From Jiangella ureilytica (GTDB lineage Bacteria; Actinomycetota; Actinomycetes; Jiangellales; Jiangellaceae): a DNA stretch of 41,576 nucleotides. Below are positions 1 to 41,576 of this stretch, in pieces (the stretch's first letter is position 1; each line of letters opens with the position of its first letter). The notes under the pieces were generated by a model. It made no database searches and had not been told where the DNA came from. It saw only the letters and a list, made by a program, of their open reading frames with translations. The stretch lies in contig NZ_SMKL01000055.1 in NCBI RefSeq assembly GCF_004348545.1, positions 1-41,576 of the forward strand, read 5' to 3'. A program made the translations under genes and the position numbers.

Positions 1-1026
1 GGCCGGGGGCGGGGGCGGGGGCTCGCGCCGCGGCGAGACGGTGAAGGCGTTGACGGTGCCGAGGCCGCGCACCGTCGTCGGCGGCAGCGCGCGCAACAGG
101 AAGGCCGGCACGTCGGCGAGCTCCTTCGCCGTCAGGTCGTCGACGAGGACGGTGTTGCGCTCGGCCAGCGCGGTCAGCCGGGCGGCGAGGTTCGTCGGGG
201 TGCCGAACACGTCGCCCAGCCGGGCGATCACCGGTCCGGTCGCGATGCCGACCCGGATGTCGGGCAGGTCGTCGTCCTCGCCGATCTCCTCGACCAGCCG
301 GCAGCCGATGAGTGCCGCAGTCTCGGGGTCGTCGGCGGTGAAGACCACCTCGTCGCCGAGGGTCTTGATGACCCGCCCGCCGGTGCCGAAGATGACGTCG
401 TTGGTGGTGGCCTCGAACTGCTCGACCAGCTGACCGAGCTCGTCGACGCTCAACCCGCGGGACAACCGGGTGAACGACACCAGGTCGGCGAACCCGACCG
501 ACGCGGGCGCGGCCAGCAGCGGCGCCTCGCCGATGCGCCCGATGGCGACCAGCCGGTTGACCGACGCGGCGAGCTTGCGGCGCCACGCGTAGATGAGCAG
601 CCGCTCGAACTCCGGCAGCAGCTTCTGCGCCACGAGATAGGCCGACGTCAGCCGGCTCCCCGTGCCGCGCCCGCCGGCCTCGTTCGCCTCGATGATCTCG
701 GCGAGCGTCTCGACGTGCCACTCGGCGAGCCGGCCGGTCATGCGGCCCAGCGCCCGCACCATCTGCACGGCGGTGGCCTCGTCGACCACCTCGTCCTCGA
801 CCAGCTCGGTGACCCCGCGCAGCGCCTCCATGTCCCAGACGGTGAACGCCTGCTCCTCGCCGACGTCGGGGAAGCCCAGCGCGCGCCAGTACCGCGTGAC
901 CTCGTCGACGCTGAGCCCGGCGCCCTCGGCGATCTGCTCGCGGGTGTAGCGGCGGGACGCGCCCAGCAGCAGCCGCTCGAGCTCGTCGGCGGTGGGTCGC
1001 CGCGGCGGCTCGGGCGGCAGTGTCAC
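1..1026 (-). CDS. cya: Class III adenylate cyclase with N-terminal regulatory domain (3' end cut by window edge)
   Basis: Makes cAMP from ATP. The frame is open for 342 codons from GTG at 1026 to the window edge, so the C-terminus is missing. Residues 1-165 are helical and resemble the regulatory domain (Ad_Cy_reg) of actinobacterial cyclases. The catalytic domain spans about 175-330. Visible catalytic residues are metal-binding D181 (FADLVSFT) and D225 (KTLGDEVVF), adenine-selecting K221 and D272, and N279 and R283 in the TPTNLAARL segment. The full residue set argues for an active adenylate cyclase rather than a guanylate cyclase or pseudoenzyme. The GTG start overlaps the stop of the PH-domain gene (GTGA), so translation is probably coupled. 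The visible end is a Pro-rich tail (from about residue 335) encoded by a GGGGGC repeat. Placement beside birA and pccB matches, from memory, Streptomyces cya. Confidence 0.88.
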   Translation of the reverse strand, partial: MTLPPEPPRRPTADELERLLLGASRRYTREQIAEGAGLSVDEVTRYWRALGFPDVGEEQAFTVWDMEALRGVTELVEDEVVDEATAVQMVRALGRMTGRLAEWHVETLAEIIEANEAGGRGTGSRLTSAYLVAQKLLPEFERLLIYAWRRKLAASVNRLVAIGRIGEAPLLAAPASVGFADLVSFTRLSRGLSVDELGQLVEQFEATTNDVIFGTGGRVIKTLGDEVVFTADDPETAALIGCRLVEEIGEDDDLPDIRVGIATGPVIARLGDVFGTPTNLAARLTALAERNTVLVDDLTAKELADVPAFLLRALPPTTVRGLGTVNAFTVSPRREPPPPPPA

Positions 1027-1532
1027 GCGCGCTCGTCCAGGTCGTGCGCCTCGCGCACGAGCTCGCTCAGCCGCAGCTGCACCTGGTGCACCCGCGGGAC
1101 GTCGTGCAGGCGCACCTGGCCCTGCTCGCTGGCGGCCGAGACGACCAGCGTGCCGCAGCGCAGGATGCGGTCGGTGAGCTGCATCTCGTACGCGACGTCG
1201 TTGATGACGGTGTGCGGGATGTCGCGGCCGGTGCGGGTGATGATGCCCTGCCGCGTGATCAGCCGCTCGCTGGTGATGGTGTACGTGGTGGTCAGCCAGG
1301 TGAGGAACGGCCAGATGACCCAGACGCCGAGCACCACGAGCCCGACGATGACGATGGCCCAGCGCCCCACGGTGCCGACCAGCTCGCCGTCGGGCAGCGC
1401 GCCGAGCCCGAAACCCACCCCGGCGGCCAGGACCAGCAGCACGAGCACCGGCACGATCAGCGCCTTGACGTGCGTGTGCAGGTGGTAGATCACCTGCTCG
1501 TCGTCGCTGAGCTGCTTATCGGAAAACCCCAT
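1023..1532 (-). CDS. PH (YdbS/bPH2-like) domain membrane protein
   Basis: A 169-residue protein of unknown function. It has a short cytoplasmic N-terminus (MGFSDKQLSDDEQVIYHLH), two close membrane helices at about 23-46 and 57-82, then a soluble bacterial PH domain. The domain carries the typical lines ITSERLITRQGIITRTGRDI and DVAYEMQLTDRILRCGTL. Family knowledge: bPH2 proteins are membrane-anchored and mostly uncharacterised. ATG at 1532 is chosen because the homology begins there; a CAGGAT hexamer lies seven bases upstream, compatible with a leaderless transcript. It follows birA by 46 bp, and its stop overlaps the cyclase start by 4 bp, so it and the cyclase are probably made together. No catalytic residues are visible. 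Confidence 0.85.
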   Translation of the reverse strand: MGFSDKQLSDDEQVIYHLHTHVKALIVPVLVLLVLAAGVGFGLGALPDGELVGTVGRWAIVIVGLVVLGVWVIWPFLTWLTTTYTITSERLITRQGIITRTGRDIPHTVINDVAYEMQLTDRILRCGTLVVSAASEQGQVRLHDVPRVHQVQLRLSELVREAHDLDERA

Positions 1533-1578
1533 GGCGTGAATCCTGGCACGTGACACCCGCGAGCGAGAACAGGCGCTC

Positions 1579-2334
1579 TCACCGCGGGCGCAGATGGACG
1601 ACGTCTCCGGCGCCGACGGCGACCGGGTCACCCGCCGCCGCGGTCGCGATGAGCAGCCGCCCGGAGTCGTCGATGCCGGTCGCGAGGCCCTCGACGGCGT
1701 CTCCGCCGGGCAGCTCGGCGCGGACGTCGCGGCCGAGGGTGTCGCAGCGGCGGGTGTAGTCCTCGGCCAGCCCGCTGGCGAGCGGGTCGCCGCCGGCGGC
1801 GCGCCAGCCCTCGTACCGCGCGGCCAGCCGGTCGCCGACGGCGTCGAGCACCACCGCGTCGGTGTCCTGCTCGAACTCCCCGGTGACGACCCCCATCGAG
1901 ACACCGCCCGGCGGCAGCTGGTCCGCCGTCTGGGCGACGTTGAGCCCGATGCCGACGACGGCGGCCGGCCCGGCCGGCGTGTCGACGCGCTCGGTGAGGA
2001 TGCCCGCCAGCTTGCCGCCGTCGAGCAGGACGTCGTTGGGCCACTTGAGGACGGCGTCCACCCCCGCCGCCAGCCGCACCGCCTCGACGACGGCGACCCC
2101 GGCGAGCAGCGGCAGCCACGGCCAGCGCGCCACGGGGACATCGTCGGGCCGGAGCAGGAACGACATCGCCAGCGCCGTGCCGGGCGGGGCCTCCCAGCGC
2201 CGGTCCAGCCGGCCCCGGCCCGCGCTCTGGTGCTGGGCGACGACGGCGTATCCCTCGGCCGCGCCGTCACGGGCCGCCGCGGCGACGTCGGCGTTCGTCG
2301 ACCCCGTCGTGGCGATGCGGTGAATCGTCCACAC
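1579..2334 (-). CDS. birA: Biotin--[acetyl-CoA-carboxylase] ligase (monofunctional BirA)
   Basis: Activates biotin to biotinyl-5'-AMP and transfers it to the lysine of biotin carboxyl carrier domains; here the obvious target is K570 of the carboxylase alpha subunit at 16208-18025. The 251-residue protein shows the biotinyl-AMP loop GRGRLDRRW (39-47), KWPNDVLL (97-104) with the conserved lysine, and GIGLNV (128-133), followed by a C-terminal beta-barrel. There is no N-terminal helix-turn-helix, so it is a ligase only and not a biotin repressor. The start is GTG at 2334, 6 bp after the ppc stop, so translation is likely coupled to ppc; no strong ribosome site is seen. Together with pccB/pccE and accA it completes a biotin carboxylation set. 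Confidence 0.93.
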   Translation of the reverse strand: MWTIHRIATTGSTNADVAAAARDGAAEGYAVVAQHQSAGRGRLDRRWEAPPGTALAMSFLLRPDDVPVARWPWLPLLAGVAVVEAVRLAAGVDAVLKWPNDVLLDGGKLAGILTERVDTPAGPAAVVGIGLNVAQTADQLPPGGVSMGVVTGEFEQDTDAVVLDAVGDRLAARYEGWRAAGGDPLASGLAEDYTRRCDTLGRDVRAELPGGDAVEGLATGIDDSGRLLIATAAAGDPVAVGAGDVVHLRPR

Positions 2335-2340
2335 GGGCCG

Positions 2341-4998
<2,658 letters not shown>

Positions 4999-5004
4999 GC
5001 GCCC

Positions 5005-5010
5005 AGCGTA
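5005..5010 (-). promoter_or_regulatory. Putative -10 box of a leaderless ppc transcript
   Basis: Read on the minus strand this is TACGCT, followed by six bases and ATG at 4998. TANNNT with six or seven bases to the start codon is the usual geometry of actinobacterial leaderless promoters. No convincing -35 is visible. It supports the start chosen for ppc. Confidence 0.45.
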
Positions 5011-5138
5011 GACAGCGGACATGGAACGCCGGGTCCGCACCCCACAGTCCGAGACGGGAGGGCGAGACGGGAGTCACTGCCGCTTCGTCCGGTGTGCTCT
5101 ACCCTGCTAGGGCTTCACCCGACGACGGAGGCCACACC

Positions 5139-6725
<1,587 letters not shown>

Positions 6726-6739
6726 CCGCTCGGGCGGCT

Positions 6740-6803
6740 GAGTCCGGATTCGGCCGCGAGCCCCGACCGGCTGCTGCCGTTCCGGTCCCACCGAGCCGGA
6801 CTC
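6740..6803. repeat. Distant inverted repeat between pccB and pccE
   Basis: GAGTCCGG at 6740-6747 and CCGGACTC at 6796-6803 form an 8-bp perfect inverted repeat around a 48-bp loop in the pccB-pccE gap. It could loosely fold the transcript end of pccB or be chance in this base composition; there is no T-tract. Low confidence in any function. Confidence 0.25.
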
Positions 6804-6814
6804 GACGATCCGGA

Positions 6815-6820
6815 TAGAGT
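6815..6820 (+). promoter_or_regulatory. Putative -10 box of leaderless pccE transcript
   Basis: TAGAGT, then six bases, then the GTG start at 6827. There is no ribosome site in front of the GTG, so a separate leaderless transcript for the epsilon subunit is likely in addition to any read-through from pccB. Confidence 0.5.
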
Positions 6821-6826
6821 GACGGC

Positions 6827-7036
6827 GTGACCGATGCGCCGCCGCTGTTCCGGGTCGTCCGCGGAACGCCCACCGACGAGGAGCTGGCCGCCCTCGTCGT
6901 CGTGCTGACGGCGAGGGCGGCGGCCGGGCGCGCGCCGTCGGCCCCGGAGCGGTCGTCGTGGGCGTCGTACTGGAACCACCGGGCGCCGCTGGCGCCGGGC
7001 GCGGGCGCGTGGCGGGCCAGCGCCCTCCCCCGCTGA
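6827..7036 (+). CDS. pccE: Acyl-CoA carboxylase epsilon subunit
   Basis: A 69-residue accessory subunit of actinobacterial acyl-CoA carboxylases that stabilises and stimulates the alpha-beta complex. It shows the family pattern: VVRGTPTDEELAALVVVL near the N-terminus, a variable Ala/Gly-rich middle, then a W...R segment and the terminal GAGAWRASALPR. Start is GTG 6827, chosen because the family motif begins a few residues later and a TAGAGT box sits six bases upstream. It lies 101 bp after pccB on the same strand, the standard arrangement. Short and easily missed, but the pattern is distinctive. Confidence 0.88.
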   Translation: MTDAPPLFRVVRGTPTDEELAALVVVLTARAAAGRAPSAPERSSWASYWNHRAPLAPGAGAWRASALPR

Positions 7037-7049
7037 TCTGACACAGATC
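7035..7049. repeat. Small palindrome at the pccE stop
   Basis: GATCTG-ACA-CAGATC, a perfect 6-bp stem with a 3-base loop that overlaps the pccE stop codon and lies 40 bp upstream of the TAGGGT box of the DUF885 gene. It could be a short terminator stem without a T-tract or a repressor site for the next gene; the sequence does not decide between these. Confidence 0.35.
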
Positions 7050-7088
7050 TGCCCGCCGTTCGTCCTTCTCGTCACAAGATTGCCCGGA

Positions 7089-7094
7089 TAGGGT
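7089..7094 (+). promoter_or_regulatory. Putative -10 box of leaderless DUF885 gene
   Basis: TAGGGT, six bases, then GTG at 7101. No Shine-Dalgarno sequence is present. Confidence 0.5.
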
Positions 7095-7100
7095 CGCTGG

Positions 7101-8768
7101 GTGACGACTCCGCAGCCGCCGCGCACCGTCGACGAGATCGCTGACGCCTACGTCGACGAGTACGCCGCCCTCGACCCGTACACCGCCACCTACGCCGGCC
7201 TGAGCGGCTACGACGCCCTCAGCACCGACCTGTCGCCGGACGGGTTCGCCGAGCGCCGGGCGCTCGCCGAGCGCACCCTCGCGGCCCTCGCGACGGCCAC
7301 CGCGGCCGACGAGCGCGAGCGGGTCGCGGGCGAGGCGATGCGCGAGCGGCTGTCCCTCGACATCGAGATGGACGACGCCGGGCTGAACCGCAACCTCAAC
7401 GTCATCGAGAGCCCGTTCCACTGGGCCCGCGAGACGTTCGACCTCATGCCCACGGACACCGAGGAGCAGTGGGCGAACATCGCCGCCCGCATGCGCGCCG
7501 TGCCGACGGCACTGGAGCAGTACCGCCAGACCATGGACGCCGACATCGCCGCCGGCCGCCCGTCGCCGCGCCGCCAGGTGCTCGCCGTCGCCGAGCAGGC
7601 CGGCCGGGTCGCGAACACGTTCTTCGGCGAGCTGGCCGCAGCCGGGCCGGAGTCGATGCGGGCGGAGCTCGACGCCGCTGCCGCCGCGGCCTCCGAGGCG
7701 TACCGCGCGTTCGGCGGCTACCTCACCGAGACCGCAGCGCCCACGGCGCGCGAACAGGACGCCGTCGGGCGCGACGCCTACGCCATCGCCTCGCGCTACT
7801 TCCTCGGAGCAGCCGTCGACCTCGACGAGACCTACGAGTGGGGCGTCGCCGAGCTGGCCCGCATCGAGACCCAGCTGGCCGAGGTCGCGCAGGACATCGT
7901 CCCCGGCGGCACGGTCGACGACGCCGTCGCCGCGCTGGACGCCGACCCGGCCCGCACGATCGTGGGCACCGCCGGCCTGCAGTCGTGGATGCAGAAGCTG
8001 TCCGACCGCACTATCGAGGCGATGGCCGGCGTCCACTTCGACATCCCCGACCCGATCCGCCGGCTGGAGTGCCGCATCGCCCCCACCAAGGAGGGCGGCA
8101 TCTACTACACCAGCCCCAGCGACGACTTCACCCGCCCCGGGCGCATGTGGTGGTCCGTCCCCGAGGGCGTCGAGGAGTTCTCCACCTGGCGCGAGACCAC
8201 CACGGTGTTCCACGAGGGCGTGCCCGGTCACCACCTGCAGGTCGCCCAGGTCATCTACCGGCGCGAGGTCCTCAACCGCTGGCAGCGGCTGCTGTGCTGG
8301 GTGTCCGGGCACGGCGAGGGCTGGGCGCTCTACGCCGAGCGGCTCATGGCCGACCTCGGCTTCCTCGACGACCCCGGCGACCGCCTCGGCATGCTCGACA
8401 GCCAGTCCTTCCGCGCCGCCCGCGTCGTCGTCGACATCGGCATCCACCTGGGCAAGGAGATCCCGGCCTCGCTGGTGGCGGCCGACGGGTTCCCGGCCGG
8501 GGTCTGGACGCCGGAGGCGGCGTACACCTTCCTGCGCGCCCACTGCCGCATGCCCGACGAGTTCCTCCGCTTCGAGCTCGACCGCTATCTCGGCTGGCCG
8601 GGCCAGGCGCCGTCGTACAAGATCGGCGAGCGCATCTGGCTCGCCGCCCGCGACGACGCCCGCCGCCGTCAGGGCGACGCGTTCGACCTGCGCGAGTTCC
8701 ACCGGGCGGCGCTCGACCTCGGCTCCATCGGCCTCGACCCGCTCCGCGAGGCGCTCGCCCGGTTGTGA
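7101..8768 (+). CDS. DUF885 family protein (putative metallopeptidase-like)
   Basis: A 555-residue protein of the DUF885 family, close to the family's usual length. The most telling segment is FHEGVPGHHLQ, with H371, E372, H377 and H378. This HEX4HH arrangement is conserved in the family and resembles a zinc site, hence the frequent suggestion of peptidase activity; no substrate is established. A second conserved stretch, GHGEGWALYAERLMADLG, supplies Glu residues that could complete a metal site. No signal peptide or membrane segment is seen, so it is probably cytoplasmic. GTG 7101 is supported by the TAGGGT box six bases upstream. It follows pccE by 64 bp but probably has its own promoter; its link to carboxylase metabolism is unknown. 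Confidence 0.85.
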   Translation: MTTPQPPRTVDEIADAYVDEYAALDPYTATYAGLSGYDALSTDLSPDGFAERRALAERTLAALATATAADERERVAGEAMRERLSLDIEMDDAGLNRNLNVIESPFHWARETFDLMPTDTEEQWANIAARMRAVPTALEQYRQTMDADIAAGRPSPRRQVLAVAEQAGRVANTFFGELAAAGPESMRAELDAAAAAASEAYRAFGGYLTETAAPTAREQDAVGRDAYAIASRYFLGAAVDLDETYEWGVAELARIETQLAEVAQDIVPGGTVDDAVAALDADPARTIVGTAGLQSWMQKLSDRTIEAMAGVHFDIPDPIRRLECRIAPTKEGGIYYTSPSDDFTRPGRMWWSVPEGVEEFSTWRETTTVFHEGVPGHHLQVAQVIYRREVLNRWQRLLCWVSGHGEGWALYAERLMADLGFLDDPGDRLGMLDSQSFRAARVVVDIGIHLGKEIPASLVAADGFPAGVWTPEAAYTFLRAHCRMPDEFLRFELDRYLGWPGQAPSYKIGERIWLAARDDARRRQGDAFDLREFHRAALDLGSIGLDPLREALARL

Positions 8769-9148
8769 CGGCTGCCAGGCTCGCGGTGAGCAGCGTGCCG
8801 TAGAGCACGCCAGCCGTTGGTCCCGTCTGGGATGGCCTGATCTCGGCTGTGACCCGGATCACGCCGTCGATCCGGGATCGCGGGAATTGGGCCGGTTCGC
8901 CCGCCGTTGGGCTGGTCGACATGGTGAACATCTGGGGCCTCACTGAGCGCCTGCACGTCGATCTGCGACGGCAGGCCAGCGCTGCCTGTCCGGTCTAGGA
9001 CCGCAGCACCCGCGATCGCCCGGCACCGGTCACCCGCTTCCCTGCCTCGCCCCCTGCCGCCCGGTCGCGGCTCCGCGCGCTCACCGCGGCGCGCCCGCGC
9101 GCTTCGCCGCGCCCTCACCTCCCCTCGTCCCACCCGGAAGGTCTTCGC
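8769..9148. other. 380-bp gene-poor leader region of the symporter gene
   Basis: The longest stretch without a large gene. Its first half holds a probable short leader-peptide ORF (8921-8998). The second half is GC-rich and can form at least two mutually exclusive stems: GCGCGC 9075-9080 with 9089-9094, or GGCGCG 9088-9093 with CGCGCC 9108-9113. It ends in the ribosome site GGAAGG at 9136-9141. The layout suits a translation-controlled leader, but such pairings are also expected by chance in this composition. Several open frames on the minus strand here look like composition shadows. Confidence 0.5.
8921..8998 (+). CDS. Putative Cys-type regulatory leader peptide
   Basis: A 25-residue ORF from ATG 8921 to TAG 8996-8998. 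The peptide contains RLHVDLRRQASAACPV, the core found in actinobacterial 'putative leader peptides' (pattern R-HVDL-R-A-S-A-C), which precede sulfur and cysteine genes. In mycobacteria such uORFs are reported to couple cysteine supply to downstream expression. The single Cys lies at residue 23, near the end, where stalling would matter. No strong ribosome site is visible. It sits 150 bp before the DAACS symporter on the same strand, separated by GC-rich potential stem-loops, so it probably regulates that gene. The family assignment rests on motif recognition, not on a search. Confidence 0.68.
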   Translation: MVNIWGLTERLHVDLRRQASAACPV

Positions 9149-10549
9149 ATGTCCGAAACCACGACCGCAGGCGCGCCCGCGTCCCGCCGGCTGCGCCTGC
9201 CCTCGTTCTCCGTCCAGGTCGTCATCGGCCTGGTGCTGGGTGTCGTCCTCGGCCTGATCGCCCGCGAGCTGGGCCCGGCCGCCGACGGCAACCCGAACTG
9301 GCTGACGAGCACCCTCGACACCGTCGGCGGCCTCTTCGTCGACCTGCTGCGGGCCGCCGTCATCCCGCTGATCTTCACCGCGATCGTCGCGAGCATCGCG
9401 AACCTGCGCAACGTCACCAACGCGGCCCGGCTGGCCGGCCAGACGCTGCTGTGGTTCGCGATCACCGCCTTGATCGCGGTCGCCATCGGCATCGCGCTCG
9501 GCCTGATCCTGCAGCCGGGCGAGCACACGTCCGTCACCCAGGACCAGGCCGCCGAGCCCGGTCGCACCGGCGACTGGTGGGCGTTCCTCACCAGCCTCGT
9601 CCCGACCAACTTCCTCGCCCTCACGGCGTCGACCTCGATCGACCCCGAGTCCGGCGCGGCGGCCACGAGCCTGAGCTTCAACGTGCTGCAGTTCGTCGTC
9701 GTGTCGGCGGCCATCGGCATCGCCGCGCTGAAGCTCGGCGACAAGGCCGAGCCGTTCCTGGCCTTCAACCGGGCCGCGCTGTCGATCGTCCAGAAGGTGC
9801 TCTGGTGGATCATCCGGCTGGCCCCGATCGGCACCGTCGGCCTGCTGGGCTACGCCGTCGCCGACTACGGCTGGGACGCCATCGGCTCACTCGGCCGGTT
9901 CACGCTGGCCGTCTACATCGGGCTGGCGCTGGTGCTGTTCGTCGTCTACCCGGTGCTGCTGCGGGCGCACGGCCTGAACCCGGTCAAGTTCTTCACCGGC
10001 GCGTGGCCGGCCATCCAGCTGGCGTTCGTGTCGCGCTCCTCGGTCGGCACGCTGCCGGTCACCGAGCAGGTCACCGAGCGCAACCTCGGCGTCTCGCGGT
10101 CCTACGCGTCGTTCGCGGTGCCGTTCGGCTCGACGACGAAGATGGACGGCTGCGCCGCGATCTACCCGGCGATCGCCGCGATCTTCGTGGCACAGTTCTT
10201 CGGCCTCGACCTGTCGGTGTCGGACTACCTGCTGATCGTGCTGGTCTCCGTCGTCGGCTCGGCCGCGACCGCCGGCACCACGGGCGCGACGGTCATGCTC
10301 ACGCTGACGCTGTCGACGCTGGGCCTGCCGCTGGCCGGCGTGGGCCTGCTGCTGGCCGTCGACCCGATCCTCGACATGGGCCGGACGGCGGTCAACGTCG
10401 CCGGTCAGGCGCTGGTCCCGACCATCGTCGCCAAGCGCGAGGGCCTGCTCGATCTGGCGGCGTACAACTCAGACCGGCGCGGTGACGTGTTCGCCGACGG
10501 TGGTGAGGAGCGAGACAAGACGCCCGACTTGGCGTTAACCTCTGCGTGA
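9149..10549 (+). CDS. DAACS-family dicarboxylate/amino acid:cation symporter
   Basis: A 466-residue inner-membrane sodium- or proton-coupled symporter of the GltP/DctA/TcyP family. It has about eight hydrophobic helices and two re-entrant hairpins. Seen motifs are SRSSVGTLP (from residue 295), the serine-rich hairpin 1, and TKMDGCAAIYPA around M332-D333-G334, the cation-binding NMDGT region. The GCAAIYPA wording is closer to the cystine transporters (TcyP) than to glutamate carriers, which have NMDGTA. ATG 9149 has GGAAGG seven bases upstream. The upstream Cys-type leader peptide independently suggests a sulfur amino acid such as cystine as substrate; this is inference. A strong hairpin follows the stop. 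Confidence 0.9.
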   Translation: MSETTTAGAPASRRLRLPSFSVQVVIGLVLGVVLGLIARELGPAADGNPNWLTSTLDTVGGLFVDLLRAAVIPLIFTAIVASIANLRNVTNAARLAGQTLLWFAITALIAVAIGIALGLILQPGEHTSVTQDQAAEPGRTGDWWAFLTSLVPTNFLALTASTSIDPESGAAATSLSFNVLQFVVVSAAIGIAALKLGDKAEPFLAFNRAALSIVQKVLWWIIRLAPIGTVGLLGYAVADYGWDAIGSLGRFTLAVYIGLALVLFVVYPVLLRAHGLNPVKFFTGAWPAIQLAFVSRSSVGTLPVTEQVTERNLGVSRSYASFAVPFGSTTKMDGCAAIYPAIAAIFVAQFFGLDLSVSDYLLIVLVSVVGSAATAGTTGATVMLTLTLSTLGLPLAGVGLLLAVDPILDMGRTAVNVAGQALVPTIVAKREGLLDLAAYNSDRRGDVFADGGEERDKTPDLALTSA

Positions 10550-10560
10550 CCATGATCACC

Positions 10561-10614
10561 CCATGATCGTCGGCGGCCGATGCTGCTCCAGGCATCGACC
10601 GCCGATGATCATTG
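10561..10614. terminator. Long imperfect hairpin between the symporter gene and maf
   Basis: Arms of 23 bases, 10561-10583 and 10592-10614, pair with three mismatches around an 8-base loop; the right arm ends GCCGATGATCATTG. It begins 11 bp after the symporter stop, so a terminator is the simplest reading, although no T-tract follows. The octamer CCATGATC in the left arm is also repeated directly upstream at 10550-10557. The right arm ends five bases before the putative maf -10 box, so a repressor site is the alternative. Confidence 0.6.
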
Positions 10615-10618
10615 TCGG

Positions 10619-10624
10619 TAACGT
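10619..10624 (+). promoter_or_regulatory. Putative -10 box of leaderless maf
   Basis: TAACGT, seven bases, then GTG at 10632. It abuts the long hairpin at 10561-10614. Confidence 0.4.
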
Positions 10625-10631
10625 GAGGTCC

Positions 10632-11312
10632 GTGGTGCGCCTGCTGCTCGCTTCCCAGTCCCCCGCCCGGCTGGCGACCCTGCGCTCCGCCGGCATCGAA
10701 CCGGTCGTCCAGGTCTCCGGCGTCGACGAGGACGCGGTGCTGGCCGCGGCGCGCGAGCGTGGGCCGCTCCCGCCGCACGACGTGCCGCTGCTGCTCGGCC
10801 GGGCCAAGGCCGAGAAGGTCGCCGGCAAGACGTTCACCGGCATGATCGTGCTCGGCTGCGACTCCGTCCTCGAGCTCGACGGCGAGATCCACGGCAAGCC
10901 GGCCGACTCCGTCGAGGCGGTGCGGCGCTGGCGGCGCATGCGCGGCCGGTCCGGCATCCTGCACTCCGGCCACTGGCTCATCGACCTGCGCGAACCCGAG
11001 GACGGCGGCACCGGCCGCGCGGTCGGCGACACCGCCAGCACCACGGTGCACTTCGCCGACCTCTCCGACGCCGAGATCCGCGCCTACGTCGCCACCGGCG
11101 AGCCGCTGCGCGTGGCCGGGGCGTTCACCATCGACGGTCTCGGCGGCCCGTTCGTCACCGCCATCGACGGCGACCACCACGCCGTCGTCGGCCTGTCGCT
11201 GCCGCTGCTGCGCACCCTGCTGGGCCGGCTGGGGGTCTCGATCACCGAACTGTGGCGCACCGACCCCGACCACGAGCCGGTCCGCCGCCGCGCCCGCCGC
11301 GCGGCCCGCTGA
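10632..11312 (+). CDS. maf: Maf family nucleoside triphosphate pyrophosphatase
   Basis: House-cleaning enzyme that hydrolyses non-canonical or modified nucleotides (dTTP/UTP/m5UTP type) to monophosphates. The 226-residue product begins VVRLLLASQSPARLATLRSAG, where S-x-S-PAR is the Maf substrate loop. It continues with GRAKAEKVA, LGCDSVLELDGEIHGKP (catalytic Asp in CDSV) and TGEPLRVAGAFTIDG. GTG at 10632 (or the adjacent GTG 10635) is chosen because homology begins there and a TAACGT box lies seven bases upstream. The longer frame back to 10563 would run through the hairpin and encodes an unrelated Cys/Arg-rich leader, so I reject it. It ends 5 bp from the convergent carboxyltransferase gene. 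Confidence 0.9.
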   Translation: MVRLLLASQSPARLATLRSAGIEPVVQVSGVDEDAVLAAARERGPLPPHDVPLLLGRAKAEKVAGKTFTGMIVLGCDSVLELDGEIHGKPADSVEAVRRWRRMRGRSGILHSGHWLIDLREPEDGGTGRAVGDTASTTVHFADLSDAEIRAYVATGEPLRVAGAFTIDGLGGPFVTAIDGDHHAVVGLSLPLLRTLLGRLGVSITELWRTDPDHEPVRRRARRAAR

Positions 11313-11317
11313 CGGGC

Positions 11318-12883
11318 TCAGACCGGCGGCACGCCGTGCCGCCGCTCGGAGAATCGCCGGTCCTTGCCGGCCGCGGCCGCCAACCGCGCGACGAGCTGGC
11401 CCCGCAGCTCCTCGGGCTCCACGATCGCGTCGATGACCAGGTCGGACGCCAGCCGCAGGATGTCGATGTCGGCCTCGTACTCCAGCCGCAGCCCCTCGAC
11501 GTACGCCGCCCGCTCCTCGTCGTCGGCGATGGCGGCGATCTTGTTGAAGTAGACGGCGTTGATCGCGGCCTCCGGGCCCATGACGGCGATCTTCGCGGTC
11601 GGCAGCGCGAGGCAGGCGTCCGGCCCGAACCCCGGCCCGCACATCGCGTACAGACCGGCACCGTAGGCCTTGCGGACGATCACCGACACCGTCGGCACCG
11701 TGGCCTCGGCCACCGCGGTGATCATCTTGGCGCCGTGCCGGATGATCCCCTCGCGCTCCACCGACGAGCCGATCATGAAGCCGGGCACGTCGGCCAGGTA
11801 GATCAGCGGCACGTTGAACGCGTCGCACAGCCAGATGAACCGGGCCGCCTTGTCCGCGGAGTCGGTGAACAGCACGCCGCCCTTGACGGCGGGCTGGTTG
11901 GCGACGACACCGACCGGCTGGCCCTCGAGCAGCCCGAACCCGGTGACCAGCTCGGCCGCGAACAGCGGCTTCACCTCGAAGAACGAGTCGCCGTCGATCA
12001 GAGCGTCGATGACGTCGTGGATGTCGTAGCCCATCGACTCCTCGGCGGGGACGAGGTCGCGGGTGAACTCGCGAGCGGCGCCCCCGGCGGCGTACGACGG
12101 CGGCGGCTGACGCCACGAGCCGGGCAGGTAGGAGAAGAACGCCTTCGCCTGCTCGATCGCCTCGGCGTCGTCGGCCGCGAGGTTGTCGCCGCAGCCGGAC
12201 ACCGTCGCGTGCATGCGGGCGCCGCCCATCTCGTCGAGCGTCACCTTCTCGCCGACCACCATCTCGGCCATGCGGGGCGAGCCGAGGTACATCGAGGCGT
12301 TGCCCTCGACCATGATCACGACGTCGCAGAAGGACGGGATGTAGGCGCCGCCGGCCGCGCTGGGCCCGAACAGGCAGCAGATCTGCGGCACCTTGCCCGA
12401 CAGCGCCACCTGGTTGTGGAAGATGCGCCCGGCGCCGCGGCGGCCGGGGAACAGCTCGACCTGATCGGTGATGCGGGCGCCGGCGGAGTCGATGAACCAG
12501 AACACCGGCAGCTCGTCGCGCAGCGCCGTCTCGGTGACCCGGACGATCTTCTCGACGGTCCGCGCGCCCCACGAGCCGGCCTTGACGGTGGGGTCGTTCG
12601 CGACGACCAGCGCGGGCCGGCCCTCGACCAGGCCGCGACCGGTGACGACGCCGTCGGCCGGCAGCCCCGTGGCGAGCGCGTGGGCCAGCTGGCCGTCCTC
12701 GACGAAGGTCCCGGTGTCGAAGAGCAGGTCGAGGCGGTCGCGCACGTAGAGCTTGCCCTGTGCGGCCAGCTTGGCGGCACCGGCGTCCGACGGGACCTCG
12801 GTGGCCTTGCGTGCCGCGTCGACCTCGGCGTAGTGGTCGCGCCCCACGGCGTCCCCTTCCGTCCCCGTCGCCGTTCTCGTCAC
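11318..12883 (-). CDS. Acyl-CoA carboxylase beta (carboxyltransferase) subunit, second copy
   Basis: A 521-residue carboxyltransferase of the same superfamily as PccB but clearly distinct. It has FIDSAGARITDQVELFPGRR, FGPSAAGGAYIPSFCDVVIM, YLADVPGFMIGSSVEREGII and RKAYGAGLYAMCGPGFGPDA. The Asp that gives PccB its propionyl preference is replaced (AGLYAMCG), so another acyl-CoA is expected. Methylcrotonyl- or related branched acyl-CoA fits the LiuR-like context, but the motif differs from typical methylcrotonyl-CoA carboxylase (GAGNYGMCG). Start is GTG 12883, 7 bp after the acyl-CoA dehydrogenase stop, so the two form one operon. No alpha subunit lies in this operon; the one at 16208 may serve it. 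Confidence 0.88.
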   Translation of the reverse strand: MTRTATGTEGDAVGRDHYAEVDAARKATEVPSDAGAAKLAAQGKLYVRDRLDLLFDTGTFVEDGQLAHALATGLPADGVVTGRGLVEGRPALVVANDPTVKAGSWGARTVEKIVRVTETALRDELPVFWFIDSAGARITDQVELFPGRRGAGRIFHNQVALSGKVPQICCLFGPSAAGGAYIPSFCDVVIMVEGNASMYLGSPRMAEMVVGEKVTLDEMGGARMHATVSGCGDNLAADDAEAIEQAKAFFSYLPGSWRQPPPSYAAGGAAREFTRDLVPAEESMGYDIHDVIDALIDGDSFFEVKPLFAAELVTGFGLLEGQPVGVVANQPAVKGGVLFTDSADKAARFIWLCDAFNVPLIYLADVPGFMIGSSVEREGIIRHGAKMITAVAEATVPTVSVIVRKAYGAGLYAMCGPGFGPDACLALPTAKIAVMGPEAAINAVYFNKIAAIADDEERAAYVEGLRLEYEADIDILRLASDLVIDAIVEPEELRGQLVARLAAAAGKDRRFSERRHGVPPV

Positions 12884-12890
12884 GAGACGA

Positions 12891-14057
12891 TCATGCCTGA
12901 ACCGGCAGGCCCAGGCCGCGCGCCAGGACGAGCCGCTGGATCTCGCTGGTCCCCTCGCCGATCTCGAGGATCTTCGCGTCGCGGTAGAAGCGCGCCACCG
13001 GGTACTCCTCCATGAAGCCGTAGCCGCCGTGCACCTGCGTGGCGATGCGGGTGGCGGTGACGGCGGACTCCGTCGCGTAGAGCTTGGCCGACGCTGCCGC
13101 CTGCTTCACCTCGGCGGCGGGCGCACCGGCGTCGCGCAGGGCCGCTGCCCGGTAGGTCAGCAGCCGGGCGGCCTGCGCCATGACGTGCAGGTCGGCGATC
13201 TGGAACGCGACGGCCTGCTTCGCGCCGATGGGCACGCCGAACGAGGTCCGCTCGTGCGCGTAGGGGACGCTGGCGTCGAGCATCGCCTGGATGCAGCCGA
13301 CGGCGAGGGCGGCGATGGCGATGCGGCCGTCGTCGAGCGTGGCCAGGAACTGCGCGAACCCCTGGCCGCGCTCGCCCAGGAGGTGGTCGGCCGGCACCCT
13401 GGCGCCGTCGAAGGTCAGCGGGTGGGTGTCGGACGCGTGCCAGCCGAGCTTGTCGTAGGCCGGCTCGACGATGAACCCGGGCGTGCCGGACGGGACGATG
13501 ATCGCGGAGATCTCCGCGGTGCCGCCGGACCGCTCGCCGGTGCGCGCGGTGATGGTGACGCAGCTGGTCAGCTCGGTGCCGGAGTTGGTGATGAACTGCT
13601 TGGCGCCGTCGACGACCCACTGGTCGCCGTCGAGGACCGCGCGGGTCGCCGTCGCGCCGGCGTCGGAGCCGGCACCGGGCTCGGTGAGGCCGAACGCGGC
13701 CAGCGCCCGGCCGGCCACGAGGTCGGGCAGCCAGCGGTCCTTCTGCGCCGCGGTGCCGTAGGTCAGGATCGGCATGATGCCCAGCCCGACGGCGGCCTCG
13801 AGCGTGATGCCGAGCGACTGGTCGACGCGGCCGATCTCTTCGATCGCCACGCACAGGCTGGTGAGGTCGCCGCCGGCGCCGCCGTACTCCTCGGGCGCCG
13901 TCAGGCCGAACAGGCCCAGATCGCCCATGGCGCGCACGACGGCGACGGGGAACTCGTGCTTGCGGTCCCACTCCGCGGCGTGCGGCGCGATCTGCGCACG
14001 CGCGAAGTCGCGGACGACCTGGCGGAACTGCTCGTGTTCCGCGGAGAGCTCGAACAT
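12891..14057 (-). CDS. Acyl-CoA dehydrogenase (FadE/LiuA-like)
   Basis: FAD-dependent alpha-beta desaturation of an acyl-CoA. The 388-residue protein is standard length with all three domains: the N-terminal helical part, the beta domain with FGLTEPGAGSDAG and GAKQFITNSG, and the C-terminal helical part with the QVHGGYGFMEEYP and EIGEGTSEIQRLVLAR signatures. E368 in GEGTSEIQ is at the catalytic-base position used by short/medium-chain enzymes. ATG at 14057 faces a perfect palindrome and a divergent MerR gene. With the carboxyltransferase downstream the pair suggests dehydrogenation then carboxylation, as in leucine catabolism (isovaleryl-CoA to methylglutaconyl-CoA). Hydratase and lyase genes are absent here, so the pathway assignment is tentative. 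Confidence 0.92.
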   Translation of the reverse strand: MFELSAEHEQFRQVVRDFARAQIAPHAAEWDRKHEFPVAVVRAMGDLGLFGLTAPEEYGGAGGDLTSLCVAIEEIGRVDQSLGITLEAAVGLGIMPILTYGTAAQKDRWLPDLVAGRALAAFGLTEPGAGSDAGATATRAVLDGDQWVVDGAKQFITNSGTELTSCVTITARTGERSGGTAEISAIIVPSGTPGFIVEPAYDKLGWHASDTHPLTFDGARVPADHLLGERGQGFAQFLATLDDGRIAIAALAVGCIQAMLDASVPYAHERTSFGVPIGAKQAVAFQIADLHVMAQAARLLTYRAAALRDAGAPAAEVKQAAASAKLYATESAVTATRIATQVHGGYGFMEEYPVARFYRDAKILEIGEGTSEIQRLVLARGLGLPVQA

Positions 14058-14093
14058 CGTCGTTCCCGCTTCCGTAGTGCCCGGTACTTGACG

Positions 14094-14109
14094 CTTACGT
14101 TAACGTAAG
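14094..14109. promoter_or_regulatory. Perfect 16-bp palindrome, candidate LiuR-type MerR operator
   Basis: CTTACGTTAACGTAAG is its own reverse complement. It lies between the acyl-CoA dehydrogenase gene and the divergent MerR gene, and resembles the TTACGT-N-ACGTAA palindromes described for LiuR regulators of branched-chain amino acid catabolism. A TTGACG hexamer at 14088-14093 on the plus strand abuts it, consistent with a MerR site inside a promoter spacer, though no clear -10 follows. It probably controls both directions. Confidence 0.8.
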
Positions 14110-14149
14110 TTTGGGCGTGAGACCAGGCTTCCGGAGCGGAGGGCGACGG

Positions 14150-14539
14150 GTGACCGGCACGGAGCGGACGTGGAGCATCACCGAGCTCGCCGAGGAGTTC
14201 GGCATCACCCTGCGCACGATCCGGTTCTACGAGGAGCAGGGCCTGCTGACGCCGGCCCGCAACGGCACCCGGCGCATCTTCGCCGACGGCGACCGCGTGC
14301 GGCTCGGCCTGGTGTTGCGCGGGAAGCGGCTCGGGTTTCCGCTCGACGAGATCAAGAAGATCATCGGCATGTACGACGCCGAGCCCGGCGAGGTGGGGCA
14401 GCTGCGCTACCTGCTCGACCAGATCGAGCAGCGCCGGGCGGAGCTGGAGATGCGCCGACGCGACATCGACGCCACCCTGTCCGACCTCGCGGACCTGGAG
14501 CGTCGATGCCGCGCCGACCTGGAGCGGCTGTCGGTCTAA
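14150..14539 (+). CDS. MerR family regulator, LiuR-like
   Basis: A 129-residue DNA-binding regulator. The winged helix-turn-helix covers about residues 8-75: WSITELAEEFGITLRTIRFY, EEQGLLTPARNGTRRIF, then GKRLGFPLDEIKKIIGMYD. A C-terminal coiled coil for dimerisation follows (QLRYLLDQIEQRRAELEMRR). There is no Cys metal site, so it is not a metal sensor; the ligand is more likely a CoA or acyl intermediate. GTG 14150 is chosen because GGAGGG at 14138-14143 lies six bases upstream; TTG 14111 and GTG 14117 are earlier in-frame options. The divergent acyl-CoA dehydrogenase/carboxylase operon and the palindrome between them point to LiuR-like control. Its stop overlaps the convergent gene by 4 bp. 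Confidence 0.9.
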   Translation: MTGTERTWSITELAEEFGITLRTIRFYEEQGLLTPARNGTRRIFADGDRVRLGLVLRGKRLGFPLDEIKKIIGMYDAEPGEVGQLRYLLDQIEQRRAELEMRRRDIDATLSDLADLERRCRADLERLSV

Positions 14540-15507
14540 CCCCCCGGGGGCGGGTCGGTGATGGGCTGCCTGTCGCACTGCGCGGCGCCGTCCATGACGA
14601 CCTCCGCGACCTCGCCACCTGACATCAGGAAGTGCCAGGCCCGCATGATGACGTTCTCGCCGTAGAACACCGCGCGGTAGTACCCGTCGTCGGTGAACGT
14701 CGGATCGGTGTACGCCGCGAGGACGTCGCTCTCGGTCGAGCCGGCCGCGATGCCCTCGGGCGTCGCCACCGGGATGTCGAAGTGCATCGTCGCGACCTCG
14801 AAGTGCGGCCGCAGGTCGTCCGGGTACTCGCCCCAGCTGCCCCGGACCGAGATGAGACCGTGCGCGTTCGCGCTGCGGTACTCGCCGTAGCAGGCCTCGT
14901 GGTACCCCGTGCCCGGCTCGTAGGGCGTGATCACGACGCCCGGGATGGTCTCGAGCTCGGTGAGCGGCGTACCGACGGTGTAACCGTCGATGCCCTCGTT
15001 GGGGTAGATGACGGTCTTGCCTGCGGCCGGGTCCTCCGTGGTCGGGTCCTCGCCGCCCTCGGTGCCCGTCTCGGCGCCGGTCTCGGTGCCGGTCTCGCCG
15101 CCGGGGTCGGTGGCGGGGGGCGCCTCGGTCTCGTCGTCGGGCGGGGTGTCCGGGGTCTCGCCGGTCGGCGGCTCGACCGCCTCCCCGGTCTCCGTCGCGT
15201 CCGGCGTCATGAGCGTGCTCGGCGGCGCCGGGGTCTCCTCGACCGTCGGGGGCGCGGGCGTCTCGAGGGTGGTCGGCGTGTTCGCCGGGGCCGGGTTCGG
15301 GGCGGCGGTGAACTGCCCGCTCACCGCGACGGAGCCGACCGCCAGCGCGGCCACCAGGCCCACCGAGCCGGCGGCCGATGCCACCATGCGGGTGGTCCGC
15401 CGCCGCTGTGCGCCCTTGACGATCCGCCCGACCGCGTCGGTCCGCGCGTTGAGCGACAGCCGCTCGTCGCCGAGGATCCGGCGCAGTTCATCGTCGAAGT
15501 CGTTCAT
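14536..15507 (-). CDS. Single-pass membrane protein with Pro/Thr/Glu-rich linker, partner of a SigE-family sigma factor
   Basis: A 323-residue protein that I do not recognise by family. Residues 1-40 are cytoplasmic and charged, 41-63 form one membrane helix, and 66-163 are a low-complexity Pro/Thr/Glu/Gly linker, fit to cross the cell wall. Residues 165-323 are a folded extracytoplasmic domain with two Cys (HEACYGEY and AAQCDRQP) that may form a disulfide. Its ATG overlaps the sigma-factor stop (ATGA), so the two are translationally coupled. Position and topology are those of an anti-sigma or signal-receiving partner, but no zinc anti-sigma motif is present. Function is inferred from context only. 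Confidence 0.8.
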   Translation of the reverse strand: MNDFDDELRRILGDERLSLNARTDAVGRIVKGAQRRRTTRMVASAAGSVGLVAALAVGSVAVSGQFTAAPNPAPANTPTTLETPAPPTVEETPAPPSTLMTPDATETGEAVEPPTGETPDTPPDDETEAPPATDPGGETGTETGAETGTEGGEDPTTEDPAAGKTVIYPNEGIDGYTVGTPLTELETIPGVVITPYEPGTGYHEACYGEYRSANAHGLISVRGSWGEYPDDLRPHFEVATMHFDIPVATPEGIAAGSTESDVLAAYTDPTFTDDGYYRAVFYGENVIMRAWHFLMSGGEVAEVVMDGAAQCDRQPITDPPPGG

Positions 15508-15983
15508 CGTTCACGTCCCTCCACCGCGGACACGCTCGCCCGCAACTTCGCCAAGGCCTTGCTCGCCTGGCTCTTGACGGTGCCCTGACTGATGCCCAGC
15601 GCCTCGGCGATCTCCGCCTCGGACAGGTCCTCGTAGTAGCGCAGCACCAGCACTGCCCGCTGCCGCGGCGGCAGCTCGGACAGCGCCTGCCACATCGGCT
15701 CGCCGTCGAGCCGGTCCGGCTGGAACGCCACCCGCTCCGGGAACTGCTCGACCAGCACCTCGCGGCGCCGGCGCCGCCACCGGCTGACGTGCGCGTTGGC
15801 CATCGACCGCCGCACGTAGGCCTGCGGGTCGGTGTTCTGCCGCATGATCTTGGCCCAGTGCGATCCGACCTTCTCCAGAGCGGTCTGCACCAGGTCAGCG
15901 GCGTCGTGCGGCGAGCCCGTGAGCGCGTGGCCGTAGCGCAGCAGCCCCGGCAGGCTCGCCCGGACGAACTCCTCGAAATCCAT
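15504..15983 (-). CDS. SigE-family ECF RNA polymerase sigma factor
   Basis: A 159-residue ECF sigma factor of the actinobacterial SigE family. Region 2 is MDFEEFVRASLPGLLRYGHA through LVQTALEKVGSHW and AYVRRSMANAHVSRWRR. Region 4 is LPPRQRAVLVLRYYEDLS with the helix-turn-helix EIAEALGISQGTVKSQASKA. The ATG at 15983 is preceded by GGACGAGG and matches where family members usually begin; an upstream in-frame ATG at 16067 would add 28 poorly conserved residues. The downstream gene starts within its stop codon. No obvious autoregulatory promoter could be defined. Confidence 0.9.
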   Translation of the reverse strand: MDFEEFVRASLPGLLRYGHALTGSPHDAADLVQTALEKVGSHWAKIMRQNTDPQAYVRRSMANAHVSRWRRRRREVLVEQFPERVAFQPDRLDGEPMWQALSELPPRQRAVLVLRYYEDLSEAEIAEALGISQGTVKSQASKALAKLRASVSAVEGRER

Positions 15984-16175
15984 GGTGGCCTCGTCCGCCT
16001 CGGAACGACCCGCCCTCACCGCCGTGCCCACGGCCGCGGCTTCCTCGTCTGGGGACTGTATAAGCATCACGACCCCGCCCTCACGTCTTGAACCTTGTCG
16101 CTGCTGAACACGCGCGAACGGCCTGCGGGGTTGCCTTGCGTCCATGTGTCAGACGGAGTTCAGCTGCCGGTCCCC

Positions 16176-16181
16176 TAGACT
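16176..16181 (+). promoter_or_regulatory. Putative -10 box of the biotin carboxylase gene
   Basis: TAGACT about 26 bases upstream of the GTG start and 13 bases before the ribosome site GGGAGG (16195-16200). Unlike many genes here, this arrangement gives a conventional leadered transcript. No clear -35. Confidence 0.4.
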
Positions 16182-16207
16182 CGCCTGCAGTTCTGGGAGG
16201 AGTGAGC

Positions 16208-18025
16208 GTGGAGTACCGCCGGATCAGCAAGGTTCTCGTGGCCAACCGCGGCGAGATCGCGGTGCGGGTGATTCGGGCCTGCCGCGACGCGGGCCTGGGC
16301 AGTGTCGCCGTCTACGCCGACGGCGACCGCGACGCACCGCACGCCAGGCTCGCCGACGAGGCCTACGCGCTGGGCGGCGAGACCGCCGCCGAGACGTACC
16401 TGGTCATCGCGAAGCTGCTCGACGTCGCCGAGCGCTCCGGCGCCGACGCCGTCCACCCCGGGTACGGGTTCCTGGCCGAGAACGCCGAGTTCGCGCAGGC
16501 CGTCCTCGACGCCGGGCTGGTCTGGATCGGACCGCCGCCGGCCGCCATCACCGCACTCGGCGACAAGGTCAGCGCCCGGCACATCGCCGCGAGCGCCGGC
16601 GCCCCGCTGGTCGCGGGCACCCCCGACCCCGTCACCAGCGCCGACGAGGTCGTCGACTTCGCCAAGGAGCACGGCCTTCCGGTCGCCATCAAGGCCGCCT
16701 ACGGCGGCGGCGGGCGCGGCCTCAAGGTGGCCCGCACGCTCGAGGAGATCCCGGAGCTCTACGAGTCCGCGGTGCGCGAGGCGGTCGCGGCGTTCGGCCG
16801 CGGCGAGTGCTTCGTCGAGCGCTACCTCGACCGGCCGCGCCACGTCGAGACGCAGTGCCTCGCCGACCGGCACGGCAACGTCGTCGTCGTGTCGACGCGC
16901 GACTGCTCGCTGCAGCGGCGGCACCAGAAGCTGGTCGAGGAGGCCCCGGCCCCGTTCCTCTCCGATGAGCAGAACGCCGAGCTGTACCGCGCGTCCAAGG
17001 CGATCCTGCGCGAGGCCGGCTACGTCGGCGCCGGCACCTGCGAGTTCCTGGTCGGCACCGACGGCACGATCTCGTTCCTCGAGGTCAACACCCGGCTTCA
17101 GGTCGAGCACCCGGTCAGCGAGGAGGTCACCGGCCTCGACCTTGTCCGCGAGATGTTCCGGGTCGCCGAGGGCGAGGAGCTGGGCTTCGACGACCCCGTC
17201 GTCCGCGGCCACTCCATCGAGTTCCGCATCAACGGCGAGGACCCCGGCCGCAACTTCCTGCCCACGCCCGGCACGGTCGCCACGTTCCGGCCGCCGTCCG
17301 GCCCCGGCGTTCGCGTCGACGCCGGCGTCGAGCCGGGCAGCGTCGTCGGGCAGAACTTCGACTCGCTGCTGGCCAAGCTGGTCGTCACCGGCGCCACACG
17401 CCGTCAGGCCGTCGAGCGGGCGCGGCGGGCGCTGGCCGAGTTCGAGGTCGACGGGCTGGCCACCGTCATCCCGTTCCACCGCGCCGTGCTCGACGACCCC
17501 GCGTTCGTTCCCGCGGCCGACGGTGAGCCGTTCGCCGTCCACACGCGCTGGATCGAGACCGAGTGGGACAACCCGGTCGCCCCGTTCGCGGGCACGGGCA
17601 CTGGCACGGGCACTGGGGCCGACGGCGATGGCGGCGGCGGTCGCGAGCGGGTCACCGTCGAGGTCGGCGGCAAGCGGCTCGAGGTCGTGCTGCCGGCCGG
17701 GCTGGGCGCGGCCGTCGGCGCTGCGGGCGGTGCCGGCGCAACCGGTGCCGGTGCGGCGCGGCGGCCCGTGCGGCGCAGCGCCGGGCGGTCCGGGGCGGCC
17801 GCCGTCAGCGGCGACGCGCTCACCTCGCCCATGCAGGGCACGATCATCAAGGTCGTGGCCGAGGACGGCCAGACCGTCGCCGAGGGCGACGTCGTCGTCG
17901 TCATGGAGGCGATGAAGATGGAGCAGCCCATCACCGCGCACAAGGCCGGCACCGTCACGGGGCTGACCGCCGCGGTCGGCGCGACCATCGGCAACGGCGC
18001 GGTCATCTGCACCATCGAGGGCTGA
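16208..18025 (+). CDS. accA: Acetyl/propionyl-CoA carboxylase alpha subunit (biotin carboxylase + BCCP)
   Basis: ATP-dependent carboxylation of its own biotin, then delivery to the carboxyltransferase subunits. The 605-residue product has a biotin carboxylase domain at 1-450: [23 protein letters not shown]-grasp glycine loop [31 protein letters not shown] variable linker of Gly/Thr/Ala repeats follows at about 460-525, and the biotinyl domain at about 535-605 has [11 protein letters not shown], whose lysine, K570, is the biotinylation site. GTG 16208 has GGGAGG seven bases upstream. It is the only alpha subunit in the window, so it probably serves PccB and perhaps the second beta. The linker contains a 12-bp tandem duplication encoding Gly-Thr repeats. 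Confidence 0.94.
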
Positions 18026-18082
18026 CGCCGGCTCGGGAAGCACGGCGGGTGCGTCCGGGTGCGCGAGGAGGCCGCCTGCACC

Positions 18083-19225
18083 TCACTCCCAGCTGAGCCG
18101 GACGTCGTCGGCCCCGAGGAGCTCGCCGTAGCGGGCCGCGGCGACGGCAGCGGCCTTCTTCGTGGCGGCCCTGACCGTGGCGAACGGCTCGACGGAGACG
18201 GCGAGGGTGCCGTTCTTCGCCTCGTGACTCCACACGCCACGCACGACGCCGTCGACCACCAGGACCGGTGAGATCCAGCCGGCCGCGCGTGACACGCGAT
18301 CGACGAAGCCGTCGGGGATGGTTCGGGTCCGATGCCCGATGGGCGCGATGACGTACGGGTCGAATCCCGGGAGCAGGTGCACGCCGGCGGCGGCGCCGTC
18401 GTCCACCGTCAGAGTGGCCTCGAGGGTGCCCGGCGTGCTCCAGCGGGTGACGCCGTCGAGCTCGACCTCGACCATGACCTCGGTGTGCTCCTTGAACAGC
18501 CGGCGGGCCTTGGCGGCGTCGACGCCCCACCAGCGGCTGAAGTCTTCGTGCGTGGCCGGGCCGTAGACGTCGAGGAAGCGCTCGATGACGGTGTCCAGCG
18601 CGGTGTGCTGGTCAGGGGCGTCGTCCCAGGGCGCGTCGGGGACCCAGGTGCGCGGGCTGGTGAAGGTGACCTTGCGGTCGCGCTCCGGCCCCGAGCAGAG
18701 CAGGCCGCCCGCCGCGGCCGGCTTGAACATCTGCCCCCAGCCCGACCGCACCGCCTCGGCGAGTCCCGGCGCCTTCACGACGGCGGCGATCTCGGTCAGC
18801 AGCTCCTCGCGGGTGAGCACCTTGCCGGGCAGGACCTCGCCGATGACCTCGGTGATCTGCTGCAGCGCCGCGAGGTTGATGCCGTGGTAGCGCTCCCACG
18901 CGGCGTTGACCTGAGGCCACTGCCGATGCCCCCACGCCGACACCAGCAGCGGCAGCTCGGCAGCCGGGAACAGGTGCAGCGTGCCGCGCATGCCCCACGT
19001 CTTCACCAGCGTGCGGTCGGTCCACAGCGCCGTCGCCGCGTCGCCCAGCTGGTACGACGGGGTACGGACGCCCGCGATGAGCTCGCCCGACGACGCCACC
19101 TGCGCATGCACGCCGATGAGCCGCCCGGCGGTCTCGATCAGGCCGGGAGACGGGTCGGTGACGTGCAGGCGCTGCAGCCGCCGGCCGAGCACCTGGCCCC
19201 AGGTGAGCTTCTCCACGGGACCCAT
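18083..19225 (-). CDS. HTH_42 winged-helix protein (AlkZ/YcaQ-like superfamily)
   Basis: A 380-residue protein of the winged-helix DNA-binding (HTH_42) family, which includes the DNA glycosylases AlkZ and YcaQ that unhook alkylated or crosslinked bases. Recognisable stretches are GRLIGVHAQVASSGELIAGVR, TWGMRGTLHLFPAAELPLL, FLDVYGPATHEDFSRWWGV and VHLLPGFDPYVIAPIGHR. H40-A41-Q42 lies where AlkZ-type enzymes carry the catalytic Q-x-Q or related triad, so activity is possible but not shown. No resistance or secondary-metabolite gene neighbours it, so a self-resistance role is not suggested here. ATG 19225 begins the homology; no ribosome site is evident. Divergent from the next gene, 69 bp away. 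Confidence 0.82.
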   Translation of the reverse strand: MGPVEKLTWGQVLGRRLQRLHVTDPSPGLIETAGRLIGVHAQVASSGELIAGVRTPSYQLGDAATALWTDRTLVKTWGMRGTLHLFPAAELPLLVSAWGHRQWPQVNAAWERYHGINLAALQQITEVIGEVLPGKVLTREELLTEIAAVVKAPGLAEAVRSGWGQMFKPAAAGGLLCSGPERDRKVTFTSPRTWVPDAPWDDAPDQHTALDTVIERFLDVYGPATHEDFSRWWGVDAAKARRLFKEHTEVMVEVELDGVTRWSTPGTLEATLTVDDGAAAGVHLLPGFDPYVIAPIGHRTRTIPDGFVDRVSRAAGWISPVLVVDGVVRGVWSHEAKNGTLAVSVEPFATVRAATKKAAAVAAARYGELLGADDVRLSWE

Positions 19226-19294
19226 CGAACCATCCGCCCCAGACAACGTCGCCCTGCTCGTGGCACGAACCGCCGGACCGTGGATGATGGAGAT

Positions 19295-20515
19295 ATGTCG
19301 AGCAGCTTGGACGACGTCGCCGCCGCCCTCCGTGAAAACCCGCTCTACGTCGACCAGATCGCCGTAGAGGAACTCCGCGACCTCGGTGTGACGTTCGACG
19401 ACGCCGGGCAGTCCTCGGTGCGCGATGCGCTCGATGGCACGGATACGCCCTTCTATGTCGCCGTGCTGCCCGCGGCCGCCGACGACGACGCAGCGGCACA
19501 GACGCTGGCACGCGACCTCGGCACCGGAACCTATCTGGTGATCTTCGGCAATCGCGGCCTCAGCGCCGGCTCGACGGAGATCGACAACAACGTCAGGCAG
19601 GCGGCCAGTTCGGCGCTCAGCAACGCCGACGGCGACCTCGGCACCGGCATCACGAACTTCGTCCAGTCGGCCGAGCAGGTGATCGCCGACGGCGGCTCGG
19701 GCGCGGGTGGCGGCCCTGCGAGCTCCAGTGACGGCGGAGGTGGCCTGCTTCCCCTGGCGATCCTCGCGGCTGCCGGCGGTGGCGGCTTCCTCCTCTACCG
19801 TCGCAACAAACGCAACAAGGAGCGCGTGCAGCTCGAGCAGGTCCGTGGCGCTCTCGACGAGGACATCACCAAGTACGGCGAGCGGCTGTCCGAGCTCGAC
19901 CTCGACCTCGGCACAAATTCCAGGGTCCCGATCGAGGCCCGCCACGAGTACGGCCGCGCCCTCGACCTCTACGAGAACGCCAAGACCTTCGCCGACCGCG
20001 CCGAGAAGCCCACCGACCTCAAGCCCGTCACCACCGCCCTCGAAGAGGGCCGCTGGCTGCTGGCCTGCGTCGACGCCCGGACCAAGGGTGAGCCGCTGCC
20101 CGAGCGGCGGCTGCCCTGCTTCTTCGACCCGGGCCATGGTCCGTCGGTCGAGGACATCGAGTGGGCACCTCGGGGCGGTGCACCGCGCACCGTCCCCGCG
20201 TGTGCCGCGGACGCGTTCCGGGTCAGGAACGGAGACGACCCGGAAACCCGCATGGTCCCGGTCGGCGACGGCGAGCGACGTCCGTACTACGACGCCGGCC
20301 CCGCGTACGGCGGCTGGGCGGGCGGCTACTTCGGCGGTCTGCTGCCCGGCATGCTCATCGGCACCATGCTCGGCTCAGCCATGTCCAGTCCCGTCTCCAT
20401 CGAGGGCGGCGGCGATGGCGGCGGCGACTGGGGTGGCGGCGACTTCGGTGGCGGCGGCGATTGGGGCGGTGGCGACTTCGGTGGCGGCGGCGACTTCGGC
20501 GGCGGCGACTTCTGA
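19295..20515 (+). CDS. Membrane protein with TPM-like N-domain and Gly/Asp/aromatic repeat tail
   Basis: A 406-residue protein that I cannot assign firmly. Residues 1-125 form a globular alpha/beta domain reminiscent of TPM-type extracellular domains (ENPLYVDQIAVEEL, FYVAVLPAA, YLVIFGNRGL) but without a signal peptide. A Gly/Ser linker leads to one membrane helix (LLPLAILAAAGGGGFLLY, about 149-166) and a Lys/Arg stop-transfer. A helical domain follows, then FDPGHGPSVEDIEWAPRG, a Gly-rich segment, and a terminal run of GGGDF/GGGDW units from about residue 375. The tail resembles the C-termini of YgcG/TPM proteins. ATG 19295 has no ribosome site; GATGAT six bases upstream suggests a leaderless start. 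The Nudix gene follows by 10 bp, probably as one operon. Confidence 0.75.
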   Translation: MSSSLDDVAAALRENPLYVDQIAVEELRDLGVTFDDAGQSSVRDALDGTDTPFYVAVLPAAADDDAAAQTLARDLGTGTYLVIFGNRGLSAGSTEIDNNVRQAASSALSNADGDLGTGITNFVQSAEQVIADGGSGAGGGPASSSDGGGGLLPLAILAAAGGGGFLLYRRNKRNKERVQLEQVRGALDEDITKYGERLSELDLDLGTNSRVPIEARHEYGRALDLYENAKTFADRAEKPTDLKPVTTALEEGRWLLACVDARTKGEPLPERRLPCFFDPGHGPSVEDIEWAPRGGAPRTVPACAADAFRVRNGDDPETRMVPVGDGERRPYYDAGPAYGGWAGGYFGGLLPGMLIGTMLGSAMSSPVSIEGGGDGGGDWGGGDFGGGGDWGGGDFGGGGDFGGGDF

Positions 20516-20525
20516 CCGCCGAACC

Positions 20526-20999
20526 GTGCCGACTCCTGAGTTCATCCTCGCCCTACGTGAGCGGGTGGGCCATGACCTGCTGTGGCTCACCGGCGTCACC
20601 GCGGTCATCGTCGACGAGAAGGGGCGGGTGCTGCTGCACCAGCGCTCCGACACAGGCCGGTGGGCGCTGATCTCCGGCATCCTCGAGCCCGGCGAGCAGC
20701 CCGCCGTGGCCGTCGTGCGCGAGGCCTGGGAGGAGACCGGCGTGCACGTCGAGGTCGACCGGATCAGCAGCGTCGTCACCGGCCCGCCGGGCACCTACCC
20801 GAACGGGGACCGCGTCCAGTTCGTCGACATCGCGTTCCGGTGCCGGCCGGTGGGCGGCGAGGCACGAGTCAACGACGACGAGTCGCTGGCGGTCGGCTGG
20901 TTCGCGCCGGACGAGCTGCCGCCCCTCGACGACGATCACCTGGACCGGCTGATGCAGGCACTGAAGGACGAGCCGGGCGCCTACTTCGTCCGGCCCTAG
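20526..20999 (+). CDS. Nudix hydrolase
   Basis: A 157-residue Nudix-fold pyrophosphatase for a nucleoside diphosphate-linked substrate that cannot be specified. The Nudix box is complete: GILEPGEQ, seven residues, then REAWEETGV, matching G-x5-E-x7-R-E-U-x-E-E-x-G-U with all metal-binding glutamates. The flanking strands fit the family (VTAVIVDEKGRVLLHQRS, RVQFVDIAFRCRPVGGEA). GTG 20526 starts 10 bp after the preceding stop, suggesting co-transcription; the homology begins soon after. It ends 8 bp from the convergent HNH gene. Confidence 0.92.
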   Translation: MPTPEFILALRERVGHDLLWLTGVTAVIVDEKGRVLLHQRSDTGRWALISGILEPGEQPAVAVVREAWEETGVHVEVDRISSVVTGPPGTYPNGDRVQFVDIAFRCRPVGGEARVNDDESLAVGWFAPDELPPLDDDHLDRLMQALKDEPGAYFVRP

Positions 21000-21007
21000 C
21001 TGTACAC

Positions 21008-22423
21008 CTAGCCGGCCCGCTCGGGCGGTCTCAGGAAGCGGTGACCGGTGGGTCCGGTCCAGACGCTGCTGCCGTTGGGCAGGGTGGTGACCTGCCAGTC
21101 ACCATGGTGTTTGAGCAGGTGGTGGGTCCGGCACAAGGCGTGACAGTTCTCGGCCGAGGTCGCGCCGCCCGCCTCGAACGGGACGCGGTGGTCGAGGTCG
21201 CAGCTCGCGGCGAGGCGATGGCAGCCCGGCATCCGGCAGGTCCGGTCGCGGGCGACGATGAAGTCGGCCAGCGCCTTGGGCGGCCGGTACGTGCTGCGGC
21301 CGTAGTCGAGGAGCTGCCCGGTCGCGGGGTCGGTGCGCAGCCAGCGCCACACGCCGTGCGCGGCGAGCTCGCGCGCCACGTCGGCGGGAACGGCCCCGTA
21401 CCCCTCGAGCTCGCCGGCGTCGTCGGACAACCCGGCCAGCGTGGTGAACGGGACCGTGACGTACACGCACACGGCGACGCCCGACCCGGTGCCGCCCTCG
21501 CCGCCGCCATCACGTCCGTGCGGACGTCCGCCGAGGGCGGCCAGAGCGTCGGCGCGGCGTTGGTCGTGGGTGCGCTCGGGAGCGCCGGCAGCGGCGTCGG
21601 CCCGCTTCGCGGCACTCGCCGCGGCATTGAGGGTCGCGTTCAGGGCGACGGCGTCCTCGGCGGGGAGCCGCGCCTCGAGATGCGCCATCCCATCGCTCGC
21701 GGGGGTTACCGCCACGTACCGGGAGTCGCGGGCGATCGCGTGCCGTTCCGCCGCCTCGACCGGGGCCAGCTCGTGCAACAACCGTTTGATCAGCTTGCGC
21801 AGCGCGACCGAGTCCAGCAACGCCGCCCGCGGGAGCACCGCCGCCTCCACCCGCCGTCGCACCGCCGGGTCCTGGCCGCCCAGCTCGTCGGTGATCACCC
21901 GCGCCCGCCGCAGATCGATCAACCCCGCCAGCAGCGCCGCCCAGGTGTCGGGGAAGTCCTCCACCAACTGCACCGACCGACCGACCAGACCCTCGGCCTG
22001 CTTCGCCGTCAGCTGACATCGTCCGGCCACCACCACCGCGGAGTTGGTGATGGGGTTGACCGAGCGGTACCCGGTCTCGGCCGGGCGCACCTCGGCCCGC
22101 GACGCCAGCTCGGCCAGCGCCTTCGCCCGGCCGGCGGCCACCCACGCGGCCAGCCGCTCCCAGGCGGCCACCGCCTCGACCACGTCGTACCCGTCCACCG
22201 GCTGCGAGACGTCGTGCCGGGCGAGCAACCCCGCCAGCTCCGGCCCCGGCGGCAGTTCCTCCACCGCGAACGGCAGCGCCCCGGCTGCCGACGCAGCCGC
22301 ATAGGAGGCGGCCAGCCCGTCCAGCAGAGCGCGCGTATCGGCGTCGACCGGCTCGGCCCAGCACGCATCCTCCGCCGGACCGAAGTCCGGTGGAGCGCCA
22401 GGCGGAGCCGCGATCTCGAACAT
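21008..22423 (-). CDS. 13E12-family HNH endonuclease domain protein (DUF222-HNH)
   Basis: A 471-residue protein with the DUF222 (13E12 repeat family) region over roughly residues 60-300 and a C-terminal HNH nuclease domain. The nuclease end reads CRMPGCHRLAASCDLDH, then SAENCHALCRTHHLLKHHGDW, giving the two Cys pairs and His residues of an HNH zinc finger. Such genes occur in many copies in actinobacterial genomes and are associated with mobile DNA, but no terminal repeats or other mobile genes are seen beside this one. ATG 22423 is preceded by TAAGAT and seven bases, a leaderless layout. Biological role unknown. Confidence 0.9.
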   Translation of the reverse strand: MFEIAAPPGAPPDFGPAEDACWAEPVDADTRALLDGLAASYAAASAAGALPFAVEELPPGPELAGLLARHDVSQPVDGYDVVEAVAAWERLAAWVAAGRAKALAELASRAEVRPAETGYRSVNPITNSAVVVAGRCQLTAKQAEGLVGRSVQLVEDFPDTWAALLAGLIDLRRARVITDELGGQDPAVRRRVEAAVLPRAALLDSVALRKLIKRLLHELAPVEAAERHAIARDSRYVAVTPASDGMAHLEARLPAEDAVALNATLNAAASAAKRADAAAGAPERTHDQRRADALAALGGRPHGRDGGGEGGTGSGVAVCVYVTVPFTTLAGLSDDAGELEGYGAVPADVARELAAHGVWRWLRTDPATGQLLDYGRSTYRPPKALADFIVARDRTCRMPGCHRLAASCDLDHRVPFEAGGATSAENCHALCRTHHLLKHHGDWQVTTLPNGSSVWTGPTGHRFLRPPERAG

Positions 22424-22430
22424 GGAAGTG

Positions 22431-22436
22431 ATCTTA
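22431..22436 (-). promoter_or_regulatory. Putative -10 box of leaderless HNH gene
   Basis: TAAGAT on the minus strand, seven bases before ATG 22423. It sits in the 47-bp gap after lpdA, so the HNH gene probably has its own promoter. Confidence 0.45.
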
Positions 22437-22470
22437 GCGGCACCCACCGACAAGGTCGGCGCGAGAGGAT

Positions 22471-23838
22471 TCAGCCGCGGCGGTGCAGCTGCCGCGCCGC
22501 CTCGGCCACCGAGCCGGACAGCGACGGGTAGACGGTGAAGGCGCGGGCCATCCGGTCGACGGTGAGGGACGCCTCGACGGCCAGCGAGATGGGGTGGATC
22601 AGCTCGCTGGCGCGCGGCGCCACCACGACGCCGCCGACGATGATCCCCGTCCCGGGTCGGCAGAACAGCTTCACGAACCCGTCGCGGATACCCAGCATCT
22701 TCGCCCGCGCGTTGGTGGCCAGCGGCAGCTTGACGGCGACGGCGTCGATGTCGCCGGAGTCGACGGCGGCCTGGCTCCAGCCAACGGTGGCGATCTCGGG
22801 GTCGGTGAAGACGTTGGCGGCCACCGTCTTGAGGTCCAGCGGCGACACCGCGTCGCCGAGGGCGTGCCACATCGCCGTCCGGCCCTGCATGGCCGCCACC
22901 GACGCCAGCATGTTGACGCCGGTGACGTCGCCGGCCGCGTAGACGCCGCGGGCCGACGTGCGCGACACGCGGTCGACCTTGATGAAGCCGTGGTCGTCGA
23001 GGACCACGCCGCAGTCGGACAGCCCGAGCCCCTCGGTGTTCGGGACCGACCCGACCGCCATGAGGCAGTGCGAGCCGCGCACCGTCCGTCCGTCGGTCAG
23101 CTCGACCACCACGCCGTCGCCGTCGCGCCGCACCGAGGCCGCCCGAGACCGCGACAGCACGTTCAGCCCGCGCCGCGCGAACACCTCTTCCAGCACGTAC
23201 GCGGCGTCGGCGTCCTCGCCGGGCAGGACGCGGTCGCGCGACGACACCAGCGTGACGTCGGCGCCGAGGGCGTTGTAGGCGCTGGCGAACTCCGCACCCG
23301 TGACGCCGGACCCCACCACGACCAGGTGCGACGGCAGCTCCTCGAGGTCGTAGACCTGCTCCCAGGTCAGGATGCGCTCGCCGTCAGGCTCGGCCTCGGG
23401 CAGGATGCGCGGCCGCGCGCCCGTGGCCAGCAGCGCGACGTCGGCGACGAACTCGTGCGCGCCGTCGTCGACCACCACGCGGTCGCCCGGGGCCAGCCGG
23501 CCCGTGCCGCGCAGGATCTGCACGCCGGCCTTCTCGACCGCGGCCGTGGTGTCGGCCGACTGCGCCTTGGCCAGCGCGAGCAGCCGCTGGTTCACCCGGC
23601 GCAGGTCGACGCCGACGGTATCGTGGCCCAGCTCGACGCCCAGCTCCGCCGACTCCGCCGCGTCGGTGACCACCTCGGCGGTGGCGATGAGGGTCTTGCT
23701 GGGGACGCAGTCGGTGAGGACGGCCGAGCCGCCCACGCCGTCGCGGTCGACCAGCGTGACCTCCGCCCCGAGCTGCGCCGCGACCAGCGCCGCCTCGTAG
23801 CCGCCGGGTCCGCCGCCGAGAATCGCCACACGTGTCAC
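22471..23838 (-). CDS. lpdA: NAD(P)H-quinone dehydrogenase, LpdA type
   Basis: Flavoprotein of the pyridine nucleotide-disulfide oxidoreductase family, 455 residues. The FAD site is VAILGGGPGGYEAALVAAQL at the N-terminus; the NAD(P) site is VVGSGVTGAEFASAYNALGA. The redox-active disulfide of dihydrolipoamide dehydrogenase is broken: the motif reads GGSAVLTDCVPSKT, with A39 for the first Cys and only C44 left. The C-terminal catalytic His is also absent (TVYPSLSGSVAEAAR). Both changes are typical of M. tuberculosis LpdA (Rv3303c), a quinone reductase linked to oxidative stress, so lipoamide activity is unlikely. GTG 23838 is chosen because the FAD motif follows directly. Divergent from lspA. 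Confidence 0.92.
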   Translation of the reverse strand: MTRVAILGGGPGGYEAALVAAQLGAEVTLVDRDGVGGSAVLTDCVPSKTLIATAEVVTDAAESAELGVELGHDTVGVDLRRVNQRLLALAKAQSADTTAAVEKAGVQILRGTGRLAPGDRVVVDDGAHEFVADVALLATGARPRILPEAEPDGERILTWEQVYDLEELPSHLVVVGSGVTGAEFASAYNALGADVTLVSSRDRVLPGEDADAAYVLEEVFARRGLNVLSRSRAASVRRDGDGVVVELTDGRTVRGSHCLMAVGSVPNTEGLGLSDCGVVLDDHGFIKVDRVSRTSARGVYAAGDVTGVNMLASVAAMQGRTAMWHALGDAVSPLDLKTVAANVFTDPEIATVGWSQAAVDSGDIDAVAVKLPLATNARAKMLGIRDGFVKLFCRPGTGIIVGGVVVAPRASELIHPISLAVEASLTVDRMARAFTVYPSLSGSVAEAARQLHRRG

Positions 23839-23920
23839 GCGGCCATTGTCCCGCACGACGGCGCCGCCTGTGGCACGCCCGGTGGTCAGGTGGGCGAACC
23901 CGGCATGGCACCCTTGCTCC

Positions 23921-24472
23921 GTGCCGACCACTCCCGACTCCGCGGCCGGCGACGACCCCGCGCCCGACGCGCCGCCCGCGCCGACCAACTGGCGGCTGAT
24001 CTCGCGGCTCGCCGTCATCGCCGCCCTGGTGACGGCGGTCGACCAGCTGACGAAGTGGTGGGCCGAGAACGAGCTGTCCGGCCGCGAGCCGATCGAGCTG
24101 GTCGGCGACCTGCTGCAGCTGCGGCTGCTCTACAACTCCGGCGCCGCGTTCTCGATCGCGACCGGGATGACGTGGGTGCTCACCGTCATCGTCATCGTGG
24201 TGATCGCGGTGGTGATCCGGGCGTCGGCGAAGCTGGGCTCCCGGGGCTGGGCGGTCGCGTTCGGGCTGCTGCTCGGCGGCGCGTTCGGCAACCTCATCGA
24301 CCGGCTCTTCCGCGACCCCGGCTTCCTCGAGGGCCACGTGGTCGACTTCATCGACTACGGCGGGCTGTTCGTCGGCAACGTCGCCGACATCGCCATCACC
24401 GTCGCCGCCGTGCTCATCGCCGTCCTCACCTGGCGCGGCGTCACCGTCGACGGGACACGCCACCAGCGCTGA
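23921..24472 (+). CDS. lspA: Lipoprotein signal peptidase (SPase II)
   Basis: Aspartyl protease of the inner membrane that removes signal peptides from prolipoproteins after lipid attachment. The 183-residue protein has a Pro/Asp-rich cytoplasmic N-terminus and four membrane helices. The catalytic pair is D127 in GNLIDR and D156 in GNVADIAI; YNSGAAFSI and VVDFIDY are further family marks. GTG 23921 is chosen from homology; there is no clear ribosome site, so a leaderless transcript is possible. It stands alone, away from the ileS or rluD genes that often accompany it. A candidate substrate, a lipoprotein with LAGC lipobox, begins at 41380. Confidence 0.94.
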   Translation: MPTTPDSAAGDDPAPDAPPAPTNWRLISRLAVIAALVTAVDQLTKWWAENELSGREPIELVGDLLQLRLLYNSGAAFSIATGMTWVLTVIVIVVIAVVIRASAKLGSRGWAVAFGLLLGGAFGNLIDRLFRDPGFLEGHVVDFIDYGGLFVGNVADIAITVAAVLIAVLTWRGVTVDGTRHQR

Positions 24473-24492
24473 CCGGCCCGGCGGCGGAAGGA

Positions 24493-24498
24493 TATGGT
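24493..24498 (+). promoter_or_regulatory. Putative -10 box of leaderless purine nucleoside phosphorylase gene
   Basis: TATGGT, six bases, then GTG at 24505. It lies in the 32-bp gap after lspA. Confidence 0.5.
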
Positions 24499-24504
24499 CG
24501 GCCG

Positions 24505-25317
24505 GTGACCGAGCTGCTGGACGACCCGCGGGCCGCCGCCCAGGCCGCGGCCGAGTACATCGCGACCGCCACCGGGGTGGAGCGGCACGACATCGCGCTC
24601 GTGCTGGGCTCCGGGTGGGGCGGCGCGGCCGGCCTCATCGGCGAGACCGTCGCCGAGCTGCCGAGCAGCGACGTCCCCGGGTTCGCGAAGCCGGCCGTCG
24701 CCGGGCACGTGGGCACCCTCCGCTCCATCAAGGTCGAGAAGACGGGCAAGCACGCCCTCGTCCTCGGCGCCCGCACGCATCTCTACGAGGGCCGCGGTGT
24801 GCGCGCCGTCGTGCACGGGGTGCGGACGGCGGCAGCGGCCGGCGCGTCGACGCTCGTGCTGACCAACGGCTGCGGCGGCCTGCGCGAGGAGTGGCCGGCC
24901 GGCACGCCGGTGCTGATCAGCGACCACATCAACCTCACGGCCACGTCGCCCATCGAGGGCGCGAACTTCGTCGATCTCACCGACCTCTACTCGCCCCGGC
25001 TCCGAGCGCTCGCCCGCGAGATCGACCCGAGCCTGCCCGACGGCGTCTACGTGCAGTTCCGGGGCCCTCACTACGAGACCCCGGCCGAGGTCCGGATGGC
25101 GCAGCGCATCGGCGGCGACCTCGTCGGCATGTCGACGGCGCTCGAGGCGATCGCGGCGCGCGAGGCCGGCCTCGAGGTGCTCGGCGTCTCGCTGGTCACC
25201 AATCCCGCCGCCGGCATCAGCGCCACCCCGCTGAGCCACGCTGAGGTCATCGAGGCAGGTCAGGCTGCCGGTCCGCGCATCAGCGCCCTCCTCGCGGCGG
25301 TCGTCGCCACGCTCTGA
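24505..25317 (+). CDS. Purine nucleoside phosphorylase (trimeric type)
   Basis: Cleaves purine (deoxy)ribonucleosides with phosphate to base and (deoxy)ribose-1-phosphate. The 270-residue protein has the PNP pattern: LGSGWGG for phosphate binding, GARTHLYEG, LTNGCGGL, ISDHINLT, FRGPHYETPAEVRM and LVGMSTALEAIAAREAGLEV. This is the low-molecular-mass trimeric class acting on guanosine/inosine-type substrates. GTG 24505 is supported by TATGGT six bases upstream. With the sugar-phosphate mutase (30505), deoC (36290) and aldehyde dehydrogenase (37265) it makes a complete deoxynucleoside breakdown route, now interrupted by other genes. Confidence 0.94.
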   Translation: MTELLDDPRAAAQAAAEYIATATGVERHDIALVLGSGWGGAAGLIGETVAELPSSDVPGFAKPAVAGHVGTLRSIKVEKTGKHALVLGARTHLYEGRGVRAVVHGVRTAAAAGASTLVLTNGCGGLREEWPAGTPVLISDHINLTATSPIEGANFVDLTDLYSPRLRALAREIDPSLPDGVYVQFRGPHYETPAEVRMAQRIGGDLVGMSTALEAIAAREAGLEVLGVSLVTNPAAGISATPLSHAEVIEAGQAAGPRISALLAAVVATL

Positions 25318-25334
25318 CGCCAACGGCGCCGACG

Positions 25335-25367
25335 CTGTCAGCGGACTGTCAGCGGCTGGTCAGCCGC
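25335..25367 (+). promoter_or_regulatory. Triple 11-bp direct repeat, candidate SARP operator
   Basis: Three consecutive 11-mers: CTGTCAGCGGA, CTGTCAGCGGC, TGGTCAGCCGC. The core GTCAGCSG recurs at 25337, 25348 and 25359, exactly one helical turn apart. A GAGGCT hexamer (25374-25379) begins 7 bp beyond the last core. Direct heptamers at 11-bp intervals just upstream of a -10 are the hallmark of SARP activator sites, and a SARP gene lies convergently at the end of the operon it would control. Confidence 0.7.
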
Positions 25368-25412
25368 GCCCCGGAGGCTGACTCCTGAGCACATCGACCT
25401 CAGGAGGAACGC

Positions 25413-26387
25413 ATGCCCACACTGGCCATCGAGGCGAACGGGCTGGTCAAGTCGTTCGGCGAGAACCGCGCCGTCGACGGCGTCGACCTCGCCGTGCGGG
25501 CCGGGACCGTCTACGGGGTCCTCGGGCCGAACGGCGCCGGCAAGACCACGACCGTTCGCATGCTCACCACCCTGCTGCGGCCCGACGGCGGCAGCGCCCG
25601 GGTGCTCGGCCGCGACGTCGTCGACGACGCCGACGAGGTGCGCAGGTTCATCGGGCTGACCGGGCAGTACGCCTCGGTCGACGAGGACTTGACCGGCACC
25701 GAGAACCTGGTCCTGCAGTCGAGGCTGGTCGGCCTCAGCCGAACTCGGTCGAAGCAGCGCGCGGCCGAGCTGCTCGAGAGCTTCGACCTCACCGAGGCGG
25801 CGAACCGGCCCGTCAAGCACTTCTCCGGCGGCATGCGCCGGCGCATCGACCTGGCGGCGAGCATCGTCGTCACGCCGGACGTGCTGTTCCTCGACGAGCC
25901 GACGACCGGCCTCGACCCGCGCAGCCGCGGGCAGGTCTGGGACATCGTCCGCGACCTCGTCGCCGGCGGCACCACCGTCCTGCTCACCACCCAGTACCTC
26001 GACGAGGCCGACCAGTTGGCCGACCGGATCGCCGTGATCGATCGCGGCACCGTCATCGCCGAGGGCACCAGCGCCGACCTCAAGGCGTCGGTGGGCCGCA
26101 ACTCCCTGCACCTGCGGCTGGCCGACGACACCCAGCGCGACCTCGCCGAGCGGCTGGTCGCACAGATGCTGGACACCACTCCGCACCGCACCACGGAGGC
26201 CGCCGTCATCACCGCGCCGGTCGCCGACCCGGACGCCGTTGCCGACCTCATGATCCGGCTGCGCGCCGAGGGCGTCGGCATCGACGAGATCGGGGTCCAG
26301 CGGCCCAGCCTCGACGAGGTCTTCCTCACCCTGACCGGCCACGCGGCCGATGACACCCCCCACGACACCGAAAGGAGCGCCGCATGA
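25413..26387 (+). CDS. ABC transporter ATP-binding protein, DrrA family
   Basis: ATPase subunit of an exporter of the daunorubicin-resistance (DrrA) type, 324 residues. Walker A is GPNGAGKT (38-45), the signature [12 protein letters not shown] begins at 137, and Walker B is [12 protein letters not shown] (157-168). The C-terminal region after about 230 has the DrrA-type extension ([28 protein letters not shown]). ATG 25413 has the perfect ribosome site AGGAGG at 25402-25407, the strongest in the window. The permease start overlaps its stop (ATGA). Upstream lies a triple 11-bp repeat, likely a SARP activator site. The exported compound is unknown; no biosynthetic genes are adjacent. Confidence 0.95.
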
Positions 26388-27205
26388 GCACCACGACCCT
26401 CGAACGGCCGGTCCGCACCGTCGCCACTCGCGTCGAACGGCCCGAGCCGCCGAGCGCGCTGTCGGCCAGCCTGACGTTGGGCTGGCGCAGCGTGCTGAAG
26501 ATCCGGCGCATCCCGGAGCAGCTGTTCGACGTGACGTTCCAGCCGGTGATCTTCATCCTGATGTTCGTCTACCTGTTCGGCGGCGCCATCTCCGGCGACA
26601 CGACGCAGTACCTGCAGTTCGTGCTGCCGGGCATCCTGGTGCAGACCGTGGTCATGGCGTCGCTGTACACCGGCATCTCGCTGAACACCGACATCGGCAA
26701 GGGCATCTTCGACCGGTTCCGCTCGCTGCCGATCTGGCGGCCCGCGGCCCTGGTCGGCGCACTGCTGGCCGACAGCATCCGCTACGTCGTGGCGGCCGTC
26801 GTGTGCCTCGCGGTCGGCATGGCCATGGGCTTCCGGCCCGACGGCGGTGTGCTCGACGTGGTCGCGGCCTGCCTGCTCGTGCTGGTGTTCGCGTTCTCGC
26901 TGAGCTGGGTGTTCGCGTTCCTCGGGCTGACCATGCGCTCGGCCGGAGCGGTCCAGGGCGTCAGCATGCTGGCGATGTTCCCGCTGACGTTCGCCAGCAA
27001 CGTGTTCGTCGACCCGTCGACGATGCCGGGCTGGCTGCGCGCCTGGGTCGACGTCAACCCGGTCTCGCACCTGGTCACGGCGGTCCGCGGGCTCATGAGC
27101 GGAAGCCCGCAGGCCGGCGACATCGGCTGGGCGCTGATCGGCTGCGCCGTCCTGGTCGCCGTGTTCGCGCCGCTCACCGTCCGCGCCTACCGCCGCAAGT
27201 CCTGA
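26384..27205 (+). CDS. ABC-2 type permease, DrrB family
   Basis: Membrane subunit of the same exporter, 273 residues with about six membrane helices. The first follows the amphipathic segment [20 protein letters not shown]; another conserved stretch is [21 protein letters not shown], the family's cytoplasmic coupling region. The start ATG overlaps the stop of the ATPase gene and has AAGGAG six bases upstream, so both are made in equal amounts. It ends 28 bp before the convergent SARP regulator; the gap is a GC-rich run without a clear terminator. Confidence 0.93.
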
Positions 27206-27233
27206 CGGCGACGGCGGCAGCCGCGGCCGCGGG

Positions 27234-30200
27234 TCAGGGACGGACCAGGGCGGAGATCTCGGCGATGACGGCGGGAGTGGCGAGGTCGGCGGCACGGTCG
27301 CGTTCCGGCGCGAGCAGCTCATCGGGCGGGTCGGCGAGGTCGGCGAAGGCCGGATGCTCGACGTCGCCGAGCAGCTCGATGGCGCCGAGCCGGCGGCCCA
27401 GCGCGATCAGCCGGGCCGCCCGTGCCGCGTCGCCCCGGACCTGCGCGAGCCGGCCGAAGGCGGCGGCGACCGCCCCGATGACCGGGCGGTCGCCGTCGCC
27501 GACGGCGAGTTCGTACGCCCTGGCGAGCAGCCCCTCGACGCCCTCGTCGCCGGTGCGCAGCCGGGCCAGCGCGGCGCCGGTCAGCGCCATGATCCGCAGC
27601 TGCGGCGTTCCCTGCGGCGGCTCGGTGTGGGCGGCCGCGACGGCGGTGGAATAGTGCGCGAGCATGCCCGCGACGTCGCCGTGCCGGGCCGCCGCCTCGC
27701 CCAGGCCGCTCTCGGCCAGCATGATCACCTCGGGGTCGGCCGGGAACCGGTCGCGCAGCTCGGTCAGCTCCGCGACACCCTGGTCGACGTGGCCGGCGCG
27801 GATCCGGATGATCGCGCGGAGCAGCTGCACCTGCCGGCCGTCGTCGCCCGCGCCGAGCGCGTCGAAGCTGCGCACCGCCTCGTCGAGCAGCTCGACGGCG
27901 ACGACGGCGTCACCCCCGGCGGCCTCGTTCATACCGAGCGTCATCGAGATCATCCCGAGGCCCCACCGGTCGCCGAGTGTGGCGAACTCGTCGTACGCCT
28001 CGCGCGCCAGCCGGCGGGACCGCTCGCGGTCGCCGTCGTTCTCGGCCAGGAAGCCCGAGAACATCGTCTCGGTGGCCCGCAGCCACCGGTCGCCGGATGC
28101 CTGCACGATGTCGTGTGCCCGCTCCAGCCGGTCCGGGCGCCCGCTGACCGCGGCGAGCACCAGCTCACCGATGGCCCGGCCGAACAGGTCGATCCCCGGC
28201 GCCGCGGCGATCAGCCGGCGCAGCCGCCACATGGCCCGTCCCGCCGGCCGCCGCGGCCCGTTGACCAGCGAGTTCGGGACCACGACGGCCCAGAGCAGGG
28301 CCTCGGAGTGCGGGTCGGCCGGGCCGGTCATCTCGAGCAGCTGCTCGCCCCAGCCGGCGACTTCGAAGTGCAGGCCCACGGCCGCCCAGTACCAGCACAG
28401 GGTGGCGGCAACGGCGTACGCGCTGCGGGTGTCGGCGGTGTCGATCGCGGCGCGCAGGCCGGCGACGAGGTTGTCGTGCTCGCGGGCCAGCGTCGCGAAC
28501 CACGCGACCTGCGCCTGCCCGCGCAGCTCCGGCCCGGCCCGCAGAGCGAGCGCGGTGGCCCAAGCGACCAGCCCGGCGGTCGCCTCGGCGCGCTCCTGGG
28601 CGGCGTCGAGCTCGGCGTCGGCGAACTCGCGGACCGTCTCGAGCAGCCGGAACCGCACCGTGCCGCCGTTCTCGTCGACCACCAGCAGCGACTGGTCGAC
28701 CAGCCCGGCCAGCGCGGCGTCGACGCCCGCGCCGTCGACCCGCCCGAACGCGCACACGCCGGCCGCGGTGGCGGCGTCGGCCCCGCCGGGCAGCACGGCC
28801 AGCCGGCGCAGCACTGCCCGCTCGGTGTCACCGAGCAGCTCCCAGCTCCATCGCACGACGGCGAGCAGGGTGCGGTGCCGCTCGGGCGCGGTCCGGGGTC
28901 CGTCGACCAGCAGGCCGAACCGGTCGTCGAGCCGGGCCGCGATCTGCTCGACCGACATCGACCGGACCTTCGCCGCCGCGAGCTCGATGGCCAGCGGCAG
29001 CCCGTCGAGGTGCCGGCAGATGTCCGCGACGACCGCTGGGTCGAGCCGCACCGCCGGCCGGGCCGCCCGGGCGCGGTCGTGGAACAGCCGCACGGCCGGG
29101 TAGTGCAGAGCACCGCCGTCGCCGTCGCCGTCGCCGCCGTCGCCGTCGCCGGGCGGCAGGGCCAGCGCGGGCAGCGGGTGCACGACCTCGCCGTCGACGG
29201 CGAGCGGGGTGCGGCTGGTCGCCAGCACGCGGACCGCGGCTGACGCCGTCACCATCTCGTGCACCACCGCGGCGACGGCGTCGACCAGGTGCTCACAGTT
29301 GTCGACGATGATCAGCGCGTCGCCGTCCGCGAGCGCGTCGCGCAGCCGCTCGACCGGGGCCCGGGCGACGGGGTGAGGGCCGCGGTCGGTGACGCTCAGC
29401 TCGCGGACGCCGAGCGCGGCCAGCACCGCGGGCAGCACGTCGTCGCCGTCGCGCAGGCCGGCCAGCTCGACCAGGTGCACCGGGCGGCCGGTGCGGTCGA
29501 GCCGGCGCAACCCGATCTCGGTGGCGAACCGGGTCTTGCCGACGCCACCGGGCCCGAGCAACGTGACCAGCCGGGCCTCGTGGAGCAGCGCCTCGACGAC
29601 GGCCAGCTCGCCGTCGCGGCCGAGGAGCGGCGTCAGCGAGCGGCGCAGCCGCGTGGCCCGGCCGCCGCCGGCCGGCGCCGTCGCCGCTGTCGCCGTCGTT
29701 CCCAGCCGCAGCGCCGGCCGGTCGTGGTTCAGCACCGCCAGGTGGACGGCGCGCAGCTGCGGCCCGGGGTCGGCGCCGAGCGCGTCGGCCAGCCGCTCGC
29801 GACCGGCCTCGTACGCCGCCAGCGCCTCGGCCGGGCGCCCGGTGGCCACCAGTGCCCGCATCAACTGCGCCAGCAGCGCCTCGTCGAGCGGGTGGTCGCC
29901 GGCCAGCGCGGCCAGCTCCGAGGGGAGGTCGGCGTGGGCGCCGCGGCGCAGGTCGGCCTCGGCCCGGGTGCGGCGCAGGTCGAGTCGCAGGGTCGCGAGC
30001 CGGGCCGCCTCGGGCGCGGCGAACGGGGCGTCGCCGACGTCGGCCAGCGGCTCGCCCTGCCACAGCTCCAGCGCCCGGCCCGCTTCGGCCGCGGCGAACG
30101 CGACGTCGCCGGCCCGCAGCGCCGCCGTCGCCGAGGCGAGCAGCGCCTCGGCCACCGCGGCGTCGACGTCGTCGCGCCCGATGGCGAGCCGGTAGCCGCC

Positions 30201-30440
30201 GGCGAGCGCCTCGACCGCCACGGGATGGCCGTTCAGCGCCTTGCGCAGCCGCGACGCCGCCGCCTGCACCGCGTTGGCGGCGTTGGCCGGGCGGTCGCCC
30301 CACAGGTCGTCGACGATGGTCTCGACCCCGACCACGCGCCCGGGCGCCAGCGCCAGCCGGGCGAGCAGCGCGCGCACGCCCGCGCCCGGAACGGCGCCGG
30401 CGGGGCCGACGCGCACCGGTCCGAGGATGGACACCTGCAT
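27234..30440 (-). CDS. AfsR/SARP-family regulator with BTAD, NB-ARC-like ATPase and TPR region
   Basis: A 1068-residue transcriptional activator. Residues 1-90 are an OmpR-type winged helix ([27 protein letters not shown]); 95-240 the bacterial transcriptional activation domain; about 270-480 a STAND/NB-ARC ATPase with Walker A GPGGVGKT (296-303) and Walker [12 protein letters not shown] (375-385), then [19 protein letters not shown]. The rest is helical, TPR-like, for signal sensing. A Gly-Asp tract at about 431-443 is a low-complexity insertion. ATG 30440 is chosen because the winged helix begins there; GATCCT lies six bases upstream. The convergent DrrAB exporter carries an 11-bp triple repeat fit for a SARP, making it the likely target; this is inference. 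Confidence 0.92.
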
Positions 30441-30445
30441 GCTCC

Positions 30446-30452
30446 TAGGATC
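30446..30452. promoter_or_regulatory. Overlapping divergent -10-like boxes between SARP gene and mutase gene
   Basis: On the plus strand 30446-30451 reads TAGGAT, a -10-like box facing the mutase gene. On the minus strand 30447-30452 reads GATCCT, six bases before the SARP start ATG. If both are used, the two polymerases would occlude each other. Hexamers this loose occur by chance, so this is tentative. Confidence 0.3.
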
Positions 30453-30504
30453 TCCTGTACGCGACGCGGCGCCCGGCCCGCCCCGCGAGAAGGGATGGCT
30501 CGCG

Positions 30505-32196
30505 ATGACCGACGTGCTCGACCAGGCCCGCGCCTGGCTGGCCGACGACCCCGATCCGGCCACGCGCGACGAGCTCCAGGCGGTGCTCGACGACGCCGCC
30601 GGCGGTGACGACGCCGCGCTCGCCGACCTCGCCGACCGGTTCGCCGGCATCCTGCAGTTCGGCACCGCCGGGCTGCGCGGCGCGATCGGCGCGGGCCCGA
30701 ACCGGATGAACCGCGCCGTGGTCATCCGCGCCGCAGCCGGCCTGGCCGCGTACCTGCGAGACACCCGTCCTCCGGCGAACGGATCGCGCCATCGCGTGGT
30801 CGTCGGGTTCGACGCACGCCACCGGTCCTACGACTTCGCCATCGACACCGCCGCCGTCATGACCGCCGCCGGCTTCGAGGCGCTGGTCATGCCGCGCACG
30901 CTGCCGACACCCGTGCTGGCGTTCTCGGTGCGGCACCTGGCCGCCGACGCCGGCGTCATGGTCACGGCCAGCCACAACCCGCCGCAGGACAACGGCTACA
31001 AGGTCTACCTCGGCGGTCACGACGGCGGCTCGCAGCTCGTCGACCCCGCCGACGCCGAGATCGCCGCGCGCATCGACGCCGTCGAGTCCGTCGCCTCGGT
31101 CACGCGTGCCGAGGACGGCTGGACCGAGATCGACGAGGAGGTCGTGACGGCGTACCTGACGGCGGCCGCGGCGGTCGCGGCGCAGGGCGGCCCGCGCGAC
31201 CTGCGCATCGTGCACACGTCGCTGCACGGCGTCGGCGGCGTCACCGTCGGCGAGGCGCTCATCCGGGCCCGGTTCTTCGACGTCCACACCGTCGCCGAGC
31301 AGGCCGAGCCCGACCCCGACTTCCCCACCGTCGCCTTCCCCAACCCCGAGGAGGCCGGCGCCATCGACCTCGCACTGGCGCTGGCGCGGCGGGTCGGCGC
31401 GGACATCGTCATCGCCAACGACCCCGACGCCGACCGGTGCGCGGTGGCGCTTCCGGTGCGGCCCGCCGACGGGTCCGGCTGGCGGATGCTGCACGGCGAC
31501 CAGGTCGGGGCGCTGCTGGGCTCGCACCTCGCGCAGCGCGGCGCCAGCGGCGTGCTGGCCAACTCGATCGTGTCGTCGCGGCTGCTCGGGCGCATCGCCG
31601 CGGCGCACGGCCTGGCGCACGAGGAGACGCTGACCGGGTTCAAGTGGATCTCGCGCGTCCCGGGCCTGGCGTACGGCTACGAGGAGGCGCTCGGCTACTG
31701 CGTCGACCCCGAGTCGGTGCGCGACAAGGACGGCATCTCCGCCGCCGTGCTGGTGGCCGAGCTGGCGGCGCTCACGAAGGCGGCCGGGCGGACGCTGTGG
31801 GACGTGCTCGACGACCTCGCCGTCGCACATGGGCTGCACGCCACGGACCAGCTGTCGGTGCGGGTCGACGACCTCTCGCTGATCGGCACGGCCATGGCGC
31901 GGTTGCGGTCGGCGCCGCCGTCGTCGCTGGGCGGGTCCGTGGTCGAGGTCGCCGACGACCTGCTGGCCGGCGACGGCGGCCTGCCGCCCACCGACGGCCT
32001 GCGCTACCTGACCGCCGACGCCACCCGGGTCGTCGTCCGGCCCAGCGGCACCGAGCCGAAGCTCAAGTGCTACCTCGAGGTCGTGGTCCCGGTCGACGGC
32101 GCCGACGTGGCCGCCGCCCGGGTGCTCGCGACGCAGCGGCTGGCCGCCGTCCGCGCCGACGTCGCCGCCGCGCTGGGTCTGCAGGCCGCGTCGTGA
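30505..32196 (+). CDS. Phospho-sugar mutase (PGM2-like; probable phosphopentomutase)
   Basis: Alpha-D-phosphohexomutase superfamily enzyme of 563 residues. All four active-site loops are seen: TASHNPPQDNGYK with phosphoserine S156, the metal loop DPDADR (306-311), the sugar loop TGFKWISR, and the phosphate loop RPSGTEPKLKCY. The GFKW sugar loop is the PGM2 type; human PGM2 is known to act as a phosphopentomutase. With purine nucleoside phosphorylase and DeoC in the same locus, converting (deoxy)ribose-1-phosphate to the 5-phosphate is more likely than the usual 'phosphomannomutase' label. ATG 30505 has AAGGGA about nine bases upstream; ATG 30495 is out of frame. The next gene starts within its stop. 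Confidence 0.92.
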   Translation: MTDVLDQARAWLADDPDPATRDELQAVLDDAAGGDDAALADLADRFAGILQFGTAGLRGAIGAGPNRMNRAVVIRAAAGLAAYLRDTRPPANGSRHRVVVGFDARHRSYDFAIDTAAVMTAAGFEALVMPRTLPTPVLAFSVRHLAADAGVMVTASHNPPQDNGYKVYLGGHDGGSQLVDPADAEIAARIDAVESVASVTRAEDGWTEIDEEVVTAYLTAAAAVAAQGGPRDLRIVHTSLHGVGGVTVGEALIRARFFDVHTVAEQAEPDPDFPTVAFPNPEEAGAIDLALALARRVGADIVIANDPDADRCAVALPVRPADGSGWRMLHGDQVGALLGSHLAQRGASGVLANSIVSSRLLGRIAAAHGLAHEETLTGFKWISRVPGLAYGYEEALGYCVDPESVRDKDGISAAVLVAELAALTKAAGRTLWDVLDDLAVAHGLHATDQLSVRVDDLSLIGTAMARLRSAPPSSLGGSVVEVADDLLAGDGGLPPTDGLRYLTADATRVVVRPSGTEPKLKCYLEVVVPVDGADVAAARVLATQRLAAVRADVAAALGLQAAS

Positions 32197-32786
32197 GCGC
32201 GCAGGAGCCGGGCGACGCGAGCCTCATGCGGGTCTCGCACGCCGACCGCGACCGGATGGTCGAGATCCTGCGCGACGCGGCGGCGGACGGCCGGCTCGAC
32301 ACCGAGGAGCTGGAGGAGCGCGTCGAGCGGGCACTCACCGCCCGCACCTTCGCCGACCTGGAGCCGCTGACGGAGGGCCTGCCGGTCGCGGCGCCTGCTC
32401 CGCCGGTCCCGGCGCCGGTCGCGGGGCCGCCCGCCGCCGGCGACGTGGTGCGCTGGCAGGTGGCCGGCCAGCGGCTGCGCCGCGAGGGCGCCTGGGCGGT
32501 GCCGCCCGTCGTCGAGCTCGGCATGATGGGCGGCTCGGCGCGGCTGGACTACACGGTGGCGCGACTGCCGGCCGGCGGACGGAGCATCCTGCGCATCTCG
32601 ACGTCGGGCGGCCGGTTGCGGCTGATCGTGCCGCCGGCCGTCGCGGTCGACCTGAGCGGGGTCGCGGCGACCGGCGGGCGGATCCGTGACCACGCCTCCC
32701 GCAACGCGGTGCCGGGCACGGTGACCCACGTGGTCACCGTGACCGGCACGATGTTCGGCGGCAGCCTCCGCGTCGAGAGTGCTTAG
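32193..32786 (+). CDS. DUF1707 (SHOCT-like) domain protein
   Basis: A 197-residue protein. The N-terminal DUF1707 domain (about residues 12-60) has MRVSHADRDRMVEILRDAAA, DGRLDTEELEERVERALTA and TFADLEPL. A Pro/Ala linker follows, then a beta-rich C-terminal domain like the LiaF/cell-envelope-response domains (ELGMMGGSARLDY, GGRLRLIVPP, FGGSLRVESA). No membrane helix is seen. GTG 32193 overlaps the mutase stop (GTGA), suggesting coupling; ATG 32226 is an alternative start just before the domain. Function is unknown. It overlaps the convergent fibronectin III gene by 4 bp. Confidence 0.82.
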   Translation: MSAQEPGDASLMRVSHADRDRMVEILRDAAADGRLDTEELEERVERALTARTFADLEPLTEGLPVAAPAPPVPAPVAGPPAAGDVVRWQVAGQRLRREGAWAVPPVVELGMMGGSARLDYTVARLPAGGRSILRISTSGGRLRLIVPPAVAVDLSGVAATGGRIRDHASRNAVPGTVTHVVTVTGTMFGGSLRVESA

Positions 32787-33736
32787 GGCTCGCAGGCCGG
32801 GTCCACCGTCAGCGTGATCGCGTTGCTGAAGGCCGAGGCGTTGCCCGAGCTGTCGACCGCCCGCACCGTGATCGTGTTGGCGCCGAGGTCGGGCAGCCAG
32901 ACCGTGGCCGAACCGGTGCCGCGCACCGCGCTGATGAGGCGGCCGTTGCCGAACACCTCGTAGTCGAGGCCCGCCGCGGCGTCCACGGCGTCGGTCGACG
33001 GCGTCCAGGCCAACGCCGCGTTGTCGCAGGTGTAGTGGACGATCCGCCCGGTCAGCCCGGCCGGGGCGGTCGGCGGCGCCGCGTCGGTGGTCGTCGGCGT
33101 CGTCACGGCCAACGCGTTCGAGGGCGCCGACAGGCCGCTGCTCCGGAGGGCACGGACGGTGTACGTGTGCGCGCTGCCCGGGGCCAGCCGCCGGATCGTC
33201 ACCGTCGCCGTCGGCTGTGCGAACGGCGCGGCCGCCGTCCCGACGAGCGCCGTCCCGTCGAACACCTGGTACGCCCAGACGTCGAACTCGTCGCCCGGGC
33301 GGTCGAACTCCAGCGCCACCCGCGCCGGCGCGACCTCGGTCGCGCGCAGGCCGGACGGCGCGCCGGGCTGGACGCCGGGGCCGCGGGTGGTGACGGTGAT
33401 GGTCCGGGTCGGCGCGGCGACGTCGCCGGACCCGTCCACCGCGACGATCCGGTAGGAGTAGGTCTGGCCCGGCACCAGGTGACGGGCCACGTAGGCGCTG
33501 CCGAGACTCGTGGTGACCAGCACGTCGTTCTGGTAGACCCGCCACCGGGTCGGCTCCGTGAGGTGGCCCGGCGACCACTGCATCGAGACCTGCGTGGCGG
33601 TCACGTTGTTGACGTAGAAGTTGAACGGGGTCGGCGGCGCGGACCCCGCCGTCGCCGTCGCGGGCCCCGTCAGGGCCAGGGACACGGCGGCCGCCAGCCC
33701 GGCGGCCAGTGCGATGAGACGCCTGCGGACATGCAT
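32783..33736 (-). CDS. Secreted protein with three fibronectin type III domains
   Basis: A 317-residue exported protein. A classic Sec signal peptide covers residues 1-30 (three Arg, hydrophobic core, cleavage likely after ATATA or nearby). Three fibronectin III repeats follow at roughly 35-118, 122-215 and 226-317, each with W/Y core positions and the PGQTYSYRIVAVDGSG type of strand F motif; the last is VRAVDSSGNASAFSNAI. There is no catalytic domain, cell-wall sorting signal or lipobox, so it is probably a free binding or spacer protein. ATG 33736 has GAGGAGG (33743-33749) upstream. It is downstream of the LacI gene on the same strand, but probably has its own promoter in the 68-bp gap. Confidence 0.88.
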   Translation of the reverse strand: MHVRRRLIALAAGLAAAVSLALTGPATATAGSAPPTPFNFYVNNVTATQVSMQWSPGHLTEPTRWRVYQNDVLVTTSLGSAYVARHLVPGQTYSYRIVAVDGSGDVAAPTRTITVTTRGPGVQPGAPSGLRATEVAPARVALEFDRPGDEFDVWAYQVFDGTALVGTAAAPFAQPTATVTIRRLAPGSAHTYTVRALRSSGLSAPSNALAVTTPTTTDAAPPTAPAGLTGRIVHYTCDNAALAWTPSTDAVDAAAGLDYEVFGNGRLISAVRGTGSATVWLPDLGANTITVRAVDSSGNASAFSNAITLTVDPACEP

Positions 33737-33804
33737 GTCGAACCTCCTCGGTCGAGCTGCGTCGCCTGGAATACGCAGGAATCGGCCGCGGGGATTGACC
33801 CGGA

Positions 33805-34812
33805 CTAGGCCCGAGCAGGCCCCGTCGTCGACCGGACGACCAGCGCCGCCGGCAGCACCTCGTGACGTGGAGGCAGGGCGGGGTCGGCGATCCGCTCGTT
33901 GAGCAGCTCGACCGAGCGCGCCGCCATGCCCGCGAGCGGCTGGCGCACCGTCGTCAGGCCCAGGATCGGCCACGACGCCTGCCGCACGTCGTCGAACCCG
34001 ACGACGGACAGCCGTTCCGGGACCGGCACCTCCAGCGCGGCGGCCGCGTTGAGGGCGGCGAACGCCAGCAGGTCGTTGTGCCCGACGATCGCCGTGGGCG
34101 GCTCCGGGCCGGTGAGCAGCGCGGTCGCCGCGCGGACGCCGTCGTCGTAGTGGAAGTCGGCCGGCACGACTCGCGCCGGCGGCAGCCCCAGCGCCGCAAG
34201 CCGGCGGCGGAGCCCGGCGAGCCGCTGCGCCGACGTGCTCGCGCCCGGCGTTCCCGCCAGCACCGCGATGCGACGGTGCCCGAGGCCGGCGAGATGGTCG
34301 ACGACGGCGGCGGCCCCGGCCGCGTTGTCGCCCTCGACGGTGTCGCAGCCGGTGTCGGTGACCCGATTGGCCAGCACCACCGGGAACCGTCGCGCCACCA
34401 GGTCCGCGACGGCGCCGGAGCCCTCGACCGCGGCGGTGAAGACGATGCCGTCGACCCGCTGTTGCAGCAGCAGGTCGACGGCGTCGGCCTCGTCGCCGCC
34501 GGCAGCGTTCTGCAGCAGCATGTGCTGCCGGCGGGCGCCCAGGCAGGCGGCGATCTCTTCCAGGAACTCCGGGTAGAACGGGTTGGTGATGTCCGAGACC
34601 ACCACGCCGACCAGGCCGGTGCGGCTGGTCACCATGGCGCGCGCCGTCGCGTTCGGGGTGTAGCCGAGCTCGCGGCTGACGGCCAGGATCCGCTCCCGCG
34701 TCGCTGCCGCGACCCGGCCGCCGTTGAGCGCCCGCGACACCGTCGCCTGCGACGTGCCCGCCGCCCGGGCGATGTCGACGCTGGTGGGCGGTCGCCCGAG
34801 CGCCTTCGCCAT
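33805..34812 (-). CDS. LacI family transcriptional regulator
   Basis: A 335-residue repressor-type regulator. The DNA-binding helix-turn-helix and hinge are at about 10-60: TSVDIARAAGTSQATVSRAL, then NATARAMVTSRTGLVGVVVS. The periplasmic-binding-like effector domain follows, with DITNPFYPEFLEEIAACLG, VDGIVFTA, GHRRIAVLAGTP and VGFDD. ATG 34812 lies 5 bp after the stop of the HisD-like gene, so both are one operon. Candidate operators occur in the HisD-deoC intergenic region (36166-36201), so the regulator probably controls its own operon and perhaps deoC. The ligand cannot be told from the sequence. Confidence 0.93.
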   Translation of the reverse strand: MAKALGRPPTSVDIARAAGTSQATVSRALNGGRVAAATRERILAVSRELGYTPNATARAMVTSRTGLVGVVVSDITNPFYPEFLEEIAACLGARRQHMLLQNAAGGDEADAVDLLLQQRVDGIVFTAAVEGSGAVADLVARRFPVVLANRVTDTGCDTVEGDNAAGAAAVVDHLAGLGHRRIAVLAGTPGASTSAQRLAGLRRRLAALGLPPARVVPADFHYDDGVRAATALLTGPEPPTAIVGHNDLLAFAALNAAAALEVPVPERLSVVGFDDVRQASWPILGLTTVRQPLAGMAARSVELLNERIADPALPPRHEVLPAALVVRSTTGPARA

Positions 34813-34817
34813 GCCGG

Positions 34818-36137
34818 TCAGTCTCGCACGGGGCCGAACGCGTGATCGGTCCACTCCGGGGAGACGCCGGTGTGCGCGGCGGCGCGGATGTCGCCGGAGC
34901 GGGCGTGCCCCTCGAACAGCTCGACCCGCGACGCCCGGCCGCAGACCTCGCCGAGCAGCGCGCTGGACGCGGCGTCGGTGATCTCCTGGTAGGTCACGGT
35001 CTTGAGGTACTTCCCGACCCAGAGTCCGCCGGTGTAGCGGGCCGCGCCGCGCGTCGGCAGCACGTGGTTGGTGCCGATGACCTTGTCGCCGAAGGACACC
35101 GTCGTCCGCTCGCCGAGGAAGAGGCTGCCGTAGTTGCGCAGCCGGTCCAGCGCGGCCCGCGGGTCCGCCGTCAGCACCTCGACGTGCTCGAACGCTCGCT
35201 CGTCGGTCTGCGCGTAGGCGTCCTCGATGGTGTCGACGACGTGCACCTCGCCGTAGTCGCGCCACGCGGGCTCGGCCATGTCCTTGGTCGGCATGCCGGG
35301 GAGGATCTGCTCGACGTGCGCGATGGCCTCGCGGGCCAGGTCCTCGCTGGTGGTGATGAGGACGGCGGGCGAGTCCGGCCCGTGCTCGGCCTGCGACAGC
35401 AGGTCGACGGCGACGGTGAACGGGTCGGCCGTCTCGTCGGCGAGCACCAGGATCTCCGTCGGGCCGGCGAACAGGTCGAGCCCGACGCGGCCGTAGAGCT
35501 GCTTCTTCGCCTCGGCGACGTAGGCGTTGCCCGGGCCCGCGACGAGGTCGGCCCGCGGGACCGTCTCGGTGCCCAGCGCCAGCATGCCGACGGCCTGGAC
35601 GCCGCCGAGCAGGTAGATCTCGTCGGCGCCGGCCAGCGACATGGCCGCGATGGTGGCGGCCGGGATCTCGCCGCGGATCGGCGGCGTGCACGCGGCGACC
35701 CGCGCCACGCCGGCGACCTTCGCCGTCACGATCGTCATGTGCGCCGACGCGGTCAGCGGGTAGCGCCCGCCCGGGATGTACGCACCGACACTCGCGACCG
35801 GGATGTGCTTCTGCCCCAGGTGGACGCCGGGCATGGTCTCGACCTCGAACTCGTGCATCGATTCGAGCTGCTTCTCGGCGAAGTGGCGGACCTGGGCCTG
35901 CGCGAACCGGATGTCCTCGATCGCTTGCGCCGGCACCGTCGCGACGATCCGCTCGATCTCCTCGTCGCTCAGCCGGAACGACGGCGGCGACCACGAGTCC
36001 AGCTCCTCGGAGTACTTGCGCACGGCGCCGTCGCCGCCGGCCTCGATGTCGGCCAGGATCCGCGCGACGGTGGCCGTGACGGCGGCGGCCTCGGCGGTGC
36101 GGTCCACGGCGGCGGAGCGGTCCTTGAGCGTCCTCAT
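34818..36137 (-). CDS. HisD-like NAD-dependent alcohol dehydrogenase (HpsN-type paralog of histidinol dehydrogenase)
   Basis: Zinc- and NAD-dependent four-electron alcohol-to-acid oxidoreductase of the histidinol dehydrogenase family, 439 residues. The catalytic pair E317-H318 and the zinc ligands Q249, H252, D351 and H411 are all present, so it should be active. Wording such as YIPGGRYPLTASAHMTIVTA and LPTRGAARYTGGLWVGKYLK belongs to the paralogous branch that includes sulfopropanediol 3-dehydrogenase (HpsN), not to biosynthetic HisD. No histidine gene is nearby; instead it is cotranscribed with a LacI regulator, which suggests catabolism of a diol or polyol. The true substrate is unknown. 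ATG 36137 has GGAAGGG upstream; in-frame upstream starts are unsupported. Confidence 0.87.
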   Translation of the reverse strand: MRTLKDRSAAVDRTAEAAAVTATVARILADIEAGGDGAVRKYSEELDSWSPPSFRLSDEEIERIVATVPAQAIEDIRFAQAQVRHFAEKQLESMHEFEVETMPGVHLGQKHIPVASVGAYIPGGRYPLTASAHMTIVTAKVAGVARVAACTPPIRGEIPAATIAAMSLAGADEIYLLGGVQAVGMLALGTETVPRADLVAGPGNAYVAEAKKQLYGRVGLDLFAGPTEILVLADETADPFTVAVDLLSQAEHGPDSPAVLITTSEDLAREAIAHVEQILPGMPTKDMAEPAWRDYGEVHVVDTIEDAYAQTDERAFEHVEVLTADPRAALDRLRNYGSLFLGERTTVSFGDKVIGTNHVLPTRGAARYTGGLWVGKYLKTVTYQEITDAASSALLGEVCGRASRVELFEGHARSGDIRAAAHTGVSPEWTDHAFGPVRD

Positions 36138-36165
36138 CGCGAGCCCTTCCCGGTGCTGGAGACGT

Positions 36166-36181
36166 GTGTATACGTATGCAC
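36166..36181. promoter_or_regulatory. Near-perfect palindrome, candidate LacI operator over the HisD-like gene's -10
   Basis: GTGTATACGTATGCAC: eight-base arms around a central CG with one mismatched pair, the symmetry LacI proteins use. Read on the minus strand it contains TATACA, a plausible -10 about 33 bases before the HisD-like start, so binding here would block that promoter. Confidence 0.5.
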
Positions 36182-36191
36182 CGTGCCGCGC

Positions 36192-36201
36192 GGAGCGTTC
36201 C
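36192..36201. promoter_or_regulatory. Second candidate LacI-type operator
   Basis: GGAGCGTTCC differs by one base from GGAGCGCTCC, the core of known actinobacterial LacI sites such as the CebR box. It lies 10 bp from the palindrome at 36166-36181. Short, so it could be chance. Confidence 0.4.
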
Positions 36202-36276
36202 ATGTCCAGAGCCGTCGCGATGGTGCAGGCCTCGGCCGCGCACCCGGCGCATGTCTCGAATGCCGGACCAGCGCCT

Positions 36277-36282
36277 TAGACT
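36277..36282 (+). promoter_or_regulatory. Putative -10 box of leaderless deoC
   Basis: TAGACT, seven bases, then GTG at 36290. No ribosome site is seen. Confidence 0.45.
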
Positions 36283-36289
36283 CGGGTGT

Positions 36290-37252
36290 GTGACCACGCT
36301 CGACGACGCGCGCAGCTCGCTCCCCGACATCACCTCGTCCGAGGCGTCGCTGCGGCGCTTCCTGCACGGGCTGCCCGGGGTCGACCAGGCCGGCGCCGAG
36401 GCGCGGGCGGCGGGCCTCGCCACGCGGTCCATCAAGACCACGGCGAAGCAGTACGCCATCGACCTCGCCATCTCGATGATCGACCTCACCACGCTCGAGG
36501 GGCAGGACACCCCGGGCAAGGTCCGGGCACTGTGCGCGAAGGCGCTGCGCCCCGATCCCTCCGACCGCGCGGTACCGCAGGTCGCGGCCGTCTGCGTCTA
36601 TCCCGACCTGGTGGCGACGGCGGTCGAGGCGCTCGGCGGGGCGCACCGGAGCGTCAAGGTCGCCAGCGTCGCCACCGGCTTCCCGTCCGGCCGCACCAGC
36701 CTGGCGGTGAAAGAGGCCGACACCCGCGACGCGGTGGCGGCCGGCGCCGACGAGGTCGACATGGTCATCGACCGCGGCGCATTCCTGGCCGGGCGCTACG
36801 GCGCGGTGTTCGACGAGATCGTGGCCGTGAAAAACGCAGCAGGCGACGCCCACCTGAAGGTCATCCTCGAGACCGGCGAGCTCGCCACCTACGACAACGT
36901 ACGGCGGGCGTCCTGGCTGGCCATGCTGGCCGGCGGCGACTTCATCAAGACCAGCACCGGCAAGGTCGCGCCGGCCGCCACGCTCCCCGTCACGCTGGTC
37001 ATGCTCGAGGCGGTCCGCGACTTCCGCGAGGCCACCGGCCGCCAGGTCGGCGTCAAGCCCGCCGGCGGCATCCGGACCAGCAAGGACGCCATCAGGTACC
37101 TGGTCCTGGTCAACGAGACCGCGGGCGACGACTGGCTCGACCCCGACTGGTTCCGGCTCGGCGCGTCCAGCCTCCTGAACGACCTGCTCATGCAGCGGCA
37201 GAAGATCGCCACCGGCCGCTACGCGGGCCCCGACTACTTCACGCTCGACTGA
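36290..37252 (+). CDS. deoC: Deoxyribose-phosphate aldolase
   Basis: Class I aldolase that splits 2-deoxyribose-5-phosphate into acetaldehyde and glyceraldehyde-3-phosphate. The product is 320 residues, the long form common in actinobacteria. The Schiff-base lysine is K220 in FIKTSTGK; VAAVCVYP, VASVATGFPSG, DEVDMVID and VGVKPAGGIRT complete the barrel signatures, with the second catalytic Lys in VKPAGG. GTG 36290 is chosen because TAGACT lies seven bases upstream and homology begins soon after. Two aldehyde dehydrogenase genes follow at once, fit to oxidise the acetaldehyde. Its promoter shares an intergenic region with the LacI-linked HisD-like gene. Confidence 0.95.
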   Translation: MTTLDDARSSLPDITSSEASLRRFLHGLPGVDQAGAEARAAGLATRSIKTTAKQYAIDLAISMIDLTTLEGQDTPGKVRALCAKALRPDPSDRAVPQVAAVCVYPDLVATAVEALGGAHRSVKVASVATGFPSGRTSLAVKEADTRDAVAAGADEVDMVIDRGAFLAGRYGAVFDEIVAVKNAAGDAHLKVILETGELATYDNVRRASWLAMLAGGDFIKTSTGKVAPAATLPVTLVMLEAVRDFREATGRQVGVKPAGGIRTSKDAIRYLVLVNETAGDDWLDPDWFRLGASSLLNDLLMQRQKIATGRYAGPDYFTLD

Positions 37253-37264
37253 GGCGGCGCCACC

Positions 37265-38707
37265 ATGACGAAGTTCGAGTACGCCCCCGCGCCCGAGTCG
37301 CGGGCCATCGTCGACATCAAGAGCTCCTACGGCCTGTTCGTGAACGGCGAGTTCGTCGACCCGGTCGACGGGTCCATGTTCAAGTCGGTCAACCCGGCCA
37401 CCGAGGAGGTGCTGGCCGAGATCTCCTCCGCCGGCGCCGACGACGTCGACAAGGCCGTCCAGGCGGCCCGCCGCGCCTACGAGCGCACGTGGTCGAAGCT
37501 GTCCGGGCGCGACCGCGGCAAGTACCTGTTCCGCATCGCCCGGATCATCCAGGAGCGCGCCCGCGAGCTCGCGGTGCTCGAGTCCATCGACAACGGCAAG
37601 CCGATCCGCGAGTCGCGCGACGTCGACATCCCGCTGGTCGCGGCGCACTTCTTCTACTACGCCGGCTGGGCCGACAAGCTGGCGTGGGCCGGCGCCGGTC
37701 CCGACCCGCGGCCCCACGGGGTCGCCGCGCAGGTCATCCCGTGGAACTTCCCGCTGCTCATGCTGTCGTGGAAGATCGCCCCGGCGCTGGCCGCGGGCAA
37801 CACCGTCGTTCTCAAGCCGGCCGAGACCACGCCGCTGACGGCGCTGCTGTTCGCCGAGATCTGCCAGCAGGCCGACCTCCCGCCGGGTGTGGTCAACATC
37901 GTCACCGGTGCCGGCGACACCGGCCGGGCGCTGGTCGAGCACCCGGGTGTGGACAAGGTCGCGTTCACCGGGTCCACCGAGGTCGGCAAGCAGATCGCCC
38001 GCAGCGTCGCCGGCACTGCCAAGAAGGCGACGCTCGAGCTGGGCGGCAAGGCCGCGAACATCGTGTTCGACGACGCCCCCATCGACCAGGCCGTCGAGGG
38101 CGTCGTCAACGGCATCTTCTTCAACCAGGGGCACGTGTGCTGCGCGGGCTCGCGGCTGCTGGTGCAGGAGTCGGTGTACGACGACGTCCTGGCCCGGCTG
38201 AAGCGGCGGCTCGGCACGCTGCGCGTCGGCGACCCGCTCGACAAGAACACCGACATCGGCGCCATCAACTCCGCGGAGCAGCTGACCCGCATCCGCGAGC
38301 TGTCCGAGGTCGGCGAGGCCGAGGGCGCCGAGCGCTGGTCGCCCGAGTGCGAGCTGCCCGAGCGCGGCTTCTGGTTCCCCCCGACGGTGTTCACGGGCGT
38401 CAGCCAGGCGCACCGCATCGCGCGTGAGGAGATTTTCGGCCCGGTGCTGTCGGTGCTGACGTTCCGCACCCCCGCCGAGGCGGTCGAGAAGGCCAACAAC
38501 ACGCCGTTCGGCCTGTCCGCCGGCGTCTGGACCGACAAGGGCTCGCGCATCCTGTGGATGGCGCAGCAGCTGCGCGCCGGCGTCGTCTGGGCCAACACGT
38601 TCAATCGGTTCGACCCGACGTCGCCGTTCGGCGGCTACAAGGAGTCGGGCTACGGCCGCGAGGGCGGCCGGCACGGTCTGCTGGCCTACCTGAAGTCGGA
38701 GGGATGA
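37265..38707 (+). CDS. Aldehyde dehydrogenase (catalytic)
   Basis: NAD(P)-dependent oxidation of an aldehyde to its acid, probably the acetaldehyde made by DeoC. The 480-residue protein is complete: NAD-binding segment VIPWNFPLLMLSWKIAPALA, general base E258 in LELGGKA, and catalytic C292 in FFNQGHVCCAGSR. H replaces the usual Q before VC (GHVCC for GQVCC), a small deviation. The C-terminal end NRFDPTSPFGGYKESGYGRE is standard. ATG 37265 is 12 bp after deoC; the nearest GAGG overlaps the deoC stop. The next gene, a shortened paralog, starts 1 bp after its stop. Confidence 0.94.
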   Translation: MTKFEYAPAPESRAIVDIKSSYGLFVNGEFVDPVDGSMFKSVNPATEEVLAEISSAGADDVDKAVQAARRAYERTWSKLSGRDRGKYLFRIARIIQERARELAVLESIDNGKPIRESRDVDIPLVAAHFFYYAGWADKLAWAGAGPDPRPHGVAAQVIPWNFPLLMLSWKIAPALAAGNTVVLKPAETTPLTALLFAEICQQADLPPGVVNIVTGAGDTGRALVEHPGVDKVAFTGSTEVGKQIARSVAGTAKKATLELGGKAANIVFDDAPIDQAVEGVVNGIFFNQGHVCCAGSRLLVQESVYDDVLARLKRRLGTLRVGDPLDKNTDIGAINSAEQLTRIRELSEVGEAEGAERWSPECELPERGFWFPPTVFTGVSQAHRIAREEIFGPVLSVLTFRTPAEAVEKANNTPFGLSAGVWTDKGSRILWMAQQLRAGVVWANTFNRFDPTSPFGGYKESGYGREGGRHGLLAYLKSEG

Positions 38708-38708
38708 C

Positions 38709-39581
38709 GTGGCCGAGCGTCTCGCGGTGAAGAAGACCTACAAGCTGTACGTCGGCGGCAGGTTCCCCCGCTCCGAGTCCGGCCGGTCCTACGAGGTCAC
38801 CGACGCCAAGGGCAGGTTCCTCGCCAACGCGGCCCGGGCCTCGCGCAAGGACGCCCGCGACGCCGTGGTCGCCGCCCGCAAGGCGGTGCCCGGCTGGTCC
38901 GGGGCGACGGCGTACAACCGCGGCCAGGTGCTCTACCGCGTCGCCGAGGTCATGGAGGGCCGGCACTCGCAGTTCGCCGACGAGGTCGCGGCCGGCGAGG
39001 GATTGTCACGTTCGAAGGCGACGGCGATCGTCGACGAGGCGATCGACCGCTGGGTCTGGTACGCGGGCTGGGCCGACAAGATCGCCCAGGTGGTCGGGTC
39101 GAGCAACCCGGTCGCCGGGCCGTACTTCGACTTCTCCGTGCCCGAGCCCACCGGAGTCGTCGCCGTGCTGGCGCCGCAGCAGTCGTCGCTGCTCGGCCTG
39201 GTGTCGGTGCTGGCGCCGGTCGTCGTGGGCGGCAACGTCGCGGTGGTGCTGGCGTCGGCGGAGCGGCCGCTGCCGGCCATCACGCTCTCCGAGGTGCTGG
39301 CGACGTCCGACGTGCCGGGTGGCGTGGTGAACATCCTCACCGGCCGGCTCGCCGACACCGCACCCACCCTGGCCGCCCACATGGACGTCAACGCCATCGA
39401 CCTCGCGGGCGCGGCCGGCGACGCCGAGCACGCCCGCGAGTTGGAACTGGCGGCCGCCGACAACCTCAAGCGAGTGGTGCGCGCCCCCGTGGCCGAGCCC
39501 GACTGGACCGCCGAGCCCGGCCTCGACCGCATCGCCGCCTACCTCGAGACCAAGACCGTCTGGCACCCGGTCGGCATCTGA
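38709..39581 (+). CDS. Truncated aldehyde dehydrogenase homolog without catalytic domain
   Basis: A 290-residue protein with the N-terminal and NAD-binding halves of an aldehyde dehydrogenase but no catalytic Cys domain. Seen: KLYVGGRFPRSESGRSYEV, the region PTGVVAVLAPQQSSLLGLVS (a degenerate form of the NAD segment), SDVPGGVVNILTG, and a C-terminal tail IAAYLETKTVWHPVGI like the oligomerisation end. The reading frame is clean and the start (GTG 38709) has GGAGGG five bases upstream, so it is a maintained gene rather than a pseudogene. With the catalytic gene before it (480 + 290 residues) it mirrors ALDH16, in which a second, inactive domain follows the active one. A structural or regulatory subunit is likely. 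Confidence 0.87.
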   Translation: MAERLAVKKTYKLYVGGRFPRSESGRSYEVTDAKGRFLANAARASRKDARDAVVAARKAVPGWSGATAYNRGQVLYRVAEVMEGRHSQFADEVAAGEGLSRSKATAIVDEAIDRWVWYAGWADKIAQVVGSSNPVAGPYFDFSVPEPTGVVAVLAPQQSSLLGLVSVLAPVVVGGNVAVVLASAERPLPAITLSEVLATSDVPGGVVNILTGRLADTAPTLAAHMDVNAIDLAGAAGDAEHARELELAAADNLKRVVRAPVAEPDWTAEPGLDRIAAYLETKTVWHPVGI

Positions 39582-39585
39582 CCCG

Positions 39586-40776
39586 TCACTTCAGCGGGCC
39601 GGCCGGCGGCGTCCCTGCCGGTTCCGCTCTCGGCAGCCGGTCGCCGAACGGCGGCTCGAGGGCGGGGTCGGAGCACGATCCCGTCATGTCGTCGGCGGTG
39701 ACGGTGAGCCGCGGGAAGACGTGGTCGCCCCACGGGTTGGGCTCGGTGAACGACGTGCCCATGAAGGCGCCGTCCGCGCACCGCTCGGTCCAGCCGAGGT
39801 CGACGGGGTTGCCGTTCTGGTCGTAGAGCCGGACGTTCTCGAGCAGCGTGCCGTCGGAGCCGTACGGGAAGATGTTCGTGACCTGCACGCCGTTCACGTC
39901 GTGGAAGCCCGGGCCCGGGTCGTCGTAGCTGTAGCCGCCGTCGACGTACTGCACCCGGTCGCCGGCCACGAACCCGGCCGCGGTCGTCGCGACCACCAGG
40001 CCGGCGATGGCCAGCGCGGCGTTGCCGACCTGGACGGCGAGCAGCCGCGTTCCTCGGATCTCGCCCGCCGCCGTCCGCCGGCCCAGCCAGACCGAGGCGA
40101 CCACCGCCGCCAGGAACACGGCGACCCCGAGTGGCGCGCTGCCCAGCACGAGCGTCGTCACGAGCCCGAACGCCGCCGCCCGCGCGATCCACCAGGCCGG
40201 TCGGAGCGACGTGACCACCTCGATGGCCGGCCGGCCCCAAGGCATGCTGCGCACCCACTCCTCGACCTGGGCCAGGATCGGCGCGGTCGGGATCTGCCGC
40301 AACTCGGCGACGGGGTTCTCGCGCCCGGTCACCAGCAGCAGCGCGGCTGTCACGGCGACGACGGCGGCGACCAGCGCCGGCGCCGCGAACACCTCCGGCG
40401 AGCCGCTCAGCCCGAACAGCGTGTCGACGAAGGCGAGCGCGCCGAGACCGACGGCGCCCCAGCCGAACGCCGCGACCAGGAACCGCACGAGCCGGCGCAC
40501 GAAGCCGGTGCGCACCGGCTCCGGCGCGGGCGTCGGCTTGGGCAGTCCGGCAGCGGCCCGCAGCTCCGCCGCGTACGCCGCCGGCGCGCCCAGCCGGTCG
40601 ATCAGCACGCCGACGGTGACGTCGTCGCCGTACTCGGCGGCCACGTGCTCGAGATGGTCGCGGACGTCCTCGGCGATCTCGGCGAGCTCGTCCGGCGGCA
40701 GGTCGCCGAGCTCGTCGCGGACCGCGGCGACGTACGTCGCGACGGCCGGGTGGGCGGTGCGACGCGTGGTGCTCAC
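39586..40776 (-). CDS. HAAS/DUF1700 domain membrane protein
   Basis: A 396-residue membrane protein. The N-terminal HAAS domain (about 8-75) reads AVATYVAAVRDELGDLPPDE, EDVRDHLEHVAAEYG and LIDRLGAPAAYAAELRAAAG, typical of partners of PadR regulators. After a Pro linker come helices at about 98-116 and 128-147, a soluble segment, then three more between 193 and 270. The C-terminal 120 residues are extracytoplasmic (YVDGGYSYDDPGPGFHDVNG, YDQNGNPVDLGWTERC) with two Cys. GTG 40776 overlaps the PadR stop (GTGA), so the pair is translationally coupled. Function unknown; HAAS proteins are thought to take part in envelope signalling. It ends 4 bp from the convergent aldehyde dehydrogenase gene. Confidence 0.85.
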   Translation of the reverse strand: MSTTRRTAHPAVATYVAAVRDELGDLPPDELAEIAEDVRDHLEHVAAEYGDDVTVGVLIDRLGAPAAYAAELRAAAGLPKPTPAPEPVRTGFVRRLVRFLVAAFGWGAVGLGALAFVDTLFGLSGSPEVFAAPALVAAVVAVTAALLLVTGRENPVAELRQIPTAPILAQVEEWVRSMPWGRPAIEVVTSLRPAWWIARAAAFGLVTTLVLGSAPLGVAVFLAAVVASVWLGRRTAAGEIRGTRLLAVQVGNAALAIAGLVVATTAAGFVAGDRVQYVDGGYSYDDPGPGFHDVNGVQVTNIFPYGSDGTLLENVRLYDQNGNPVDLGWTERCADGAFMGTSFTEPNPWGDHVFPRLTVTADDMTGSCSDPALEPPFGDRLPRAEPAGTPPAGPLK

Positions 40777-41108
40777 GCTGCCTCCTTCGTGGCGGTGTCG
40801 ACCAGGTCCGTCAGCACCCCGGCGAACTCGCGCCAGGTCTTGGCCGACCGCCGCAGCAGGTCGCGGCCGGTGCCGTTGAGGCTGTAGTACTTGCGATGCG
40901 GGCCCTCCTCCGACGGCACGACGTACGTGGTCAGCGCGCCGGCGTGATACAACCGGCGCAGCGTCCCGTAGACCGATGCGTCGCCGACCTCGGTCAGCCC
41001 GGCGTTGCGCAGCCGCCGCACGACGTCGTAGCCGTAGCCGTCCTCCTCGCGCAGCACGGCGAGCACGGCGAGGTCGAGCACACCCTTGAGGAGCTGACTG
41101 GTGTCCAT
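40773..41108 (-). CDS. PadR family transcriptional regulator
   Basis: A 111-residue winged-helix repressor. It shows the PadR pattern: LLKGVLDLAVLAVLREEDGY, GYDVVRRLRNAGL, SVYGTLRRLYHAGALTTY and GPHRKYYSLNGTGRDLLRR, followed by a short dimerisation helix. ATG 41108 is preceded by a purine-rich ribosome site (GGAGAGAGGAAG) and matches the family start; the longer frame to 41135 lacks support. It is the first gene of a two-gene operon with the HAAS protein. A TAGTGT -10 box (41134-41139) and a palindrome just upstream suggest autorepression. Confidence 0.93.
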   Translation of the reverse strand: MDTSQLLKGVLDLAVLAVLREEDGYGYDVVRRLRNAGLTEVGDASVYGTLRRLYHAGALTTYVVPSEEGPHRKYYSLNGTGRDLLRRSAKTWREFAGVLTDLVDTATKEAA

Positions 41109-41133
41109 GGTCTTCCTCTCTCCTGTGCGCGCC

Positions 41134-41153
41134 ACACTACTGCGCGATGCGCA
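41134..41153 (-). promoter_or_regulatory. padR promoter -10 with adjoining palindrome
   Basis: On the minus strand 41134-41139 reads TAGTGT, a good actinobacterial -10. Directly upstream, 41141-41153 is TGCGCGATGCGCA, with 5-base arms around GAT, inside the -35/-10 spacer. It is a plausible PadR autorepressor site but lacks the ATGT-N-ACAT form of well-studied PadR operators. Confidence 0.45.
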
Positions 41154-41204
41154 CTACCGCGGATGCGACACGCGTGTGCTCCACCGTCGGGTGCCTGCTG
41201 GCGG

Positions 41205-41323
41205 GTCGTCTTCACCGGCGAAAGTCGTCTTCACGAGCGCGAACCGTCTTCTGAGTCGTGGGCGGGGTCGCCGAGGACGGCCGGCGACAGTGAAGACGGT
41301 CGGCGTGAGTGAAGTCGCGGCGC
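41205..41323. repeat. Symmetric array of six 19-bp repeat units
   Basis: CGTCTTC occurs at 41207, 41226 and 41245; its complement form occurs as GAGGACG, GAAGACG and GAAGTCG at 41273, 41292 and 41311. Every neighbouring pair in each half is exactly 19 bp apart, and all three left-right pairs are centred on 41262. The four clearest units share CGTCTTCAC (one as CGACTTCAC), usually with a GCG or CGC in the spacer. The array fills the gap between the padR promoter and the lipoprotein promoter, so a multi-site operator is the simplest idea; relic ends of a mobile element are an alternative. Confidence 0.75.
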
Positions 41324-41367
41324 CGGGAGAACTCTCCTCGCCTCTGATCTCGGCTGACCTGCGCTCG

Positions 41368-41373
41368 TAGGCT
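41368..41373 (+). promoter_or_regulatory. Putative -10 box of leaderless lipoprotein gene
   Basis: TAGGCT, six bases, then ATG at 41380. Confidence 0.5.
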
Positions 41374-41379
41374 CGGGAC

Positions 41380-41576
41380 ATGCGCGGACGCGGGGTTCTG
41401 CTCACGGCCGGGGTCGCGGCCGCGGCGGTCGTGCTCGCGGGCTGTGCGGGCGACGACGGCGTCAGCGTTCCGTCCGCACCACCCACCTCACCGGCGACGG
41501 CGACGACCGGCACGCCGGCGCCGTCACCCACCCCCACGCCCCCGCCGGAGCCGCCGCCGTCGCCGGTGAGGTGGGT
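41380..41576 (+). CDS. Putative lipoprotein (3' end cut by window edge)
   Basis: The first 65 codons of a lipoprotein precursor. The signal peptide MRGRGVLLTAGVAAAAVVLA ends in the lipobox LAGC, with C22 as the lipidated residue cut by LspA. After CAGDDG the visible part is a Ser/Thr/Pro-rich linker (PSPTPTPPPEPPPSP), typical of wall-spanning lipoprotein stalks. The functional domain lies beyond the window, so no role can be given. ATG 41380 is supported by TAGGCT six bases upstream. The symmetric 19-bp repeat array lies directly upstream and may regulate it. Confidence 0.8.
   Translation, partial: MRGRGVLLTAGVAAAAVVLAGCAGDDGVSVPSAPPTSPATATTGTPAPSPTPTPPPEPPPSPVRW

Follow-up and report, generated by a model that had tools for sequence, protein, structure and literature searches.

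What kind of DNA site consists of short cores set in mirror symmetry between two genes? The window, that is, the whole 41,576-nucleotide stretch from Jiangella ureilytica that was analysed, holds such an array in the 272-bp spacer between a padR gene and a gene that we take to encode a lipoprotein, judging by its signal-peptide-like start with a cysteine. On either side of position 41262, the cores follow each other in exact 19-bp steps, and all three left-right pairs share this centre (Table 1). A sequence-only reading had described three plus three identical cores in this layout. The geometry stood but the exactness did not, as four of the six cores are exact and the other two carry one mismatch each. 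We randomised the spacer under a dinucleotide model; none of the 1,500 versions reached the six mirrored cores of the real spacer, 1,499 of them scoring 0 and one scoring 4. Tandem Repeats Finder independently called a 19-bp period in the right half (41276-41314), and an Rfam scan of 40700-41576 at the gathering threshold returned no match. The array lies between the start codons of the two genes, in agreement with the earlier claims that it is intergenic and that coding constraint is not its cause; its geometry points to a sequence-read site. The mirrored 19-bp array in the window is real and ordered.

Table 1. Features of the mirrored array and of the genes beside it (positions in the window)
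Feature	Position	Strand	Details
HAAS-domain protein gene	39586..40776	-	Neighbour, downstream of padR; Pfam PF22564, E 3.3e-08
PadR-family regulator gene	40773..41108	-	Left neighbour, outside the element; Pfam PF03551, E 1.2e-16; ATG 41108
Outer left unit	41207..41225	+	Exact core CGTCTTC at 41207-41213
Second left unit	41226..41244	+	Exact core CGTCTTC at 41226-41232
Innermost left core	41245..41251	+	Exact CGTCTTC, then TG, as in many G000/G001 centres
Centre, 21 bp	41252..41272		20 bp in most G000/G001 copies; sequence varies among copies
Innermost right core	41273..41279	-	CGTCCTC, one mismatch
Right unit	41280..41298	-	Exact core CGTCTTC at 41292-41298
Outer right unit	41299..41317	-	Core CGACTTC at 41311-41317, one mismatch; variant common in G001
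Presumed lipoprotein gene	41380..41576	+	Neighbour, truncated by the window/contig end; ATG 41380; G001 orthologue is a 365-aa ORF

The array belongs to a repeat family. In the source genome (G000), the pattern CGTCTTC-N12-CGTCTTC with at most one mismatch gave 85 matches (34 exact), compared to none for the reversed pattern. These matches fall in 17 places on 15 contigs, apart from a single match at G000:C87, which lies in no cluster and was omitted from the locus counts. The number of places may be as low as 14, because some arrays at contig ends, such as L022 and L025 with their common match to L070, could be opposite ends of a single locus. The G000 arrays are intergenic but for overlaps with two marginal ORF calls of 71 aa and, by a few bases, with one gene call at a contig end, and no array overlapped a better-scored gene at the 47 loci checked with our own gene caller. 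Periodic CGTCTTC arrays were also found in further Jiangella genomes, where the sequence-only reading had advised looking for them. With a tighter pattern, the carriers were five of the 12 genomes of the genus (56 matches in G000, 73 in G001, 38 in G010, 14 in G009 and 8 in G002); G004 and G005 had one match each, and the other five had none. A class-wide scan gave matches in 15 of 393 genomes, seven in the genus and eight elsewhere with a single match each. The strict pattern retrieved 29 stretches from a genome-contig collection. Five were from Jiangella (four from J. muralis DSM 45357 and one from J. rhizosphaerae), and the other 24, with one match each, were treated as chance. The carriers do not form one clade in a four-fragment tree with some weak nodes, and the distribution over the genus is patchy.

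To describe the arrays, we fetched 57 loci; G002 was left out of the locus statistics. Ten loci had no scored centre (four at contig ends, two split by insertion sequences and four others) and were excluded from the comparisons of halves, shared positions and orientation. Six more had no gene call on one side, which left 41 for the orientation count; spacing and dialect counts use all 57. The unit profile, built from 238 units, was CG(T/A)C(T/C)(T/C)C(A/G)(C/A)T(A)(G/C)C(G)NN(A/G)(G/A)C. Same-strand units within 80 bp were spaced by 19 bp in 110 of 130 cases, the remainder being mostly multiples of 19. Opposite-strand neighbours within 80 bp were head-to-head in 48 of 48 cases from four species, and none was tail-to-tail. 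The offset from the last plus-strand unit to the first minus-strand unit was 53 or 54 in G000 and G001 (72, one unit further, in three cases) and 42 or 43 in G010 and G009 (62, one unit further, in three G009 cases); the exceptions were one G009 copy with 53 and one lower-scoring G001 copy with 43. The difference between the two species pairs is 10 bp, about one DNA turn. In G000 and G001, the innermost cores frequently have the form CGTCTTCTG...CAGAAGACG, with a variable stretch of 16-17 bp between them. The half-arrays of these two genomes range from 1 to 19 units, and the two sides of a copy frequently differ in length (2 and 19 units, for example). The fixed part of an array is its centre, and copies differ at their outer ends, both in the number of units and in their sequence.

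The fixed spacing and the conserved core suggest that the units are read by some protein. According to our model, the window array is one copy of a dispersed, noncoding, palindromic mosaic element of Jiangella, which a DNA-binding protein acting in trans would read as a boundary; we see the chances of this reading as about evenly balanced. The units are probably read by a putative DNA-binding protein at the ends of transcription units. Each 19-bp unit would be bound by one protomer of this putative sequence-specific protein, supplied in trans, with a dimer across the centre and further protomers extending outward. At transcription-unit ends, the bound array would form a two-sided boundary, either as a transcription roadblock or as a supercoil sink. 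A two-sided role of this kind has reportedly been proposed for the BIMEs of E. coli. Copies would be gained by some dispersal route and would then grow or shrink through unit duplication. This candidate protein-lattice boundary is, we infer, the best mechanism on offer.

We compared the six loci shared by G000 and G001. Identity was 156/168 in the cores, 68/108 in the spacers and 77/120 in the centres (Fisher p 1e-9, core versus spacer), a core conservation that is partly ascertained because the loci were found via core matches. Unit positions 8 and 9 take different letters in different species. Among units scoring at least 16, G000 had AC in 118 and GA in 4 of 122, and G001 had AC in 56, AA in 23 and GA in 19; G010 had GA in 11 and AC in 1, and G009 had GA in 12 and AA in 4. 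At three of the six shared loci, AC in G000 corresponded to AA in G001 in both halves, and a fourth locus differed in one half. In G001, the letter at position 9 is uniform within a locus, across both halves. These dialects could be explained by co-evolution with a trans-acting protein, the alternative being gene conversion within loci.

The history of individual loci bears on whether the element has any host function. Comparison of the 17 G000 places with the 26 regions fetched from G001 showed that six of the former occupy the same intergenic position in both genomes. At L016, the array is common to G000 and G001, and the spacer measures 27-79 bp in G003, G005, G006, G008 and G010; no array was seen at this locus in G002, G004, G007 and G011 (379-653 bp). 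The L020 spacer is 403 bp long in G000 versus 7-30 bp in nine of 11 relatives, and in G002 (172 bp) and G006 (1,022 bp, seen in part) it holds other sequence. At another locus, arrays are present in G001, G009 and G010, and the stretches read there from G000, G002, G005, G007 and G011 show none. Some array positions are common to species, and others are lineage-specific gains. Gains such as L020, with which the padR locus fits, could also mark a selfish or neutral miniature element without host function, copied by a transposase in trans and keeping its cores because the transposase reads them. The patchy spread over the genus tree and the composite nesting with other palindromic modules also speak for such an element, which we nevertheless consider fairly unlikely. 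The Y1 tyrosine transposase domain (PF01797; RAYT type), the only transposase family covered by our search, was found in none of the 12 genus genomes, with a control search positive in 5 of 14 known genomes. Moreover, the outer ends are unconserved, no target-site duplication was recognised by eye at the two gain sites, padR and L020, and the six shared positions have been kept between G000 and G001 with their cores largely intact. Mobilisation by a RAYT was rejected, given the absence of the Y1 transposase from the 12 genomes.

To place the arrays relative to genes, we classified the spacers by the orientation of their flanking genes. Of 41 arrays, 22 were between convergent, 15 between tandem and 4 between divergent genes, compared to 7, 28 and 26 of 61 control spacers (convergent enriched, p 5e-6; divergent depleted, p 3e-4). 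The controls were spacers of at least 100 bp from the fetched stretches and the window, with genes called by a simple script of our own and not by a published gene finder; the window copy, which is divergent, is outside the 41. Where the flanking genes are in tandem (15 loci), the half towards the upstream gene was nearer the consensus (24.9 versus 21.7, p 0.002; G000/G001, n=9, p 0.03; G009/G010, n=6, p 0.06), in a post hoc comparison of copies that are not all independent. By a simpler core count the halves differed little (13.33 versus 13.13 of 14). The bias hints that the transcript, or the direction of transcription, matters.

Both the convergent enrichment and this bias are arguments for a two-sided terminator that would work through RNA. 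Transcripts arriving from either side would read the C-rich strand CGUCUUCAC..., on which Rho could load, or the entire array could fold into a single long hairpin. Folding lends it some support, since the window array as RNA folds better than shuffles (z -4.4), with a similar value for the L055 array (z -4.1). Furthermore, the first ten unit positions in G001 match between halves at 0.941, versus 0.856 for shuffles. Most of this comes from position 9, which agrees equally along one side (inner versus outer units); position 8 matches between halves (p 0.03) without a match along a side, which is a weak sign of pairing and also favours a terminator. However, left and right inner spacers match no better than shuffles (within versus between loci, 0.549 versus 0.547, p 0.50, in G000; 0.586 versus 0.612, p 0.84, in G001), and halves can be as unequal as 2 and 19 units. 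A hairpin within a single unit was not detected either (mean MFE of 76 units, -0.90 versus -1.45 when shuffled). The arrays lie 26 to 856 bp from called genes, the window copy sits between divergent genes, and we know of no requirement of Rho sites for a strict 19-bp lattice or a fixed centre. A terminator of this kind is distinctly unlikely in our view. On balance, double-stranded recognition is favoured over a stem, and we continue with the protein-bound boundary as the preferred reading.

In transposons of the Tn7 or Tn402 type, each end holds transposase sites as direct repeats, and the ends of Tn5090/Tn402 have 19-bp TniA sites. The array, with 19-bp direct repeats in two opposed halves, head to head, resembles two such ends abutted after the loss of a transposon, and paired ends of a lost element had been among the initial suggestions. 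This origin found little support and is very improbable: the conserved, fixed part is the centre and not the outer ends, each side has 1 to 19 units, the centre distance is repeated across dozens of loci, and the arrays have no transposase or cargo of their own. The IS4/IS5-type or IS110-type transposase genes inside three G001 arrays (L051, L052 and L053) look like later insertions. Read by eye, the IS4/IS5-type copies in G001 arrays sit at CTAG within a unit.

Although the spacer is divergent and holds six cores, a cooperative operator owned by the adjacent padR or lipoprotein gene, another early suggestion, is scarcely credible, since padR is present in 11 of the 12 genus genomes and its spacer, read in all 11 (in G000 and G005 a contig end truncates the flank), showed the array in G000 alone, unrelated genes flank the identical layout elsewhere, and 22 of 41 arrays lie between convergent genes. 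G001 keeps both flanks of the padR locus, with a short spacer. The expectation that the array would persist where its flanking genes do failed at padR and held elsewhere, at the six G000 loci whose position is shared with G001. In other species, the orthologous padR and L055/L075 spacers contain other palindromes (CCCATGATCATCAA, TTGATCTTGGAGTAATC, GTCACCTGATC and TTTGCAATGAGCACC). A replication or segregation site had also been considered. Ten of the 26 fetched G001 array regions lie within less than 7% of the chromosome (G001:C1:3.03-3.50 Mb), near neither dnaA (1.925 Mb) nor its computed antipode (about 5.5 Mb), and a parS- or matS-like site clustered at origin or terminus was rejected on this one genome.

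The interspersed palindromes best known from bacteria are hairpins, and RAYT transposases are linked to many of them; BIMEs bind gyrase, IHF or Pol I. BIME/REP sequences are described as short palindromic intergenic repeats of many copies, commonly forming head-to-head dimers, located between convergent or unidirectional genes and combined with other repeats (PMC3733652), and are reported to be targets of insertion sequences (PMC1525189). The Jiangella arrays are likewise dispersed extragenic palindromes of many copies, with the same preference for convergent positions (22/41 versus 7/61 by our own gene caller). However, a REP unit is a 20-40 bp palindrome by itself, whereas the 19-bp Jiangella unit forms no hairpin; the palindrome is produced by two arrays of direct repeats that face each other, and no RAYT-type domain was found. 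The arrays are best read as BIME-like in kind and new in build, a palindrome made of opposed direct-repeat lattices. CGTC-tagged REPs are described, in the relevant part of their report, as hairpins with a stem of 8-9 bp and a loop of 4-5 nt, next to a CGTC tag that stays unpaired; they are named from five phyla, and the word Actinobacteria does not occur in the main text (PMC3733652). The Jiangella unit also starts with CGTC, forms head-to-head dimers and has no dedicated transposase. Membership in that class was rejected, as the unit lacks an internal stem and a stem of 8-9 bp is required after the tag. Pneumococcal BOX elements, according to the passages on their structure, carry boxB units in one tandem array between different ends (PMC3049150). 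They share with the Jiangella arrays a composite intergenic build and tandem internal units of variable number, but the mirrored arrangement, in those passages, is absent from BOX.

Among search listings on bacterial interspersed repeats, miniature elements and Jiangella repeats, we found no description of these arrays, and the passages on repeats, palindromes and intergenic sequence in the J. gansuensis genome paper concern CRISPR. The Jiangella element stands apart in that its palindrome is built of opposed short-repeat lattices, with no RAYT-type domain found in the genomes, and in that species differ in the recognition letters even where a locus has kept its place. Should the dialects be tracked by a protein acting in trans, the arrays would offer a natural test of protein-site co-evolution and, likewise, of the role of boundary elements where convergent genes end.

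Arrays of a related design occur in another actinobacterial family. G033 and G055 carry arrays with a CTTCAC core and units of 19-21 bp, which occupy a single spacer in the 300 kb sampled from G033 and, in the 92 kb sampled from G055, form three clusters spread over two spacers. When pooled, CTTCAC cores gave 34 plus-to-minus pairs within 90 bp versus 5 minus-to-plus pairs, and 29 same-strand pairs within 60 bp versus 3 for the reversed core; the stretches were chosen around known matches, and the counts include chance matches in genes. Both genomes have arrays 3' of one common gene, presumably thiolase-like. The CTTCAC arrays are likely homologous to the Jiangella family. An earlier position of ours, that the family is confined to Jiangella, was withdrawn, as the arrays in G055 and G033 had been missed by the stricter pattern. 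That strict pattern matched no viral contig. A looser pattern matched two (IMG/VR; L263 8200-8560 and L264), which have in common an A+T-rich block with many head-to-head TCTTCAC repeats, and a unit-profile search of these two contigs gave no match; a viral origin was rejected on these results.

Within the genus, we found a second mirror family, whose units are 18 bp long (TGGTCTGCCGTCACG...) and whose halves are mostly offset by 69 bp. Its matches numbered 55 in G009, 29 in G001, 31 in G010, 3 in G011, 2 in G008 and 1 in G004, with none in G000 and the other five genomes; a control pattern gave one match, in G004. The two Jiangella families (19-bp CGTCTTC and 18-bp TGGTCTGCCGTCACG) and the CTTCAC form of another family differ in sequence and share this layout, so that at least two site families coexist in one genus; together they may represent a kind of chromosomal site, new to science and found in Actinomycetes, on which a protein lattice is built. 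Members of one family of DNA-binding proteins, whose paralogues would have changed in specificity, would coat head-to-head arrays of 18-21 bp units at transcription-unit ends, making two-sided boundaries of transcription or topology, and protein and site dialects would co-evolve genome-wide. We offer this wider proposal as speculative and rather unlikely.

The arrays of G001, G009 and G010 often adjoin other palindromic modules, notably a hairpin module of 130-190 bp. This module (TATCAGGGGGACGGGG arms; L055:2215-2400 in G001 and many other loci) often occurs in inverted pairs. It has matches in at least nine of the 12 genus genomes, and one copy has a DNA fold z of -8.5. The G001 copy had no match at any of the 17 G000 array loci, and a G009 copy had matches near three of these loci. 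L083 (2342-2432) and L145 contain what may be a third mirror module, with a unit of about TCCTGGGTGTGAGGCGCG. Finally, self-match offsets at L022:154-339 (G000:C144) indicate tandem repetition, with a period of about 17 bp, immediately next to an array.
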